64,000 bases of DNA, from the NCBI GenBank assembly GCA_029256085.1, contig JAQSYP010000002.1, positions 186,001-250,000 of the forward strand, read 5' to 3'. The notes beneath the pieces were generated by a model. That model ran no database searches and was not told where the DNA came from. It was given only the letters and a program-made list of their open reading frames with translations. The DNA is from Caryophanales bacterium (GTDB lineage Bacteria > Bacillota > Bacilli > CAJFEE01). Of the stretch, positions 1-64,000 are shown piece after piece; within the stretch, counting starts at the first letter, position 1, and each line of letters starts with the position of its first letter. The translations under genes were made by a program, and so were the position numbers.

Positions 1-310
1 GTTCTGGTGTCGTAACGTGTGGACCGTTCTCATACACAATAGCTCTTTCTTTACCCATATCTGCAACTATTCCTAACTCAAATTGTTTTAAATATCTAAG
101 TCCACCATGAACTAGTTTAGTTGAGCGACCTGATGTACCCGATGCAAAATCTTGCATTTCTATTAAAGCTACTTTCATTCCTCTAGAGGCTGCGTCTAGC
201 GCTATACCACAACCTGTAATGCCTCCACCTATAATAACTAAATCAAATAATTGTTTTTGAAGCCTTTGGGATATTTCGTCACGGTCTAAACTGGAAAATC
301 TAGTGTTCAT
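1..310 (-). CDS. glpD: Glycerol-3-phosphate dehydrogenase, N-terminal part (cut by window edge)
   Basis: This FAD-dependent enzyme oxidises glycerol-3-phosphate to dihydroxyacetone phosphate at the membrane and feeds electrons to the quinone pool. Only the first 103 codons lie in the window. They read [13 protein letters not shown], then the dinucleotide-binding signature [20 protein letters not shown] and the family block [18 protein letters not shown]. The ATG at 310 follows a GGAGG site. It lies 106 bp downstream of glpK on the same strand, so the two probably form one glycerol operon. The gap shows no terminator. The assignment is firm; the C-terminus is not visible. Confidence 0.95.
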
Positions 311-416
311 TTTAATATCCTCCAAACTAACTAGATTAGTGCCTATATTACTTTATGAAGCAAAAATCAAATTGTTCGAAGGTTTTTAAGATGATTATAT
401 GACAAAAAATATTTAA

Positions 417-1916
<1,500 letters not shown>

Positions 1917-2108
1917 CTATATAATTGGAATGTAATTACCGTTTTCAGTGTGCTCATTATCAAGGAGTAAGGTTAATGCTTTAATTTTAGTAACTGCCAT
2001 ATCAGTTAAACCTATATCTGGGTACAAAACACCAAAATATGAAATGAAACTTAACATTTCAAAACCGAAACTTGCCAAATATCTATTTAATGTTATTTGT
2101 GGATTCAT
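1917..2108 (-). CDS. Hypothetical 63-aa protein between gntR-like gene and glpK
   Basis: I do not recognise this small ORF. It starts inside the last codons of the upstream GntR-type gene (26-bp overlap, different frame), preceded by AAAGGAAG three bases before ATG. It stops 9 bp before glpK, so it could be translationally coupled to both neighbours. The product has one hydrophobic stretch (residues about 10-35) and no known motif. It may be a real small protein, a leader ORF for glpK, or a remnant of something longer. The spacing and RBS favour translation, but there is no other evidence. Confidence 0.4.
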   Translation of the reverse strand: MNPQITLNRYLASFGFEMLSFISYFGVLYPDIGLTDMAVTKIKALTLLLDNEHTENGNYIPII

Positions 2109-2469
2109 ATACTTCCTTTACCCAAGCTTTTATTTCTTCTTCGTTTAATCCATATTGTTTTGCTTCAGTTACTAATTTACTTAATTCTAATTTAATTGCC
2201 AAAATCCTTTTTTCATCATTATCAGGACTTACTTTTGATGAAATAAAAGTGCCAACATCTCTAACTGATTCAATGACTCCTAAACTTTCCAATTCACTAT
2301 ATGCTTTAGCAACTAATTTTTTATTTACGGCGAGTATTTTTGCCATTTCTTCTATAGAAGGGATTTTTTCCCCAGGAATAAGAACACTTTTAATAACTAA
2401 TTCTCTTAACTTAGTAACTATTTGTTGCCATATCGGTATTCTGCTTTTTGGATCTATATCTAAAAACAT
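2083..2469 (-). CDS. GntR-family transcriptional regulator, short YtrA-like type
   Basis: The product is a DNA-binding regulator of about 128 aa. It has an N-terminal winged helix (RIPIWQQIVTKLRELVIKS, then GEKIPSIEEMAKILAVNKK as the recognition region, ending in GTFISSK) and a C-terminal helix of only about 50 residues. This matches the YtrA subfamily, which lacks a large ligand domain. I chose the ATG at 2469 (MFLDIDPKSRIP) rather than the upstream ATG at 2553, because AGGGAAG precedes it and it gives the family length. It lies upstream of the 63-aa ORF and glpK on the same strand, so control of glycerol genes is possible but is an inference. It is divergent from the methyltransferase gene. 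Confidence 0.85.
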   Translation of the reverse strand: MFLDIDPKSRIPIWQQIVTKLRELVIKSVLIPGEKIPSIEEMAKILAVNKKLVAKAYSELESLGVIESVRDVGTFISSKVSPDNDEKRILAIKLELSKLVTEAKQYGLNEEEIKAWVKEVYESTNNIK

Positions 2470-2566
2470 ATTATCATCATCTTCCCTAAACAAAAATTGA
2501 TAACTACTAATAACTAATGTACAATTGCAAAGACTGATATATGAATAATTCAACGGAGCTGATTGT

Positions 2567-3748
2567 ATGGCAAAAGTATTTTTACAAAGAAAAAGAAAAA
2601 AGAGACTCGAACTAGGACACCCCTGGATTTATAGAAGTGAGGTTGACCACATCGAGGGTGATTTTGATCCAGGTGATTTTGTAGATATTTACAACCATCA
2701 AAACCACTTCCTCGCAAAGGGTTATATAAATCCAAATTCACAAATGATTGTTCGTGTATTATCATATGAAAAAAATGATGTACTTGACGAAAATTTTTTC
2801 ATAGAGAAAATTAGACAAGCTTGGGTCTACAGACAGCGATTGTTACCGGGAGTTGAATCTTGTAGAGCAATTTACGGGGAAGCAGACTTTCTTCCTGGAT
2901 TTGTTGTAGATAAGTATAATGACGTATTAGTTGTACAAATTGTTTCTCTAGGAATGGAAAAAGTTAAAGACTGGTTATTAAAAGGCTTACTTGAGGTATT
3001 TAATCCTCGTGCAGTTTATTTAAGAAATGATGTTTACGTTCGCGAATTAGAAGGTCTTGAACAAGGTAAAGGCTTTTGGTATAGAGAATGTGATACTGAA
3101 ATTGAAATTGAAGAAAATGGTGTTAAATACATAGTTGATATTGAGAATGGTCAAAAGACTGGATTTTTCTTCGATCAACGTGAAAATAGAGCAGCTTTGA
3201 AGCCGTTTATAAGTAAGGATACTACAGTTCTAGACTGCTTTACTCATACAGGTTCGTTTATGCTAAATGCCTGTTTATATGGTGCAAAACAAGTTACAGC
3301 GGTAGATATATCTGAACATGCAATCAGCACAGCTAAGCGTAATGCTCATCTAAATGGCTTCAAAAATGTCGATTTCATTGTTGCTAATGCTTTTGACTAC
3401 TTAAGAAGCGCAGTTTCTGAAGGAAAAAGCTGGGATGTTGTAATCGTTGATCCACCAGCATTCGCTAAAACATCTGGGGCTGTAAAGAAGGCTTATGGAG
3501 GTTATAAAGATATTAACTTACATGGACTGAAATTAGTTAAAGATGGTGGAATTTTTATCACGGCTAGTTGTTCGTACCATATGGCACCACATATGTTTGA
3601 GGAAGTTATAGCTGAAGCTGCTTTGGATGCTAGAAAAATTTTAAGAGAAATTCGTTGGAGCGGTGCAGGTGCAGATCATCCAAGACTACTTGCAGCAGAT
3701 GAAGGGAATTATTTAAAGTTTGCAATATATGAAGTGTATTCAAGATAA
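2567..3748 (+). CDS. Class I SAM-dependent rRNA cytosine methyltransferase, RlmI/YwbD-like
   Basis: This is a predicted 23S rRNA (cytosine-C5) methyltransferase, 393 aa. An N-terminal PUA-like RNA-binding domain covers about residues 1-75 (RLELGHPWIYRSEV). It is followed by the family block GQKTGFFFDQRENR (195-208), SAM motif I DCFTHTGSFMLNA (223-235), acidic motif AVDIS and the DPPAF motif (295-299). Length and order match E. coli RlmI and B. subtilis YwbD. The start has GGAG six bases upstream. It is monocistronic, divergent from the GntR gene, and ends in a clear terminator. The exact target cytosine is not predictable from sequence. Confidence 0.9.
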   Translation: MAKVFLQRKRKKRLELGHPWIYRSEVDHIEGDFDPGDFVDIYNHQNHFLAKGYINPNSQMIVRVLSYEKNDVLDENFFIEKIRQAWVYRQRLLPGVESCRAIYGEADFLPGFVVDKYNDVLVVQIVSLGMEKVKDWLLKGLLEVFNPRAVYLRNDVYVRELEGLEQGKGFWYRECDTEIEIEENGVKYIVDIENGQKTGFFFDQRENRAALKPFISKDTTVLDCFTHTGSFMLNACLYGAKQVTAVDISEHAISTAKRNAHLNGFKNVDFIVANAFDYLRSAVSEGKSWDVVIVDPPAFAKTSGAVKKAYGGYKDINLHGLKLVKDGGIFITASCSYHMAPHMFEEVIAEAALDARKILREIRWSGAGADHPRLLAADEGNYLKFAIYEVYSR

Positions 3749-3757
3749 CTTTTCATC

Positions 3758-3789
3758 GAAGCGCCAAAGAAATTAGCGCTTCTTTTTTT
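3758..3789 (+). terminator. Rho-independent terminator after the rRNA methyltransferase gene
   Basis: A 7-bp perfect stem gaagcgc/gcgcttc with an 11-nt loop is followed by seven T. It lies 10 bp after the stop codon. Confidence 0.85.
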
Positions 3790-3790
3790 A

Positions 3791-4327
3791 TCACCATTCT
3801 TTTTTTGTTAAACTCAAGACAAAGACATCATATGATTTTTCATACTGTGTCATATAGTCTCTTAATAGACCCTCTCTCCTAAACCCAAGACTATATAGTA
3901 AGTTTAATGAAGCATCATTTTCAAGAAATACAATCGCACCTATTCTAATTAAACGTAATTCATTGAATGCAAAATCTATGATACTTATAAGTGCTTCTGA
4001 AGAATATTTATTTCTCCAAAATTTTGGTAATAATTCATATCCAATTTCAGCACGTCGATGTTTTGAGTTAATAAGATGAAATCCACAAGTTCCTATCAAT
4101 TCACCAGTTTCTTTTAGTTCGATTCCCCATCTAATTGATTGATTGCTTTTTAGTTTTTCATTATAAGCACTTATTAAATTTATTGCATCACTCTCTGATG
4201 AAAATGCCTCAACCCCACCATAGTACTTTAATATATTTTCGTCACTATATATTTTATATAATGTACTACAATCATTTTCAGATAACTCTCTCAAGACTAA
4301 CCTTTTAGTTTCTAAAACTGGAAACAA
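3791..4327 (-). CDS. GNAT acetyltransferase, RimJ/RimL type
   Basis: This is an acetyl-CoA-dependent N-acetyltransferase of the RimJ/RimL group, about 178 aa. It has the typical opening FPVLETKRLVLREL, the acetyl-CoA pyrophosphate loop region RAEIGYELLPKFWRNKYSSEA, and the closing NDASLNLLYSLGFRREGLLRDY. The substrate could be a ribosomal protein N-terminus, another protein or a small molecule; sequence does not decide. The frame stays open to an ATG at 4369, but I prefer the TTG at 4327 because GGAAGGGG stands 8 bases before it and the protein then begins like its relatives. Confidence 0.85.
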   Translation of the reverse strand: MFPVLETKRLVLRELSENDCSTLYKIYSDENILKYYGGVEAFSSESDAINLISAYNEKLKSNQSIRWGIELKETGELIGTCGFHLINSKHRRAEIGYELLPKFWRNKYSSEALISIIDFAFNELRLIRIGAIVFLENDASLNLLYSLGFRREGLLRDYMTQYEKSYDVFVLSLTKKEW

Positions 4328-4483
4328 GTGTAATTCCCCTTCCATTCTTTCATCAATACAAGTATTCATATTAACACTAGAAAAAGGTAAATTTATAAAA
4401 TATAATTCGACAAACTGTAAAACAGTACAATTTGACTATGTTATAAATAATACTATTTTCCTATATAGGTAAATTTATAAGAT

Positions 4484-4518
4484 TGAGAAAAGCCATCGGG
4501 ATTCACATTCCGATGGCT
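4484..4518 (-). terminator. Terminator of the YknXYZ-like operon
   Basis: A perfect 9-bp stem agccatcgg/ccgatggct is followed on the minus strand by TTTTCTC. It lies 12 bp past the permease stop codon. Confidence 0.8.
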
Positions 4519-4529
4519 AAAATAAAAAT

Positions 4530-5702
4530 TTATTCATATCTTAACGCATCAATTGGGTTCATCTTTGCTGCCTTATTTGCAGGATATAATCCGAAAATAA
4601 CACCTACAAACCACGAAAACCCAACAGATAATAAAATTGTATTAAGTGAAACAACAAACTGTAAGTCTAGAACTGATGAGGCACCTTTGGCCATTAGTAA
4701 TCCAACACCAACACCAATGATTCCACCAATTGTAGAAAGAACAACTGATTCGATTAAGAACTGAATTAGTATATCCCTCTTTTTCGCACCAATTGCTTTT
4801 CTTATACCGATTTCACGTGTTCTCTCAGTCACAGAAACAAGCATAATATTCATAATTCCAATACCACCTACAACAAGCGAAATCCCAGCGATTCCTCCTA
4901 AAGCCATAGTAAGTGTTGTTGTGATAGTTCCCATCGTCTTAAGCATATCTTGTTGATTAAACAATCTGAAACTATCGTCATCATTTTTAAAATATTTTAA
5001 TAGCTTTTTTTCAATCTTTTCCTTAGCAGCTTCAACTGTGTGTTCAGAAGTAGCTTGAATATAGATAGCATTTACACCTGCTGACTTAAATTGTCTCTGT
5101 GCAGACGAGATTGGAATTATAATTTTATCGTTTATGTTTTCCATCATTGACGCCTCTTTTTCAGCTAGTACACCTACAACTTTATAAGAAGAGCCATTAA
5201 TTTTAATATAATTTCCAATAGGATTACTAGAGCCAAAAAGTTCATAAACAATATTTGAACCAAGTACCGCGACCTTTTGTCTGTAGTCAACATCAATTGG
5301 AAGAATAAATCTTCCGTAATCTACATCGTATTCTCTAATTTTCTGATATTCATCATTAATACCATCAATACTAACTTTCTTTGTTATATTTTCAGAAGAA
5401 ACGTTAGTATTTGCTGATAATATCGGAGAAACATATTTTACTTCTTTAATATTTTTATAGCTCATTGCTTGGTCGTAGGAGATTGAACGTTGTACACCTC
5501 TACCTTGAATATTTACATTAATTAGATTTGATCCAAGACTTTTAACTTGGTCTGTTACTTTTGTTGTCGCTCCATTCCCTATAGAAACAAGAGCAATAAC
5601 TGCTGCAACTCCAATAATGATACCTAACATAGTCAAAAGTGATCTGAGTTTGTTTGTGTATATATTTTTTAAAGCCATTTTCACTGCTTGAGCAATTGAC
5701 AT
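4530..5702 (-). CDS. ABC transporter permease, MacB/FtsX family (YknZ-like)
   Basis: This is the integral membrane subunit of a tripartite-like efflux ABC system, 390 aa. TM1 (about residues 20-42) lies after the cytoplasmic start AQAVKMALKNIYTNKLRSLLTMLGI. A long extracytoplasmic MacB-core domain follows (about 45-265), then three C-terminal FtsX helices containing the family signature VTERTREIGIRKAIGAKKRDI. The last gene of a three-gene operon, it overlaps the ATPase stop by one base. The order adaptor-ATPase-permease matches B. subtilis yknXYZ (SdpC toxin protection), although yknW is not present. The substrate here is unknown. Confidence 0.92.
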   Translation of the reverse strand: MSIAQAVKMALKNIYTNKLRSLLTMLGIIIGVAAVIALVSIGNGATTKVTDQVKSLGSNLINVNIQGRGVQRSISYDQAMSYKNIKEVKYVSPILSANTNVSSENITKKVSIDGINDEYQKIREYDVDYGRFILPIDVDYRQKVAVLGSNIVYELFGSSNPIGNYIKINGSSYKVVGVLAEKEASMMENINDKIIIPISSAQRQFKSAGVNAIYIQATSEHTVEAAKEKIEKKLLKYFKNDDDSFRLFNQQDMLKTMGTITTTLTMALGGIAGISLVVGGIGIMNIMLVSVTERTREIGIRKAIGAKKRDILIQFLIESVVLSTIGGIIGVGVGLLMAKGASSVLDLQFVVSLNTILLSVGFSWFVGVIFGLYPANKAAKMNPIDALRYE

Positions 5703-6391
5703 TATACTTCACCGCCTTGCTCTACAATTTTTCCGTCTGCTAGTACTATTTGTCTTCTTGCACTTTGAGCAACTTTTAAATCATGTGTAATTAAAATTAC
5801 CGTTTGTCCTTCTCTGTTTATTTCCTTAATCATTTCAATTACTTCTTTTCCAGTTTTAGAATCAAGTGCACCTGTAGGTTCATCAGCTAATAGAATCGAT
5901 GGTCTACTTGCTAAAGCTCTAGCAATTGCTACACGTTGTTGCTGTCCACCTGAAAGTTGATTAGGATAGTGTGTGTATCTATTCTCTAAACCTACTCTTT
6001 TTAGACAATCCATCGCTATTTGTCTTCGTTCCTTAGCTTCTATTCCTTGATAAACTAATGGTAACTCAACATTTTCAAGAGCTGTAAGTCTACTTAGTAA
6101 ATTAAATTGTTGAAAAATAAAACCTATTTTCTCGTTTCGAACCTTTGCAAGTCCATTATCGTTATAGTCTTTTATGCTTTTACCATCGAGGGCATATTCA
6201 CCCTTAGTCGGAACGTCTAAGCATCCGATAATATTCATTAATGTTGATTTACCAGATCCTGAAGGTCCGATGATTGCAACAAACTCACCTTTTTCAACAT
6301 TCAAGCTAATTCCGTCTAATGCTTTAACAACTTCTCCACCTAAGTGATAAATTTTTGATACATCATTAATTTCAATAATATTTTGGGTCAT
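5702..6391 (-). CDS. ABC transporter ATP-binding protein, LolD/MacB type (YknY-like)
   Basis: This is the cytoplasmic ATPase of the efflux system, 229 aa. Walker A is GPSGSGKST (42-50), Q-loop FIFQQFNLL, signature [15 protein letters not shown], Walker [13 protein letters not shown] and the H-loop LITHD. It overlaps both the adaptor and the permease genes by one base, indicating a tightly coupled operon. Energises export by the neighbouring FtsX-family permease; what it exports (toxic peptide, antibiotic or lipid) cannot be told from the sequence. Confidence 0.95.
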
Positions 6392-7305
6392 TACTGATCA
6401 CCTTCCGATGAGTCATCGTCATCTGAGCCAGGGTGTCTTCCTCCTCCGAATGGAAAACCACTATTGTTTTTTGTTTTTGTTCTAGTTATTACTTCCTCAC
6501 CTTCAATTAAACCACTAGTTATTTCTATATAATCTTCATTGTGAATTCCAACTTGAACTTCAACTTCTGAAGACTTTGCTTGCTTACTTTTATCTTCGTC
6601 AGGTACTAACACAATGTGCTTTTTGTCTTTCTTTTCTACTGATTCAATTGGAACATAAAGAACATTTTCTTTTTTAGCTGTTGAAATAATTGCTTCTCCA
6701 CTCATACCAATTCTAAATTTCTTATTTACCGGTAGCGTCACTACTACTTCAAATGAAGATACTCCATTTAGTTCAATACCTTCTTTGGATATACTTTTAA
6801 CTTTTCCAGCAAATTCTTCATCTTCAAGTGCAGTAAATGTAACGTTTGCTGCTTGACCTTCAACAACCTTAGCAATGTCAAGTTCATCGATTTGAACCTT
6901 TAGTTCTAAATTATCGTAATTTACGATCTCGCCTAATAATTGACCAGGATTTACAGTAGCACCCTCTTCAACATCAAGTTTAGAGATTGTCCCATCGAAT
7001 TGCGCTTCAATTGGATCAAGTACATCATTTTCAAAAGTGATAAGTTCATCACCTTTTTTTACTTTTTCATTTAAGGACACTTTAATCTCATCGACTTTTG
7101 CCATTGAAGTTACTGTTATATTTTCTCTATTTATTGCTTGGATTGTTCCATTCCCACTAACACTTACTTCCAAATCGCCTTTTTCAACTTTAACAGTTGT
7201 AAATTCTAATTCCTTCACTTCTTCTTTTGGCTTAAAAAACATGTATCCACCAATCACAAGTGCAACTATTAATAAAAATACTATTACTTTCTTATATGAT
7301 TTCAT
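6391..7305 (-). CDS. Membrane-fusion/HlyD-like adaptor subunit (YknX-like)
   Basis: This extracytoplasmic adaptor is anchored by one N-terminal helix (MKSYKKVIVFLLIVALVIGGYMFF). It then has split lipoyl/barrel-sandwich halves (VSVSGNGTIQAIN and EAQFDGTISKLDVEEGATVNPGQLL), a short hairpin and beta-barrel segments. It ends in a glycine/aspartate-rich tail. At 304 aa it is shorter than B. subtilis YknX, mainly in the hairpin region. The start is the ATG at 7305, preceded by GGGAGG; a TTG 15 bases upstream is part of the RBS region. It heads the operon. Its upstream region carries a 21-bp repeat array and the terminator of the histidine kinase gene. Confidence 0.9.
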   Translation of the reverse strand: MKSYKKVIVFLLIVALVIGGYMFFKPKEEVKELEFTTVKVEKGDLEVSVSGNGTIQAINRENITVTSMAKVDEIKVSLNEKVKKGDELITFENDVLDPIEAQFDGTISKLDVEEGATVNPGQLLGEIVNYDNLELKVQIDELDIAKVVEGQAANVTFTALEDEEFAGKVKSISKEGIELNGVSSFEVVVTLPVNKKFRIGMSGEAIISTAKKENVLYVPIESVEKKDKKHIVLVPDEDKSKQAKSSEVEVQVGIHNEDYIEITSGLIEGEEVITRTKTKNNSGFPFGGGRHPGSDDDDSSEGDQ

Positions 7306-7393
7306 TAAAAATCCTCCCAATACTGTTTATACAAATAGAATACCTTACTAATGTGTCCTGAATTTGTATTCTAAAATACGTGAAATAGTATTA

Positions 7394-7498
7394 CTGTACC
7401 ACTTTTGTTTCAGATTGCACCGGAAATTTGTAAAACTGCACCACTTTTGCTTAAAACTGCACCGGAATTCTGTTTTTTTGCATCGCTATGTCGAAAAA
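7394..7498 (+). repeat. Array A: five 21-bp units, last unit carrying TGTCGAA
   Basis: Motif CTGCACC or a near variant begins at 7394, 7415, 7436, 7457 and 7478, an exact 21-bp step. Units 1 and 3 continue ACTTTTG and units 2 and 4 continue GGAA, so there is also a 42-bp alternation. The fifth unit contains TGTCGAA at 7489-7495. The array lies between the start of the adaptor gene and the terminator of the histidine kinase gene. Both flanking genes are on the minus strand. No coding function is apparent. Confidence 0.85.
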
Positions 7499-7543
7499 CT
7501 TCTTGGAAGATTTTAAATGTCCATTAACTGTTTTGTCACAAAT

Positions 7544-7568
7544 AAAAAAAGCCTTGGTTGACCAAGAC
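7544..7568 (-). terminator. Terminator of the two-component operon
   Basis: Stem gccttggt/accaagac (one G-T wobble) begins directly after the kinase stop codon and is followed on the minus strand by seven T. Confidence 0.85.
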
Positions 7569-8924
7569 TTATTTTCTTACTGGTAATTGGATTATTATTT
7601 CAGTGCCTTTATTTAATTCTGAATTGATTTTTATATTTCCATTATGCAATTCTACAACTCTCTTTACTATGGCTAATCCCACACCATGTCCACTAACTGA
7701 GCGCCTATGTGATTTATCAGCCTTATAAAATTTCTCAAAAATATACGGAAGATCCTCATCTGAAATACCGATACCTGTATCTCTTATACTAAAAATCAAA
7801 TCCTTATTTAGTTTAAGAGATATAAAAATTTTACTAGATTCGTTCGAGTATTTAATACTATTAGATATTAAATTACTCCAAACTTGTCTTAATAAATCTT
7901 CGTCACCTTTAAAAGATATCTTATCTAGTTGTAAATCAAATTCGATTTCTTTACCGAGCCATTGTTGCTGCAATTGTATTAATGATTCTCTTATTTGTTT
8001 ATCAACAAAAAATTCAGTATTGTGTAACGGATGATGTTCAGATTCTAATGAAGCCAACCTTAACAAATCACTAGTTAAATTTGTTAACCTATCGCTTTCC
8101 ATTTCTATTATACTCAGATATTGTTTCGTTTGTTGTGGAGATAACTTTTCTTCGTTTAAGGCAATTGCGAGACCTTTGATTGAAGTTAGAGGCGATTTAA
8201 ATTCATGGGAAACATTAGAAACGAAATCTTGGCGCATTTTTTCTATCTTTTGAAGTTCAGAGGCCATATTTGCAAAGCTCTTAGCTAAAACTCCAATCTC
8301 ATCCTTTCTATCAACATCAACTTTCACATTATAGTTACCTATGGCAAGTTGCTCAGTTGCTCTAGTTAATTTTACGATTGGATTTACTAAGAACCTTGAA
8401 GATATTAGTATCAAAACACTTCCAAACCCAATTACAACACCAATCAATGTAAATAGTACTTTATGTATTGCTTTAACATTTACATCAAATTTAGGTTGTA
8501 AGAACATTGCATGTGTTTCTCCATTAACTTTAAGTGGAATACCAACATACCTTTCTTTAGGTTTTGGACGTTTTTCAGAGGTGAATCCTTGATATACATC
8601 ACCTTGCAATACCTTTCTTATATTATTAGGTGTCACTTTAAATCTCTTAATATCTTTTCCATAACTTCTTATATTACCTGAACTATCAACTACATAAATG
8701 TTGTAATTAAAAAACGTTACTCCTTTAAAAAAGGAATCTAACTCACGATGTGTTGAGTTTTTATATAGTTGAATAATTTCATTTCCTGTTTTTAATGTTT
8801 CATTTTCTATTTGGTTTACAGCTTGACGTTGATACAAGTAAGTAGTTATAAAAAAAGCAAAAAACAAGCTAAGCAATACAATAACTGTATAGTTAATGAC
8901 GTTCCTCAAGTACAGTGATTTCAT
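7569..8924 (-). CDS. Membrane sensor histidine kinase
   Basis: A two-TM sensor kinase of 451 aa. TM1 is at about residues 11-30 and TM2 at 155-177, with an extracytoplasmic sensor domain of about 125 residues between them. HAMP (178-230) and HisKA with the phospho-accepting H240 (NVSHEFKSPLTSIKG) follow, then a HATPase with the N box NLISNSIKYS, DTGIGI and GHGVGLAIVKR. Its ATG overlaps the response regulator stop (ATGA). It probably senses envelope stress or a peptide, given the neighbouring YknXYZ-like pump, but that link rests only on adjacency. Confidence 0.93.
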   Translation of the reverse strand: MKSLYLRNVINYTVIVLLSLFFAFFITTYLYQRQAVNQIENETLKTGNEIIQLYKNSTHRELDSFFKGVTFFNYNIYVVDSSGNIRSYGKDIKRFKVTPNNIRKVLQGDVYQGFTSEKRPKPKERYVGIPLKVNGETHAMFLQPKFDVNVKAIHKVLFTLIGVVIGFGSVLILISSRFLVNPIVKLTRATEQLAIGNYNVKVDVDRKDEIGVLAKSFANMASELQKIEKMRQDFVSNVSHEFKSPLTSIKGLAIALNEEKLSPQQTKQYLSIIEMESDRLTNLTSDLLRLASLESEHHPLHNTEFFVDKQIRESLIQLQQQWLGKEIEFDLQLDKISFKGDEDLLRQVWSNLISNSIKYSNESSKIFISLKLNKDLIFSIRDTGIGISDEDLPYIFEKFYKADKSHRRSVSGHGVGLAIVKRVVELHNGNIKINSELNKGTEIIIQLPVRK

Positions 8925-9601
8925 TTCTCTAATACCTCAAGTTTATACCCTAATCCACGAATAGTTGAAATCGAGAAAATATTCTCATACTCGTTAAAGG
9001 ACTTTCTTAATTTTTTTATATGTGTATCGACTGTACGATCATCACCCTCGTAGTCATATCCCCAAATCTTATCTATGAGTTGGTCACGGCTATAAATCTG
9101 GCCAGGTGTTGAAGCCAGAGTATATAATAACTCAAACTGTTTTAAGGGCAAGTTTATGTTTTCATTATCAATCTTCACTAGCAGTGAACTACTATCAATT
9201 TCAAATCTTTTAAATATTAGTTTTTCTGAAGTGATTTTATTGTATCTTTTAAGAACTGCTTTAACTCTCATAACAAGCTCAACTGGATGGAAAGGTTTAG
9301 CTAAGTAATCGTCTGTCCCTAATTGAAAACCTTTAATTTTATCATAGGGCTCACTCTTTGCAGTAACCATTATTACTGGTATTTCATATAATCTTTTAAT
9401 CTCTTGACATAAATCCCAACCATCCATTTTTGGCATCATTATATCAATTATTGCGAGGTCAATCTTCTTATCTTCTAAGATATCCAGCGCATTTTTTCCA
9501 TCTAGACAACTGTATACAAGATAATTTTCTTTCTCTAAGTATAATTTTATTAATTCTAAAATGTTTCTGTCATCGTCAGCCACAAGAATATTAATCTTCA
9601 T
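8921..9601 (-). CDS. OmpR/PhoB-family response regulator
   Basis: The product is 226 aa. The receiver domain has acidic pocket DDD (9-11), phosphoacceptor D53 (LAIIDIMMPKMDGW) and conserved T/K (MVTAKSEP). A C-terminal winged helix follows (LPLKQFELLYTLASTPGQIYSRDQL and DDRTVDTHIKKLRK). The start is the ATG at 9601, preceded by TTGAGGG; an in-frame TTG 12 bases upstream lies inside that RBS. It is the first gene of a two-gene operon with the kinase. It likely activates its own operon and perhaps the adjacent efflux operon, which has its own leader. Confidence 0.94.
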   Translation of the reverse strand: MKINILVADDDRNILELIKLYLEKENYLVYSCLDGKNALDILEDKKIDLAIIDIMMPKMDGWDLCQEIKRLYEIPVIMVTAKSEPYDKIKGFQLGTDDYLAKPFHPVELVMRVKAVLKRYNKITSEKLIFKRFEIDSSSLLVKIDNENINLPLKQFELLYTLASTPGQIYSRDQLIDKIWGYDYEGDDRTVDTHIKKLRKSFNEYENIFSISTIRGLGYKLEVLEK

Positions 9602-9667
9602 ATAAACCCTCAAATTTTCATTTTATATTAACACTATAAAATATTAGTAAGTAAAATTATAGGGTAA

Positions 9668-10768
9668 TTAATTTATATTGTTAAATTTTTTGAATTGAAG
9701 TTTGTATGATAAATACATAACTAAAGGTATAAGAATTGTTACTGAAAAAGAAAAGATCGGTCCACTTTCAATTAACCATTTATCTAATTCTAATGTGTTT
9801 TTACTAATTATGAGAGATAGACTATACACCACTACAGCTAACGGTGTTAACATTTTTTTATAGTCCTTAATTCTAAATATACTTTCCAAGCATCTACCTG
9901 CAGAGTAAAAGTATATTACTGATTTGAAGAATATTGAAACTAGCCAAATAATAGCAATAAGTACCTCAAATCTAATTATTTGCTGTTCCTGACCTGTCAT
10001 TTTAACTAAAGCAAATGTTGCAAAGGATTGTCTCTCAGATGTTTCTACTCCTAAAATCATAATACAAGCTAATATTAGTTTAAGAGTGGCTAAATACGCT
10101 ACGGATGCTCCTATTAAAAGTGATTTGCGAGCTTTTTTTATGTCTTTTACATACGGATAAATCATAAATAGTGCAATTAAGTCTAAAAATGAAAAGAAAC
10201 TAATACTTAAAGTACCTTTAAATATGTCATTAATATTACTTTCAAAAGCCGGTAAAATCCTATTTACTTCATATTTAGGAATAAGTAATAGTGAAACGAT
10301 TATAAACAAAAATGTTAATAGATTGAAAAAGATATCTGAACTATTGGCCAAGGTCACAACTCCATATTTTCCACCAATCAATACAACCAATATGAACAAT
10401 AAAATAATAGTCTCAATAGGGGTTTCGGGCATAATTATTAGAAGTATAAAATCAGCAACTCGTCTTACAACAATTGCCGAAGATAATATAAAATAAGTAA
10501 AAAATATAAAGATAATTAACCTACCAATATGTTTACCAAGTAAAATCTCACATATTTCTACTACATTTTTACCTTCAAATTTCCTAGTTAAAGAATGATA
10601 AAATAAGATTTGTAAGACAGCTGAAAATCCCGCAATAATAATACATATCCAAGTATCATTTTTAGCATACTCAAACAGCTCATTTGGTACTATAAACATT
10701 GAATAACTTACAATAAATATAATTACAATTTTTAGATATTGATTTGATGTTATGTATCTTATATTCAT
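9668..10768 (-). CDS. Spore germination receptor subunit B, second copy (GerAB/GerKB family)
   Basis: An APC-superfamily membrane protein with about ten TM helices, 366 aa, that forms the ligand-binding B subunit of a germinant receptor in the spore inner membrane. Family blocks seen: SNQYLKIVIIFIVSYSMF at the N-terminus, GRLIIFIFFTYFILSSAI, and ETPIETIILLFI. It is the last gene of the ger operon and overlaps the preceding B gene by ATGA. With its partner it gives two B proteins to one operon, which may widen or switch germinant specificity. Germinant identity cannot be read from sequence. Confidence 0.9.
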   Translation of the reverse strand: MNIRYITSNQYLKIVIIFIVSYSMFIVPNELFEYAKNDTWICIIIAGFSAVLQILFYHSLTRKFEGKNVVEICEILLGKHIGRLIIFIFFTYFILSSAIVVRRVADFILLIIMPETPIETIILLFILVVLIGGKYGVVTLANSSDIFFNLLTFLFIIVSLLLIPKYEVNRILPAFESNINDIFKGTLSISFFSFLDLIALFMIYPYVKDIKKARKSLLIGASVAYLATLKLILACIMILGVETSERQSFATFALVKMTGQEQQIIRFEVLIAIIWLVSIFFKSVIYFYSAGRCLESIFRIKDYKKMLTPLAVVVYSLSLIISKNTLELDKWLIESGPIFSFSVTILIPLVMYLSYKLQFKKFNNIN

Positions 10769-11868
10769 AGGTCTTGCACCGTATTATTAATATAGTTCTT
10801 TATTTTGTATACTAGATAAATAAAGATTGGTAGTAATAACCCCATAGTGACAGAATAAATTGGCCAGATTTTCGTAGTCCAAGTTGATATAAAAATAATA
10901 TTTTCTCCTATTAGCAAGGAAATTGGTAGTATCAATAAAGATGCGGGTTTAACATAAACCTTATATTCATTAGTGTTAAAAACACTATTTATACACATAC
11001 ATAAACCAATAATACAAATTACTAGTTCATTAAATACAGTAATAATCCATATTATAGAAAAAATTGCCTCTAGACGCAGAATAGTATTTCCAGTGCCAAA
11101 ATTCTTAGCAATAGTATAAGTCGAAAAGGCTTGCCTACTCACTGTATCTGCTCCTAATACACCAATTCCTGAGCTTGTTATAATAAAGAAAACAGCTGTT
11201 GCTATAATAGTGCCAATTAAAGTATTTAATTTAATTTTTTTTCTATCTTTTAAAAAAGGAAAGACAATCATCAAAATAATAACTTCTGTGTATGGAAATC
11301 CAATTATTTGAAGTGTACCATTAATAATTGGTTTCATGCCTTCATCAAGAATTGGATAAAATTTTGTTATGTCAAAAAGAGGTAAAACCAAAATTACCCC
11401 TATCACAAATGATAGAACTATGATTGGGAAGAGAACCTGATTTGCTCTAACTATAGTAACAACACCATAATTTGCTCCAATTGTTACTGTTATTATGATA
11501 AGTAACATTAATACTTCTATCGGGGTTTCAGTTAAAATTGTAGTAGTTAAAAAATCTCCCAACCCGCGTGTTATTAATGCTAATAAAATAACTATATATA
11601 TTAGATATGTAAAATTTATTATTAGACCAAATTTCTTACCTAATATTTCCACATTAAGCTCAAATAGGTTTTTATTAGGATGAGTATTTGATAAAATAAC
11701 ATAAAAATTTAAAATAAAAACTGCTATTAATCCTCCCAACAAAATAGATATCCAACCATTCCTACCTGCCGCAACTGTTTGTATTGTTGGCATGTAAATA
11801 ATTGCACTACCTAATATATAGAGAATTAATAATATTTTAAATTGACTTGGAGAAATTTCATTTTTCAT
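10765..11868 (-). CDS. Spore germination receptor subunit B, first copy (GerAB/GerKB family)
   Basis: A polytopic membrane protein of 367 aa, clearly paralogous to the gene directly downstream. Shared blocks include TETPIEVLMLLIIITVTIGA, NYGVVTI, the position of the SRQAF segment, and the amphipathic C-terminus. SPSQFKILLILYILGSAIIY opens the first helix. The RBS is AGGATGA. In GerA-type receptors the B subunit binds the germinant and the A and C subunits complete the complex. The divergence between the two B copies suggests they are not a recent duplication. Confidence 0.9.
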   Translation of the reverse strand: MKNEISPSQFKILLILYILGSAIIYMPTIQTVAAGRNGWISILLGGLIAVFILNFYVILSNTHPNKNLFELNVEILGKKFGLIINFTYLIYIVILLALITRGLGDFLTTTILTETPIEVLMLLIIITVTIGANYGVVTIVRANQVLFPIIVLSFVIGVILVLPLFDITKFYPILDEGMKPIINGTLQIIGFPYTEVIILMIVFPFLKDRKKIKLNTLIGTIIATAVFFIITSSGIGVLGADTVSRQAFSTYTIAKNFGTGNTILRLEAIFSIIWIITVFNELVICIIGLCMCINSVFNTNEYKVYVKPASLLILPISLLIGENIIFISTWTTKIWPIYSVTMGLLLPIFIYLVYKIKNYINNTVQDL

Positions 11869-11880
11869 ATAATCATCCTA

Positions 11881-12111
11881 TTAACTTAAATAATTAAAAA
11901 TGGCGTTACTTATCGGATCATAGATTTTGCTAATTAATAGTAAGGGCGATGGGATGTTCCAATCCAATACAAGCCCAATAAATAGTAAATCTCCTATTAC
12001 AAGAATTGCTACATATATAATCGATTCTTTCAATGCCTTGTTTCTGATTAATCTCGGCATATCCATTAATAAGATTACTATTGTTATTAGAATTAATATA
12101 AATATTTTCAA
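11881..12111 (-). CDS. Small two-TM Ger operon protein (D-subunit type)
   Basis: A 76-aa protein made of two hydrophobic helices (about 2-18 and 30-50) joined by a short basic loop (MPRLIRNKALKES). Small two-helix D proteins are encoded in many ger operons and modulate receptor function. Position between the C and B genes fits this class. The start is TTG at 12111 with GGAG eight bases upstream. Function is inferred from size, topology and operon position only. Confidence 0.75.
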   Translation of the reverse strand: MKIFILILITIVILLMDMPRLIRNKALKESIIYVAILVIGDLLFIGLVLDWNIPSPLLLISKIYDPISNAIFNYLS

Positions 12112-12128
12112 TTTTATTTCTCCTTAAA

Positions 12129-13316
12129 TTACTTAATGTCCCCATAAATAGAATTTGTAATTGTTCCTGTACGTCTCAATTTGCACTCAGCTTTATACGA
12201 AACATCAATATTTTTAAAGGTTTCATCCCATTTATCTTTATTTTCCCTCCAATAATCTGGGTGATGTTGGTGAAACATATTTCCAAATCCGAATACATCT
12301 GTTGAATACTCTTTGCTTCTTTTCACTGCATCTTTCATAAAATGGATAACTCTTTTACTAGCTATCTTCTCTAATTTTTTAATAGTCTCTTCTTTTGTGA
12401 CATCGATATTACAATCTACTTCACCGACTAACGCTTCTATATTAATCGTAATATTTACTTTCGGTTTCCCATTTTTTATTTCTGTTTTTACTTTTGATTT
12501 CGAATTAATTATCTCCGGCGCCCAAAAACCATCTTTTTCTGGACAGTAATTAGAGCCTACAGTATTTTTAATTCGATTATTAATATAGTTGATACCTTTA
12601 CTCTCATCTTCATTAAAATAACCAATTAGCTTATCATTTTTTATTGCAGCTATCCCGCCTACTTTTAAATTAGATGGTATGCTCGGATTTAAAATGTCCT
12701 TCTTTTTCAAAGGCTCTGCACCTTTTGGTTTGATTTGAATTGCTGTTAGGATAGGATCTTTCCCTTCTATAACCATATTTGAAATTAACTCATTTAATCT
12801 AACTGTAACAGATGGTGCCCATGATTTTTCAGACACTTGTAGCCTTTGAGCAATACCAATTGCAGAAAATCTATTTAACGGCACAAGTGAACTAATAACT
12901 TCTTTTGCGGTATTGTCTCTAGCAATTAACATGAAGAAGTCACTACGAAATTCATGATCTCTCGACATAAAATCTATAGTATCTCGTATACCTTCTTTAG
13001 CTAAAGATTCACCAAATACTACGACTTGAATGTGGGAAAAATAAACTTTTCTTGGTAATTTCTGAGTCAACTTCCTCATAGCTTCAAACATTGTTTTGCC
13101 TGTAGTAGTAAATACAAACATTGCCGATCTTCCATCTGATTTCTGAGCGATTATTCCTGACGCATTAATAATTTGAACTGTTATTTTAAATTCTCCATTT
13201 TCACCTTTATCAAAACCTACAGCAGATGCGATTGATAAATCAGTAATTTCTCTAGAGTTCCAGCATCCTGATAAAACTAATAACATTAAGCAACATAGAA
13301 CTTTAAAATATCTCAT
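12129..13316 (-). CDS. Spore germination lipoprotein subunit C (GerAC family)
   Basis: A lipoprotein of 395 aa. The signal peptide MRYFKVLCCLMLLVLSGCW has lipobox LSGC. The rest is the three-domain GerAC fold. Landmarks are NSREITDLSIASAVGFDK after the lipid-anchored Cys, YFSHIQVVVFGESLAKEGI, and the C-terminal SKEYSTDVFGFGNMFHQHHP. The start is the ATG at 13316, with GGGAG eight bases upstream. A GTG nine bases further up overlaps that RBS. It anchors in the spore inner membrane with the A and B subunits. Confidence 0.93.
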   Translation of the reverse strand: MRYFKVLCCLMLLVLSGCWNSREITDLSIASAVGFDKGENGEFKITVQIINASGIIAQKSDGRSAMFVFTTTGKTMFEAMRKLTQKLPRKVYFSHIQVVVFGESLAKEGIRDTIDFMSRDHEFRSDFFMLIARDNTAKEVISSLVPLNRFSAIGIAQRLQVSEKSWAPSVTVRLNELISNMVIEGKDPILTAIQIKPKGAEPLKKKDILNPSIPSNLKVGGIAAIKNDKLIGYFNEDESKGINYINNRIKNTVGSNYCPEKDGFWAPEIINSKSKVKTEIKNGKPKVNITINIEALVGEVDCNIDVTKEETIKKLEKIASKRVIHFMKDAVKRSKEYSTDVFGFGNMFHQHHPDYWRENKDKWDETFKNIDVSYKAECKLRRTGTITNSIYGDIK

Positions 13317-13334
13317 AGCAACCACTCCCTACAG

Positions 13335-14825
13335 TTATGATTGTCTTATTTTGTTTTTCGAATAACTTGGACGAGTTTTTAATTTATTCCACGGGAATCT
13401 AATATATACGTCCTTTTGATCTTCTAAATTAAATGGGCCATATGATGTCATGTATGGTACTCCAAATGATGTCAAATTACATAAGTGCAAGACAAGAACA
13501 ATTATTCCAAGTAGTATTCCGTATAATCCAAATGTAGCTGCTAAGAAAATAAATACAAACCTTAACATCCTTAACGGAATACTAAAATTATAGGCAGGGA
13601 TTACGAAACTTGTAATTGCAGTAAATGAAACCACTATTACTAAGGCAGGAGATATTATTCCTGCTTGTACTGCAGATTCTCCTATAACTAAGGCTCCAAC
13701 TATTGATATAGCAGAACCAACCGTTTTAGGTAACCGTATGCCTGCTTCTCTAAGCACTTCGAAAGTAAGCTCCATTAATATAACTTCTACTACAGATGAA
13801 AATGGGATTCCTTCGCGATTAGCCGCTATACTAAGTAAAAATGGCGTTGGTAGCATTTCTGCATGAAAAGTCGTTATTGCCAAATAAACGGATGGCGTTA
13901 ATAACGTTAATATAAATGAAAAATGCCTTAAAATTCTAATTAAAGAGCTATATGCAGACTTTTGGTAATAATCTTCACTTGATTGAAGAAATTCCGTGAA
14001 TAAAGTCGGTGCTGTTAAAACAAAAGGAGTGCCATCTACAACAATTGCTACCCTTCCTTCAAGGATTGCGGATGTAACTGTATCAGGCCGTTCAGTACTA
14101 TACAAAAGAGGAAATGGAGTAAACCTATTATCTTGAATAAGTTCTTCAATATATCCACTTTCAAGTATTGAATCAATGTTAATTTCATCTAATCTTATAT
14201 GTACTTCTTTTACTACGTCATCTTTTACAATATTTTCTAAATAAATTATTGCTATATCTGTACTTGTAACAGTTCCTAAAGTTTTCATGTCAATTCTTAG
14301 TGATGGATCCTTTATCCGTCTTCGTATTAAAGTTGTGTTAGTTCTTAGTGTTTCTGTAAAAGCGTCTTTAGGCCCCCTAATTACGCTCATATTCGTTGAT
14401 TCTGTTACGCCACGATCGACCCAACCTCTTGTACCAGCAATTAGTCCATTTACTTGGCCATCTACTAAAATAACTGTATCGCCTGACAAAATTGCCTTTA
14501 TTAAATCACTTAGTTTTTCCGACTCATTAATTTCCCCTACCGTTATTATGTTATCTCTTAGAATTTTGAAAGCTCTATGAGTTGGAATAGGTGTTAAAGT
14601 TTCATTAAATTTTTTTGTTATCTTTTCAATAATACCTTCTTGAATAAACTTGTTATCAGCAAGACCATCAGTATAAACTACTACGATTGTTTGATGTATT
14701 TCCCATCTTAATGTTCTAAAGATTATGTCATTACTACTTCCTATTAAATTTTTTAAAGTATTTATATTTTCATCAATTGATGTAGATATGGGAGTTTTAA
14801 TGTTGTCATAAGTAACCACTTTCAC
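13335..14825 (-). CDS. Spore germination receptor subunit A (GerAA family)
   Basis: About 496 aa with a large soluble N-terminal domain (1-~280), then about five to six TM helices, and a short cytoplasmic tail ending in KTRPSYSKNKIRQS. Family blocks are TDGLADNKFIQEGIIEKI, GDTVILVDGQ, RGWVDRGVTE, RGPKDAFTETLRTNT, LRRHFSF-type LRHFSFILTLLTPSVYLA, and HAEMLPTPFLLSIAANREG. GerA-type A subunits assemble an oligomeric channel in spore membranes. The GTG at 14825 is preferred (GAGG five bases upstream); a TTG lies one codon before. It heads the operon. Confidence 0.95.
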   Translation of the reverse strand: MKVVTYDNIKTPISTSIDENINTLKNLIGSSNDIIFRTLRWEIHQTIVVVYTDGLADNKFIQEGIIEKITKKFNETLTPIPTHRAFKILRDNIITVGEINESEKLSDLIKAILSGDTVILVDGQVNGLIAGTRGWVDRGVTESTNMSVIRGPKDAFTETLRTNTTLIRRRIKDPSLRIDMKTLGTVTSTDIAIIYLENIVKDDVVKEVHIRLDEINIDSILESGYIEELIQDNRFTPFPLLYSTERPDTVTSAILEGRVAIVVDGTPFVLTAPTLFTEFLQSSEDYYQKSAYSSLIRILRHFSFILTLLTPSVYLAITTFHAEMLPTPFLLSIAANREGIPFSSVVEVILMELTFEVLREAGIRLPKTVGSAISIVGALVIGESAVQAGIISPALVIVVSFTAITSFVIPAYNFSIPLRMLRFVFIFLAATFGLYGILLGIIVLVLHLCNLTSFGVPYMTSYGPFNLEDQKDVYIRFPWNKLKTRPSYSKNKIRQS

Positions 14826-14835
14826 CAAATCCTCG

Positions 14836-14856
14836 TAACATTATTTTGTAATGTTA
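14836..14856. promoter_or_regulatory. Perfect inverted repeat at the ger operon leader
   Basis: taacatta-N5-taatgtta lies about 10 bp before the first ger gene, overlapping the region just upstream of its RBS. A loose sigma-G-like -35 (GAATA, minus strand at 14883-14879) lies upstream. The repeat could be an operator or a weak hairpin. Confidence 0.4.
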
Positions 14857-14892
14857 TTATTTGGAAAGCTTACAAATATATTCTTATTTGAA

Positions 14893-14924
14893 AATAAAAA
14901 AACTACCGATTGTTTTCGGTAGTT
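14893..14924 (-). terminator. Terminator of the hemolysin III-like gene
   Basis: Stem aactaccga/tcggtagtt (9 bp) with a T-rich tract on the minus strand, 15 bp after the stop codon. Confidence 0.88.
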
Positions 14925-14938
14925 CAGAAGTAATATTA

Positions 14939-15598
14939 TTAATTTAGTATAGGTAAGTCTTTAATTAAGAACAGAATCATTAAGAAATGTAGTGTCGTTC
15001 CTAACATAACGAAAATATGAAATATTTCATGAAACCCAAATTTATTTGGAAAGAAATTAAAAATCTTTGTTGCATAAATTATTCCACCAACTGTATAAGC
15101 AACCCCACCTGATACTAATAAAATAATATAGTGAACAGGAAAAGCGTCTACTAATTGGCCAAAAGGAATTACAGCCATCCAACCAAGACTTATATAAAAA
15201 ATTGTTGATATCATTCTAGGCATTTTTATAAACCAAATTTTAAGGAAAATTCCTATCGCAACAAGCGACCAGACAACAATCATCATTGTAAGTCTCCAAG
15301 CACCGTCTAATCCAAAAAAGAGAACTGGCGTATATGTTCCACCAATAAGTAAATAAATTGCAATGTGATCAATTTTCTTGAAAATCAGCTCTTTTTCAGG
15401 AGTTGTTCTAACCCAATGATATAAGGAACTTGCACCGTAAAGTAAAATTACACTTACCCCGAAAACTGAAATTGTAACTAACTGAGATACGCTCTCTGAA
15501 GCTTCAATTAGTAAAAAAACAAAACCAACAACCGCTGCAATACAAGTAATAAAATGGGTCCAAGTATTAACCGGCTCCCTCATCTTCAACCAATTCAT
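14939..15598 (-). CDS. Hemolysin III / PAQR-family membrane protein (YplQ-like)
   Basis: A seven-TM protein of 219 aa. It carries the family opening EPVNTWTHFITCIAAVVGF, the block ASSLYHWVRTTPEKE with SxxxH, KIDHIAIYLLIGGTYTPV, and the C-terminal FHEIFHIFVMLG. Conserved Ser, His and Asp residues form the zinc site of PAQR proteins. The hemolysin name is historical; these proteins are thought to be membrane hydrolases or lipid-homeostasis factors. The RBS is GGAGAG. It is followed by a strong terminator and seems monocistronic or cotranscribed with the small gene upstream (17-bp gap). Confidence 0.92.
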   Translation of the reverse strand: MNWLKMREPVNTWTHFITCIAAVVGFVFLLIEASESVSQLVTISVFGVSVILLYGASSLYHWVRTTPEKELIFKKIDHIAIYLLIGGTYTPVLFFGLDGAWRLTMMIVVWSLVAIGIFLKIWFIKMPRMISTIFYISLGWMAVIPFGQLVDAFPVHYIILLVSGGVAYTVGGIIYATKIFNFFPNKFGFHEIFHIFVMLGTTLHFLMILFLIKDLPILN

Positions 15599-15615
15599 TT
15601 AACACTCTCCTAAAT

Positions 15616-15795
15616 TTAAATTTTAGCTCCCGTTTTATTTGTAATAGCGAAGCTTAAACCTGCTGTGCAACTAACAAAAGTTGCAACGATAAATACAATT
15701 TTATAATTTATTATGTCTTGGAGTGAAAGTCCTATGCCAACACACACAATGAATGTTATAAATATTAAAATAATCATTTTTTCAAAGCTTTTCAT
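15616..15795 (-). CDS. Hypothetical small two-TM membrane protein
   Basis: A 59-aa product with two predicted helices (about 8-25 and 33-50) and a polar tail TNKTGAKI. I recognise no family. The ATG at 15795 follows GGGGAG; a TTG further up is part of the RBS. The 17-bp gap to the hemolysin III-like gene suggests cotranscription. Confidence 0.6.
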   Translation of the reverse strand: MKSFEKMIILIFITFIVCVGIGLSLQDIINYKIVFIVATFVSCTAGLSFAITNKTGAKI

Positions 15796-15863
15796 CGTTA
15801 TTCTCCCCAATAATAATTTTATTCTATTTTAACATTATTATTGTTAGTTGAATATTAAAACGT

Positions 15864-16865
15864 TTAAGCAAATTTGTAATAAATTAGTAAGAATGTTGAT
15901 ACAGCAAAAATATAATTTAAACTAACAAAAGTAATCTTGTTAACCATTGTTGTATGCATTTCGACTGGCGGCTTGTAAAATGAAACTCCCTCAATAATAA
16001 ATGTAATAAGAATTAAGTGAACAATTGAATGTCCTAAAATTTCTAACGAGCCAAATATCATTGATGTTAAAACAAACAGTATTGTTACTACAACAGATAA
16101 TACTCTATTTAAAATTCCAACGATTAGTAAATAGCCTACCGTAAACTCAATATATGCTGCTAATACGAGAAATGCTTCTGGAGGAAATCCAAAGGTTGGT
16201 ACATTGTAGTTCGCTAATATATCAAGCGACATTGTCGGATAAACCCATTTTTCAACCGAAACCCAGCACAAAGCAATTCCTGTCCCAAGATATAGTACTG
16301 GAAAAGCAATGTCATTATACTTTGTTTTCCAAACGAGGAATAACACAATTAGTGATAAATAGAAAACATAATCTAACATATGAAATAAACCAATATTATT
16401 AGTTGAGTTTATAATCAGACCTAATAATATTACAGCACCTATTTTAGTCGCAATAACTAATGGGATTAAAAATAGCAGCGCTGCTAAATATCCTATTATC
16501 TTTTCTATATCTGAAACTACTTCTATTTCTGGTGCAAATATCGTCCCATTAAAAATCTGACTAATCAAAACAATCCCCAAACCATATTTCAGTATATAAA
16601 AAGACCATTTTCGATAACTAGACAGTTTTTCCTCAAACCTTTTAGCTATTCCTATCTCCATTAGGCGTGGAACATACACTGTTAATATGGCTAATAACAC
16701 AGATACGCTAATAAGAGTTCCAATAAACAATGGTGATAAAATGTTCTCAATACTTTCCTTCTTTGGATTTATCTCAGAAAACCACTTTACATGGGCATAA
16801 CTTCTATTACTGAATAATATTAAGACAAGCATTACTATTGAAAAAAGATAACTTTTTTTAATCAT
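15864..16865 (-). CDS. Polytopic membrane protein, DoxX-like, with secretory N-terminus
   Basis: A 333-aa protein with an apparent Sec signal (residues 1-24, ending SYA) followed by HVKWFSEI and then about eight hydrophobic segments. The middle and C-terminal helices resemble the DoxX-like family in spacing and in the motifs AAYIEFTVGYLLIVGIL and GSLEILGHSIVHLILI. If signal peptidase cleaves after SYA the mature protein begins with His, as in copper-binding proteins with a histidine brace. Function is unknown. The gene is preceded by the repeat array E and the lysA terminator. Confidence 0.65.
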   Translation of the reverse strand: MIKKSYLFSIVMLVLILFSNRSYAHVKWFSEINPKKESIENILSPLFIGTLISVSVLLAILTVYVPRLMEIGIAKRFEEKLSSYRKWSFYILKYGLGIVLISQIFNGTIFAPEIEVVSDIEKIIGYLAALLFLIPLVIATKIGAVILLGLIINSTNNIGLFHMLDYVFYLSLIVLFLVWKTKYNDIAFPVLYLGTGIALCWVSVEKWVYPTMSLDILANYNVPTFGFPPEAFLVLAAYIEFTVGYLLIVGILNRVLSVVVTILFVLTSMIFGSLEILGHSIVHLILITFIIEGVSFYKPPVEMHTTMVNKITFVSLNYIFAVSTFLLIYYKFA

Positions 16866-16927
16866 AGATGTACCTCACTGTTGTTTTTTATATTTTTCCA
16901 ATAAGTAACCGAGAAATATTCAACATT

Positions 16928-17040
16928 TGATCCGAAATTATTGATTTATAATCCAAAAAATTTTTTTATAATCCAAAACTTCAATTTACATTCCAATTTT
17001 TTTATTTTTTAAGCCGATAAATGAGTTTTTTGAGCCAAAT
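16928..17040 (+). repeat. Array E: about six degenerate 20-21-bp units
   Basis: A CC dinucleotide in an A/T-rich context (ATCCAAAA, ATTCCAA, AGCCAA) recurs at 16932, 16953, 16973, 16993, 17014 and 17035, with steps of 21, 20, 20, 21 and 21 bp. The two central units share TTTATAATCCAAAA. No TGTCGAA is present. The array sits between the start of the DoxX-like gene and the terminator of lysA. It is the most decayed of the six arrays. Confidence 0.6.
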
Positions 17041-17065
17041 AAAAAAACAGGCAATTTCGCCTGTT
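17038..17065 (-). terminator. Terminator of lysA
   Basis: Stem aacaggc/gcctgtt overlapping the end of the stop codon, with a run of seven T on the minus strand. Confidence 0.85.
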
Positions 17066-18378
17066 TAAACTCTTACTTTGTTTTCATATTGTAACTCTCT
17101 TGAGATTAGATCCTCGTAAGTTTCGCGTCTAATCACTAACTGTGAAACTCCATCCTCTACGAAAACCACTGCTGGTCGAGGTAGTCTATTATAATTGTTT
17201 GCCATTGAATATCCGTATGCCCCTGTACAGAAGACAGCGAGTATATCATTTGGAGCAGTTTGTGGAGTTTCTAACTTCTCGATTAATAAATCACCAGTTT
17301 CACAACATTTACCTGCAATTGTTACAGTTTCAGTTAATTTTTCATTCATTTTATTCGCAACTGCTGCCTCATATTTAGCTTGATATAATGCAGGTCTTAA
17401 GTTATCGCTCATACCACCGTCAACAGAAAGAAAAGTTCGGATATCTGGAATATCCTTTCGTGCTCCGAGCGTATAAAGAGTAGTTCCAGCCTCAGCTACA
17501 ACAGAGCGGCCTGGTTCTATCCAAAGTTCAGGAGTTGGAATATCGTGTTCTTCACATAAGCTTAGAAACTTATCAACAACAATTTTCATATAAGCTTCGA
17601 TTGATTCAGGCTCATCGTTTGCTGTATACCTTATGCCAAAACCGCCACCGATATTTAATACAGCAGGAGAATAATTGAGTGTTTCTTTCCACTCTTTTAA
17701 CTTATTAAACGTACGATCTAATGCTGCGATGTAACCAGATGAATCAAAAATTTGAGATCCGATGTGCTTGTGAATGCCTAAAAGATTAATATTTTTATTA
17801 TTTATTAGTCTGACTAAAGCCTGCTCGGCATGTCCATTATATAAATCGAAACCGAACTTTGAATCCTCATGTCCAGTAATAATATATTTATGCGTAAAAG
17901 CTTCTACACCTGGCGTTACCCTCATTAAAACAGTAACTACTTTTCCAGTACTATTTGCTATTTCTTCAATTAATTCAATTTCATAGTCGTTATCAATAAC
18001 GATACAACCTATATTATTTTCAATTGTAAACTCTAATTCTTGTTTAGATTTATTATTTCCATGGAAAAGTATATTTTGAGGATTTACTCCAGCTTTAATT
18101 GCTGTATAAAATTCTCCACCAGAAACAACATCAAAATTAAACCCCTCTGCTGCTAGGAGCTGATATATCGCTATAGAAGTAAAAGCTTTTGATGCATAAT
18201 AAACCTTACCATTTATTTTTTCAACTGTTTTTTTAAACAGTCGAGCACGTTCTTTTATAAGTTTAGCATCGTAAACAAATAGAGGTGTTCCAAATTGTTC
18301 TGCAAGTTTTATTGTGTCAACACCTCCAATTTCGAGATGCCCTAAACTATTTACCGTACTTGTACCCCTAAAGACCAA
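17065..18378 (-). CDS. lysA: Diaminopimelate decarboxylase
   Basis: This PLP enzyme converts meso-diaminopimelate to lysine, the last step of the DAP pathway; 437 aa. K64 in VYYASKAFTS is the PLP lysine. Other family blocks are GIHKHIGSQIFD, NIGGGFGIRYT, ELWIEPGRSVVAEAGTTLY, CETGDLL and GAYGYSMANNYNRLPRPAVV. The start is TTG at 18378 with AAGGAGG eight bases before it. Only about 70 bp separate it from the upstream DedA terminator, too little for a lysine riboswitch, and none is visible. Confidence 0.97.
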   Translation of the reverse strand: MVFRGTSTVNSLGHLEIGGVDTIKLAEQFGTPLFVYDAKLIKERARLFKKTVEKINGKVYYASKAFTSIAIYQLLAAEGFNFDVVSGGEFYTAIKAGVNPQNILFHGNNKSKQELEFTIENNIGCIVIDNDYEIELIEEIANSTGKVVTVLMRVTPGVEAFTHKYIITGHEDSKFGFDLYNGHAEQALVRLINNKNINLLGIHKHIGSQIFDSSGYIAALDRTFNKLKEWKETLNYSPAVLNIGGGFGIRYTANDEPESIEAYMKIVVDKFLSLCEEHDIPTPELWIEPGRSVVAEAGTTLYTLGARKDIPDIRTFLSVDGGMSDNLRPALYQAKYEAAVANKMNEKLTETVTIAGKCCETGDLLIEKLETPQTAPNDILAVFCTGAYGYSMANNYNRLPRPAVVFVEDGVSQLVIRRETYEDLISRELQYENKVRV

Positions 18379-18446
18379 CGAAACTACCTCCTTTATATAT
18401 AGTCATCATTCAGATTACATTATCATAATTGACAGTATTTTACAAC

Positions 18447-18478
18447 GTAAAAATCCCTCTAAAACTGCTAGAGGGATT
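18447..18478 (-). terminator. Terminator of the DedA-family gene
   Basis: A perfect 10-bp stem aatccctcta/tagagggatt, 7-nt loop, then TTTTTAC on the minus strand. Confidence 0.87.
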
Positions 18479-18485
18479 GAGAAAT

Positions 18486-19076
18486 TTATTTTTTCTTCTT
18501 TAATAGAGTAAAGAGAATATAAGCAACTGTAACAATCGACATTACAATAATTACTGGTTGAATATAACCACTAGCTGCTGCATCTATTTTGTCCCAATTA
18601 TTACCTAATTGTAATCCAATATAAATGAAAAATATCGACCAAGGTATTACTGCCAATGTAGTATATGCAGTAAATTTTAAAAAGGACATCTTAGCAATGC
18701 CTGCTGGTACAGATATGGCATGGCGGACTACCGGAATAAATCTGGCGCTGAAAATAACACCCGGTCCGTGCTTTTTAAACCAATCCTCAGCTAAGTCAAT
18801 TTGTTTTTTGTTAATTAATATAAATTTTCCGTACTTTTCAAGAACTGGTCTTCCTCCATAATATCCTAACCAGTATAAGAAAAGTTGTGCCAAAACGCCA
18901 CCAATGGTTCCTGCAATTACAGCACCTACAAAATTAACTTCACCTTTATAAACTAGAAATCCACCGTATGATAATACAATTTCACTTGGTATAACTTCAA
19001 TCATTAATCCAATTGCTATTCCGAAGTAACCTAAATCCGATAAAAATGTAAGTACAGTCATTATGAATTCTTTCAT
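18486..19076 (-). CDS. DedA-family (VTT/SNARE-associated domain) membrane protein
   Basis: A 196-aa membrane protein with four to five helices. The family blocks are GLMIEVIPSEIVLSYGGFLV, GGVLAQLFLYWLGYYGGRPVLEKYGKF, FKKHGPGVIFSARFIPVVRH and SVPAGIAKMSFLKFTAYT. DedA proteins are involved in lipid translocation (for example undecaprenyl phosphate or phosphatidylethanolamine recycling) and membrane homeostasis. The start is the ATG at 19076, with GGAGG five bases upstream. It is monocistronic. Confidence 0.93.
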   Translation of the reverse strand: MKEFIMTVLTFLSDLGYFGIAIGLMIEVIPSEIVLSYGGFLVYKGEVNFVGAVIAGTIGGVLAQLFLYWLGYYGGRPVLEKYGKFILINKKQIDLAEDWFKKHGPGVIFSARFIPVVRHAISVPAGIAKMSFLKFTAYTTLAVIPWSIFFIYIGLQLGNNWDKIDAAASGYIQPVIIVMSIVTVAYILFTLLKKKK

Positions 19077-19317
19077 TTTTTCCTCCAAAAATTAAACTCA
19101 AGAATTAGTATATTATAAACAAGCTATACAATAAAGTATTCAGACTAATATATATTTAGTTTAAAAAACAAAAAAAAGATTCGACAAACCAAACATCTTC
19201 TCTATGATTAAAATCGCTACATTAATATACTTAATTTTGAATATGCATCCATCTATTCTGTTATAGAACAAATTACACAACTTTTACTGAAATAATGTCA
19301 CTTTAACAAGCTAAATC

Positions 19318-19336
19318 GTTAAATCGTCCATTTAAC
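19318..19336. promoter_or_regulatory. Perfect 7-5-7 inverted repeat upstream of dctA-like gene
   Basis: gttaaat-cgtcc-atttaac, about 56 bp upstream of the proposed -35. This position suits an activator or repressor site, for example for a DctR-type regulator, though no such gene is in the window. Confidence 0.45.
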
Positions 19337-19391
19337 ACATAGATACATTGCACTTTGTAAAATTTTCAGAATTTTTAGTAAATCTTTTCTA

Positions 19392-19421
19392 TTTACAATT
19401 GAGAATTTACTGTTATATAAT
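19392..19421 (+). promoter_or_regulatory. Sigma-A-like promoter of the dctA-like gene
   Basis: -35 TTTACA at 19392-19397, 18-bp spacer, -10 TATAAT at 19416-19421. The start codon is 60 bp downstream. Confidence 0.6.
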
Positions 19422-19480
19422 AGCACTAATTTAATCACACAGTGGTTCATAATTTGTTCAAATTTAGAAGGGGGATCAGA

Positions 19481-20734
19481 ATGAGAATTTTAAAGAATTT
19501 AACGTTTCAAGTTTTAACGGCGATTACACTAGGTATAATCGTTGGGGCTGTTTGGCCAAGTGTTGGGGAGAGTATGAAGCCACTGGGGGATGTGTTTATC
19601 AATTCTATTAAGATGGTAATCGCACCGATTATTTTCTTAACAATCGTAATTGGTATCGGTAGTATGGGCAGTATGAAGAAGGTTGGCCGCGTTGGGGGCA
19701 AAGCACTTTTATACTTTGAGGTAGTAACTACATTTGCATTAATGATTGGTTTAGTAGTAGCTAATGTCTTCAAGCCAGGATCAGGCTTAGATCCAGAAAA
19801 ATTAGCTAAAGGTGACGTATCTGCATATGTTCAAACTGGTAAAGAAATGGATTGGGTTCAATTCTTTATGCACATTGTTCCATCAAATATGTTTGATGCA
19901 TTTGCACGTGGAGATATTCTTCAGATTTTATTCTTCTCAATATTATTTGGTATTGGAATGAGTATTCTAGGAGACAAAGTAAAGCCTGTTAGGATTTTCT
20001 TTGAGCAATTATCTGAAATATTCTTTAAGGTTTTAAGTATCGTAATGCGTGTAGCGCCACTTGGAGCATTCGGAGGTATGGCATTTACAATCGGTAAATA
20101 TGGTTTAGCTACATTAATACCATTAGGAAAGTTAATGTTAAGTGTATACGCTACAATGTTCTTCTTCGTATTTGGAGTTCTTTGGGCAATCTGTAAATTA
20201 TACAAGTTTAGCTTATGGGAATACTTAAAGTTTATTAAAGAAGAATTATTAATCGTTTTAGGAACTTCGTCTTCTGAATCAGTATTACCTAGAATGATGG
20301 ATAAAATGGAAAAGTTCGGTTGCTCACGTTCTGTAGTAAGTTTAGTTATCCCTACTGGATATTCTTTTAATCTAGATGGAACTACAATTTATCTTTCTAT
20401 GGCAACGATCTTCTTAGCACAAGTTTTCCATATAGATTTATCTATTAGTCAGCAGTTAACTATTATTCTATTATTAATGGTTACGTCTAAGGGGGCTGCT
20501 GCAGTTACTGGCGGTGGTTTCATAGTTCTAGCGTCAACATTATCTGCACTAGGAATGATACCTTTAGAAGGTTTAGCATTACTTTTAGGTGTTGATAGAT
20601 TTATGTCTGAAGCTCGTGCAATCGTTAACTTAATCGGAAACGGTGTTGCTACAATCGTAGTATCAAAGAGTGAGAACGAATTCGATGAATTTAAAAATGC
20701 AGAAGCCTTGAGTAGTTTATCTAAGGCCGCATAA
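19481..20734 (+). CDS. dctA: Dicarboxylate/amino acid:cation symporter, DctA type
   Basis: An eight-TM, two-hairpin symporter of the DAACS family, 417 aa. It carries GTSSSESVLPRMMDKME (re-entrant loop 1), PTGYSFNLDGTTIYLSMA (substrate and sodium/proton site in TM7), TSKGAAAVTGGGFIVLA (hairpin 2) and DRFMSEARAIVNLIGNGVA (TM8). TSSSESVLPRM and GVDRFMSEARA are closer to C4-dicarboxylate carriers (DctA/DctP) than to glutamate carriers. Predicted to import succinate, fumarate or malate. The ATG at 19481 follows AGAAGGGGG; the upstream ATG has no RBS. Confidence 0.9.
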   Translation: MRILKNLTFQVLTAITLGIIVGAVWPSVGESMKPLGDVFINSIKMVIAPIIFLTIVIGIGSMGSMKKVGRVGGKALLYFEVVTTFALMIGLVVANVFKPGSGLDPEKLAKGDVSAYVQTGKEMDWVQFFMHIVPSNMFDAFARGDILQILFFSILFGIGMSILGDKVKPVRIFFEQLSEIFFKVLSIVMRVAPLGAFGGMAFTIGKYGLATLIPLGKLMLSVYATMFFFVFGVLWAICKLYKFSLWEYLKFIKEELLIVLGTSSSESVLPRMMDKMEKFGCSRSVVSLVIPTGYSFNLDGTTIYLSMATIFLAQVFHIDLSISQQLTIILLLMVTSKGAAAVTGGGFIVLASTLSALGMIPLEGLALLLGVDRFMSEARAIVNLIGNGVATIVVSKSENEFDEFKNAEALSSLSKAA

Positions 20735-20742
20735 AATAAATA

Positions 20743-20779
20743 AATGAGGTTAGTACCATAAATGGTGCTAACCTCATTT
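20743..20779. terminator. Bidirectional terminator between dctA-like and chemotaxis genes
   Basis: A long 17-bp stem (aatgaggttagtaccat and its complement, one mismatch) with T-rich tails on both strands. Serves both convergent genes. Confidence 0.88.
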
Positions 20780-20785
20780 TATTGT

Positions 20786-21742
20786 TTATGATTCATCATT
20801 AACAGTATTGTAATCAATAATATTTTTTATACTTTCTTCCATCTTCTGATCAACTACTTGTGCATCAACTATATGCTTATTTATCGCTTCATTTACAAAT
20901 CCAAATATTTTCTTAGTCTCGACTAAATCATCTAGCAAATCTTTATTTGAGGACTTTTGTAGGCTAACTTTTTTATTTACATTATTTATATTAGAATAAA
21001 CATTATTGATTTCATTTTTTATTTGCTTAATTTTTTCTGTTGCGTTGGTTGCTAAAATACTGCCCTTCTCTACAAGACTTATATTTTCATTTATTTGCTT
21101 GTTTGCATCTTCTGTTCTAGCTTTGATACCTGTTGTTAATAGCGAAATTTTCTCGATACTTTCTGATGTGCTTTCTGCTAGTTTCCTAACTTCTGTAGCT
21201 ACAATTGCAAATCCTTTACCTTGCTCACCAGCTCTCGCCGCCTCTATCGATGCATTTAGAGCAAGAAGATTTGTACGGTTAGCAATATCACTAATAATCC
21301 AAACTATTTCTTGGATTAATTCGCTCTGTCTTGTTAATTCATTCATAGTTTCTATATTGACTTTAGACTTACTACCTAAATCTTCAATTACTATTTGAAC
21401 CTTTGAGAAAATATCTAAACCATCATTAGAGCTCTTTATAGCTTCATCAGCTCTTCCTAGTAGTTCATTACTTTCAACTAATATTTCCTGTGAAATATCA
21501 TACGAATTATGAGTGGTTGTTTCCACTAATTCAAATCCGTCTACAATCTTTTCAACCAATTTACCTAAATCATAATGCTGGTTGTTAACTTTCTCATGCT
21601 GTTTAACTATATGTATCATTTCACTATGAATATCAATTAGAAAAGAATGAAAATTTTCCCTTTGCATTCTATTGTCATTCTCCAGAGCTAATACATTATT
21701 ATTTAGTTTTTCAATTTCAGCCAAGTACTTTTTATTGAACAT
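20786..21742 (-). CDS. Soluble methyl-accepting chemotaxis transducer (YfmS-like)
   Basis: A cytoplasmic chemoreceptor-like protein, 318 aa, without TM helices. The N-terminal 100 residues are coiled coil. The C-terminal signalling domain contains the hairpin tip [38 protein letters not shown] (split here for length), which contacts CheA and CheW. No HAMP is seen. The size and lack of a sensor domain recall B. subtilis YfmS. The signal is unknown. The RBS is GGGGGA. Confidence 0.9.
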
Positions 21743-21818
21743 TAAAAATCCCCCGTAAATTGTTTGTATCTTTAATTTAGAGGGATTTTTTAATTTGTGC
21801 TATGATTTATATCATAAT

Positions 21819-23690
21819 TCAGCAAATTTCATCTAATCGATTATAATAATAATCTAATTGGTTTAGAAGTTTTTCTTTTTCAGAAATTAAGTCGCTTAAA
21901 CTATTATAATTATTAGTACTTTCAATTTGTTTATCAATGTCAGTTATTTGAAGCTCTAAAAGATTAATGTCATCCTCAAGTTGTCTTAGTATCTTTTCGT
22001 CATTTGATTTTCTTGGCTTTTGCACCTTTTCTCTGACTTCTTTTTGTGGTGTTGTCTCAAAGTGATGTTCATCATATTTCTTTTTAGCATAATCATAATT
22101 ACCATTATAGAAAAATAAACTACTATCTTTCAGGTAATAAGTTTTGTTAAATAGTTTGTTAAGAAAGAAACGGTCATGTGATACTGCAACTATCGTACCA
22201 CCAAAATCCTCTAAGGCGTCCTCTAACACTTCTCTGGTATCGATATCTAAATGATTCGTCGGTTCATCGAGTAAAAGGAGATTAATATCATCATGCATAA
22301 GCTTCGCGAGTTGTAACCGCATCCTTTCTCCCCCGCTCAAATTACACAATTTTTTAAAAACTGCTCCACCATAGAATAGAAATCTAGCTAAAATATGCCT
22401 TGCCACTTCTTCACTAACCGGTATATTTTCAACAAACCACCTTAATACAGAAATTTCTCGATTATCTTCAGAAATATTTTGAGATAAATATCCAACTTTA
22501 ACGCTACTCCCGACCTTCACTACACCCGAATCCTCTTTTTGTTCTCCCATAATAATTTTCAAAACGGTTGATTTACCTGTACCATTGTCTCCAATAATGC
22601 AGGCTCTATCTCGGTAGTATATATCAAGGCTGAGTTCCTTAAATAACATTCTTTCACTGAACTGTTTAGATACTCCATCCAAAGATATTACGTTTTTACC
22701 ACTTCTATTTGACTGTTCAAACTGTAAATCAATTTTCTTTGCTTCTATTATCGGTTTCTTAAGTTTCTCCATTCGATCAAGAGCCCTCTGCATATTATTA
22801 GCTCTTCTATGAAGCCCTTCATTCGGTGGATTTGCTTGATTAGCCCATTCACGTAGCCTTTTAATTGCTTCTTTAATTTTTTTGATCTTCTTTTGCTGCT
22901 CTTTATATGCGTTAAATTCTTTTAAAAGCTTTTCATTCTTATCAACTGCGAACTTTGAATAGTTTGAATGGTAAACAGTAATTTCTCCATCCTCTAAATC
23001 ATAGATTTTCGTTACGACTTCATCAAGAAAATATCGGTCATGAGAAACAATAATCACGGTTTTTTCATATTCTCTAATAAACTTTTCTAACCATTCAATT
23101 GAAGAAATATCAAGATGGTTTGTTGGTTCGTCTAATAAAAGTAAATCTGGTTCACTTAACAAAATAAAAGCCAAACACACTTTTGTTTTTTCTCCACCAC
23201 TTAAAGTATCGAAAAACTTATCTTGCAAGTGATTGATTTTAAGTCCATTAACTACTTTTTGAATTTTCGAATCCATCTCATAGCCATCTTGCTGTATAAA
23301 AACGTCTTGTAGTTTTCCATATTCCTTCATTAGAAAACTAATTTCGTTTTCGTCAACGAGATTTGCTAATTGCTCTTCTATTAAAGTCATCTTTTGTTTC
23401 ATTTCGTACAAATCCTTGAATGCTCCTTGCAAAAACTCAATTACAAGTGTTTCAACAGGAACATTGGGAATTTGCGATAAATAACCTACTTGAGTGCCTT
23501 TTTTAAAATGAATCTCACCATTATCCTTTGGCTCTTGACCTGATAAAATCTTGAAGATCGTTGTCTTTCCTGTACCATTTCTCCCTACTAAACCTATTTT
23601 CTCTTTTTCATTTATTTCAAAACTTAAATTATCAAAGATTATATTCCCACCAATGATTTTCTTCATATCTTTCACTGAACATATATTCAT
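21819..23690 (-). CDS. ABC-F family ATPase, probable ribosome-protection type
   Basis: A soluble protein with two ABC domains and no TM segment, about 623 aa. Domain 1 has Walker A GRNGTGKTT, signature LSGGEKTK and Walker B LLLLDEPTNHLD. An extended interdomain linker follows (about 240-330, rich in Lys/Arg, with ANQANPPNEGLHRRANNMQR). Domain 2 has GDNGTGKST, LSGGERMRLQLA and LLLLDEPTNHLD. A coiled-coil C-terminus follows. Such proteins act in the ribosomal E site to rescue stalled or drug-bound ribosomes. The ATG at 23690 has AAGGTG upstream; an in-frame TTG at 23711 is less likely. The leader has a small ORF and terminator, typical of drug-inducible members. Confidence 0.92.
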   Translation of the reverse strand: MNICSVKDMKKIIGGNIIFDNLSFEINEKEKIGLVGRNGTGKTTIFKILSGQEPKDNGEIHFKKGTQVGYLSQIPNVPVETLVIEFLQGAFKDLYEMKQKMTLIEEQLANLVDENEISFLMKEYGKLQDVFIQQDGYEMDSKIQKVVNGLKINHLQDKFFDTLSGGEKTKVCLAFILLSEPDLLLLDEPTNHLDISSIEWLEKFIREYEKTVIIVSHDRYFLDEVVTKIYDLEDGEITVYHSNYSKFAVDKNEKLLKEFNAYKEQQKKIKKIKEAIKRLREWANQANPPNEGLHRRANNMQRALDRMEKLKKPIIEAKKIDLQFEQSNRSGKNVISLDGVSKQFSERMLFKELSLDIYYRDRACIIGDNGTGKSTVLKIIMGEQKEDSGVVKVGSSVKVGYLSQNISEDNREISVLRWFVENIPVSEEVARHILARFLFYGGAVFKKLCNLSGGERMRLQLAKLMHDDINLLLLDEPTNHLDIDTREVLEDALEDFGGTIVAVSHDRFFLNKLFNKTYYLKDSSLFFYNGNYDYAKKKYDEHHFETTPQKEVREKVQKPRKSNDEKILRQLEDDINLLELQITDIDKQIESTNNYNSLSDLISEKEKLLNQLDYYYNRLDEIC

Positions 23691-23716
23691 AACTAAATTC
23701 ACCTTTTCCAAAATTA

Positions 23717-23752
23717 AAAAGCCATAGGAAACAATACTCCTACGGCTTGATT
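23717..23752 (-). terminator. Terminator in the leader of the ABC-F gene (candidate attenuator)
   Basis: On the minus strand aagccgtagga pairs with tcctatggctt, followed by TTTTAATTTT, 30 bp before the ABC-F start. No gene ends upstream on this strand except the small leader ORF, so it would stop transcription before the ABC-F gene. Confidence 0.7.
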
Positions 23753-23781
23753 TAAATTTATAATAAAATTTGTGTAGAAGA

Positions 23782-23922
23782 CTATTTTAATACTGTAAAA
23801 TTTATGCAATTATTAAAAAAGGGCAGACTTATCCCGTTGTTAAAAATCGCATGAAAAATTGCGCGACAAATGTTTAAATAATCCATAAACCCAAATCGCA
23901 CAACTACAGTACCAATCATCAT
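23782..23922 (-). CDS. 46-codon leader ORF upstream of the ABC-F gene
   Basis: The ORF starts ATGATG at 23922/23919 behind CGGAGGTG, a near-consensus RBS. It encodes MMIGTVVVRFGFMDYLNI and ends FNNCINFTVLK. A hairpin with GGG/CCC and six T overlaps codons 30-36, and the stronger attenuator follows 30 bp after the stop. No protein family is recognised. The arrangement fits a regulatory leader peptide whose stalled translation would alter folding of the attenuator. It could instead be an ordinary small protein. Confidence 0.55.
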   Translation of the reverse strand: MMIGTVVVRFGFMDYLNICRAIFHAIFNNGISLPFFNNCINFTVLK

Positions 23923-24020
23923 CCACACCTCCGTTCAAATAAATTTAATTTCATTTTAACAATAATCGTAAAATAATTCAAATATTCTTCAAGTATGTTT
24001 ACTTTACGTCTTATTATTAT

Positions 24021-24476
24021 ATGTATTATCCTTTATATAAAACACATAGAAATTTGGTGAAAATCTTGAGTAGATTTATAGTTTGTATTTTCGCTCTCTT
24101 TTTAGCTTCTTGTGCACAAGAACCTAAGGTTGATACCACTAATGTAATAAAACCAGTAATTGTAGAAGAGATTATTACAAGTAAAGTTGAAACTTTTGTC
24201 AAAGCTCTTTATGAGAATGATTCAGATACTTTAAATAACCTTACTATTAACCAAGCAAAAACTGAAATAAACAATAATTTTTCTAAAATCGTTGCCGGAA
24301 AAAAATTTAAAGACTTTCAATATATTACATTTGAGAAACAATCAGATAAATATACTGCAATTGCCAGAATTCAAAATGAACCGATTAATCCCAACCACGT
24401 TGATTTCACTTTACATATTGTTTTTATAAAATCAAATAATCAGTGGATGATAAGTGAAGTTTATTATGACGCATAA
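24021..24476 (+). CDS. Hypothetical lipoprotein
   Basis: A secreted lipoprotein with hydrophobic IVCIFALFLASC and lipobox LASC, followed by about 115 residues. These resemble a small NTF2-like or DUF4878-like fold in outline (VETFVKALYENDSDTLNNL, then beta strands ending NNQWMISEVYYD), but I cannot assign the family firmly. The start is uncertain: ATG at 24021 has no clear RBS, while GTG at 24057 and TTG at 24066 (preceded by GGTGA) would give a normal signal peptide. Monocistronic, ending in a shared terminator. Confidence 0.7.
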   Translation: MYYPLYKTHRNLVKILSRFIVCIFALFLASCAQEPKVDTTNVIKPVIVEEIITSKVETFVKALYENDSDTLNNLTINQAKTEINNNFSKIVAGKKFKDFQYITFEKQSDKYTAIARIQNEPINPNHVDFTLHIVFIKSNNQWMISEVYYDA

Positions 24477-24520
24477 AAATGGCCAATGTGGTAAGTACAC
24501 ATTGGCCAATTACATTTTAA
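24477..24520. terminator. Terminator between lipoprotein and SPFH genes
   Basis: An 11-bp perfect stem tggccaatgtg/cacattggcca. Minus strand has TTTTTA right after the stem; plus strand has a weaker T tract. Confidence 0.8.
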
Positions 24521-24554
24521 CAGATATTATTTTTTGGGGCTGCAGCACTAGCTG

Positions 24555-25487
24555 CTATTCTTTAATTACATTCTTAACACTTTCCACCATTCCTAGCAAT
24601 TTCGTTGCATCCGTAGGTATTACAAGTTTATTTGCAGGACCAAATGCAACTTTTTCCATTGCTTCAAGTGAACGAAGTTGTATCATTTCAGGCGTTGGTT
24701 GAGAATCTTTCCAAACACCTAAGATTAATTGCTCGCCTCTCGCTCTTGCTTCAGCTATACGGACAATTGCCTCAGCTTCCCCTTCAGCTCTTAGAATTTG
24801 CGCATCCTTGTCTCCACGAGCCTTTTCTACCTGACTTAAACGTTCTCCTTCAGCTTCTAGGATTTTGGATTGTTTTTCACCTTCTGCTTTTAGAATCTTA
24901 GATTCTTTTTCACCTGTTGCGTTAAGTACTTGTTCACGACGTAGACGCTCAGCTTGCATTTGACGCTCCATCGCATTTTGAATATCGTGAGGAGGAATTA
25001 TATTTCTTAATTCAACTCGATTAACCTTCATACCCCACTTATCTGTTGCTTGATCTAATACAACACGAAGTTTAGTGTTAACCATATCACGACTTGTTAA
25101 TGTTTCATCTAAATCTAACTCACCTATTAAGTTACGCAAGGTTGTTGCTGTTAAATTATTAATTGCCCCTAGTGGGTTTGAGATTTCATATTCATGTCTA
25201 ACTGGATCTGTAATTTGATAATAAATTACCGTATCGACCTGTATTGCTACGTTATCTTTTGTAATTACAGCTTGAGGTGGGAAATCTACAACTTGTTCAC
25301 GTAAATTCTTTTTAGAAGATACTCTTTCAATAAATGGTATTAAAAGATTAATACCTGACTCTAATTGGCGATGAAATTTACCTAATCTTTCTACTAAATA
25401 GACCTCAGCCTGCCTTACAATCCTTATAGATGCAAAAAGAAATATTATCAAAAATACTGCCAAAGCTCCTAAACCATATAAGTACAT
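24555..25487 (-). CDS. SPFH/Band 7 membrane protein, stomatin/QmcA type
   Basis: A 310-aa protein with one N-terminal membrane helix (about 3-22), the Band 7 domain (AEVYLVERLGKFHRQLESGI, then DFPPQAVITKDNV), the block NLIGELDLDETLTSRDMVN, and a long C-terminal coiled coil of repeated EGEKQSKILEAEGE-like segments. Such slipins scaffold membrane microdomains and protein quality control. It is encoded directly downstream of an NfeD partner (2-bp gap), the standard pairing. It differs from FloA/FloT flotillins and looks like the QmcA/YbbK class. Confidence 0.94.
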   Translation of the reverse strand: MYLYGLGALAVFLIIFLFASIRIVRQAEVYLVERLGKFHRQLESGINLLIPFIERVSSKKNLREQVVDFPPQAVITKDNVAIQVDTVIYYQITDPVRHEYEISNPLGAINNLTATTLRNLIGELDLDETLTSRDMVNTKLRVVLDQATDKWGMKVNRVELRNIIPPHDIQNAMERQMQAERLRREQVLNATGEKESKILKAEGEKQSKILEAEGERLSQVEKARGDKDAQILRAEGEAEAIVRIAEARARGEQLILGVWKDSQPTPEMIQLRSLEAMEKVAFGPANKLVIPTDATKLLGMVESVKNVIKE

Positions 25488-25489
25488 TA

Positions 25490-25918
25490 TTATTCCTCCT
25501 TACTTTTATCCACTAACAATGTGGCACCTAGAACATCCTTTACTTCAACTATATCTCCAACGAAAAGTGGTTCATCTTTGCTCAAAACATTCCATATTTC
25601 CCCATTAATACCGACAGTTCCACGATGATTATCTTCTTCGTAGATATCGATAATTTTTAGTTTGCGACCTATATAACTATACACACCTGATGAAATAACT
25701 GGTGGTTCATTTTTTTTCACACGTTTTGTTCCGTAGACCGAACCAATAATACTTGCGAAAAAAATCAAGAAAGTAACCACAACATTCTCGGTTGCATAAT
25801 ACACTAATGACGTTATAATTGTGCCGATACCTATCCATAGAAGCGCTAATGTACCTGTAAACATCTCAGTGACTAACATCATTAAGCCTAATACAAATAA
25901 AATAATAGCTATATTCAT
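25490..25918 (-). CDS. NfeD-family protein
   Basis: A 142-aa membrane protein with three TM helices (about 2-20, 23-40 and 44-62) and a C-terminal OB-fold beta barrel (GTVGINGEIWNVLSKDEPLFVGDIVEVKDVLG). NfeD proteins partner with SPFH proteins, as encoded here. It has a strong RBS (GGGAGGGAG). It is the first gene of the two-gene operon. Confidence 0.92.
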   Translation of the reverse strand: MNIAIILFVLGLMMLVTEMFTGTLALLWIGIGTIITSLVYYATENVVVTFLIFFASIIGSVYGTKRVKKNEPPVISSGVYSYIGRKLKIIDIYEEDNHRGTVGINGEIWNVLSKDEPLFVGDIVEVKDVLGATLLVDKSKEE

Positions 25919-26112
25919 TTTCTCCCTCCCAGTTATATTTATTAATAAATATAAAATCCTATCCCTTAAAATAACTATACCATCTTTTAATTTTTAAGTG
26001 TTACGTAGTTACTCTTATGTTTTAGAAAGTTAGTCAACACTATCTAAAAAAGTTAATTTCTTTGCACGGAGCATATATTTAAAATAAAATGAATATAGAT
26101 TGGGGGAATTTT

Positions 26113-26853
26113 ATGAGCAATCAACTACTAAGTTTACTTATTGGTAGTTCTTTATCCGCACTTGCAACCGGGTTAGGAGCTTTACCAGTTTTATTTTTCC
26201 AAGAAACCTCCCATAGATTTCGTGATATTTTATTAGCATTTACTGCGGGAATTATGATGGCTGCTGCAACATTCAGTCTTATACCATCCTCCTTACGTGA
26301 AGGTGGATTGACCAGCTTAACTTTAGGTCTATTTTCGGGTGTAATAATGTTACTTATTTTAGAGAAATACACACCACATATTGAACTAGAGCATAAGCAA
26401 GTAGCTGTTGACGGAAAAGCGCTTCTTATAATACTTGCGATTACTTTGCATAATATTCCCGAGGGTTTATCGGTAGGAGTAAGCTATGGTAGTGAAGTGA
26501 ATTCATCACTCGGTGGCTTAATTGCTGTAGCAATCGGACTACAAAATGCTCCAGAAGGATTATTAATTGCGTTATTCCTTATACAACAAAGAATCGATAA
26601 ATACAAAGCTCTTGCAATATCAACATTAACAGGTTTAATTGAAATAGTTGCTGGACTTATTGGCTACTTTGCAGTTCAATGGGTTCAGAACCTTGTGGGT
26701 TATGGCTTAGCATTTGCTTCTGGTGCTATGATATTTATTATTTATAAAGAACTTATTCCTGAAAGCCATGGTCATGGCCATGCACGTGGTGCAACAGTAT
26801 CATTTGTCGGTGGCATGCTCATTATGATATACCTTATACAATACTTTGGTTAA
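26113..26853 (+). CDS. ZIP-family metal transporter
   Basis: An eight-TM divalent metal importer of the ZIP family, 246 aa. The metal-binding signatures are HNIPEGLSVGV in TM4 and QNAPEGLLIALFL in TM5. A His-rich segment SHGHGHAR lies near the end. Likely transports zinc, iron or manganese. The ATG at 26113 follows GGGGGAA; the ATG at 26089 is just upstream of that RBS. Monocistronic with its own terminator. Confidence 0.92.
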   Translation: MSNQLLSLLIGSSLSALATGLGALPVLFFQETSHRFRDILLAFTAGIMMAAATFSLIPSSLREGGLTSLTLGLFSGVIMLLILEKYTPHIELEHKQVAVDGKALLIILAITLHNIPEGLSVGVSYGSEVNSSLGGLIAVAIGLQNAPEGLLIALFLIQQRIDKYKALAISTLTGLIEIVAGLIGYFAVQWVQNLVGYGLAFASGAMIFIIYKELIPESHGHGHARGATVSFVGGMLIMIYLIQYFG

Positions 26854-26873
26854 ATATTATGGAAAATAGTGAA

Positions 26874-26912
26874 ATTAACTGACAGTAAATTTCTGTCAGT
26901 TATTAATTTTTT
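26874..26912 (+). terminator. Terminator of the ZIP transporter gene
   Basis: A perfect 9-bp stem aactgacag/ctgtcagtt followed by attaatttttt. Confidence 0.8.
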
Positions 26913-26960
26913 ATAATATAATCATTGAATAGAAAAGTAGGACCTTGAAAAGGAGATAAT

Positions 26961-27194
26961 ATGAAAAGAATAACTTTTTCAAAAGCAGAAAAACAACAAA
27001 TTATTGGACAAATACAAGAATTTTTTCTAAATGAACGTGATGAACTGCTTGGTGATTTGGCTGCAGAAATAGTATTAGATTTTATAATTAAAGAAATTGG
27101 ACCTAAATTTTATAATCAAGGTATTAATGATTCACATCAGTTCCTAATGGAAAGAGTAGATGATTTGTTAGGTATTACAATAAAAAGTCGATAA
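26961..27194 (+). CDS. DUF2164-family protein
   Basis: A 77-aa soluble helical protein. It matches the small DUF2164 family in its start (ITFSKAEKQQIIGQIQEFFLNERDE), the acidic LGDLAAEIVLDFIIKEIGP and the closing FYNQGINDSHQFL. Function is unknown. AAAGGAG is eight bases upstream. It lies 13 bp before the namA start codon, so the two are probably cotranscribed. Confidence 0.85.
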   Translation: MKRITFSKAEKQQIIGQIQEFFLNERDELLGDLAAEIVLDFIIKEIGPKFYNQGINDSHQFLMERVDDLLGITIKSR

Positions 27195-27207
27195 GGAGAA
27201 GTTGACT

Positions 27208-28218
27208 ATGCCGAAGTTATTTTCAAGTTTTAAGATTAAAAATTTAGAATTAAAAAATAGAATTGTTATGGCACCTATGTGTATGTATTCTGCTGTAGGC
27301 GATGGAATTGCTAATGATTGGCACTTTGTACACTATGCTACAAGAGCTGTCGGCGGAGTTGGTTTAATCATTTTAGAAGCTACTGGTGTTACACCTAATG
27401 GACGTATCACTAATCGAGATTTAGGAATATGGAGCGATGAACATATCCCTGGTTTAAAACGAATTGTTGACGAAGTACATAAGCATGGTTCCAAAATTGC
27501 TATTCAACTTGGACACGCTGGAAGAAAGTCTGAAGTATCGGAACTTGAGAGTATTGCTCCATCACCAATCGCTTTTAATGAAAATTATCGTGTCCCTAGA
27601 GAAATGAACCTTGAGGATATTCAAAGTGCGATTAAATCATTTAAAGAAGCCGCGGGACGTGCAGTTGCAGCTGGATTTGATGCTATTGAGATTCATGGGG
27701 CTCATGGTTATTTAATAAGTGAATTCTTATCTCCGTTAACTAATATTAGAACAGATGAGTATGGTAAAGATCGCTCAAAATTTTTAAAAGAAGTTTTACA
27801 AGAGATAAAATCAGTCTTACCGAAAGACTATCCAATAATCTTAAGGGTTTCTGCTGAAGATTATGCCTCTGCCGGAAATTATCCTGTTGATATAGCTAAA
27901 TTAATTAATGAAGTAAAAGACTCTGGCATTGATATAGTAGATGTTAGCTCAGGCGGTGTTGTTCATACAAGAATTGATGTATTTCCTGGGTATCAAATTA
28001 GTCATTCAGAGACAGTTAGACATGAAACTAAACTACCAACTATTGCAGGCGGATTAATTACAACACCATTAATGGCCGAGGAAATCCTTTGTAATAAAAG
28101 AGCTGATTTGATTTTCCTAGGTCGCGTATTATTAAGAGATCCTTATTGGACGCTTCATGCTGCTAAAGAACTTAATTATGAATTGGAATGGCCAACTCAA
28201 TACGAGAGAGGAAGATAG
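27208..28218 (+). CDS. namA: NADPH dehydrogenase, old yellow enzyme class (YqjM)
   Basis: An FMN enzyme of 336 aa that reduces activated C=C bonds of enals, enones and nitro compounds; it is linked to oxidative and xenobiotic stress. The YqjM-type redox-tuning Cys and Tyr are seen in MAPMCMYS (C25, Y27). The substrate-binding His pair is in EIHGAHGYLISEFLSP, and the C-terminal YERGR supplies the arginine finger of the partner subunit. The ATG at 27208 has AAGGAG nine bases upstream; an earlier TTG is too close to the RBS. Confidence 0.95.
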   Translation: MPKLFSSFKIKNLELKNRIVMAPMCMYSAVGDGIANDWHFVHYATRAVGGVGLIILEATGVTPNGRITNRDLGIWSDEHIPGLKRIVDEVHKHGSKIAIQLGHAGRKSEVSELESIAPSPIAFNENYRVPREMNLEDIQSAIKSFKEAAGRAVAAGFDAIEIHGAHGYLISEFLSPLTNIRTDEYGKDRSKFLKEVLQEIKSVLPKDYPIILRVSAEDYASAGNYPVDIAKLINEVKDSGIDIVDVSSGGVVHTRIDVFPGYQISHSETVRHETKLPTIAGGLITTPLMAEEILCNKRADLIFLGRVLLRDPYWTLHAAKELNYELEWPTQYERGR

Positions 28219-28240
28219 CTATTAAGGGGGCGAGAAAACC

Positions 28241-28669
28241 TTGAAATTTGAAGTATGCAAAAATCCAATTTTAGTTGTTTTATCTGTTTTAATAATACCT
28301 TTAAGTATATTAATTGTTTGCAATGCCCACCACTTAAATGAACCATTAATACCTGCGTACCTAACTATGATATTCTTTATGTTTCTAGGTGTTTATATGC
28401 TCTACGCTTTAGTAAATTCTTATATTCTTATAACTGATAACGAATTCATTTCTATCTTTGGTTTTTATAAAAAACCAATAAAATTAAGTTCTATAAAATC
28501 TGTTCGTTATACTTGGAATCCAATTTCATCCCAAGCATGGACATTCAAAAGACTTGAAATAACATTCGACGGATATAATATGTTACTTTTATCACGCCCA
28601 AAAGATAGCGAACAACTTTTTAACTTACTTGAAAAAAAATGTATGAATGCACAAATAATTAGAAGCTAA
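28241..28669 (+). CDS. Membrane protein with PH-like domain
   Basis: A 142-aa protein with two N-terminal TM helices (about 9-27 and 38-58), then a small beta-rich domain (YILITDNEFISIFGFYKKPI and KSVRYTWNP), resembling bacterial PH domains. Function unknown. The start is TTG at 28241 with AAGGGGGCGAG upstream. It follows namA by 22 bp and may be the last gene of that operon, since a terminator begins at its stop codon. Confidence 0.7.
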   Translation: MKFEVCKNPILVVLSVLIIPLSILIVCNAHHLNEPLIPAYLTMIFFMFLGVYMLYALVNSYILITDNEFISIFGFYKKPIKLSSIKSVRYTWNPISSQAWTFKRLEITFDGYNMLLLSRPKDSEQLFNLLEKKCMNAQIIRS

Positions 28670-28698
28670 TACAACTTTGTACTAGCTTCTTTATTTTT
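28661..28698 (+). terminator. Terminator after the PH-like gene
   Basis: Stem agaagcta/tagcttct, with an inner ACAA/TTGT pair, overlapping the stop codon and followed by a T-rich tract. Confidence 0.8.
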
Positions 28699-28772
28699 TG
28701 CCTTTTATTTTGTTGGATAAAATTTTTAATAACAACAAAAACTTATTATATAAAATTGTTGGAGGGATTTCT

Positions 28773-29726
28773 TTGCGTAATGGAGTAATTTGCTTAGGTG
28801 AAGCACTTATAGATTTAGTACCACAAGATAATAATAACAATCTTTATGAGAAAAATGCGGGCGGTGCGCCTGCAAACGTTGCTGTAGGACTTTCAAGACT
28901 AGGAATCAAATCTTCATTTTTAGGTATGGTTGGAGATGACAAGCTTGGTCATTTTTTAAGAGAAACGTTAAGTAATAACGGTGTAAATATATCACACATG
29001 CAAATGACAAAAGCAGCAAAAACTGGAGTGGCTCTAGTTGACATTGATGAAAATGGCGAGAGAAGTTTTGAATTCATAGTTAATCCTAGTGCTGATACTC
29101 TACTTTCAGAAGAACATATTGATGAAGCTTTTATTGAGAAAAATAAAATACTTCACTTCGGTTCTTTATCTTTAATTAACGAAAGTTCAGCTCAAGCTAC
29201 AATGTCAGCTATATCTGTAGCGAAGAAGCATGATTTATTAGTTTCATTTGACCCTAACATCAGATACAACCTATGGAAAAATGAAGAAGATGCTAGAAAT
29301 ACAATTAATTCCGTACTTGAGTATGTAGATGTACTAAAAGTTACTGATGAAGAATTATTTTTCCTAACAAATGAAAAGGAACTTACTCATGCTATAAATA
29401 AATTGGCAAACCATAAAATTGACTTAATTGCTGTTACTTATGGAAATAAAGGCAGTAAGTTATTTATTAGAGAAGGTGTTGCCGAACTCGATGCTCTTAA
29501 TGTTTCAGCTTTAGATACTACTGGAGCAGGAGATGCATATACTGCGGGGTTGCTTTATTGTGTGAATGAGCTTTTACACGGGTTAGATGGCTTGTCAGTA
29601 ACTGCAACTGAGCATATTGGACGCTTTGCGAACATTGCTGGTGCACTTTCTACCTCTTCAAAAGGTGCAATGAAAGCTTTACCAACACTTGATCAGGTTC
29701 ATAATATCTTGAGAAACCATGAATAA
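28773..29726 (+). CDS. PfkB-family carbohydrate kinase, fructokinase-like
   Basis: A 317-aa sugar kinase. It begins NGVICLGEALIDLVP, has the GGAPANVAVGLSRLG substrate loop, GMVGDDKLGHFLRETL, and the C-terminal ATP-site signature DTTGAGDAYTAGLLY with catalytic Asp. The closest functional class is fructokinase, but the exact sugar is not proven. The start is TTG at 28773 with GGAGGG six bases upstream; the longer in-frame ATG at 28698 falls within the preceding terminator and has no RBS. Confidence 0.88.
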   Translation: MRNGVICLGEALIDLVPQDNNNNLYEKNAGGAPANVAVGLSRLGIKSSFLGMVGDDKLGHFLRETLSNNGVNISHMQMTKAAKTGVALVDIDENGERSFEFIVNPSADTLLSEEHIDEAFIEKNKILHFGSLSLINESSAQATMSAISVAKKHDLLVSFDPNIRYNLWKNEEDARNTINSVLEYVDVLKVTDEELFFLTNEKELTHAINKLANHKIDLIAVTYGNKGSKLFIREGVAELDALNVSALDTTGAGDAYTAGLLYCVNELLHGLDGLSVTATEHIGRFANIAGALSTSSKGAMKALPTLDQVHNILRNHE

Positions 29727-29763
29727 AAAAGCCAAGTCTTTTAAGGAAATTATACTTTAGAAC

Positions 29764-29867
29764 TAGGCGCTCGCTTTCCGCGGGCACGGCCTCAACTTAT
29801 TTTTGCAAGTAGAACTTGCAAAAATGGATTTTCGGCTCGTGCTGTTCCCGCTGGAGTCGAGCGCCTA
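29764..29867 (+). repeat. Dispersed hairpin element, copy 1
   Basis: A 104-bp element of higher GC than its surroundings. Outer arms TAGGCGCTCG/CGAGCGCCTA are perfectly complementary, inner arms include CCGCGGG/CCCGC and GCACG/CGTGC, and a central perfect 12-bp hairpin ATTTTTGCAAGT/ACTTGCAAAAAT has a 3-nt loop. The core is nearly identical to the reverse complement of 43939-44046. It lies between the PfkB kinase and the convergent hypothetical gene. Confidence 0.85.
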
Positions 29868-29928
29868 TGCTTTCATAGCGTAAACATGTTCAAACCTAAG
29901 TTAAACAGTAATATCCATCTACTAGCCT

Positions 29929-30378
29929 TTAAATAGTTCTTCCTGTAAAGTTGCCATAAAAAATATAACACTTTCTATCCTCATCTAACTCCCTTGAATC
30001 AAGCTTAAATTCAGATAAGAAGTTACCTCTCTGTAAATAAACATAATCACAATGCAAATAATGAAGAGCTTCATCATGAGAATCTAAATCTTTGCTCTCT
30101 ATAAAATTATATATATCCTTAGAAACAACTTCTTTAAATTCTAAACCAATATGCTTATACTTTCTTTCGTCTAAACTATTAAATCCCTCTTCTTTTATAT
30201 AAATTACGTTCTCATTATTTGGCTCTTTCGAAGTAGCACTTACGATATAATTCTTACCATCCTTGTAAAAATACTCACAAGTCATTCTACAAACTAGTTC
30301 ACTTAAACTAATATCGTCATATCTCCATAATGCAGGAAAATTGCTCAAAACATCATCTAATCTATATTCTAATTTCAT
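29929..30378 (-). CDS. Hypothetical protein
   Basis: A 149-aa soluble acidic protein starting MKLEYRLDDVLSNFPALWRY with AGGAAGTG upstream. I recognise no family or motif. It is a lone minus-strand gene between two plus-strand genes. No signal peptide or TM segment is seen. The even composition, RBS and lack of overlap support a real gene. Confidence 0.6.
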   Translation of the reverse strand: MKLEYRLDDVLSNFPALWRYDDISLSELVCRMTCEYFYKDGKNYIVSATSKEPNNENVIYIKEEGFNSLDERKYKHIGLEFKEVVSKDIYNFIESKDLDSHDEALHYLHCDYVYLQRGNFLSEFKLDSRELDEDRKCYIFYGNFTGRTI

Positions 30379-30486
30379 TTTTTCACTTCCTATAGTAAAC
30401 TTTTACTTAAGCATATTATATATTACTACAAAGTAAACTATAATATATAAATTGAATAGATTTTAGTATTTCTCGGGGGGATTTAT

Positions 30487-30807
30487 TTGAAAGAGAATAA
30501 AACAAAAAAAATTGTAGGCACAGCTATTGTTGCAGCACTTTCACTTACTGCTGCAGGTTGTTCTGATGCTTCCTTACCACCTCAGCCTGAAGACCAAGAG
30601 TGTAATGAATGGGATTGGGATGATGAACTTGGTGTATGGGAATGTGATGAGTATGACTCAAACCGTTTTGGCTATTACTACTATGGTGGCATGTACTATG
30701 CAAGTAAGGCTGGACTAATAAAATCAAAGCCCTACAAAAGTTACAAAGGCTCATCGAGTTTTAAAGGCGGTTTTGGTAGTGGGTCTAAAGGTGGCTTTGG
30801 CGGCTAA
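30487..30807 (+). CDS. Small lipoprotein of the YjfM/YgiB-like cluster
   Basis: A 106-aa lipoprotein. Signal peptide with lipobox TAAGC (residues 21-25), then an acidic, Trp- and Cys-containing segment (QECNEWDWDDELGVWECDE), a Tyr-rich stretch and a Gly/Ser/Phe/Lys repeat tail (FKGGFGSGSKGGFGG). The start is TTG at 30487 behind GGGGGG. It precedes the ATP-grasp gene by 2 bp. In enterobacteria, proteins of this kind (YjfM/YgiB) stand beside the same ATP-grasp family, which is the basis for the call; sequence identity itself looks low. Confidence 0.65.
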   Translation: MKENKTKKIVGTAIVAALSLTAAGCSDASLPPQPEDQECNEWDWDDELGVWECDEYDSNRFGYYYYGGMYYASKAGLIKSKPYKSYKGSSSFKGGFGSGSKGGFGG

Positions 30808-30809
30808 TA

Positions 30810-32066
30810 ATGGTTCAAGTAAAATATAATAATAGTAGAGACTTATTTTATAATGAGATAACTGATTTCTGGCCAAATATGTACGGATCTGAATACAGTC
30901 TTTATAACCATTTACCAGTCAATGAAGACTTGATAGTAGAAATAAGAACAGCAACAAAATTACTTGGAAGTATATTTTTTAAAATCGCTAAACTAATTAG
31001 AGAGCTAGATGATGATAGTTTAATTGAACTTGGTTTTGCTAAAGAAATATTGGACTATCTTAAGTTTAAGCCTATCTTCCCTGAAACTATTATTTCAAGA
31101 TTTGATTTTGTCAATTCAACTGATGGCCTTAAACTTCTCGAGTTTAATAGTGATACTCCAACATTCATTAAGGAGTGTTATGTAATTAATAACCTTATCT
31201 GTAATCACTTTAAGGTTGAATGTCCAAACACCAGCTTCGAAAAGGAACTAAAATCTGCAGTAAATAAGGCTATTATCGAAAGCCTTAAGTACCTTAATGT
31301 GAATGATAGACCAAACATTGTTTTTACAGCTCACGAAGATAACATAGAAGATTGGTTAACCTCAAAATACATTAAAAGCCTTTGCAATTTAAATAGTGAG
31401 ATTGTAAATATCTCTGAACTTAGGGTTAATGAACATGGACTTTTTGATAATCGCGGAGAAAAAATCGATATCCTATATAGACAAACTTATCCTATAGAAT
31501 ACCTTGTTGATGATATCGATAAAAACTCAAATACAAAAGTCGGGCTTCAGTTACTAGAACTAGTTAATCAAAAAAAACTAGCGATAATAAACCCATTGAC
31601 TGCATTTACCTTACAGCCAAAAACAATTCAAGCACTAATATGGGGTTTAGCTGAACAAGGTAAGTATTTTTCAAATGAGGAAGTTAAAACCATTATGAAA
31701 TATATGTTACCAACTTATTTGGAAAATGATAATTTTATTGGCCAAATGAGCTATGTAAAAAAACCATCTCTTGGGCGAGAAGGAGATACTATAACTATTT
31801 TCAGTAAAAATAACGAGGTTATTAATAAAAATAACTATGAAACATATGAAAGTGAAATTCCTGTTTATCAGAAATACATAGAACTTCCTGAAATAGAACT
31901 TGAAACAGAAAAAGGAAAAGAGAACCTTTCATATATTTTTGGATCATTTTTAATAGCCGGTAGGCCTGGAGCAATTGGAGTCCGAGCAGGCGCTAAAATA
32001 ACCGCAAATGATTCATATTTTTTACCAATAAGCATTATAAAAAATAATAATAAAGGGGTTCAATAA
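30810..32066 (+). CDS. Glutathionylspermidine synthase-like ATP-grasp protein (YjfC/YgiC type)
   Basis: A 418-aa protein resembling the C-terminal ATP-grasp ligase domain of glutathionylspermidine synthetase, without the amidase domain. Landmarks: YGSEYSLYNHLPVNEDL, RFDFVNSTDGLKLLEFNSDTPT split by length, RQTYPIEYLVDD, VKKPSLGREGDT (phosphate/nucleotide loop) and GRPGAIGVRAG near the end. YgiC-like enzymes ligate amines or peptides, but the true substrate is not known; bacilli are not known to make glutathionylspermidine. It directly abuts both cluster partners. Confidence 0.85.
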   Translation: MVQVKYNNSRDLFYNEITDFWPNMYGSEYSLYNHLPVNEDLIVEIRTATKLLGSIFFKIAKLIRELDDDSLIELGFAKEILDYLKFKPIFPETIISRFDFVNSTDGLKLLEFNSDTPTFIKECYVINNLICNHFKVECPNTSFEKELKSAVNKAIIESLKYLNVNDRPNIVFTAHEDNIEDWLTSKYIKSLCNLNSEIVNISELRVNEHGLFDNRGEKIDILYRQTYPIEYLVDDIDKNSNTKVGLQLLELVNQKKLAIINPLTAFTLQPKTIQALIWGLAEQGKYFSNEEVKTIMKYMLPTYLENDNFIGQMSYVKKPSLGREGDTITIFSKNNEVINKNNYETYESEIPVYQKYIELPEIELETEKGKENLSYIFGSFLIAGRPGAIGVRAGAKITANDSYFLPISIIKNNNKGVQ

Positions 32067-32453
32067 ATGATAAATTTTGTAACCTATTTTGGTGTAGCAC
32101 TTATATTACTAGTAGTTGGGCTAGTCATTATGGAATTAACAACTAAGAATAAAGAATATAAACTAATATCTGAGGGTAATAAGGCAGCTAGTTACTTACT
32201 AGGTGGAAGAGTGCTTGCACTATCAATCGTCCTCTATTCTGCCCTTGCAAATGCAATTTCACTATTTGATTTAGTAATTTGGGGAAGTATCGCAGTTGTA
32301 GCGCAAATTATTGTATTTTATTTAGCTGAGTTACTAACACCCAATTTCAATGTAGTAAAAGCAATTGATGATAACAATGAAGCTGTTGGAATTTTTCTAA
32401 TGCTTCTTTCAATCGCCATTGGAGTTGTAATTGCTGGAAGTATCACCTATTAA
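32067..32453 (+). CDS. DUF350-family membrane protein (YjfL-like)
   Basis: A 128-aa protein with four TM helices arranged as two similar halves (FVTYFGVALILLVVGLVIME and GIFLMLLSIAIGVVIAGSIT at the ends). This is the DUF350 pattern, known as YjfL in enterobacteria. It begins the base after the ATP-grasp stop, so the three genes are one translational unit. It may anchor or deliver the substrate of the ligase. Function is unproven. Confidence 0.85.
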   Translation: MINFVTYFGVALILLVVGLVIMELTTKNKEYKLISEGNKAASYLLGGRVLALSIVLYSALANAISLFDLVIWGSIAVVAQIIVFYLAELLTPNFNVVKAIDDNNEAVGIFLMLLSIAIGVVIAGSITY

Positions 32454-32460
32454 TTAATTT

Positions 32461-32491
32461 TTATCCACTGAAATATTCAGTGGATTTTTTT
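32461..32491 (+). terminator. Terminator of the ATP-grasp/DUF350 operon
   Basis: A perfect 8-bp stem atccactg/cagtggat then seven T. The -35 of the next promoter starts 2 bp later. Confidence 0.88.
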
Positions 32492-32492
32492 A

Positions 32493-32555
32493 TTGACATT
32501 GTTGGTGTACTACTCATATAATACAGATATAAGGTGTATGAACTAATTAGTACAC
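32493..32555 (+). promoter_or_regulatory. Promoter and YtrA-type operator of the GntR/ABC operon
   Basis: -35 TTGACA (32493-32498), 18-bp spacer, -10 TATAAT (32517-32522). An inverted repeat GTGTACTA (32505-32512) / TAGTACAC (32548-32555) flanks the -10 and start region. This is the type of site bound by YtrA-subfamily GntR repressors, so autoregulation by the first gene is likely. Confidence 0.8.
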
Positions 32556-32583
32556 ACACTGTAAAAAAAGTGAGGTGTTACCG

Positions 32584-32952
32584 TTGGAAATAAATTTCAA
32601 CAATCGTGATCCGGTTTACTTGCAAGTCATTAGATTTTTCAAAGAACAAATTGCAACAGGCAAATTAGTAGCCGGACAAGAAATCCCATCTAGACGCGAA
32701 CTAGCAACCTTAATGAAAATTAACCCTAATACAGCACAAAAAGCTTATAAGGAAATGGAGGAGCTAAATTTGATTACGACTGAAAAGAATTTCCCTAGTA
32801 AAATAACTACTGATTCAAATTTATTAAATTCTGTACGAGATGAGCTTATCGGAGAAGCTGTTTCTGAATTCGTTAATTCAGTTAAAACAATTGGAGTCTC
32901 CTTAGATGAGCTAATTGAGGCAGTTAAACACGAATATGAAACGAATAAATAA
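32584..32952 (+). CDS. GntR-family regulator, YtrA subfamily
   Basis: About 122 aa: an N-terminal winged helix (DPVYLQVIRFFKEQIATGKL, IPSRRELATLMKINPNTAQK) and a short C-terminal helix pair (VRDELIGEAVSEFVNSVK). This is the YtrA subfamily, which regulates ABC transporter operons in response to cell-envelope stress. The TTG at 32584 has GAGGTG six bases upstream; a GTG at 32575 is inside that RBS. It is the first gene of a four-gene operon and the likely autorepressor through the inverted repeat at 32505-32555. Confidence 0.9.
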   Translation: MEINFNNRDPVYLQVIRFFKEQIATGKLVAGQEIPSRRELATLMKINPNTAQKAYKEMEELNLITTEKNFPSKITTDSNLLNSVRDELIGEAVSEFVNSVKTIGVSLDELIEAVKHEYETNK

Positions 32953-32966
32953 AGGAGTGAATCCTA

Positions 32967-33656
32967 GTGATACAATTACAAAATGTTTGTAAGAAATATG
33001 GTAGAAAACAAGTCTTAAAAGATGTTACCTTCACTGCTAATAAAGGTGAAATCACTTGTTTAATCGGTATAAACGGTGTAGGTAAATCAACTACCCTTAA
33101 AGCAATAATGGGACTAACACCTATTAATAAAGGGTCTATTCTTATAAACGGAGAAAAACTAAAAGCAGAAACGTTTAACAAATTAACATTCATCCCTGAT
33201 GCTCCAATTACATTACCATATATGACAATTAGAGAAACAATGGATTTTATGAGTGATTACTATGAAACATGGAACGAAGACCGTGCACTGGAACTACTAA
33301 AATTTTTCAAACTAAATGAAGATGATAAAATTTCAACTTTGTCTAAAGGTAACAACGCCAAAATTAACTTATTACTCGGTTTATCTTTAGACGTAGACTT
33401 TGTTTTAATGGATGAGCCATTTTCAGGAATTGATATGTTCAGTCGTGAGCAAATTGCTAATGTCTTTACAAGTCATCTTATCGAAGATAGAGGCGTAATC
33501 ATTACTACGCATGAAATTAATGATATCGAACATTTAATAGATAAAGCAGTACTAATAGAAAATGGTACTGTAATCAAAGAATTCTATACTGAAGAAGTCC
33601 GCAATAACGAAGGAAAATCAGTAATAGATGTTTTAAGAGAGGTGTATAATTCATGA
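32967..33656 (+). CDS. ABC transporter ATP-binding protein (YtrB-like)
   Basis: A 229-aa ATPase with Walker A GINGVGKST, Walker B VLMDEPFSGID and H-loop IITTHE. The signature is STLSKGNNAK, a divergent form usual in YtrB-like and bacitracin-type subunits. The start is GTG at 32967 with AAGGAG upstream. It overlaps the permease gene by ATGA. It energises the neighbouring permease. Confidence 0.93.
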   Translation: MIQLQNVCKKYGRKQVLKDVTFTANKGEITCLIGINGVGKSTTLKAIMGLTPINKGSILINGEKLKAETFNKLTFIPDAPITLPYMTIRETMDFMSDYYETWNEDRALELLKFFKLNEDDKISTLSKGNNAKINLLLGLSLDVDFVLMDEPFSGIDMFSREQIANVFTSHLIEDRGVIITTHEINDIEHLIDKAVLIENGTVIKEFYTEEVRNNEGKSVIDVLREVYNS

Positions 33657-34477
33657 TTCAATTCATAAGATTATTAAACTTTGAATTAAGTAGGTTTAGT
33701 AAAATTTTTCTAGGGTTGATTAGTTTAGTATTTGTTTCTCAAGCTGGTGGAATGATTAGCTATTGTTACAAACATTTAAATAATTTAAAAACTACTTCTG
33801 ATAGCGTAAAATCTACTGCGCCTGGTATGACACCTACAGAATATAAATTAGATATAATTTACGGCATTTCAAACTTTTTCTTCTATGCGCCAATCGCAGT
33901 GGGAGTTACTGTTATTACTCTATATATATTTTTCATTTGGTATAGGGATTGGTTCTCAAAAAATACTTTTATATATCGATTACTAATGCTACCTATGAAA
34001 AGAAGTTATCTATTCTTCGCAAAAGCATTGACGATTTTACTATATACACTTGGATTAGTAGCATTCCAGATTATTAATCTTCATTTCCTTAAATTCATTT
34101 TTGACAGTTTGATACCTGAAGCAGAGCGACGTACTACTGGTGTAATAGATTTAATCAATACAAATGTTTATTTAAGAATGATAATCCCAAGTACTCTAGA
34201 TGCGTTTGTAATATATTACTTTATTGGTTTTTGTATTGTAATTGCATTATTTACAGCAATTCTTATTGAAAGAAGTTACCGATTAAAAGGCTTCTTTGGT
34301 GCAATCGTGTACTGTGTAATATTAATAGCAAGTGTTATCGTAACAATTATTTTTTCAGACGGGGCAATGCTCTTCCCAAGTGATATTATGGTAATTGTAA
34401 TAATTTTAATTTCGCTATTAGCTACAGCTTCTTTCTTCTTAAGTAATTACTTATTGAATAAGAAGATAACAGTGTAA
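33653..34477 (+). CDS. ABC transporter membrane subunit
   Basis: A 274-aa protein with about six TM helices (about 15-32, 78-98, 120-142, 175-200, 210-232 and 240-262) and no extracytoplasmic domain of note. No named family is certain; by position it is the permease of the YtrB-like ATPase. In related operons such pumps respond to cell-wall antibiotics. Confidence 0.85.
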   Translation: MIQFIRLLNFELSRFSKIFLGLISLVFVSQAGGMISYCYKHLNNLKTTSDSVKSTAPGMTPTEYKLDIIYGISNFFFYAPIAVGVTVITLYIFFIWYRDWFSKNTFIYRLLMLPMKRSYLFFAKALTILLYTLGLVAFQIINLHFLKFIFDSLIPEAERRTTGVIDLINTNVYLRMIIPSTLDAFVIYYFIGFCIVIALFTAILIERSYRLKGFFGAIVYCVILIASVIVTIIFSDGAMLFPSDIMVIVIILISLLATASFFLSNYLLNKKITV

Positions 34478-34492
34478 GGGAGTGATTTGAAA

Positions 34493-35707
34493 ATGAAGAA
34501 ATTAAAAACTTTATTAATAATATGTATTTCAATAGTTTTAGTTTTCACTATTTATTATGGAACATTAATTTCCAAAGTTTCATCAGCAGCACAGTTTGAA
34601 TTAGAACAAATTTCTGGTGATAAAAGTGAAGTTGAAGATTTATTATTTTATGGTTCTAATCAAACTATTTTTAATAGTGAATTTATCGTAAATGCTAAAG
34701 GTGAAAACTTATTTAATAGTATGAGTTACTTTGAAAAGTTAAATAGTAGATATTATATTGATAATAATATTTTTCTACTATATAAAGAACATCGTAATTT
34801 TATGCGAGGCAAAACGAATAGAAATAGTTTTTACGAAGATCAAAAGGAATTAGTATCTGTTGTTTCAGATCCTAGATACTTTGATAAAGAAAACATCGAA
34901 TTTACGATTGAAATTTTAAATAAGAAGTCTGAAAATAAAGAACAGTATACTTTCTCATTAAAGAATGATAAACAATCTAACTACATTGATATTATTGATG
35001 TACAAAAACGCGATGGTAAAGTATATACTATGATCCAAAAACATGAAGTTCAAATGCTGGAATATGCGGAAATTGGATTCTTTGATAATTTTGACTATTT
35101 TTTAGTAACGTTTGATATTGAAAAAAATAGTATTGATATTGAAGAAAAATTATTTGATAGTACTGTAGTAAACAAAAAAATCAGTACGTATATGAAAGTT
35201 GATGAATTAAATCTAAACGCTGCTTCCCGCTACTTCATAATGGTTAAAACAACAATGGAGAGAGTTAAGGAAGGCCAAGGCGATGGGTTAATAGATAAAG
35301 ATGTGGCAAAGGAATTTGTTATATACGATTATGAAAATAAGAAACTATTGAGCAATTCAATAGATCTAATGAAGTATCCAAATTATAATACGATGTACTA
35401 CTCTGAAAATGAAATCTTTATCCAAATCGCTAGTGGTACCGAGCATAAATTTATAATTTTAGATACCATTTCTGGGAAGATTATGAATGAAGTTGACTTG
35501 AATATACCATTGGAAAGTAATCTACATTTATCAAATCTTGAAGATCATAAACTTTTTACACTAACAAGCAAAATGAAAGAGACGGGCCCTTCAGATTATG
35601 AATTATTTGTAACTGATATTATCACTGGCAAGCAATTATACCACGGAAAATTCAATACTGAAGGAAATAATAATATGATGATAAACCGCGTTTTCTTACA
35701 AAAGTAG
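34493..35707 (+). CDS. Hypothetical extracytoplasmic protein of the YtrA-like operon
   Basis: A 404-aa protein with an N-terminal signal anchor (KTLLIICISIVLVFTIYYGT) and a long beta-rich extracytoplasmic part (FELEQISGDKSEVEDLLFYG, then FVIYDYENKKLLSNSIDLM and FIILDTISGKI). It has the look of a beta-propeller-like domain but no repeat I can name. Probably works with the ABC transporter, as the last gene of the operon. The ATG at 34493 is preferred over the TTG two codons upstream; both follow AAGGGAGTGAT. Confidence 0.75.
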   Translation: MKKLKTLLIICISIVLVFTIYYGTLISKVSSAAQFELEQISGDKSEVEDLLFYGSNQTIFNSEFIVNAKGENLFNSMSYFEKLNSRYYIDNNIFLLYKEHRNFMRGKTNRNSFYEDQKELVSVVSDPRYFDKENIEFTIEILNKKSENKEQYTFSLKNDKQSNYIDIIDVQKRDGKVYTMIQKHEVQMLEYAEIGFFDNFDYFLVTFDIEKNSIDIEEKLFDSTVVNKKISTYMKVDELNLNAASRYFIMVKTTMERVKEGQGDGLIDKDVAKEFVIYDYENKKLLSNSIDLMKYPNYNTMYYSENEIFIQIASGTEHKFIILDTISGKIMNEVDLNIPLESNLHLSNLEDHKLFTLTSKMKETGPSDYELFVTDIITGKQLYHGKFNTEGNNNMMINRVFLQK

Positions 35708-35715
35708 TTATTTAG

Positions 35716-35760
35716 GTCCTTTATAAATGCATGTTTATGCATTTGTAAAGGGCTTTTTGT
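35716..35760 (+). terminator. Terminator of the YtrA-like operon
   Basis: A 15-bp stem cctttataaatgcat with its partner (one wobble) and CTTTTTG after. TTCGACA of array F begins 4 bp further. Confidence 0.82.
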
Positions 35761-35823
35761 TTATTCGACAAACTAGTTGATAGATAGAATTGAAAGTTTG
35801 ATCGATAGAAATGACTAAAGGTT
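35761..35823 (-). repeat. Array F: three 21-bp units, last unit carrying TGTCGAA
   Basis: Read on the minus strand, TTCTATC followed by ATCAA recurs 21 bp apart (plus-strand gatagaa at 35783 and 35804), and the last unit holds TTTGTCGAATAA (plus-strand TTCGACA 35764-35770). It lies between two convergent terminators. Orientation is opposite to arrays A, B and D, which matches the opposite orientation of the adjacent gene end. Confidence 0.7.
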
Positions 35824-35832
35824 AAAATGAAC

Positions 35833-35860
35833 AAAAAAAACGACTCAAATGAGCCGTTTT
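35833..35860 (-). terminator. Terminator of the 158-aa lipoprotein gene
   Basis: Stem aaacgactc/gagccgttt (one wobble) with eight T on the minus strand. Confidence 0.85.
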
Positions 35861-36335
35861 ATAGATTTGGTATAGTTTTCACATCTACTTGTTCAATAGT
35901 GTATTGATCTGTATATTTCTTGTAATATACATCTACTTTTAAAGTTAATGTTAATGTGCCTGATACGAGTATTTCATGGATACTTTCACTGTGCATAGTA
36001 TCATCATCAGATTTAGATATTTTATCTTGAATAATATGGTCATCAAATATATTTGTTGATCCGAGTCCGCTTGTTTTTATTTCTAAAATTACATCTTTGA
36101 ACTCTTTAGTTTTAAGCCTACCATTATCAGCGATAATAGTTTTATCTTTTATCGGTATAGTACCAAACTTATTGGTATTAATTATGTTGTCTTTAATCCA
36201 CTCATCAGTTACAGCAACAACAGCCTTATCTTCCTTAGTGATCTTAACAACATGAACTTCTTCTTCTTCTCCACAACCACCTAAAATCGTCATCATAAAT
36301 ACTAATATTGTAAAAAAGCTCATTATTTTTCTCAT
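35859..36335 (-). CDS. Hypothetical lipoprotein
   Basis: A 158-aa lipoprotein with signal peptide MRKIMSFFTILVFMMTILGGC, lipobox LGGC, then an acidic linker EEEE. The rest is about 130 residues of alternating beta strands (SGTLTLTLKVDVYYKKYTDQ). I recognise no family. It has GGGGG upstream. It is monocistronic. The array B lies between its promoter region and the KinB-like gene. Confidence 0.72.
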   Translation of the reverse strand: MRKIMSFFTILVFMMTILGGCGEEEEVHVVKITKEDKAVVAVTDEWIKDNIINTNKFGTIPIKDKTIIADNGRLKTKEFKDVILEIKTSGLGSTNIFDDHIIQDKISKSDDDTMHSESIHEILVSGTLTLTLKVDVYYKKYTDQYTIEQVDVKTIPNL

Positions 36336-36507
36336 AAGTACTACCCCCTTACAAAAATTCTATTATAGATGACCCCTAAATAAAATGTCTAAAAACAAAC
36401 ATTCGTATATGTTCATAAGTTGTTAAAAAATAAGACAAAAATATTTAATACTTTTTAAGAAGGAATTAAGGCAAATCATAGATTAAGTAAAGCAGACTGT
36501 GATTTCC

Positions 36508-36612
36508 GTACGTTAAACCTACTTTTTTGTACGCATATTTTAATTTTATGTACGCAAAACTTATTTTTCCGTACGCATATTTTGATTTTCCGTACGCTCT
36601 TGTCGAAAAAAA
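36508..36612 (+). repeat. Array B: five 21-bp units, last unit carrying TGTCGAA
   Basis: GTACG begins at 36508, 36529, 36550, 36571 and 36592, an exact 21-bp step; most units continue GTACGCATATTTT or GTACGCAAAA. The last unit holds TTGTCGAA at 36600-36607. The array ends 11 bp before the terminator tract of the KinB-like gene. The rest of this intergenic stretch (36336-36507) is AT-rich and holds the promoter side of the lipoprotein gene. Confidence 0.88.
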
Positions 36613-36622
36613 TTTTAACAAA

Positions 36623-36649
36623 TAAAAAAATCCTACATTTTAGTAGGAT
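36623..36649 (-). terminator. Terminator of the KinB-like gene
   Basis: Stem atcctac/gtaggat with seven T on the minus strand; the stop codon lies inside the loop. Confidence 0.83.
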
Positions 36650-37902
36650 CCTTCATTTATGGAGGTTACTGGAAATTTGATTGTAAAAGTAGTACCCTTA
36701 TCAATCTTGCTTTCAACCTCTATTACACCTTTCATTGAGCGAATAATTCCATATGACACCATTAGCCCAAGTCCAGTACCCTTTGTTCCTTTCGTAGAAA
36801 AATACGGTTCACCAAGTTTACGTGCTTGTTCAGATGTCATTCCAATTCCAGTATCCTTTATAATAATAACTGCTATTTCGTCATCTAAATAAGATTCTAC
36901 ATGTAATATACCACCATTTGGCATAGCATCAATTGAATTTTTTAGAAAGTTAATAATACATTGCTGAAAAGTACTAAAATCTCCAAAAAAGTAAGCGTTA
37001 GTGTCTAGTTTCTTTCTAATTCTAACACTACTCATTATTGCAAGTGGTTGGATAATGTTAATAGTCTTGGTTAAATGTTCGTGAATTTTAATCTTTTCAT
37101 AAGAAACAAGAGATGGTTTTGCAAATGTTAAATAATCATTGATTATTTGTTCAGCTCTATGTATCTCACTCAACGCAATCTTAATAAATTCATCTTTCTT
37201 TTCTTTACTAAAATCATCATCACTAATTAATTGTAGAAATCCCTTTATTGATGTCAATGGATTGCGTACTTCGTGTGAAATCGATGCAGCAAGATGGGAT
37301 ACAGCCTCGATCTTTTCAGACTTTATAATTTTTTCACGCATAGCATAATTTCTATTATAAAATTCAAAGGCTGCGCACATAATTCCGGTACCAATCGATG
37401 TAGATAGTATATAAATACTCCATTGTGATAATGTAAGTGATTGATTGAATACTTTAGTTATAATAATAAATAAAATTGAAGATAAAATTGATATTATTAC
37501 ACTAAAAAAGATTTTTTTCTTAGTTTTTAAAGTATGAAAATAATTATGAATTAATAACAAACAAATTGTCTGTACTCCGTATATAAAAATTGATAAGAAG
37601 AATCCAAAGTTTATACCAAATAATGCCCTTATTATTATAGAATAAATAAATAACCTTGCACCTAATTTTCTAGGCAAGTATAAACAGCCTAATATTAGGG
37701 GAACAACTCTCAAATCATATCTCATATGTAAATTAATAATATTTGACAATAATAATGAAACTACTATCGAAATTAAAAAATACCAGAACACGTTCTTGTG
37801 TGAATTACTCTTTTCTCCCTTACTTTCCTGATAAATTTGAAATAAAAATAATATTACTAATAGTAAAGCAAGATTAAATATCATCTGCTTAATAATTTCC
37901 AT
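36640..37902 (-). CDS. Sensor histidine kinase, KinB-like (sporulation phosphorelay type)
   Basis: A 420-aa kinase with five to six N-terminal TM helices in a 5TM-LYT-like sensor (residues 8-180), then HisKA with H210 in SHLAASISHEVRNPLTSIKG and HATPase motifs NFLKNSIDAMPNGG, DTGIGM and GTGLGLMVSYG. It has no receiver domain. Layout and sequence resemble B. subtilis KinB, which feeds Spo0F in the sporulation phosphorelay. It is an orphan kinase with no regulator gene beside it, as expected. RBS is GAGGAAG. Confidence 0.9.
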   Translation of the reverse strand: MEIIKQMIFNLALLLVILFLFQIYQESKGEKSNSHKNVFWYFLISIVVSLLLSNIINLHMRYDLRVVPLILGCLYLPRKLGARLFIYSIIIRALFGINFGFFLSIFIYGVQTICLLLIHNYFHTLKTKKKIFFSVIISILSSILFIIITKVFNQSLTLSQWSIYILSTSIGTGIMCAAFEFYNRNYAMREKIIKSEKIEAVSHLAASISHEVRNPLTSIKGFLQLISDDDFSKEKKDEFIKIALSEIHRAEQIINDYLTFAKPSLVSYEKIKIHEHLTKTINIIQPLAIMSSVRIRKKLDTNAYFFGDFSTFQQCIINFLKNSIDAMPNGGILHVESYLDDEIAVIIIKDTGIGMTSEQARKLGEPYFSTKGTKGTGLGLMVSYGIIRSMKGVIEVESKIDKGTTFTIKFPVTSINEGSY

Positions 37903-38045
37903 ATAGTCTTCCTCAAATCAATTCTATTATTCAAAGCTTATATTCGTATTTTACGAGACTACGGGTAATTTGTCACATTTTTTTGTGTAAAAGTATACTT
38001 CCTATGTATAATAATCATATACAAAACAAGAAAGTAGGATGACAA

Positions 38046-39065
38046 ATGTTTCTAACAATTAGAAAACTACTAATCATCAACACTATAATATTACTTAGTT
38101 TAACTGCTTGTTTAGATAAAAGTACCGAAAAAAGAGGTTCACTAAATAAAAATAACGATAAAGAAGTTGTTGTTCAAAAATATTACGCTCCTCTAACAGG
38201 CCTAGAAGTAAAACATGATAGTTCTGATAATAGAGTAATTGCTGTTATGCTTAATAATCATAATAAAGCCAGACCTCAAAGTGGGCTAGTTAAAGCAGAT
38301 ATCGTGTACGAGCTATTGGCCGAAGGAGATATAACTAGATTGCTAGCGATTTATCAAAGTAATTACCCAGAGGTTGTCGGACCTATTCGTAGTGCAAGAG
38401 ATTATTACATTGAACTTGCAAATGGCTTTAATGCGTTATATATTTGCCACGGCAACAGCCCTGAAGCTAAAGTAATGCTTGACCAAGGTGTCGTTGATAA
38501 CCTAAACGGTATGCAATATGATGGTGTATATTTTAAACGTGACAAAACAAGATACGCCCCACATAATTCTTATACAGGCATAGAAATGATTTCGTCAGGT
38601 GCTGAGAAAAGAAAATATAGTTTAGAAGGATCACCTCAAAGTTTTAATTTCATAGAAAAAGAACTAAAGTTTGATGAAACATGGGCAGTAGGTGAGAAAG
38701 TTACGATTAACTATTCAAGATATGATAACTATGATGTGACTTACACATATAATTCTAATAAGAAAACTTACGAAAGATCACAGGGGGGCCAGCAAACGAT
38801 TGATCGTGAAGAAGGTCCTGTATATATTAATAACGTTGTTAGCATTATAACTACCCATGAGATTCAAGACAGTTCTGGTCGAAGAAATGTCGACTTAACT
38901 AACGGTGGAGAGGCATATATCTATCAACAAGGAATGCACAAGAAAGTACAATGGGAAAACGATAATGGTATAATAAAGCTTTATGAAAACAATGTTGAAT
39001 TACCACTATTACCAGGAAAGACTTGGATAAACTTTATTCCTGACGAAAACTATCTAATAAAATAA
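38046..39065 (+). CDS. DUF3048 lipoprotein (YerB-like)
   Basis: A 339-aa lipoprotein with lipobox LTAC (residues 19-22). Its DUF3048 domain has LTGLEVKHDSSDNRVIAVMLNN split by length, ARPQSGLVKADIVYELLAEG, GPIRSARDYYIELA and GVYFKRDK. A C-terminal DUF3048-C region (VYINNVVSIITTHE, GKTWINFIP) follows. It is similar to B. subtilis YerB. Function is unknown. AGGATGA is upstream. Monocistronic. Confidence 0.93.
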   Translation: MFLTIRKLLIINTIILLSLTACLDKSTEKRGSLNKNNDKEVVVQKYYAPLTGLEVKHDSSDNRVIAVMLNNHNKARPQSGLVKADIVYELLAEGDITRLLAIYQSNYPEVVGPIRSARDYYIELANGFNALYICHGNSPEAKVMLDQGVVDNLNGMQYDGVYFKRDKTRYAPHNSYTGIEMISSGAEKRKYSLEGSPQSFNFIEKELKFDETWAVGEKVTINYSRYDNYDVTYTYNSNKKTYERSQGGQQTIDREEGPVYINNVVSIITTHEIQDSSGRRNVDLTNGGEAYIYQQGMHKKVQWENDNGIIKLYENNVELPLLPGKTWINFIPDENYLIK

Positions 39066-39080
39066 ATTTCCATCTTCCAA

Positions 39081-39120
39081 AAAGAGCCCCCAAAATATTC
39101 TGGGGACTCTTTTATTTTTA
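39081..39120. terminator. Bidirectional terminator between DUF3048 and chemoreceptor genes
   Basis: Stem aaagagcccccaa with its near-perfect complement; T-rich tails on both strands. Confidence 0.85.
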
Positions 39121-39122
39121 GC

Positions 39123-41294
39123 TTATTTAAAAATATTAACTATGTCTTGTAACTCTGATGATATATCAGATAGTTCTTTTATTTGCAAAGTTATATTTTG
39201 AATACTATCTTTATTATCAGCAGCTGTATTTTGTATTTCCTTTTGTTCAGTAACAATTACTTCTTTAATAGAGATTTGTTCTTTTATAGCCTTCTCTATT
39301 ACATCAATTTTGCCATTAAGATTTTCAATATTTTTAATTATTGAACCAAGCTTTTCTTCAGCTAAATCTGAAAGGGTAACTCCAGCTACAGCTTCCTTAC
39401 TTGTTAATTCCATTTCATTAACAACGTAAGAAGTTCGACCTTGGATATTATCAACTAAATCTTTAATAAGATTAATTGATTCCCCTGTTTTTTCTGATAG
39501 CTTTCTAATCTCGTTAGCAACTACTGCAAACCCTCTCCCATGCTCACCAGCACGAGCAGATTCAATAGACGCATTTAATGCTAGCAGGTTTGTTTGAGCA
39601 GCGATTTCTTCTATAATGAGTACGATATTGTTAATTTCTTTAACCTTATCATCTAGTTCCTTAACAGAAGTAGAAGTTGCAGAAACTGTTGTATTTATAT
39701 TTTTCAAACTAGAAAGGGAATCTTGTATTGATTTACCACCTTCTAACGCTGTCTCTATTGTACTACTCGCCTCTTCCTTAGCCTTATTAACACTTAAATA
39801 AATATTATCTACTGTATTTGATAGTCGGTCCATTTGATGTGAAACATTACTTGAATTTTTTAAAAGTCCCTCAGACTTTAAATATACAAGGTTAACTGAG
39901 TTATTCATATCTGCACTGTTATCGGTTATTACGGATGAATTTGTCTTTATATTATTAATAATCTTGTTGAGGTTCTCCATTAAATCATCAAAGTACTTAG
40001 CAAGATTTCCTAACTGCGTGTCACTATCAGTTTTTATTCTAGCATTCAAATTCCCTTGAGCTGCCGCTTGAATAACATCGGAAAAACTCGAAATAAATTT
40101 TTCTCGATTTCTATTATTAATTTCTTCTAGCTTCTTAGACTCTATTTGTCTAACTTTAAATAAAATAACTGATAATGCTAAAATTAAATATATAACGATT
40201 GCGGTTGAAAGCTTAAATACAAATAAGTTTTTTTCTTTATCTAAAGCCTCTTTATACGCTCCTGGTGCTATTGAATACGCTAATTTCCACTTTGAATCTC
40301 CTTCAATCTTCAGATCAGAAATTACAACATTTGCATCTTTAGCTTTAATTTTTTTTGTAGTTTCATCAATAAAATCTTTATTCCTCCTATCGGCAATAAA
40401 CACACTATTTTCTTCATTATAGAGCATAAAATTCTCATTCTTAGGCATCTTAAATCCAACTTCTTTAGCTTGTTTCTTGTCTTCATCGGTAATGATTAAA
40501 AAAGGAACATCTAGAAGCCTAGCTTCTAATATATTTGTTCTAAAAACGACTGAAACTATCCCTTTTACCTTTTCATCATGTCCGTAAAAAGGTACTGAAT
40601 AAAGAATACCGAATGCATCCTTTACATTTCCAGTAGTCTTAGATAAATATTGTGTATTGTCACATGTTCTTACAGCAGGCGAGAAAACGGCCGGAATATC
40701 ATCTAAATGACTATAATTAAAAAGTGGATACTTCTCTTTAAAATATTGTACTTGCTTTGGATAATACTCATACTCTGCATCTTCAGATTCTTCTGGAAAA
40801 TCTTCATTAACTTCTTCATGACTATGTCCAGAATCAGTATTGTCTTCTTTAACAATTAAAGAATCATACATAAAAAATGGGACTTCGCCTTTATCTTTGT
40901 CCAGACCATCGACAACAGCATAAATTTCTGAAACAGGTACGTTTTGTGCAAGATTATTGTAAAGCTGCTGAACTGTCATATGCCCATCTTTTGTAAATCT
41001 ACCTGTAGCTATTACATCTTCTTCACCAATTCTATTACCGCCTTTAATATCTCTAATACTTGGTAATAGCGAGATTGTTCTAGCAGTTTCGTACATATAT
41101 TTGAAATCACTTTCAATATTTGTACTCATTTGCTTCAATTTTTTATTTTTGATATTTTCTCTAACTTCTTCGATTGCTTTTTCCTTTTGAGTATTGTAAC
41201 CGCTTACTAAATAAAACACACCACCACTAACGATCACAGTCAAAATCAATACTATTGAAAATTGCCATTTAAACTTGTAAAAAATCCCCTTCAT
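39123..41294 (-). CDS. Transmembrane methyl-accepting chemotaxis protein
   Basis: About 723 aa. TM1 lies near residues 11-31. A periplasmic-side sensor domain of about 330 residues has a Cache-like pattern ([40 protein letters not shown]). TM2 ([20 protein letters not shown]), a HAMP ([11 protein letters not shown]) and a signalling domain with tip [20 protein letters not shown] follow. An insertion rich in Asp, Glu and His ([20 protein letters not shown]) sits in the sensor domain and could bind metal. The ATG at 41294 follows GGGGAG; a TTG at 41339 has a poor RBS. Confidence 0.92.
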
Positions 41295-41429
41295 TTCTCC
41301 CCACAACTCTCTTTTTATAAAATTAGAATATTTTGTCAAAATTTATCAACTTATTCTATATTAACAAATTTAACATCGCTATAACATATGTTTTTTTATT
41401 ACTTTAAAATATAATTTGCTACCCAAGGC

Positions 41430-41466
41430 AAAAAAAGGATTCCTGTTTTATATCTTAGGAATCCTT
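41430..41466 (-). terminator. Terminator of the DUF805 gene
   Basis: A perfect 10-bp stem aaggattcct/aggaatcctt with a T-rich tract on the minus strand. Confidence 0.85.
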
Positions 41467-41482
41467 AATAAACAAATATAAT

Positions 41483-41833
41483 TTAGTAGTGAACTTCTTT
41501 AGGATTTGGACCGTATTTGTTAGATCCAGGATCACTGTCCTTTACTAAAAATACTATCATTACGATAAAGCCTATTACAGGAATAATATTTATTAGGAGC
41601 CACCATCCACTTTTCCCAGTATCGTGGAGTCTTCTAACAGTAACGGCTAGTGAGGGTAGAAATACTAATAATGAGTATATGCCTGAAATGAGCATTGTTC
41701 CCATAGTAAAGTCAATTATTTGAAGAACAGTGATAATTATCATATTGATTAGAGTAAACATCCAATATTCTTTTCTTCTAGCTCTGCCACTAAATGTTGC
41801 ATACTTTTTTAAAACCGCTGTATACCAATTCAT
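41483..41833 (-). CDS. DUF805-family membrane protein
   Basis: A 116-aa protein with three to four TM helices and the DUF805 signatures FSGRARRKEYWMFTLIN, VTVRRLHDTGKSGWWLLI and DSDPGSNKYGPNP. Function unknown. A good RBS (GGAGGAG) precedes it. Monocistronic. Confidence 0.93.
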   Translation of the reverse strand: MNWYTAVLKKYATFSGRARRKEYWMFTLINMIIITVLQIIDFTMGTMLISGIYSLLVFLPSLAVTVRRLHDTGKSGWWLLINIIPVIGFIVMIVFLVKDSDPGSNKYGPNPKEVHY

Positions 41834-41890
41834 AAGGACTCCTCCTATATGCTTATTATGTTTAGCTTTCTATTAGGAGTTGAATATTAT

Positions 41891-42619
41891 TCACATTTTA
41901 CCAAACTTTATATTAATAACGTCGTTCTTACATATATCAACACATTCAAAACAGTAGATACATTCTGAGTTATACATTTTGCCCACTTTAACCATTCCAT
42001 CAACATTCAAGCTCATTTGACATATTTTAGTACATTGTTTACAGCCTGTGCACTTACTTTTATCAGAAACCAAATTTAGTGATGGGATTTTAAACATTTC
42101 TCTAGCTTTATTACCCATAATCATAAATGGTGCCATCCAACAGCTATAATGACAAAAGCCTCTACGACCACCAATTATAGCCAAGGAAACAATTAAAGTT
42201 AAAACACCATAAAACGTAATATAAGATTGGATATTATATACTGATATCCCATTTGACGTCTCATAAAGAAAATTAATTTGGTAATTAGGGCCACTTTTAA
42301 CAAGTAAGAATATAATTGAACTAATCCACGGAACCCAGATTAAATATTTTATAATATCTAGCTTTCCACCTCTTGTTCGCTTATCAACTATTTGTTTACA
42401 GCTTTCTTGTACACCCCCACCAGGGCAAATCCAACCACAAAATAACCTTCCAAAAAAAAGTGAGGTTATTAATTGCAAAGTAAAAATAATTAAGCTTCCA
42501 ACAACTATTCCTTTTGCTGCCCCTACGACGACTAAATACGGAGAGAAGTAATATAAAGTAATTGGGAAAAACAGAAAAGATATTAATAAAATTAACTTTC
42601 TTATTTTTTGTCTTTTCAC
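41891..42619 (-). CDS. NapH/CcoG-like membrane 4Fe-4S binding protein
   Basis: A 242-aa membrane protein with about four to five TM helices and two Cys clusters. CGWICPGGG (residues 62-70) and FCHYSC in the membrane part resemble the NapH/RdxA signature. The C-terminal ferredoxin domain has CTGCKQCTKIC and CIYCFECVDIC. It presumably transfers electrons across or at the membrane. The start is GTG at 42619 behind GAGGGTG. It is the third gene of the LytTR operon and may be that operon's effector. Confidence 0.85.
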   Translation of the reverse strand: MKRQKIRKLILLISFLFFPITLYYFSPYLVVVGAAKGIVVGSLIIFTLQLITSLFFGRLFCGWICPGGGVQESCKQIVDKRTRGGKLDIIKYLIWVPWISSIIFLLVKSGPNYQINFLYETSNGISVYNIQSYITFYGVLTLIVSLAIIGGRRGFCHYSCWMAPFMIMGNKAREMFKIPSLNLVSDKSKCTGCKQCTKICQMSLNVDGMVKVGKMYNSECIYCFECVDICKNDVINIKFGKM

Positions 42620-42632
42620 TACTTTTCACCCT

Positions 42633-43037
42633 CTAAATATTATTTAATTTTTTATTTATTGCACTAATTGACTTTTTCCAGTGTAGATAGCAAACTAACC
42701 AAATATTTAAATACGTTATTATAAAAATTGTGCCTGCTAAAGGAAGATTTATATTCCAATCTGCAAATTCAGAGCATAATGTAAAAACAATAGAAACTCC
42801 TAAAAAATGTAAAACTGTAGCTACTAACAATCCAATCTTGTCGTTAACAAATAAGATGTTTAGTGCTCCAAAAACAAAACCAATAGTTGCTCCAGAAATA
42901 TTTTGATTAATTAAGAACTCACTACTATGCAGTGTTGATTCTACAGAATATAGCATCATAAAAACACCGATAAATTGGATAATAAATACTCCTATAATAG
43001 AACCTTGAAGACCTCTAAATAACATTCTTTTTAGCAT
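42633..43037 (-). CDS. DUF3021-family membrane protein (LytTR partner)
   Basis: A 134-aa protein with four TM helices and an opening RMLFRGLQGSIIGVFI typical of DUF3021. DUF3021 proteins are encoded next to stand-alone LytTR regulators. In streptococcal HdrM and BrsM systems the membrane partner inhibits the regulator, and this pair has the same layout. AGGTGATC lies upstream. It follows the LytTR gene by 8 bp. Confidence 0.87.
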   Translation of the reverse strand: MLKRMLFRGLQGSIIGVFIIQFIGVFMMLYSVESTLHSSEFLINQNISGATIGFVFGALNILFVNDKIGLLVATVLHFLGVSIVFTLCSEFADWNINLPLAGTIFIITYLNIWLVCYLHWKKSISAINKKLNNI

Positions 43038-43045
43038 CTGATCAC

Positions 43046-43483
43046 CTATAATCCTAAATAGTATTTGATTTTAGAAACATATCTTCTTGATGAATACTCA
43101 GTATCACCATTCTTAAAATTGATACAAAGAGTACCGTTAAAAGTCATTTCTAAATTTTTAATTTTATCAATATTAGCAATGACTGAGTTAGAAATTCTAA
43201 TAAAATTTGTATTTTTTAGCTGCTCCTCAATCTCATAAAGTTTAAGCTTAATCTGAACAATATCGTGGTCAGTTTTTGCTAGGATTTTTTGACCTTCTGT
43301 ATAGAAATAAAAAATATTACTAGGATCAATTAAGTATATTTTTTGATCCTTACTTGCTGCTAAGTGTTTAGTTTTGTGATTGTTAATTTTATGTATTAAG
43401 TCCTGAACTTCACTTGTTAACTCTTTAGTTTGAATAATTATTTTTTCTTCAATATTCGGATCAACTTTTAATTCAATTTTCAT
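43046..43483 (-). CDS. LytTR-domain DNA-binding protein (stand-alone)
   Basis: About 145 aa. An N-terminal coiled region (IELKVDPNIEEKIIIQTKEL) leads to a C-terminal LytTR domain (IYLIDPSNIFYFYTEGQKIL, EIEEQLKNTNFIRISNSVI, INFKNGDTEYSSRRYV). It has no receiver domain. The ATG at 43483 follows GAGAGGTG. First gene of an operon with DUF3021 and the ferredoxin-like gene. Two direct repeats 21 bp apart lie upstream (43551 and 43572) and look like its own binding site. Confidence 0.9.
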   Translation of the reverse strand: MKIELKVDPNIEEKIIIQTKELTSEVQDLIHKINNHKTKHLAASKDQKIYLIDPSNIFYFYTEGQKILAKTDHDIVQIKLKLYEIEEQLKNTNFIRISNSVIANIDKIKNLEMTFNGTLCINFKNGDTEYSSRRYVSKIKYYLGL

Positions 43484-43548
43484 TAACACACCTCTCACTC
43501 CTTGCATTTATCATATTGCAAATCTCCTTACCTAACAATTATGTTTAT

Positions 43549-43582
43549 TTAGATGGTCGAAATTTTAATATAGATGGTAGAA
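43549..43582 (-). promoter_or_regulatory. Direct repeats 21 bp apart before the LytTR gene
   Basis: AGATGGT-N-GAA occurs at 43551-43561 and 43572-43582 (plus strand), a 21-bp period. LytTR proteins such as AgrA bind pairs of direct repeats with this spacing, so this is a likely autoregulatory site. It lies about 70-100 bp upstream of the start codon. Confidence 0.6.
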
Positions 43583-43652
43583 TGTTGCATAAAAAGAAAC
43601 ACACATGATTTATAAATCACAAACCATGATGAAAATTATTTACTTCTAGTTT

Positions 43653-43803
43653 ATTGATGTTCTGAATCTGCTCGCTTTCCTGGCGCTGCGAAACGCATGC
43701 GTTTCGCAAGCCTCCTCACTCGCAAACTCGTTGCGGGGTCTTGCTTGGTCAGCTTTCCCCTAGGGGAAAAGTATACTTTTCCCGCAGCTTCTTGAACATT
43801 AAT
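43653..43803. repeat. GC-rich hairpin element, related family member
   Basis: Outer arms ATTGATGTTC/GAACATTAAT match at 9 of 10 positions. Inside are CTCGCTTTCC near one end and CCCGCAG near the other, as in the dispersed element, plus perfect palindromes GCGAAACGCATGCGTTTCGC (43688-43707) and GGGAAAAGTATACTTTTCCC (43764-43783). The latter overlaps TTTCCCCTAGGGGAAA, so two alternative hairpins compete. Confidence 0.65.
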
Positions 43804-43938
43804 AATATGTTTGACGACTTTTTAAGTGTCCTCTATTTTTAACACACCATTTTTTTATTTTCACAGAAAAACTCGGCGATTGCCGAGCCTGGTTTTGACA
43901 AGTGTACAATTGATAAATGACACATTATCACATAATGG

Positions 43939-44046
43939 AAAAACTGCTCGACTCCAGCGGGAATAGCACGAGCCGAAAATCTATTTTTGCAAGTAAAACT
44001 TGCAAAAATTAGTTGAGGCCGTGCCCGCGGAAAGCGAGCAGTTTTT
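43939..44046 (-). repeat. Dispersed hairpin element, copy 2 (inverted relative to copy 1)
   Basis: Outer arms AAAAACTGCTCG/CGAGCAGTTTTT are perfectly complementary over 12 bp. The core is nearly identical to the reverse complement of 29764-29867, with the same central hairpin ATTTTTGCAAGT/ACTTGCAAAAAT. The outermost arm bases differ from copy 1 but are paired in both copies. Confidence 0.85.
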
Positions 44047-44113
44047 GGAGAGTGTGTAATAACAACCAAATATATACTTTATCAAAAAGTTGGGTCTAAA
44101 TACATAATATTAT

Positions 44114-45079
44114 TTACTTTGCAAAACCAAACCTATTCATTTCCCACGTTCGGCCTTCTTTTCTTAGGCTATCTGATGTTCTCTTCAGATACATATGACT
44201 TACCTTGTTACCTTGATCTGGAACTGGGTCATTCCAAGTTGCATCAAGATGGTACCACCCATCACTAAATTTAACAATGTTCCATGCATGTGGGGTTTTT
44301 GCTACCCCAGTAACAATATGCGATGGAATTCCCGCTTTAGTGAGCATTATTTGTACAAGTAATGCGTATCCTTCACAAACAGCACTCTTTTCTCCAAATA
44401 AAGCATCATAATCTGAGCGTTTTTGTAAAGTCGTATCGTAAGAAACATTTCTAACTATAAAGTCATTTATTTCTGTTATTTTATCATCTACGCTCATATT
44501 GGGCTTGATGATACTCTGCAAAACTTGTGTAACGGCCATATCAACTTGTTGGTATTGAGTTTGAGTAGTTTTATATTTAAATTTTATAGTCACAACCACT
44601 TTGGGTGAATCGTTATATGAAATTGTATTAACGTTGTATTCATTTATCAAATATCTAAAATAGACACTTTTATAATCGCTACTATTATCATACTTAACTG
44701 TTTTTTCTACCAACTTAAATGGGGTATTATCTTCAGTTAGCCATACTTTACCAACATAATTAATTTTAACTTCATCTTTCATTTGAATGTAACTTGCCTT
44801 TACTGCAGCTTGAAATGCAGTCACAGTTGATACACTAATAGCGTCTTTAGGTAATTCATCCACTATCTTACTCGATGCTGCTTTGGCAATTTCAGTTTCG
44901 TTAATTAAATCTTTATATTGATTATTTGCTTTTTTTGCATTATATCTATTAATTTCTTGCCTAACTTGATTCTTTATCTTCTCAATGGAAAATTGATCAC
45001 TAATTTTCGAGATATTATTTGAAGGATAAAATATAAAAACAATACAAATTAGAGCCAATATTGTAATTAATTTTTTCAT
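44114..45079 (-). CDS. Secreted transglutaminase-like protein
   Basis: A 321-aa protein with an N-terminal signal/anchor (KKLITILALICIVFIFYPS), a helical and beta-rich middle region, and a C-terminal transglutaminase-like domain. The predicted catalytic triad is C235 (SAVCEGYALLVQ), H264 (TPHAWNIVKF) and D279 (WYHLDATWND). Such domains act as peptidases or crosslinkers at the cell surface; the substrate is unknown. It is monocistronic. The ATG at 45079 is weakly preceded by GGGGGCC. Confidence 0.88.
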   Translation of the reverse strand: MKKLITILALICIVFIFYPSNNISKISDQFSIEKIKNQVRQEINRYNAKKANNQYKDLINETEIAKAASSKIVDELPKDAISVSTVTAFQAAVKASYIQMKDEVKINYVGKVWLTEDNTPFKLVEKTVKYDNSSDYKSVYFRYLINEYNVNTISYNDSPKVVVTIKFKYKTTQTQYQQVDMAVTQVLQSIIKPNMSVDDKITEINDFIVRNVSYDTTLQKRSDYDALFGEKSAVCEGYALLVQIMLTKAGIPSHIVTGVAKTPHAWNIVKFSDGWYHLDATWNDPVPDQGNKVSHMYLKRTSDSLRKEGRTWEMNRFGFAK

Positions 45080-45165
45080 ACATCAGGCCCCCATTATGCA
45101 AAATTTATAACTTTATTATAACAAATTACAGTTACATATAAAAAGTGCTACATTATATATAACAA

Positions 45166-45618
45166 ATTAATTTAAAATATGAATTATATATCAAAATGCT
45201 GTTTAGAATTTCTATGGTTTAATTATGAAAAAAAGAGGATGCTGAGGAAGCAGTTCAAGAAACATTTATCAAACTTATTAATAGCTCTCCTAAGTTTAAT
45301 AATCTTGAACACGAGAAAGCATGGTTTATCAGAGAAATTACTAACATTTCCAAAAACATGATAAGTAGCTTATGGCGTAAACGAGTAATCTCCATGGAAT
45401 CAATTGAGAATTTATTCAATTCTGCTGAAGACTTAAGTTTAATTGAAAATGTACTTAAATTGCCGTTTAAGTACAAAACAGTTATTCACCTTTAATATTA
45501 CGAAGACTATTAAGTTAGGCAGATATCTGACATTTTGTATTTAAGTGAATCTGCAGTTAAAATGCGTTTGCAACATGGAAGAGAGTTATTGAAGTTTGAT
45601 TTACAAAAGAGAGAATAA
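45166..45618 (+). pseudogene. Decayed ECF RNA polymerase sigma factor gene
   Basis: The frame shows an ECF sigma factor: KMLFRI, DAEEAVQETFIKLI (region 2), EHEKAWFIREITNISKNM, then SDILYLSESAVKMRLQHG RELL (region 4, split for length). Four in-frame stops interrupt it, at 45220, 45226, 45493 and 45511, without any frameshift. No ATG or RBS is visible at the N-terminus; the codon at the expected start is ATT (45166). The protein sequence between stops is still well conserved, so decay is recent. The next gene continues in the same frame and looks like its anti-sigma factor. Confidence 0.88.
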
Positions 45619-45735
45619 TTCATTAATAAAAACAACTATAAACAAGACATTAATAAAATTGAGCCAGATTCTGATTTCAAGAAAAGGTTAGAGACTAATC
45701 TTAATGCGACTCCAAAGAGTTTTAATTTAAAGACA

Positions 45736-46563
45736 ATGCTCTTTGCAGCAGCATCTGTTTTAGTAATATTTACGAGTGTTATTTTAGGACCAAAACTTAT
45801 AAATAAGGAGACTAATAAAAAACAACAGGCTATAACCTTTGATAGTGTCGAGATTCCAAAAATTGAACTTCCCAAAGGAACTGAAGTGTCTGCTGATGCT
45901 GGTGCAAGTGGCATGTCTAAAATGATGCCAATAATTGTATACAAAAGCAATATATATACTTTAAGTGATATTCAAATTGATCCTAAATCTGTAAAAGATG
46001 TTCTAGGTGAAAAAATTGGAACAACAAAAGATAATCTGAATGAATGGAGTAGTCAAAACGACTACACTACTGAATTAGCATCCACGGTCGGTATTTTAGA
46101 TGTTTATAAAGTTAAAGGGTTCAATAGCGATTTTCGAATTATTACTGTAGAAGATGTGAATGGTGAGACTTCTGCAAGATATTATGAAAACTTTAACGGT
46201 ATTTCGATTTCGAGTGGAAAAGACGTTTTTGATAAATTAAAGTTAGAAGAAAATGTGATCTCAGCTTCTTGGCAAAGTTTAGAGAGCTGGAGCAATGGAT
46301 TACAAGAGAAAAAAGATGTTGAGTTAAATCCAACGATAACTGATTTCCTACAAGATCTATATAATTCAGAGCCAATTCCTGTAGATAGAATTATGATTGA
46401 GGGACCACCTGAAACTCAAAAATTCTTGTTTTTAACAATGAAGGATAACTGCACATTAATTTTAAACCTTTTCAAGGATGGTTATGTAAATTACGGAAAC
46501 GTTCCAGTTTACTTCAAACCTGAGAAAAAAGCATTCGAATCGTTCTGGAATTCGTTCGAATAG
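45736..46563 (+). CDS. Anti-sigma-like membrane protein of the decayed sigma locus
   Basis: A 275-aa remnant or active protein. One TM helix (TMLFAAASVLVIFTSVILG) precedes an extracytoplasmic part of about 250 residues with DUF4367-like beta segments (IIVYKSNIYTLSDIQID, DVYKVKGFNSDFRIITVED). The frame stays open upstream to 45622 (INKNNYKQDINKIEPDSDF). There the expected start is ATT instead of ATG, with AGAGAG upstream, directly after the sigma stop. ATG 45736 is the first standard start, but it falls just before the TM helix and has no RBS. Probably a damaged anti-sigma gene, or one using ATT. Confidence 0.6.
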   Translation: MLFAAASVLVIFTSVILGPKLINKETNKKQQAITFDSVEIPKIELPKGTEVSADAGASGMSKMMPIIVYKSNIYTLSDIQIDPKSVKDVLGEKIGTTKDNLNEWSSQNDYTTELASTVGILDVYKVKGFNSDFRIITVEDVNGETSARYYENFNGISISSGKDVFDKLKLEENVISASWQSLESWSNGLQEKKDVELNPTITDFLQDLYNSEPIPVDRIMIEGPPETQKFLFLTMKDNCTLILNLFKDGYVNYGNVPVYFKPEKKAFESFWNSFE

Positions 46564-46590
46564 ACAGTTAAATGTACTCGGCTTAGCCGA

Positions 46591-46716
46591 GTATGTTAAC
46601 TATTCAGTATATATCACTAACTTTTCAGAACATATCACTAACTTTTCAGAACATATCACTAACTTTTCAGAACTTATCACCAACTTTTCAGAACTTATCA
46701 TTAACTTTCCGCAATA
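46591..46716 (+). repeat. Array C: six 21-bp units
   Basis: TATCACTAACTTTTCAGAAC or a close variant starts at 46612, 46633, 46654, 46675 and 46696, an exact 21-bp step; a sixth, more diverged unit precedes at 46591. Units 2 and 3 differ by one base. The last unit ends TTTCCGCAATA in place of TTGTCGAATAA. The array lies between a plus-strand gene end and the terminator of the minus-strand feo operon. The hairpin tactcggc/gccgagta at 46576-46593 precedes it. Confidence 0.9.
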
Positions 46717-46747
46717 TTTAATCCAAATTAAAAAAAATCAAATCAAT

Positions 46748-46784
46748 AAAAAAAAGCACATTCGCCCGGGAATGTGCTTTTTAA
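46748..46784. terminator. Terminator of the feo operon (possibly bidirectional)
   Basis: Stem agcacattc/gaatgtgct flanked by A and T runs on both sides. Confidence 0.85.
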
Positions 46785-46796
46785 ATTTATGAAATT

Positions 46797-46937
46797 TTAA
46801 TCACAAGTTTTTGCTGAGTTACAAGAATCACCTGAAGAACACGATCCACATTTACCTTGAGACTTTTTCTTCACTGATTTGTAAAATGCATACCCTGCAT
46901 AACCTAGTATTAAGGCAGTTATTATACCACTAGCCAT
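46797..46937 (-). CDS. FeoB-associated Cys-rich membrane protein
   Basis: A 46-aa protein, MASGIITALILGYAGYAFYK with one TM helix, then a basic stretch and a Cys-rich tail (CGSCSSGDSCNSAKTCD, four Cys). This is the FeoB-associated protein family found downstream of feoB in Firmicutes. The Cys may bind iron or act in FeoB assembly. The start has AAGGGTGA upstream. It lies 15 bp after feoB, in the same operon. Confidence 0.88.
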   Translation of the reverse strand: MASGIITALILGYAGYAFYKSVKKKSQGKCGSCSSGDSCNSAKTCD

Positions 46938-46952
46938 ATTATCACCCTTCTT

Positions 46953-48914
46953 TTAAAAGAAAAATTGACCAACTTTGTTTATGATAAATGCTATTACATA
47001 GGCAACAACTAATGGATACGCCATTGAAATGATTGTCCACATTTTTGATTTAGTTTCTCTGTAAATAACCGCTACTGTAGCTAAACATGGAATATATAAT
47101 AGTATGAATACCATAAAAGCGTATGCAGATGCTGGTGTGAAGATTTTTATCATTTCTGCACCTAAAGTATCATCACTTACCGCATAAATGATTGCCATTG
47201 AAGAAACAACAACTTCTTTAGCTAAGAAACCTGTAATCAATGCAGCAGTTGCCTGCCATGTACCGAACCCAAGTGGGCTAAATATAGGAGCAAAGAATCC
47301 ACCAATTGCAGCTAGGAAGCTATCATTCATTTCTACGTTTGCGCCTGACATTCCGAAATAACTGATTAACCAAATACCAATTGAACCAGCAAAGATGATT
47401 GTTCCCGCTTTATGAATGAAATTCTTACCCTTTTCCCATGTGCTTCTAAAAAGAGTTTTAGCATGTGGTAAGTTGTATTGTGGTAATTCTACAATAAAAA
47501 TTGATTTTTCATCTTTTAAGATTGTTAACGATAGTATCTTTGTAACAATTAAAGCAAGTACGATACCTAGTACATATAGAGAGAAAACAATTGTCCCTTG
47601 ATTACTTGAGAAAAATGCACCTGCAAATAGTACGTATACTGGTAAACGTGCAGAGCATGACATAAATGGAGCTGTTAAAATAGTTATTAGACGGTCTTTT
47701 TTTTGCTCAATTGAACGAGCTGCCATTATTCCTGGAACGTTACAACCAAAGCTGATAATCATTGGAATGAACGATTTTCCGTTTAAACCAAATACGTCCA
47801 TGAATCTATCCATTACTACTGCAATTCTAGACATATATCCTGAATCTTCTAAGAATGAAATGAATAAGAAAAGTATGAATATTTGTGGTACGAAAACTAG
47901 AACGCCACCAACACCGGCAATAATTCCGTTTACAACTAAATCATGTAATAATGTTGATGCTCCGATAGCTGAAAGTACCTTTTCAGTAAGCTCTGTAAAA
48001 GTTCCACCAATAAAGCCGTCAACTATATCTGATAATGGTGCGCCGATCCAAGTGAATGTAGCTTGGAAAACTAAATACATTATAAATAAGAATATTGGTA
48101 ATCCGAAGATACGATGAGTAACTAGAGCATCAACCTTGGCAGGCCATTCAACTTTTCCCTCTTCTGAGAAAGTTACTACTTCTTCTATTAGACTATTAAT
48201 ATATTCTTCTCTTTTTTTAACAATTTCCCCGTTAAATGATTTATTACCAAGAGCTGCCTTTAGCTCATTCTTAATTCCAAGACCCTCTAAATATGAAATT
48301 ACCATATTATTGTTTAAAAGGAATTGTATAGATAACCAACGTTTGTTATGTCCAGATTTAACGCCTATAATTTTTGTGATTTGAGATATTAAAGATTCGA
48401 TCTCTACACCGTAATCTAATTCAAACGCCTGACTCTCACCTGCGCAAGCTATTTCATTAAGTAGTTCAGAACAGCCTTCTCCAGTTCTTGCAATTGTTGG
48501 AACAGATGTAACACCTAAGCGCTTAGATAAAAGGCTATCGTTAATTGTAAATCCATTTCTTTTAGCCACATCCACCATGTTTAATCCAACAATTACTGGC
48601 TTACCAAACTCAAGTGCTTGAATTGTTAAGTGTAAATTTGTAGATAAGTGATTTGCATCAATTATATTTAATACACTATTAAATTTCTCGTTTAAGAAAA
48701 AGTTCATTACTACTTCTTCATCTTTAGATAATGGAGCTAAGTCATACATACCAGGTAAATCAATTAATTTACCACTGTTGTTATGTAGGTTACCCACTTT
48801 TTTCTCGACTGTAACACCACTCCAGTTACCTACATATTCATATGAATTTGTTAAACTATTAAAAAGTGTTGTCTTGCCGATATTTGGATATCCTAGCAGA
48901 GCTGTTTTGTTCAT
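46953..48914 (-). CDS. feoB: Ferrous iron transport protein B
   Basis: A 653-aa Fe(II) importer. The N-terminal G domain has G1 GYPNIGKTT (8-16), G2 GVTV, G3 DLPGMYDL and G4 NMVD. The membrane part has two Gate motifs, including CNVPGIMAAR and CSARLPVYVLFAGAFF. The variant G1 residue set (GYPNIGKT rather than GNPNSGKT) is common in short FeoB forms. It overlaps feoA by four bases (ATGA) and is followed by the Cys-rich FeoB-associated gene. Fur control is likely. Confidence 0.97.
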   Translation of the reverse strand: MNKTALLGYPNIGKTTLFNSLTNSYEYVGNWSGVTVEKKVGNLHNNSGKLIDLPGMYDLAPLSKDEEVVMNFFLNEKFNSVLNIIDANHLSTNLHLTIQALEFGKPVIVGLNMVDVAKRNGFTINDSLLSKRLGVTSVPTIARTGEGCSELLNEIACAGESQAFELDYGVEIESLISQITKIIGVKSGHNKRWLSIQFLLNNNMVISYLEGLGIKNELKAALGNKSFNGEIVKKREEYINSLIEEVVTFSEEGKVEWPAKVDALVTHRIFGLPIFLFIMYLVFQATFTWIGAPLSDIVDGFIGGTFTELTEKVLSAIGASTLLHDLVVNGIIAGVGGVLVFVPQIFILFLFISFLEDSGYMSRIAVVMDRFMDVFGLNGKSFIPMIISFGCNVPGIMAARSIEQKKDRLITILTAPFMSCSARLPVYVLFAGAFFSSNQGTIVFSLYVLGIVLALIVTKILSLTILKDEKSIFIVELPQYNLPHAKTLFRSTWEKGKNFIHKAGTIIFAGSIGIWLISYFGMSGANVEMNDSFLAAIGGFFAPIFSPLGFGTWQATAALITGFLAKEVVVSSMAIIYAVSDDTLGAEMIKIFTPASAYAFMVFILLYIPCLATVAVIYRETKSKMWTIISMAYPLVVAYVIAFIINKVGQFFF

Positions 48915-49138
48915 ACTTGAGCCACCTTGATCTTAATAGCATCTTTATTACGTATAGAAACTTGCTTTCCTTGGCATTCGAAAATACAAGGTCCACCAAA
49001 AAGAGTTTTTTGACTTAAACATACTGCACTACCTATTTTAACGCCTAGTGAATTTAGTCTTCTCATTACAATTTCATCAATGTCACTAATTGATACGATT
49101 ACAGCTTCATCATTTATACTTAAGCTTCCTAAATTCAT
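48911..49138 (-). CDS. feoA: Ferrous iron transport protein A
   Basis: An SH3-like cytoplasmic protein of about 75 aa that supports FeoB. It carries MRRLNSLGVKIGSAVCLSQK and the ending VSIRNKDAIKIKVAQV typical of the family. The ATG at 49138 follows GGGGGAA; the longer frame to 49171 runs into the Fur box. First gene of the feoA-feoB-Cys-rich operon. Confidence 0.93.
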   Translation of the reverse strand: MNLGSLSINDEAVIVSISDIDEIVMRRLNSLGVKIGSAVCLSQKTLFGGPCIFECQGKQVSIRNKDAIKIKVAQV

Positions 49139-49155
49139 TATAATTCCCCCACCAC

Positions 49156-49214
49156 TAATAATTATTCTCATTTGTTTATAACTAAATTATAGACCTATTG
49201 ATAATGACTTTCAA
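49156..49214 (-). promoter_or_regulatory. feoA promoter with two Fur boxes
   Basis: Minus strand: -35 TTGAAA (49214-49209), 17-bp spacer, -10 TATAAT (49191-49186). Fur-like 7-1-7 sites TGATAATGACTTTCA (plus strand 49199-49213, overlapping the -35) and TGAGAATAATTATTA (minus strand 49170-49156, between the -10 and the RBS) match the TGATAATNATTATCA consensus at 12 of 14 fixed positions each, by eye. Confidence 0.8.
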
Positions 49215-49352
49215 TACTAATCAAATGAAAATCTATTGACATATTAATGTATATTTAGAATTATTATTTTTTAAAAATTAATATAATCCATAAAACGTGA
49301 ATTATTTTCTTCACACTGGACAAAGTAAAATTGTAAACAAAGGAGGATATTT

Positions 49353-49472
49353 ATGGAAAAAACAAATGAATTCGTAAAAAAATTTCAAGAGAAACAAATT
49401 AAGGATACTAAGAATAAAGAAAGACAAGGAAGCAATGAACCATCTAAGGTATTACCAAATAAGAAACACTAA
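49353..49472 (+). CDS. DUF4023-family small protein
   Basis: A 39-aa hydrophilic protein, MEKTNEFVKKFQEKQIKDT, ending SKVLPNKKH. It matches the small DUF4023 family of bacilli, characterised by a T-EFV-K start and an LPN-KH ending. An excellent RBS (AAAGGAGG) is eight bases upstream and a terminator follows. The function is unknown; the family is restricted to spore-formers and may be sporulation-linked. Confidence 0.85.
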   Translation: MEKTNEFVKKFQEKQIKDTKNKERQGSNEPSKVLPNKKH

Positions 49473-49480
49473 AATTATTT

Positions 49481-49516
49481 AGAGGTCACGGTTCACCGTG
49501 ACCTCTTTTATTTTTG
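49481..49516 (+). terminator. Terminator of the DUF4023 gene
   Basis: A perfect 11-bp stem agaggtcacgg/ccgtgacctct with 4-nt loop, then T-rich. Confidence 0.92.
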
Positions 49517-49549
49517 GATATTGTATTATAAAAATAGGGGGGGATAAAA

Positions 49550-50008
49550 ATGGAAATTAAAATTAAACCAATTGCCTTTGTAAAAAATTCTAGAAAAAGC
49601 GTATCAGACGATTACTGGGGTAATATCATTTCAGAAATAACATTAATCGATAGTTTTACTGAAGATTCACTACAAGGTATTAATGAGTTCTCACACCTTG
49701 AAATTATTTTTTATTTTAACCAAGTATTGGATCACGCAATTATAAAAGAAGCAAGACATCCTCGTGGGAATACAAACCTTCCTAAAGTAGGGATATTTGC
49801 TCAACGCGGAAAAAATAGACCTAATAAACTCGGTCTGACAATAGTTGAATTAATTGAACATAAGGGTAAAACTTTAGTAGTTAAAGGCTTAGATGCAATA
49901 GACGGGACTCCAATTGTTGATATCAAACCTGTAATTCAAGAATTTTTACCAAGAGAAGAAATTTTTCAGCCAAAATGGTGCACTGACTTAATGAAAAACT
50001 ATTGGTAA
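49550..50008 (+). CDS. trmO: TrmO/TsaA-like tRNA methyltransferase
   Basis: A 152-aa protein of the UPF0066/TsaA family. It has IKPIAFVKNSRK, the block EFSHLEIIFYFNQV, and GIFAQRGKNRPNKLGLTIVEL followed by GLDAIDGTPIVDIKP. E. coli TrmO methylates N6-threonylcarbamoyladenosine at position 37 of tRNA-Thr using SAM. At 152 aa this is a single-domain form, shorter than E. coli TrmO, so tRNA specificity may differ. The RBS is GGGGGGGA. Confidence 0.87.
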   Translation: MEIKIKPIAFVKNSRKSVSDDYWGNIISEITLIDSFTEDSLQGINEFSHLEIIFYFNQVLDHAIIKEARHPRGNTNLPKVGIFAQRGKNRPNKLGLTIVELIEHKGKTLVVKGLDAIDGTPIVDIKPVIQEFLPREEIFQPKWCTDLMKNYW

Positions 50009-50030
50009 AATTCGGTTTAATAGAAAATGT

Positions 50031-50073
50031 TGCGGGAAAAAATATACTTTTTCTCACGGAAAGCAAGCGTCGA
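50031..50073. repeat. Decayed relative of the hairpin element
   Basis: gcgggaaaaaatatactt and cacggaaagcaagcg correspond to CCCGC, AAAGTATACTTTT and GCTTTCC segments of the 43653-43803 element, in reverse complement. Too short and diverged to form the full hairpin. Confidence 0.45.
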
Positions 50074-50173
50074 CTATGAAATCAGCAATTCAAAATGAAT
50101 TTTCATCATTTTTTCAGTGCCGTCAAAGCAGAACTCATTTAAAAATTATAAAAAATTAGTGCAAAAATACTTT

Positions 50174-50278
50174 TATCTTCCACTTTTAATGTTTTATCTT
50201 CCATTTGAGGCAGTTTATCTTCCATCTTGTTCGATTTATCTTCCAGTTAGATCAATTTATCTGCCACTTGTCGAATAA
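50174..50278 (+). repeat. Array D: five 21-bp units, last unit carrying TGTCGAA
   Basis: TATCTTCCA begins at 50174, 50195, 50216 and 50237; TATCTGCCA begins the fifth unit at 50258. The step is exactly 21 bp. The variable half of each unit is unrelated to the others. The last unit reads CACTTGTCGAATAA with TGTCGAA at 50269-50275. The array lies between two convergent genes, with the TGTCGAA side towards the diguanylate cyclase terminator. Confidence 0.9.
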
Positions 50279-50312
50279 TGACGAAAAACATGCATGAACA
50301 AAAAGTAACATA

Positions 50313-50352
50313 GTAAAAAAGCGTTAAAGAGAGTCTAGTCTCTTTAACGCCT
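50313..50352 (-). terminator. Terminator of the diguanylate cyclase gene
   Basis: Stem gcgttaaagaga with tctctttaacgc and six T on the minus strand. Confidence 0.9.
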
Positions 50353-50358
50353 TTACAA

Positions 50359-51843
50359 TTAAACTTCAAAGTTGGACATTTCCTCAATGTATAGTTCAAT
50401 TTGGTTTTGCCCATTCTTTTTAGCTTTATATAATGCTTTATCAGCATTATTAATTAAGTGACAATGATCAGTATCAATTGAAGGTATTAGTGTTGCTACT
50501 CCAATACTTACCGTAACGAAGTCTTCAACCATAGAATTCTCGTGCTCAATCCCAAGATCATTAATACAAGATCTTATTCTGTCAGCAACTCTAATGGCAC
50601 CTTCTTGATTAGTTTCAGATAATATGACCGCAAATTCTTCGCCGCCATAGCGAGCTATAATATCAGTCGGTCTGTTTAATACAGTCTGGGCTGTACTTGC
50701 AATTTTCTTTAAACAGTCATCCCCTTTTTGATGGCCATACGTATCATTAAATAGCTTAAAATAATCAATATCAAACATTATAAGTGAAACTGGGGTTTTA
50801 TTTCGTAATCCACGTTTCCATTCTTTTTCTAAGCTAGTATCGAAATATCTACGGTTTGCAATCTCTGTTAATCCATCTATATTAGAAAGCTGTTGCAGTT
50901 TTTTATTTGCCTCAAGTAATTCCTCTTTTGCTTTTCGCTTTGCGGTAACATCTCTTGAAAAACTGATGATTTCATCGCCATTTGATATTCTTGATTTTGT
51001 CTCTAGCCAAACGTACTCACCATTTTTATGTTTAAACCGATACGTACTCACATTATCTTTCAAGGTTTCAATCATAGATTCATACGTCTTTTGGAAGTCA
51101 ATTTTATCTTTATAGTATAAAAATTTATACGGGCTCTCACCAACAAGTTCGTTTGATTCGTAGCCTAGGATTGATTTTGATGATGGAGAGATGTACTTAA
51201 ACGTGCCATCAAGATTATGTGTTGTAATTAAGTCAGTTGAGTTCTCTGCAATTAATTTATAGAACATAATTTCTCTATTGTTATCATTTGATCGTTTAAT
51301 GAACTCCGCGAAATAATATGTAAAAACTCCACCAATAATAGCAATTGGTATGTAAAATGATAACAACTTTACCGCAGCAATTGAATTTGGAATTAACATG
51401 TATATTAAAGATGCACTAATACAAACGCTAAAAACATTCATTGCTAAATATTTTTTCACTCTACTAATTTTTAGAGTTGAAATTACACCTAGAGACATTC
51501 CAAGGCCAATGGCAAGGAGTGCACTTGAAATCGATGCCTCATTTATATCAAATAATATTATCCTCATAAGTCCTATAATTGTTCCAGCAATAACCGATGC
51601 AACTGGCCCAGCAAAAATTGCTGAAATAATAATTGGAATATAACGCAAATCAACAATAACTTTATCTGTAACATGTATAGTACTTAACATTAGTAAAATT
51701 CCGAGTAAACCCGAACCAAGTCCTGCATATATTCTAGTTAAGAGTGGGGAATAAGTTTCTAATGGATTATTTCTAGATAGGATACCTCCACTAAATATAA
51801 ATACTGCAGTTAAGGTTAAGTGATGAAGTAAATCTATATACAT
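50359..51843 (-). CDS. Membrane diguanylate cyclase, 5TM-PAS-GGDEF
   Basis: A 494-aa c-di-GMP synthase. Five to six TM helices form a 5TM-LYT-like sensor (residues 8-180), then a PAS domain (193-305, AENSTDLITTHNLDGTFKYI) and a GGDEF domain (320-485). The active-site loop is GGEEF (400-404). The allosteric inhibitory site RPTD (391-394) lies five residues before it, so feedback inhibition is expected. NIDGLTEIANRRYFD and MFDIDYFKLFNDTYGH are intact. Predicted active. The input signal is unknown. RBS is AAGGAG. Confidence 0.95.
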   Translation of the reverse strand: MYIDLLHHLTLTAVFIFSGGILSRNNPLETYSPLLTRIYAGLGSGLLGILLMLSTIHVTDKVIVDLRYIPIIISAIFAGPVASVIAGTIIGLMRIILFDINEASISSALLAIGLGMSLGVISTLKISRVKKYLAMNVFSVCISASLIYMLIPNSIAAVKLLSFYIPIAIIGGVFTYYFAEFIKRSNDNNREIMFYKLIAENSTDLITTHNLDGTFKYISPSSKSILGYESNELVGESPYKFLYYKDKIDFQKTYESMIETLKDNVSTYRFKHKNGEYVWLETKSRISNGDEIISFSRDVTAKRKAKEELLEANKKLQQLSNIDGLTEIANRRYFDTSLEKEWKRGLRNKTPVSLIMFDIDYFKLFNDTYGHQKGDDCLKKIASTAQTVLNRPTDIIARYGGEEFAVILSETNQEGAIRVADRIRSCINDLGIEHENSMVEDFVTVSIGVATLIPSIDTDHCHLINNADKALYKAKKNGQNQIELYIEEMSNFEV

Positions 51844-52027
51844 AAGTTTAACTCCTTACTTATAACCATTTGTTTAATATTACATTAACACAAACATCCT
51901 TAAATACTTGATAATATTAGTAATATACTGTGAAAGATAGTATAGATTACTAAATAATAATCTTTATCAGTTGTAATATTTGTAAAATAGTAGATTACTA
52001 TATAATCTATATATATACTTTCTACTA

Positions 52028-52513
52028 TTAAGGATTAATACCTTCTTTATAACCCATTTCCATTCTCATCCAAGTTATTTCATTAACTCGATCATTCTCA
52101 TATTCAACAAACCCCATTTTTTTATAAAACTCAAACCCACTTCTAGTACTCGGAACATGTAAATAAGAAAAATTATGCCCCTTAGCGTAATTTAAAATAT
52201 GTTTAAGCAAAAACTTTCCTAGCCCTTTTCTATGTCTCATATATGTTACAAAAAAATTATTCAAACAATATTTCGGTTCTTCTAAACTTCCAAAATTCGC
52301 AATAGAACATGTTGCGAGTACATCATTTTGCTCTTCTACAATAAAAATAGTTTTCCATCTCAACTGATTATGCCAACTATCAATTGTATTATATAGTTTA
52401 TATTCTTCTAGGATTTTCTTTGAATGGTACCTATTCATTACAAAATTATAATTATCATTTAGAATTTTAATAACTTTATCAATATCTTCTGACTGCATCT
52501 CTCTTATTTTCAT
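52028..52513 (-). CDS. GNAT acetyltransferase
   Basis: A 161-aa acetyltransferase with the acetyl-CoA binding region YMRHRKGLGKFLLKHILNYAK and the closing SGFEFYKKMGFVEYENDR. The substrate is unknown. The ATG at 52513 has AAGGGTGA five bases upstream; the GTG at 52522 is in the RBS. It is a lone gene. The AT-rich region downstream (51844-52027) holds a weak inverted repeat tagtag/ctacta but no convincing terminator. Confidence 0.87.
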   Translation of the reverse strand: MKIREMQSEDIDKVIKILNDNYNFVMNRYHSKKILEEYKLYNTIDSWHNQLRWKTIFIVEEQNDVLATCSIANFGSLEEPKYCLNNFFVTYMRHRKGLGKFLLKHILNYAKGHNFSYLHVPSTRSGFEFYKKMGFVEYENDRVNEITWMRMEMGYKEGINP

Positions 52514-52707
52514 ATTGGTCACCCTTAAACGAGAAATAGAAACAACTCAAAACTAGTCATGTTGTACTATTCTGTATAAATATATAAAGTTTTATAGAAA
52601 TTTATGTAAGCTATAAGTACTAACTATTAAATTTGCTTTTATATTTAAAGGCTAATAGGCTGTACATAGCTAACTTAATTATTCCTTGAAAAATATTTTT
52701 ATAAACA

Positions 52708-52736
52708 TGCAGTGTTTTTTTATTATTGTGCGTCTA
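52708..52736 (+). promoter_or_regulatory. Candidate autoregulated ECF promoter
   Basis: TGCAGT (52708-52713), 17-bp T-rich spacer, CGTCTA (52731-52736). The layout resembles ECF promoters (TGMAAC, 16-17 bp, CGTC) and stands 31 bp before the sigma start codon. Confidence 0.5.
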
Positions 52737-52766
52737 AGTTAATATAGAGAGATTGGTGGTGGAAAT

Positions 52767-53327
52767 GTGGAGACGGATGAACAGCTAATTAAAAGAATAC
52801 AAAATGGCGAAAAAGACGTTTTTCGTACTCTAATTGTTCGCTATCAGACTAAGGTGTATGCGGTTGCCCTTAAAGTATCTTGCAATACTAAGGATGCTGA
52901 GGATATTACTCAAGAAGTTTTTCTTCAATTATATCGTTCACTATCACAATTTAAAGGCGAGTCCACATTTTCAACATGGATCTATAAAATCGCTATGAGT
53001 AAAGCCCTCGACTATAAAAGAAAACAAAATAGAACAATCCAACATCATAATGAAGAAATGTTGGTTCAAATTCCAAATACAATTTCACCAGAAATAATCT
53101 TACTTGAAAAAGAAGATAAGGAACTTGCATACGGTAATATCGATAACCTTCCACCCCCGTATCAGGAAGTGGTCAAATTATATTACTTTAATGAACTTTC
53201 TTATCAGGAAATTGCAGACAAATTGGATATTGCTGTTAAAACTGTTGAATCACGTTTATATAGGTCAAAACAAATTATACGGAAAAATAGAAAGGAGAGT
53301 ACATATGAAGCATATAACGGACGATGA
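52767..53327 (+). CDS. ECF-family RNA polymerase sigma factor
   Basis: A 186-aa sigma factor with sigma2 (DEQLIKRIQNGEKDVFRTLI, DAEDITQEVFLQLYRS, FSTWIYKIAMSKALD) and sigma4 (LPPPYQEVVKLYYFNELSYQ, IADKLDIAVKTVESRLYRSK). The GTG at 52767 follows GGTGGTGGA. The overlapping ATG two bases upstream leads to an early stop and is not used. It heads a four-gene operon and is followed, with 23-bp overlap, by a zinc-type anti-sigma gene. It probably responds to envelope stress. Confidence 0.95.
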   Translation: METDEQLIKRIQNGEKDVFRTLIVRYQTKVYAVALKVSCNTKDAEDITQEVFLQLYRSLSQFKGESTFSTWIYKIAMSKALDYKRKQNRTIQHHNEEMLVQIPNTISPEIILLEKEDKELAYGNIDNLPPPYQEVVKLYYFNELSYQEIADKLDIAVKTVESRLYRSKQIIRKNRKESTYEAYNGR

Positions 53328-53766
53328 AATTTTAGCTTACATAAATTTCGAACTTTCAGATGATATGAATTCAAACGTAGAAAACCATTTAGCTATATGT
53401 GGATTATGTAGAAGTCAGGTTACTTTTTTACAAGAACTAACTAATGAGTGGGAGAACCCCTCGACTAATAGTGATACTAACTTAGCTGATATTATAATGG
53501 AGCAATTAAGTGAAACTGAACTTAAGAAACTTACTAACTCTAATAGTAGTAATATTAAATATTTACACTTTGTACTTGCAGCTGCTGCAACTATTATTTT
53601 TTCACAGTTGGATGTAATTGACCACATAATTACTACTTCTAACACAGCAGTAGGCTATTCTTCAAAAACAGTGTACAAAACAAGTAGTTCGATAGAAAAA
53701 GGGCTATTATACTTAGAAAATTTTTCAATTAAACTACAATTTAAAAATGGAGGAGAATCAAAATGA
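53305..53766 (+). CDS. Zinc-finger anti-sigma factor
   Basis: A 153-aa protein. The cytoplasmic N-terminus carries the ZAS signature HLAICGLC (H-x3-C-x2-C). A single TM helix (LHFVLAAAATIIFSQLDV) follows, and a short outer part of about 50 residues. Zinc anti-sigma factors sequester the cognate ECF sigma. The start is the ATG at 53305, with AAAGGAG six bases upstream, inside the end of the sigma gene. A longer frame from 53104 is only read-through of the sigma gene. It overlaps the next gene by ATGA. Confidence 0.9.
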   Translation: MKHITDDEILAYINFELSDDMNSNVENHLAICGLCRSQVTFLQELTNEWENPSTNSDTNLADIIMEQLSETELKKLTNSNSSNIKYLHFVLAAAATIIFSQLDVIDHIITTSNTAVGYSSKTVYKTSSSIEKGLLYLENFSIKLQFKNGGESK

Positions 53767-54227
53767 GAAAACCTGGAAGATGGATCTACATATTATCATT
53801 TTTACCTGGCTTAGGACATTTTTATTTAGGGCTTATGAATCGTGGATTGCAGTTAATGCTTTTATTTTTCGGAGGAATTTTATTCTCAGAACAAGCATTT
53901 GAAGAATTGCAATTCTTATTACCTGTAATTGTCTTTTATAGCTATTTTGATGCACTTAGCAATTACCGTTCTATACTGGAAACTGGTGGAAGAAATGATG
54001 AACTTCTTTTCGAATGGGGTGTTTTTAAAGGTAAGGAATTTGTTATTGGGTGGGGACTTGTTTTGTTAGGTGTTTTTTCAGTATTAAGCTTATCTCAAGA
54101 TCTAATTGCCACATATCTATCTTCATATATTCCACATCAGTTTCTTGAAAGAGTGGTTTTAGCTATTATATTTATTGCTGGTGGTATTAAGCTGCTTCGT
54201 GGCGAAAAGAAAAAGGAGGCAGCGTGA
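53763..54227 (+). CDS. Membrane protein of the ECF operon, TM2-like
   Basis: A 154-aa protein with about four TM helices. It opens with RWIYILSFLPGLGHFYLG, which resembles the TM2-domain pattern. Its last residues are a basic tail (GEKKKEAA). Function is unknown. It overlaps both neighbours and so belongs to the ECF operon; it may shape the membrane response. Confidence 0.78.
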   Translation: MRKPGRWIYILSFLPGLGHFYLGLMNRGLQLMLLFFGGILFSEQAFEELQFLLPVIVFYSYFDALSNYRSILETGGRNDELLFEWGVFKGKEFVIGWGLVLLGVFSVLSLSQDLIATYLSSYIPHQFLERVVLAIIFIAGGIKLLRGEKKKEAA

Positions 54228-55216
54228 TGAGATATTGGAAGGTCGGTGCCCTAACAGGCGGAATATTATTAATTGCGATCGGATTACTATGGTTATTACA
54301 AGACTTTCTACCATATTCTTTTGCAGGTTTATTATTATATTCTTGGCCTTTTATATGTATATTCCTCGGGATTGAAATGATTGTGTTTCACTATCGAAGT
54401 AAGGATCATAAGCTTTCAGTTCATTGGTTTAGTATTATCTTATTAGTTGTTGTCGGCGTACTTTCATTTGGTTTTTACGCAGGAAAGACATCGATTGAGG
54501 CACTTGGTTTTAGCTTCCATACCACTACCTATGAGGTTGATGAAATTTATTCAATTTCTAAACCTGTAAACGAAATAGTTATAACGTTACCTGATGAAGA
54601 TATTTATATAAATGGAACTGATGAAGAGGCTATTGATGTTAGTGGTACACTTGGGGCTAATATTAAAAATGAAGAAGCCCTTAAAGAAAAAGTAGATGAA
54701 AATTTCACTATAAAACAAGTAGGAAATAAAGTTTATATTGAAATGATGCAGTCAGACTTTGAGTTAAATGATGCAACAGATATTAGAGGACGTCTGAGCA
54801 TATCCCTACCGAAAAACGTTAATTTAAATATTCAAGAAGCTAAATCAATTAATATCGATAATGTTACTGGAACAGCTTATTTGCGAAAAGCTTATGGTGA
54901 TATTGCAGTAACAAACCTGAAAGGCAAGTTAGTAGCTAAGACAAATGACGGAAATATTTTAATATCTAACAGTTATTTGCTAGGAGGCTCAAAAGTTGAA
55001 ACAGGTTATGGGCATATAACACTAGACTTAACAAAGGAACAATCAGCATTTTTAGATGCATATACAAAATCTGGCGAATTCGTTGGGAATGTAGACTGGA
55101 AAAAGACTGCTGCTGCAAGTGAAAATGAACGTAAACGTGCAACGACACAATTAGGAAAAGATACTTTAGCAGTGATGCTCTCATCAGTAGGTGGAGACAT
55201 TTCTGTAAACAAATAA
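54227..55216 (+). CDS. LiaF/DUF4097-like membrane protein of the ECF operon
   Basis: A 329-aa protein. The N-terminal helices (GGILLIAIGLLWLLQDFLPY, LYSWPFICIFLGIEMIV) resemble LiaI/LiaF-type modules, and the C-terminal 200 residues form a DUF4097-like beta-helix (ISLPKNVNLNIQEAKSINID, GDIAVTNLKGKLVAKTNDG). Such proteins control envelope-stress responses or form surface assemblies. The ATG at 54227 shares bases with the stop of the preceding gene and has AGGAGG seven bases upstream. Last gene of the operon. Confidence 0.8.
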   Translation: MRYWKVGALTGGILLIAIGLLWLLQDFLPYSFAGLLLYSWPFICIFLGIEMIVFHYRSKDHKLSVHWFSIILLVVVGVLSFGFYAGKTSIEALGFSFHTTTYEVDEIYSISKPVNEIVITLPDEDIYINGTDEEAIDVSGTLGANIKNEEALKEKVDENFTIKQVGNKVYIEMMQSDFELNDATDIRGRLSISLPKNVNLNIQEAKSINIDNVTGTAYLRKAYGDIAVTNLKGKLVAKTNDGNILISNSYLLGGSKVETGYGHITLDLTKEQSAFLDAYTKSGEFVGNVDWKKTAAASENERKRATTQLGKDTLAVMLSSVGGDISVNK

Positions 55217-55231
55217 AATAATTTTTCATAT

Positions 55232-55266
55232 AAAAGGGATTCCGAGTACTTTCCGGAATCCCTTTT
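55232..55266. terminator. Bidirectional terminator between ECF operon and EmrE-like gene
   Basis: A perfect 12-bp stem aaagggattccg/cggaatcccttt with T tracts on both strands. Confidence 0.88.
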
Positions 55267-55267
55267 G

Positions 55268-56197
55268 TTACGCCGATATTGTTTGCTCTCGACTTTGATC
55301 TTCTTTGTGTGAGTAATAACTGTGTAGTATCATTCCGATAATTATGATACCCATCCCAATCCAAGCTTGACTAGAAGGAACAGCTACTGATAAGAAAATA
55401 ATCTCTCCAATTAATGCAAATGGTACTTCTAAAGACTGGGTTGCTTCAATTGCACCGAGCTTTTGCATGTTACCCCTTACCATATCAGTTGCCTTAAAGA
55501 AAAGGATAGTTGCGATTACACCCGAATTTACTGCTACTAGTATTGATTGCGTAACTTGAGAATTACTAGGAAGTCCCGTCTCCCAGAGTCCATAAATTGA
55601 AATGATAATCCAAAAAGGCATACTTGCAATTGTCATACCTAGTACACGTTGATATGCATCTAGTCTTCCATCACATACTTCCATCATTTTACGATTGCCA
55701 AGTGGATACATAAATGTAGCAATTATAACAGGTACAGTACCTAAAATTAACTCTTTTGTTGTAATGCTATTTGCATGTTCTAACTGCATTAAAGCAATAC
55801 CTACAAGAATCAACATAGACATCATTAGCCCTTTTATAGGTATTTTTTGAGAAAAAAGTGGTACTAAGAGAGTACCTGATATTATTGTAATTTGCCATGT
55901 ACCTGCAATTAACCAACCCGGAGAATAAACTATTGAGAAGCATACAAGTGCATAAAAAATACCAAATCCGATTGTACTCCAAAGTAACCAAGTTTTAGGT
56001 CTTTCCATCATTACTTCCCATAGTTGCTTAAGGTTTTTTCTCCTGTATACGAGTAATAAAAGAAACGGTAGCATGAATAAGTAACGTAGTGAAGCGCTCC
56101 AAATCCAGCTCCCTCCAGATAATTCCATTGACCTATTAAGGATGAAGGTAAATGCGAAAAAAAACGACGAACATACCCCTATTAACAATGGACGCAA
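55268..56197 (-). CDS. DMT-superfamily transporter, multidrug-resistance/EmrE-like family
   Basis: A 309-aa protein with ten TM helices. It has the opening PLLIGVCSSFFFAFTFILNR, SGGSWIWSASLRYLFMLPF and GVIATILFFKATDMVRG. This is a long DMT member of the family named multidrug resistance efflux, whose substrates are not established. The TTG at 56197 lies nine bases after GGGAG; the TTG at 56206 is too close to that RBS. Confidence 0.83.
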   Translation of the reverse strand: MRPLLIGVCSSFFFAFTFILNRSMELSGGSWIWSASLRYLFMLPFLLLLVYRRKNLKQLWEVMMERPKTWLLWSTIGFGIFYALVCFSIVYSPGWLIAGTWQITIISGTLLVPLFSQKIPIKGLMMSMLILVGIALMQLEHANSITTKELILGTVPVIIATFMYPLGNRKMMEVCDGRLDAYQRVLGMTIASMPFWIIISIYGLWETGLPSNSQVTQSILVAVNSGVIATILFFKATDMVRGNMQKLGAIEATQSLEVPFALIGEIIFLSVAVPSSQAWIGMGIIIIGMILHSYYSHKEDQSREQTISA

Positions 56198-56226
56198 ACT
56201 TACCAACTCCCTTTTTACTAAATTAA

Positions 56227-56949
56227 TTATACTAATCTATCGAAAAATTCTTTTGCAGCAGTTACAAAGTTTTCAATACTCGGCTCAAAAATGTTATGAC
56301 CTGACTCTTGAAAAGTTACAACCTCACAATTTGTTAGTAATTCTAGGTATCTATTACTATCTCTTTCTGATAACAAACCATTTTGTGCGCCTCTAATTAC
56401 TAAGACTGGAATTTCTAATTGAGGCAGTTCATCCCAGAATTCCACTAATTCTGATTCACGTTGTAATCCAATCAAGGCATGTTGCTTCATTCTTTCAGTT
56501 AAGGGTTTTCCACGCCACGGTGGCTGTGATGAAAACACCTCAACCCATTCAGGTGATAAATACGATTGGTAAGCTCCATAATCTCCAAGTATTAGGCCTT
56601 CTACTTTATGTAAATTCCTAAGTGTAAAACCAAGAGAATACGATACACCTCTAGAAAATCCTAGCATTATACATTTCTCTAATCCTATAAAGTTTACTAC
56701 AGATTCGATATCTGATATATGATCTAGGAGAGTATACCCTGTTTCAGGGGCATCAGTCTTTCCCCTTCCTCTTAGGGTTATGGCTATACAACGCCTATCA
56801 CTAAATTTTCCCATTATATCAATATAGTCATCTGCTGATTCGGACAGTCCTGGAACAATAACAAATGGTAATTTACTAGACTCTTTTTCATTATCTAGAT
56901 AATGTATAGCAACACCACTATTATTAATAAATTTCTCGTTAAAAATCAC
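56227..56949 (-). CDS. Alpha/beta hydrolase
   Basis: A 240-aa alpha/beta-hydrolase. The nucleophile elbow is GFSRGV with S99; the His is in ESGHNIFEP near residue 219; an Asp/Glu acid lies between (candidates DYGAY or RGAQNG). An oxyanion segment VPGLSESADDY follows strand 3. The substrate is unknown. The start is GTG at 56949 with GGAG eight bases upstream. Confidence 0.88.
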   Translation of the reverse strand: MIFNEKFINNSGVAIHYLDNEKESSKLPFVIVPGLSESADDYIDIMGKFSDRRCIAITLRGRGKTDAPETGYTLLDHISDIESVVNFIGLEKCIMLGFSRGVSYSLGFTLRNLHKVEGLILGDYGAYQSYLSPEWVEVFSSQPPWRGKPLTERMKQHALIGLQRESELVEFWDELPQLEIPVLVIRGAQNGLLSERDSNRYLELLTNCEVVTFQESGHNIFEPSIENFVTAAKEFFDRLV

Positions 56950-57050
56950 GTTATTAGCTCCTTTTTTTCAAAAGTTATATTTTATATTTAATCATATTTT
57001 TATCAACGTTTACACTTTAATTTTTAAAATTTCAAATTTTCTAAAATTAA

Positions 57051-57108
57051 TATTCAAATTATTATTTGAATAAAAATCATTGAACATTTTAAAAAAATAT
57101 TATATATA
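57051..57108 (+). promoter_or_regulatory. Promoter with ArsR/CzrA-type inverted repeat before czcD
   Basis: TATTCAAAT (57051-57059) and ATTTGAATA (57064-57072) form a perfect 9-4-9 inverted repeat like sites of the ArsR/SmtB/CadC metalloregulators. It lies just upstream of -35 TTGAAC (57080-57085), 17-bp spacer, -10 TATATA (57103-57108). Confidence 0.65.
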
Positions 57109-57138
57109 ATATATGACTTAATAATTGGGGGGAGTTTA

Positions 57139-58083
57139 ATGGGGCACGGTCATCATCATCATCATCATGGACATGACCATTCACATAGTTTTGAAGAAGT
57201 TAGATCTGGGAATAAAAAGGGGCTTTTATTAGCATTAATAATTACTTCATCTATTATGATTTTAGAATTCGTCGGCGGGCTTATAACAAATAGTTTAGCG
57301 CTTCTATCCGATTCTGGGCATATGCTAAGTGATTCGGCATCTTTATTTCTAAGCATGGTAGCTATTTGGTTTGCCGCAAGACCAGCTACTTCCGTAAAAA
57401 CGTATGGATACTATCGTTTTGAAATCCTTGCAGCTTTATTAAATGGGGTTCTACTGTTTATAGTATCGGGAATTATATTTAAGGAAGCTTACGCTAGAAT
57501 AATAGAGCCACCGGAAGTAAGTAGTGGACCAATGATGATAATTGCATTAGTTGGCCTTTTTGCCAATTTACTTAGCGCATACGCTCTGCTTAGAAAAGGC
57601 GATGTTAAAAATAACGTAAACTTGAGAAGTGCCTATCTTCATGTTTTGAGTGATGCTCTAGGTTCACTTGGCGCGATATTTGCTGGAATTATCATGTATT
57701 ATACATCGTGGTATTATGCAGACCCAATAATTTCAATATTAGTTGCAATTTTAATTTTAAAAGGTGCATGGGGAGTAATTGTACATTCTGTAAATATTTT
57801 AATGGAAGGTACCCCAGAATCTATTTGTAGAGATGAAGTGGCAAGTAGCTTGAAATCGTTATCTGGTGTTCATGATATTCACGATTTGCACATATGGACA
57901 ATAACATCTGGATTAAATTCCTTAAGCTGCCATATTGTAATTAACGACGATGCAGATGCACAAGTCGTATTACAAAACGCTATTAATCTAGCACATGATA
58001 AGTTTCATATCGAACATACAACATTTCAGATTGAAACATCTAAAATAACTCATAGTACTCAAACCACGTGTCAAAACGCTTAG
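57139..58083 (+). CDS. czcD: Cation diffusion facilitator (Zn/Co/Cd exporter)
   Basis: A 314-aa metal exporter with a His-rich N-terminus (GHGHHHHHHGHDHSHSF), six TM helices and a cytoplasmic C-terminal domain (VHDIHDLHIWTITSGLNSLS, FHIEHTTFQIE). The transport-site H-x3-D motifs are SGHMLSDSA in TM2 and LHVLSDALG in TM5. Exports Zn(II) and related metals. It follows GGGGGG. An inverted repeat upstream suggests control by an ArsR-type sensor encoded elsewhere. Monocistronic. Confidence 0.95.
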   Translation: MGHGHHHHHHGHDHSHSFEEVRSGNKKGLLLALIITSSIMILEFVGGLITNSLALLSDSGHMLSDSASLFLSMVAIWFAARPATSVKTYGYYRFEILAALLNGVLLFIVSGIIFKEAYARIIEPPEVSSGPMMIIALVGLFANLLSAYALLRKGDVKNNVNLRSAYLHVLSDALGSLGAIFAGIIMYYTSWYYADPIISILVAILILKGAWGVIVHSVNILMEGTPESICRDEVASSLKSLSGVHDIHDLHIWTITSGLNSLSCHIVINDDADAQVVLQNAINLAHDKFHIEHTTFQIETSKITHSTQTTCQNA

Positions 58084-58110
58084 GTGTCATCAACCTAAGC
58101 GTTTAATTTT
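58075..58110 (+). terminator. Terminator of czcD
   Basis: A perfect 11-bp stem aacgcttaggt/acctaagcgtt overlapping the last codons, followed by a T-rich tract. Confidence 0.8.
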
Positions 58111-59116
58111 AACCATTATAATTTGAAACATTATGCCTTTTACATCCAAAAAGATAACAATTAATTACTGTACTAGGTACAAAATTCAGTTCTGGTCTAT
58201 GGCCATCTTGAATTTTAGCAAGAATTTCTTGATACTTTGCAATTTCCGCTCTTAATTCATAAATATACTCTAGTCTTTCATGAGGAATCCAATAATCATC
58301 GTCATCATCAATAATCATATTTATTTCTTTTTCAACTGATTTTATAACCTTCTCGAAACAATCATCCTGTAATTCAAACTGACCGGTTACTTGTAACGAA
58401 TACAAGTAGCGCGAAACCCAATCATATGAATACATGTATTGAGATGCTTTATAAATTTCAACAACCTTCTTATAATCACCAAGTTCATAATATATATCTG
58501 CTACTTCATGCTCAGCTATTTTAAAATCTTCCTTATGCCTCTTAATTATTTCCTCGGCAACTTCTTTTGCCTTAGAATTTTCACTTAGTTTTGCTAAACA
58601 ATAACCATAGTTTAAGAGTGGAGTTAAATTTCCAGAAATGCTAGCCTTATAAAAAAGCTCTTTTGCATTTTGAAAATCATCCTTTAGAAAGTAACAAACA
58701 CCTAAATTATTAAGTGTTTCTACAGTTGATTCAATATCAACAGCTTTTTTCAAAACAACGGAAGCATCATCAATTTGACCTAGATTTAAATAACATTCTC
58801 CTAATATCGTATATGGGTAATGTACATTTGAATTAAGGGTCAATGTCTTTTCTAAAATTTCTTTTGCTAAATTATCTGCAGGTTTACTTTCATAACTATC
58901 TACTGGTTCGCCAACAGAATAATAAAAAAAGCCTAAATTATTATAAGATTGGACTGATGGGTTGATATCAACAACTTTCTTGAAATAATTATGAGCCTTT
59001 TCCAACTCGTCCATCTCTAAATGTGCAATTGCCAAACTATTCATAACTGAGAAATCATTCGGATTAATTAATAATTTATTTTCCAAATCTTTAATTTCTT
59101 TGATAAAATCAATCAT
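58109..59116 (-). CDS. Tetratricopeptide-repeat protein
   Basis: A 335-aa cytoplasmic protein with about six TPR-like helical pairs (VMNSLAIAHLEMDELEKAHN, YTILGECYLNLGQIDDASVV, ETLNNLGVCYFLKDDFQNAK). The C-terminal part has an acidic run IIDDDDDYW and a Cys pair at the end. A scaffold or adaptor role is likely but its partner is unknown. RBS is AAGGAG. Confidence 0.87.
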   Translation of the reverse strand: MIDFIKEIKDLENKLLINPNDFSVMNSLAIAHLEMDELEKAHNYFKKVVDINPSVQSYNNLGFFYYSVGEPVDSYESKPADNLAKEILEKTLTLNSNVHYPYTILGECYLNLGQIDDASVVLKKAVDIESTVETLNNLGVCYFLKDDFQNAKELFYKASISGNLTPLLNYGYCLAKLSENSKAKEVAEEIIKRHKEDFKIAEHEVADIYYELGDYKKVVEIYKASQYMYSYDWVSRYLYSLQVTGQFELQDDCFEKVIKSVEKEINMIIDDDDDYWIPHERLEYIYELRAEIAKYQEILAKIQDGHRPELNFVPSTVINCYLFGCKRHNVSNYNG

Positions 59117-59215
59117 AATAGCTCCTTATCAATTCTTTTAATGTAAGTATAATATAATAATTTATTTCTTCCTAATTTTTGAACTGACAAAATTTATATA
59201 TTCCGAGGTGTGAAA

Positions 59216-60127
59216 ATGACCAAAAAACTAGCTTACATTTATATAATATTAGCTGCTATCCTCTGGGGGATCATTGGTCTTTTTGTTACGAATCTTTATA
59301 AACTTGGTTTCTCAGCTATGCAGATAGTAGCAATTAGAGCTATTACAGCATGTGCCTTTCTAGTTACTTATGCTCTCGTAAAGAATAGAAAACTCTTACT
59401 AATTAGAACTTCGGATATTAAATACTTTGTGGGCACTGGAATCATCAGTTTTGTTCTCTTTAATTTATGTTTATTTAATGCCATTAAAGAAACATCTATT
59501 TCTATAGCAACAATCCTTCTATATACTGCACCAGCGTTTGTTACTTTACTTTCATGGTTATTTTTGAAGGAATGTTTAACAATTCGTAAAATTTTTGCCC
59601 TTTCTATTACTCTAGTAGGAAGTGCACTAGTAGTTGGGGTTGCTTCAAGTAGTGACTCTAAAATATCTTTAATCGGCTTGGCACTCGGTGTCGGTTCGGG
59701 TTTTTTCTACGCGCTATATAGTATTTTCGGTAAATATGCATTAGTAAAGTCAAATTCGATTACGGTAACCATTTATACTTTCGTCTTTGCATCCTTGGCG
59801 ATATTGCCATTTATAGATTTTGAAATTCTGTCACTAATATCTAGTTTTGAGGCATGGATTAATGTGTTAGGGATTGGATTTTTTTCAACAGTTCTAGCAT
59901 TTACCCTTTATACCAAAGGTTTAGAAACGATTGAGTCTAGCCGTGCATCGATTATTGCTACAATTGAACCTGTTGTTGCATCAATTATAAGTTTTATAGT
60001 TTTTAATGAAACATTAAGCATTACACAATACATCGGTATTATATTAGTAATTACTGCTGTTTTACTTGTTCAAGAATCTACAAAAAAGAATTTATCAAAG
60101 GTTACTAATGAATCGCACGCTTCTTAA
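59216..60127 (+). CDS. EamA/DMT-family transporter
   Basis: A 303-aa protein with ten TM helices in two EamA repeats (AYIYIILAAILWGIIGLFVT at the start and SLIGLALGVGSGFFYALYSI near the middle). The end of repeat 2 has SRASIIATIEPVVASIISF. Exports or imports metabolites, not assignable. The ATG at 59216 follows GAGGTG. Its 3' end overlaps that of the convergent YitT-like gene by 23 bp. Confidence 0.87.
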   Translation: MTKKLAYIYIILAAILWGIIGLFVTNLYKLGFSAMQIVAIRAITACAFLVTYALVKNRKLLLIRTSDIKYFVGTGIISFVLFNLCLFNAIKETSISIATILLYTAPAFVTLLSWLFLKECLTIRKIFALSITLVGSALVVGVASSSDSKISLIGLALGVGSGFFYALYSIFGKYALVKSNSITVTIYTFVFASLAILPFIDFEILSLISSFEAWINVLGIGFFSTVLAFTLYTKGLETIESSRASIIATIEPVVASIISFIVFNETLSITQYIGIILVITAVLLVQESTKKNLSKVTNESHAS

Positions 60128-61010
60128 ATCTTCCTCCACGCACTTCATTTATGTCTGCAACAGCTAGAAATGCTGAGCTATCAATATCTTCAACGATGTT
60201 TTTTAGCTTAGCTTCTTCTAATCTAGTAACAATACAAAATATTACCTTTTTATCGTCCCCTGAATATGCACCCTCACCAATTAGGTAAGTAACACCTCGG
60301 CCAAGTCGTGCCATAATTGCTTCGCCAATCTCTTTATGTTTATCACTGATTATCCATGCCGATTTCGACTCATCTAATCCATCTATAACAACGTCAATAG
60401 TCTTGTAGGCAATAAAATAGGCTAGTAATGAATACATAGCTCGGTTCCATCCAAAAACAAAACCTCCAACACCAAAAATAAAAATATTAAAAAACATAAT
60501 AATCTCACCGACTGAAAATGGGAGCCTTTTATTTAATATGATTGCTAAAATTTCAGTTCCATCAAGTGAACCACCGTACCTAATTACTAAGCCAATGCCA
60601 GTTCCTAGTGTTATTCCTCCGAATACAGTTACTAATAGTAAATCCTCTGTAAATGCGGGTATTGGATGAAATATATTTGTAGCATACGAAAGAACAGTAA
60701 TCCCAAGTGCAGTAGATAGAGCAAATGTTTTTCCAATTTGTTTATACCCTATATAGAAGAAAGGTATATTTAAAATAAATATGAAAAGTCCCAGGTTTAT
60801 TTTAGTTAAATAGGATAATATTATAGAAATACCTACGATACCTCCATCCATTACGTTATTTGGGACTAGGAACATTTCAATACCTACCGCCATTAATACT
60901 GCTCCTAAAGCAATAAAAAAGGATCGTTTAAGTAAGATAACTTTGTTTAATTTTTTATGATAATTAATTTGTTCATGAACTTGCCGTGCTACTTTTTCTG
61001 AGCCTACCAA
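60105..61010 (-). CDS. YitT-family membrane protein (DUF161/DUF2179)
   Basis: A 301-aa protein. The first 200 residues form five to six TM helices (VPNNVMDGGIVGISIILSYL, GTGIGLVIRYGGSLDGTEIL). The C-terminal DUF2179 domain (VTYLIGEGAYSGDDKKVIFC, LEEAKLKNIVEDIDSSAFLA) follows. Function is not established. The start is TTG at 61010 with AAAGGGGG seven bases upstream. It overlaps the convergent EamA gene. Confidence 0.92.
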   Translation of the reverse strand: MVGSEKVARQVHEQINYHKKLNKVILLKRSFFIALGAVLMAVGIEMFLVPNNVMDGGIVGISIILSYLTKINLGLFIFILNIPFFYIGYKQIGKTFALSTALGITVLSYATNIFHPIPAFTEDLLLVTVFGGITLGTGIGLVIRYGGSLDGTEILAIILNKRLPFSVGEIIMFFNIFIFGVGGFVFGWNRAMYSLLAYFIAYKTIDVVIDGLDESKSAWIISDKHKEIGEAIMARLGRGVTYLIGEGAYSGDDKKVIFCIVTRLEEAKLKNIVEDIDSSAFLAVADINEVRGGRFKKRAIH

Positions 61011-61054
61011 TTAAGTTCCCCCTTTAACACCTTTTATTTAGAGAATATTAAGCC

Positions 61055-61089
61055 AAAAAAAATACAGAACCCATAATTGGTTCTGTATT
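61055..61089 (-). terminator. Terminator of the diheme cytochrome gene
   Basis: A perfect 11-bp stem aatacagaacc/ggttctgtatt with T-run on the minus strand. Confidence 0.9.
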
Positions 61090-61094
61090 TAAGC

Positions 61095-62930
61095 TTAGTC
61101 GTTTACTTTTAGCAAGTAATTTATAAGAGCCTGTTGTTCCTCTATTGAAAAGCCGGTTGTTTCATCAACCCAAAATTCATGCCCTTCACCTGTAACGTGT
61201 GATGTCCTTAATTCTTTTGAACTGTAATTTGCTTCTATTACTTGCTTTCTTAACTGCGAGTCAAGCATAGCTTGCAAGCTATTCTCCGGATCTGCAATTT
61301 TCCCTTTCATTAAAGTGTTCGGAAGGCCCAACTCACCATTCTTACCTACTGCAACACCGCCATCATGTAAATACGGTGCACTAAACTTTAGACCATACAA
61401 GCTAATTGTTTTATATCCACCTTTTGATGTACCGTGTGCCCATGATAACGCCAAACTTTTCTTTTCCTCAGTACTTAGTTCTAAATCTTTTACTTTTGGT
61501 TTTTTCGGAAGTGGAACTTCTGTGTTCATATCATAAAATTTCGGATCTGTAAAAAATAATTGAGTTCCTTTAAATCCAGCAGCTCTAGAAGGTTCTGTTC
61601 CAATTTTTTCTGCTTCAATTACTTTATTGTTCGTTAAATATTTTCCACCATGACATTTTGTACAGCCAGCTTTAGAAAATACTTCTTTACCAACATTAAA
61701 TAATTTCTCATCCTTTTTAATGTCAGAAGTCAGCGGTACTAATGAATTCATATACAGAGAAATACTATCAATCTGTTCCCACACCTTATACCCTGGTGAG
61801 CCTGGTAGTAATCCTACACTTTGCAAATAGGATATTCTAGGATATGTTGCAGCTTTAACTAATTCACTAACTCCTGGAGCCTCAGGATTAGGATCAACTT
61901 TCTTAAAAAAGTTTGATGCTTTCTCATTACTATTTGGGTTATATCTATACTTTTTATTTGCTGCATTTTGAAGTAATGTGCCTAAATATAAATCTTTATC
62001 AATCCTTAAAACAGGTTCACTTATTTCCGACTGAGATACAGCATCCATATTTTGCGAATGGGCATTATTAATCGCAGCACTTAATCCATTAAACGGACCT
62101 ACTTGGCCTTGACCACTCCACCCATATGGTCCATCTCCTAAAGTAAAGGCATCTGGTATTTGAACTGGATTATTTTTTAAATCAATTGTTGTATCATTAC
62201 TACCAGGTATCCATTTAACGAATTCAGAGTCTACATATTTTTCCAGCTTCTTTATGTCTGGTAGTGATGGTGAGTTTACATTACCACTTTCAATAAAGTC
62301 GCGAATATTACCTAATTCTGTATGAGTAAAGTAGGAAGAGCTATTTGTAGCCATTGCTAATATTAAACCGATATTAAAATCAGAGTTTGGAGACCCTGCT
62401 ACTACATTTCCTTTTTTATCTACAGTGGCATGACATGCTGCACAAGCAACACCAACTTTAGGGACCCCCTTATCAATAGCAGTAATAATACCTATCGGTG
62501 CATATGCCCCCTTAGCTACATCTATTCCTGTATCAATTAGATCTCCTTTTTTAATTGAGATATTACCTGACTTATATGATTGTGCAGCTTCAACTTTTAA
62601 GTTCGAGGTCCCTTGTCCGCGAAGTTTAACTACGGCAATCGCCACGTTTTTTAATGTAAATGGGCCGTTAGTAATTCCCATTATATCTGTAAAAAATATT
62701 TCGTTACCAAATGATTCAGTAAAGAACTTCTCTTTACCAAGCTTCATTTTGTCTTCGTTCCCTACTTCTTCCTTTGTAGCAACTTTTTTTAATGAATCAT
62801 AATTTAGAGTTTTATTTATAATTCTTTCATCTGAAGGTACGTACCCATACTCAAATTTTTTAAATCTAACTACACCTATAATTATGAAAATGATGGCAAT
62901 CGCTATGAAAATAGATAATCGTTTTTTCAC
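61095..62930 (-). CDS. Membrane-anchored diheme c-type cytochrome
   Basis: A 611-aa extracytoplasmic protein with an N-terminal anchor (RLSIFIAIAIIFIIIGVV). It has two heme c attachment motifs, CAACH (C163-H167) and CTKCH (C423-H427), 260 residues apart. Between and around them are GDGPYGWSGQGQVGP, SEPVLRID and LQSVGLLPGSPGYKVWEQ. Two distant CxxCH motifs recall the peroxidase/MauG and RoxA-like superfamily, and it may oxidise an extracellular substrate. No cytochrome c maturation genes are near. The start ATG follows an AGG-type RBS. Monocistronic. Confidence 0.8.
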   Translation of the reverse strand: MKKRLSIFIAIAIIFIIIGVVRFKKFEYGYVPSDERIINKTLNYDSLKKVATKEEVGNEDKMKLGKEKFFTESFGNEIFFTDIMGITNGPFTLKNVAIAVVKLRGQGTSNLKVEAAQSYKSGNISIKKGDLIDTGIDVAKGAYAPIGIITAIDKGVPKVGVACAACHATVDKKGNVVAGSPNSDFNIGLILAMATNSSSYFTHTELGNIRDFIESGNVNSPSLPDIKKLEKYVDSEFVKWIPGSNDTTIDLKNNPVQIPDAFTLGDGPYGWSGQGQVGPFNGLSAAINNAHSQNMDAVSQSEISEPVLRIDKDLYLGTLLQNAANKKYRYNPNSNEKASNFFKKVDPNPEAPGVSELVKAATYPRISYLQSVGLLPGSPGYKVWEQIDSISLYMNSLVPLTSDIKKDEKLFNVGKEVFSKAGCTKCHGGKYLTNNKVIEAEKIGTEPSRAAGFKGTQLFFTDPKFYDMNTEVPLPKKPKVKDLELSTEEKKSLALSWAHGTSKGGYKTISLYGLKFSAPYLHDGGVAVGKNGELGLPNTLMKGKIADPENSLQAMLDSQLRKQVIEANYSSKELRTSHVTGEGHEFWVDETTGFSIEEQQALINYLLKVND

Positions 62931-63041
62931 CTTAACTTCCCTTTCATTACTAATCTATTTTGATAAATCCTACATTTAACAAAAAACTATTAGTCATTAT
63001 TTCTTTGAGAAGAAAATATATACTCTTATTTTCATTGGAAA

Positions 63042-63077
63042 TAAAAAAACACTAACAATTTTATCAATTGTTAGTGT
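63042..63077 (-). terminator. Terminator of the ABC exporter gene
   Basis: A perfect 12-bp stem acactaacaatt/aattgttagtgt with T-run on the minus strand, 9 bp after the stop codon. Confidence 0.9.
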
Positions 63078-63086
63078 CATTAATTT

Positions 63087-64000
63087 TTAGATTGCTACTG
63101 CATTTTGAGCAAACTGACTATTATATAAGTCAGAGTAAAACTTCCCTTGTTTCATTAATTCATCATGTGTTCCTTGTTCGATTACTTTTCCTTCACGCAT
63201 TACTAATATTAAATCAGCGTCTCGTATAGTTGAAAGGCGATGTGCAATAACAAAACTCGTTCTTCCTTCCATTAAAACATCCATTGCCTGTTGAATATAT
63301 ATTTCAGTTCTTGTATCAACGCTACTCGTTGCTTCATCTAGAATTAGTATTGCAGGATTGGACAGTATTGCTCTTGCAATAGTTAACAATTGTTTTTGAC
63401 CATATGAAATATTTGATGCTTCCTCATTAATTACAGTATCGTACCCGTCAGGTAATGTTCTTATAAACTGATCTGCAAATGCTGCTTTGGATGCATTTAA
63501 TATCTCAGCTTCTGTAGCACCAATGCGTCCATATGCAATATTTTCACGAATCGTTCCGCTAAATAACCAAGTGTCCTGTAAGACCATTCCAAATATATTT
63601 CGAAGGTCTTCATGGCTTATCTTACTAATATCTATACCGTCAATCGTTATTTTACCACCATTAAGTTCGTAAAAACGCATTAGTAAGTTGACTAGAGTTG
63701 TTTTTCCAGCACCTGTAGGACCAACTATTGCCACTGTCTGACCAGGAGCTACATCTAGATTCATATTTTTGATAAGCGTTTCGTTTTCCTTATATGAGAA
63801 CTCTACTTCTTCAAAAACAACATGACCTTTTGTGTGCTCAACCATTTGAAGTGATTCATTGTTAACAATTTCATCCTCATCAAGAACTTCAAATACACGT
63901 TCAGCTGAAGCTATAGTCGATTGAATTATATTTGTAATACTAGCTATTTGTGAAATTGGTTGGCCAAATTGACGAGCATATTGAATGAACGCCTGAATGT
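63087..64000 (-). CDS. ABC exporter (TMD-NBD), C-terminal part, YfiC/YheH-like, cut by window edge
   Basis: The frame runs without a stop from the window edge, giving 303 codons. The end of the TMD reads YARQFGQPISQIASITNIIQ and ASAERVFEVLDE; this joins the NBD at GHVVFEEVEFSYKENE. The NBD has Walker A GPTGAGKTT, Q-loop GMVLQDTWLFSGT, C-loop SNISYGQKQ, Walker B ILILDEATSSVD and H-loop VIAHRLSTI. The C-loop replaces LSGGQ by ISYGQ. Related exporters are usually heterodimeric with a partner just upstream, outside this window. Probable multidrug or lipid exporter. Confidence 0.92.
   Translation of the reverse strand, partial: IQAFIQYARQFGQPISQIASITNIIQSTIASAERVFEVLDEDEIVNNESLQMVEHTKGHVVFEEVEFSYKENETLIKNMNLDVAPGQTVAIVGPTGAGKTTLVNLLMRFYELNGGKITIDGIDISKISHEDLRNIFGMVLQDTWLFSGTIRENIAYGRIGATEAEILNASKAAFADQFIRTLPDGYDTVINEEASNISYGQKQLLTIARAILSNPAILILDEATSSVDTRTEIYIQQAMDVLMEGRTSFVIAHRLSTIRDADLILVMREGKVIEQGTHDELMKQGKFYSDLYNSQFAQNAVAI

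What the first reader, a model, noticed from the sequence alone, without database searches (positions are those of the whole stretch)
36600..36607. Arrays end in a Spo0A-box core on the side facing a gene terminator
Four arrays (A, B, D and, on the minus strand, F) end in TGTCGAA, the core of the Spo0A box, at the same place within the last unit (phase differs by at most 2 bp in A, B and D). In every case, reading from the adjacent gene's stop codon, the order is terminator, TTCGACA, then the repeat units. The array flips with the gene: F is reversed and so is its gene. Spo0A boxes are expected upstream of genes, not at 3' ends, so this placement suggests either a boundary mark of the repeat element or an unconventional Spo0A site.
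Basis: partly seen in the sequence, partly recalled or inferred. Interest (0 to 1): 0.82.

Follow-up and report, generated by a model that had tools for sequence, protein, structure and literature searches.

The report
Fixed tip of dispersed repeat arrays
The short motif that resembles a sporulation-regulator site is really the fixed outer end of a family of small, copied-around DNA elements that sit just behind genes and carry evenly spaced protein-binding-like repeats; such elements also occur, with other end sequences, in other Bacilli and were not found described in the literature searched.

Summary
Observation: confirmed and general. In the window, TGTCGAA caps the gene-proximal end of arrays at 7489, 36601, 50269 (+) and 35764 (-). 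Genome-wide, detecting arrays without using the motif, all 9 GGAAGATAAA-type and 5/5 GGTGCA-type arrays carry TTCGACA or a near variant at a fixed place before the first unit; so do 4/4 CGTACG-type arrays. Other array families do not: GTTARTGATAA-type arrays have a different fixed tip (6/6). Order is always gene stop, terminator, tip, 21-bp units.

Interpretation: 'boundary mark of the repeat element' is supported; Spo0A operator is not. Variant tips lose Spo0A contact bases, and a second Bacilli genus has the same architecture with another tip (TTAGTTTCCATAA, 59 copies in one genome), which there equals the left (XerC) half of that genus's dif site.

The arrays are dispersed copies (matching spacers at unrelated loci; absent from orthologous sites of a sister genome), yet cores stay conserved while spacers drift. 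Best reading: small dispersed elements whose units are two-turn-phased protein-binding sites and whose tip is a terminal recognition site, possibly Xer-related. Binding proteins and mobility mechanism are unknown. No IS21 transposase was found in this genome.

The parts
36601..36607 (-). tip TTCGACA of array D (reads TGTCGAA on +)
   Evidence: sequence; fixed tip of D family
36503..36600 (-). array D: CGTACGgAAA units, 21-bp period
36625..36654 (-). terminator between array D and the gene it follows
36640..37902 (-). gene upstream of array D: sensor histidine kinase (HisKA, HATPase_c); the ORF end overlaps the terminator
7489..7495 (-). tip TTCGACA of array A
7391..7488 (-). array A: GGTGCA units, 21-bp period
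7569..8924 (-). gene upstream of array A: sensor histidine kinase (HAMP, HisKA, HATPase_c)
50269..50275 (-). tip TTCGACA of the GGAAGATAAA array
50170..50268 (-). array, F family: TGGAAGATAAA units exactly 21 bp apart (first unit TGGCAGATAAA)
50359..51843 (-). gene upstream of that array: GGDEF diguanylate cyclase with PAS
35764..35770 (+). tip TTCGACA of a two-unit array (TGTCGAA on -)
35779..35820 (+). two 21-bp units, core GATNGATAGAANTGA
   Evidence: read by eye; period score
35714..35755 (+). terminator of gene 34487-35707 preceding that tip
46710..46724 (-). different tip (GGATTAAATATTGCG) of the GTTARTGATAA array; no TTCGACA
46590..46709 (-). array, T family: AGTTARTGATAWGTTCTGAAA units, 21 bp
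16919..17016 (-). array, G family: TTGGATTAWAAA units, period 20-21; no TTCGACA

Best explanation
TGTCGAA/TTCGACA is the fixed gene-proximal terminus of a class of small (about 100-150 bp) dispersed elements that lie just downstream of transcription terminators, in the sense orientation of the gene. Behind the tip, 2-8 units stand two helical turns (21 bp) apart; each unit has a family-specific conserved core (about 10-13 bp) and a free spacer, as expected of sites for a protein that binds cooperatively along one DNA face. Shown: fixed tip, period, orientation, dispersal as whole copies, core conservation against spacer drift, presence/absence between sister genomes. Inferred: that a protein binds the units, that the tip is the end recognised when the element is copied or inserted, and (most speculative) that the tip is a Xer-type recombinase half-site, as it is letter for letter in a second genus.
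For: Noncoding arrays cluster at period 20-22 (34 in 864 kb against 1-6 for each other three-lag bin), 0-1 in divergent intergenics, unit sense fixed relative to the gene. Tip in 18/18 F, A and D arrays; T arrays have their own tip. 31 F units: about 12 positions nearly invariant, the rest close to random. Three D copies at unrelated loci share unit order and spacers (same-index spacer identity 0.62 against 0.42) with fewer changes in cores than spacers (Fisher p 3e-4, 0.02, 0.01). Compound D-fragment+A copy at C4:90330 and C6:58952. Second genus: tip TTAGTTTCCATAA 59 and 38 copies in two genomes, control 0; several unit classes behind the same tip; an array pair at unrelated loci whose similarity starts at the tip (L218/L243); orthologous intergenics of sister genome G384 without the array at six loci; an orthologous pair keeping tip and cores (14/60 changes) but not spacers (25/45), p=0.001. 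The tip equals the left half of that genus's dif next to parC (AGTTTCCATAA-TATATA-TTATCTAAAGT), by comparison with B. subtilis dif (PMC3025954).
Against: No protein is known to bind the units; no target-site duplication or second inverted end was found; a mobility enzyme is not identified (own genome: no IS21 transposase; only three tyrosine recombinases, two of them presumably XerC and XerD). In the window's own genome the tip is not the dif half-site (ACTTCCGATAA), and the 11 bp before F tips are only mildly similar to it (mean 5.1 of 11 matches against 3.1 null). Core conservation could partly come from gene conversion between units. Only about a third of the own genome and small samples of others were read.
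Confidence: 0.6

Rival explanations
1. The arrays are host regulatory or structural sites (transcription roadblock or insulator behind terminators, or nucleoid-organising sites) maintained by selection, not elements of their own; the tip is part of the site.
For: Core conservation against spacer drift at an orthologous locus; placement behind terminators in one polarity; array density in C4 falls from 9 to 0 per 100 kb towards dif at 789 kb while gene-end density is flat (KS p=3e-4).
Against: Whole-array copies at unrelated loci and several array families in one genome; sister genome G384 nearly lacks them; same-family genome G001 shows no clear ones in 194 kb.
Confidence: 0.22
2. The tip is a working Spo0A site placed at gene 3' ends.
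For: Exact 0A-box core (PMC3485338); Spo0A present in the genome.
Against: Motif confined to a few array families; T arrays in the same place have another tip; variants lose contacted bases; another genus has an unrelated tip; genome-wide TTCGACA is not enriched (262 against 391 for the reversed control).
Confidence: 0.06
3. Solo ends of IS21- or Tn7-like transposons, whose transposases bind end repeats of about 21 bp.
For: A real IS21 element in Bacilli carries such repeats at its ends (L202); multiple end repeats are typical of IS21 (PMC10122671).
Against: No IS21 transposase in the genome; tip lacks the expected terminal TG...CA; one-sided; many families; cores remain conserved.
Confidence: 0.07
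4. Chromosomal copies of plasmid iterons (phased initiator sites next to a Xer site), perhaps excluding plasmids by titration.
For: A half dif site plus 4-5 repeats of 21 bp resembles iteron origins next to Xer sites (own knowledge).
Against: No convincing match of the arrays tried in 72,556 plasmid records or in phages; fixed position behind terminators is unexplained.
Confidence: 0.05

Closest known systems
Dispersed intergenic repeats and MITE-like elements of bacteria
   Same: Small, noncoding, many copies, intergenic, present or absent between sister genomes
   Different: No inverted ends found; built of 21-bp phased units with several core families behind one tip; fixed polarity behind terminators
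Intergenic TAACTGA direct repeats of Beggiatoaceae (PMC4679880)
   Same: Many intergenic direct-repeat arrays genome-wide, function unknown
   Different: Different motif; here two-turn spacing, family-specific cores and a separate conserved tip (only the abstract of that paper was read)
IS21-family transposon ends (PMC10122671)
   Same: Tandem repeats of about 21 bp, bound by the transposase
   Different: No transposase gene, no TG...CA tip, more units, one end only
dif half-sites and IMEX attachment sites (PMC5357621)
   Same: In genus g4 the tip is letter for letter the left half of dif, followed by a changed centre and no right half
   Different: Scattered over the chromosome at terminators rather than at dif; in the window's genome the tip is not the dif half

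Membership tests
Spo0A-box operator | matches core TGTCGAA | tested here: met
   (15 of 18 tip-bearing arrays exact TTCGACA; near variants in the rest)
Spo0A-box operator | located in promoter regions of regulated genes | tested here: not met
   behind terminators of two histidine kinases, a GGDEF protein and an unassigned protein
Spo0A-box operator | bound by Spo0A | not testable with these tools
   Spo0A gene present; binding needs ChIP or gel shift
IS21-family element | istA/istB genes or a source element in the genome | tested here: not met
   NF033546: 0 matches in own genome; the four PF01695 matches are probably DnaA/DnaC-type AAA+ proteins (inference)
IS21-family element | terminal TG...CA | tested here: not met
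   tip reads TTCGACA into the array
Xer/dif-type site | half-site identical to the host dif | tested here: inconclusive
   identical over 13 bp in genus g4; not in own genome
Xer/dif-type site | recombined by XerC/XerD | not testable with these tools
   needs recombination assays
Mobile dispersed repeat | related copies at unrelated loci, absent at orthologous sites | tested here: met
Mobile dispersed repeat | target-site duplication and defined second end | tested here: inconclusive
   some g4 arrays share a right end GAACGNYCGCTCAG; no duplication seen; no common right end in own genome

The most novel reading that the evidence does not exclude
Bacilli carry a class of dispersed elements built as a Xer (dif) half-site joined to a phased array of sites for an element-specific protein; Xer recombinases spread or hold them at gene ends, with polarity set by the terminator, making a Xer-dependent class of elements scattered over the chromosome and unlike dif-integrated phages.
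Probability: 0.2. Interest if true: 0.85.

Novelty: new variant of a known kind. Interest (0 to 1): 0.6.

Why it matters
A genome-wide system of phased arrays behind terminators, in which several array families share one tip and others carry another, has strong internal order that no annotation or paper found here describes. Settling what binds the units and what the tip is would identify either a new kind of mobile element or a new chromosome-organising site. It also warns that short consensus matches such as the 0A box can be fixed ends of repeats and mislead regulon predictions.

Tried and rejected
IS21 solo ends. Plasmid or phage sources by DNA similarity. Coding heptad repeats: 21 bp is 7 codons and F units read V/L/M-E-D-K, but T units have stops in all sense frames and the synonymous sites of the F core hardly vary. 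Rfam: no match in the second-genus loci. Reading TTYGACA as a -35 box: no consistent -10, by eye. Own tip as own dif half-site: pattern search negative; own dif found and different. The 13-mer tip in 121 genomes of the second family: outside genus g4 mostly single, unrelated or coding hits, with one possible array in G186 (L273). F-type arrays in all GTDB representatives: clear noncoding arrays only in Bacillus sp. UNC438CL73TsuS30. Literature searches gave no description, though the library lacks most subscription papers.

Full report
CHECK. TGTCGAA occurs six times in the window, about the chance number. Four of the six sit at the gene-proximal end of a 21-bp array: 7489, 36601 and 50269 on +, and 35764 on -. 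The last has only two units but lies directly behind a strong terminator. The window has two further arrays, at 16919-17016 and about 46590-46724, in the same position relative to a terminator but without the motif.

GENOME-WIDE. The window is C14:186001-250000 of a 2.63-Mb Bacilli genome with no congener and one same-family genome in the set. In 864 kb of it, noncoding arrays cluster at period 20-22 (34 against 1-6 for other three-lag bins), almost never between divergent genes, and with the unit in the sense of the gene whose terminator they follow. The families, in gene sense, are G (CGGATTAAAAA), T (AGTTARTGATAA), a relative AGTAGATGATAA, F (AANTGGAAGATAAA), D (GCGTACGGAAA) and A (GCGGTGCAAAA). 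Searching for F and A by their cores alone and only then looking upstream gave the tip in 9/9 and 5/5; D had it in 4/4. T arrays instead begin AATTTGGATTAAATATTGCGRAA (6 cases). Of 39 intergenic TTCGACA in the sample, 11 are array tips. The whole genome holds 262 TTCGACA against 391 for the reversed control, so the motif is not globally favoured.

WHAT THE ARRAYS ARE. In 31 F units the core is nearly invariant while the other positions are close to random, and spacing is exactly 21 bp in all 18 matched pairs of the genome. Three D arrays at unrelated places have the same unit order and related spacers, starting at TTCGAC, with significantly fewer changes in cores than spacers. A compound of a D fragment plus an A array recurs at two places. 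These are dispersed copies whose cores stayed under constraint.

ELSEWHERE. Another Bacilli genus (g4: G003, G044, G400, G384) shows the same architecture with another tip, TTAGTTTCCATAA: 59, 38, 5 and 1 copies, reversed control 0, 0, 1 and 0. Behind it stand 4-5 units of about 21 bp of at least seven core classes (GGTAGAATAAA, GGGCGTTAA, GGGCACAAA, GGCTAATAAA, GTMATAATG, CGTCTCATTAAA, TTCTAGAAA), many ending GAACGNYCGCTCAG. G003 array loci were compared with orthologous intergenics of G384, which lack the arrays (six loci). One array pair at unrelated loci aligns from the tip onwards (L218/L243). One orthologous pair (L220/L221) keeps tip and cores while spacers drift (14/60 against 25/45 changes, p=0.001). 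The only TTAGTTTCCATAA in G384, and one each in G400 and G003, is a conserved site next to parC, AGTTTCCATAA-TATATA-TTATCTAAAGT, which by comparison with B. subtilis dif ACTTCCTAGAATATATATTATGTAAACT (PMC3025954) is that genus's dif; in B. subtilis the left half is preferred by CodV, the XerC homologue (PMC5357621). In G003 an eight-unit 21-bp array also lies 162-340 bp beyond dif. Bacillus sp. UNC438CL73TsuS30 carries noncoding F-type arrays.

SPO0A. The genome has Spo0A, so binding is possible. But the motif follows array family, not gene; variants in intact arrays change bases 2 and 5 of the box, which Spo0A contacts (PMC3485338); and the equivalent tips of T arrays and of genus g4 are not 0A boxes.

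MECHANISM. Shown: element with fixed tip, phased conserved cores, fixed polarity behind terminators, dispersal, constraint. Inferred: cooperative binding of a family-specific protein on one DNA face, and a terminal recognition role for the tip. The Xer reading rests on one genus. In the window's genome dif is ACTTCCGATAA-TATATA-TTATGTAAACT and the tip is not its half; the 11 bp before F tips are only mildly dif-like. The genome has three tyrosine-recombinase matches and no IS21 transposase.

LIMITS.

Noticed in passing
29769-29862 and 43946-44039: A 94-bp inverted repeat pair, 94% alike, 14 kb apart, containing TATTTTTGCAAGTARAACTTGCAAAAAT; another dispersed repeat, not examined.
   Followed up: no
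G000 contig C4, 0-800 kb: Array density falls from 9 to 0 per 100 kb towards dif at 789 kb although gene-end density is flat.
   Followed up: partly
L225, L228, L231, L240, L242 (genus g4): A second dispersed repeat of about 150 bp (AGATGTGGAGCCGACTG...CTAGGAGGCGCAACTCGATT), hairpin-like, often beside the arrays.
   Followed up: no
L236, 162-340 bp beyond the dif site: Eight-unit 21-bp array (AGCGACGCAAA) between dif and parC in G003, absent in G384 and G400.
   Followed up: partly
L128 (C1:23274): A D array and an A array stand head to head, their TTCGACA tips about 30 bp apart, the arrays pointing away from each other.
   Followed up: no
L116 (Bacillus sp. UNC438CL73TsuS30): F-type arrays inside three tandem copies of a roughly 217-bp larger repeat.
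   Followed up: no
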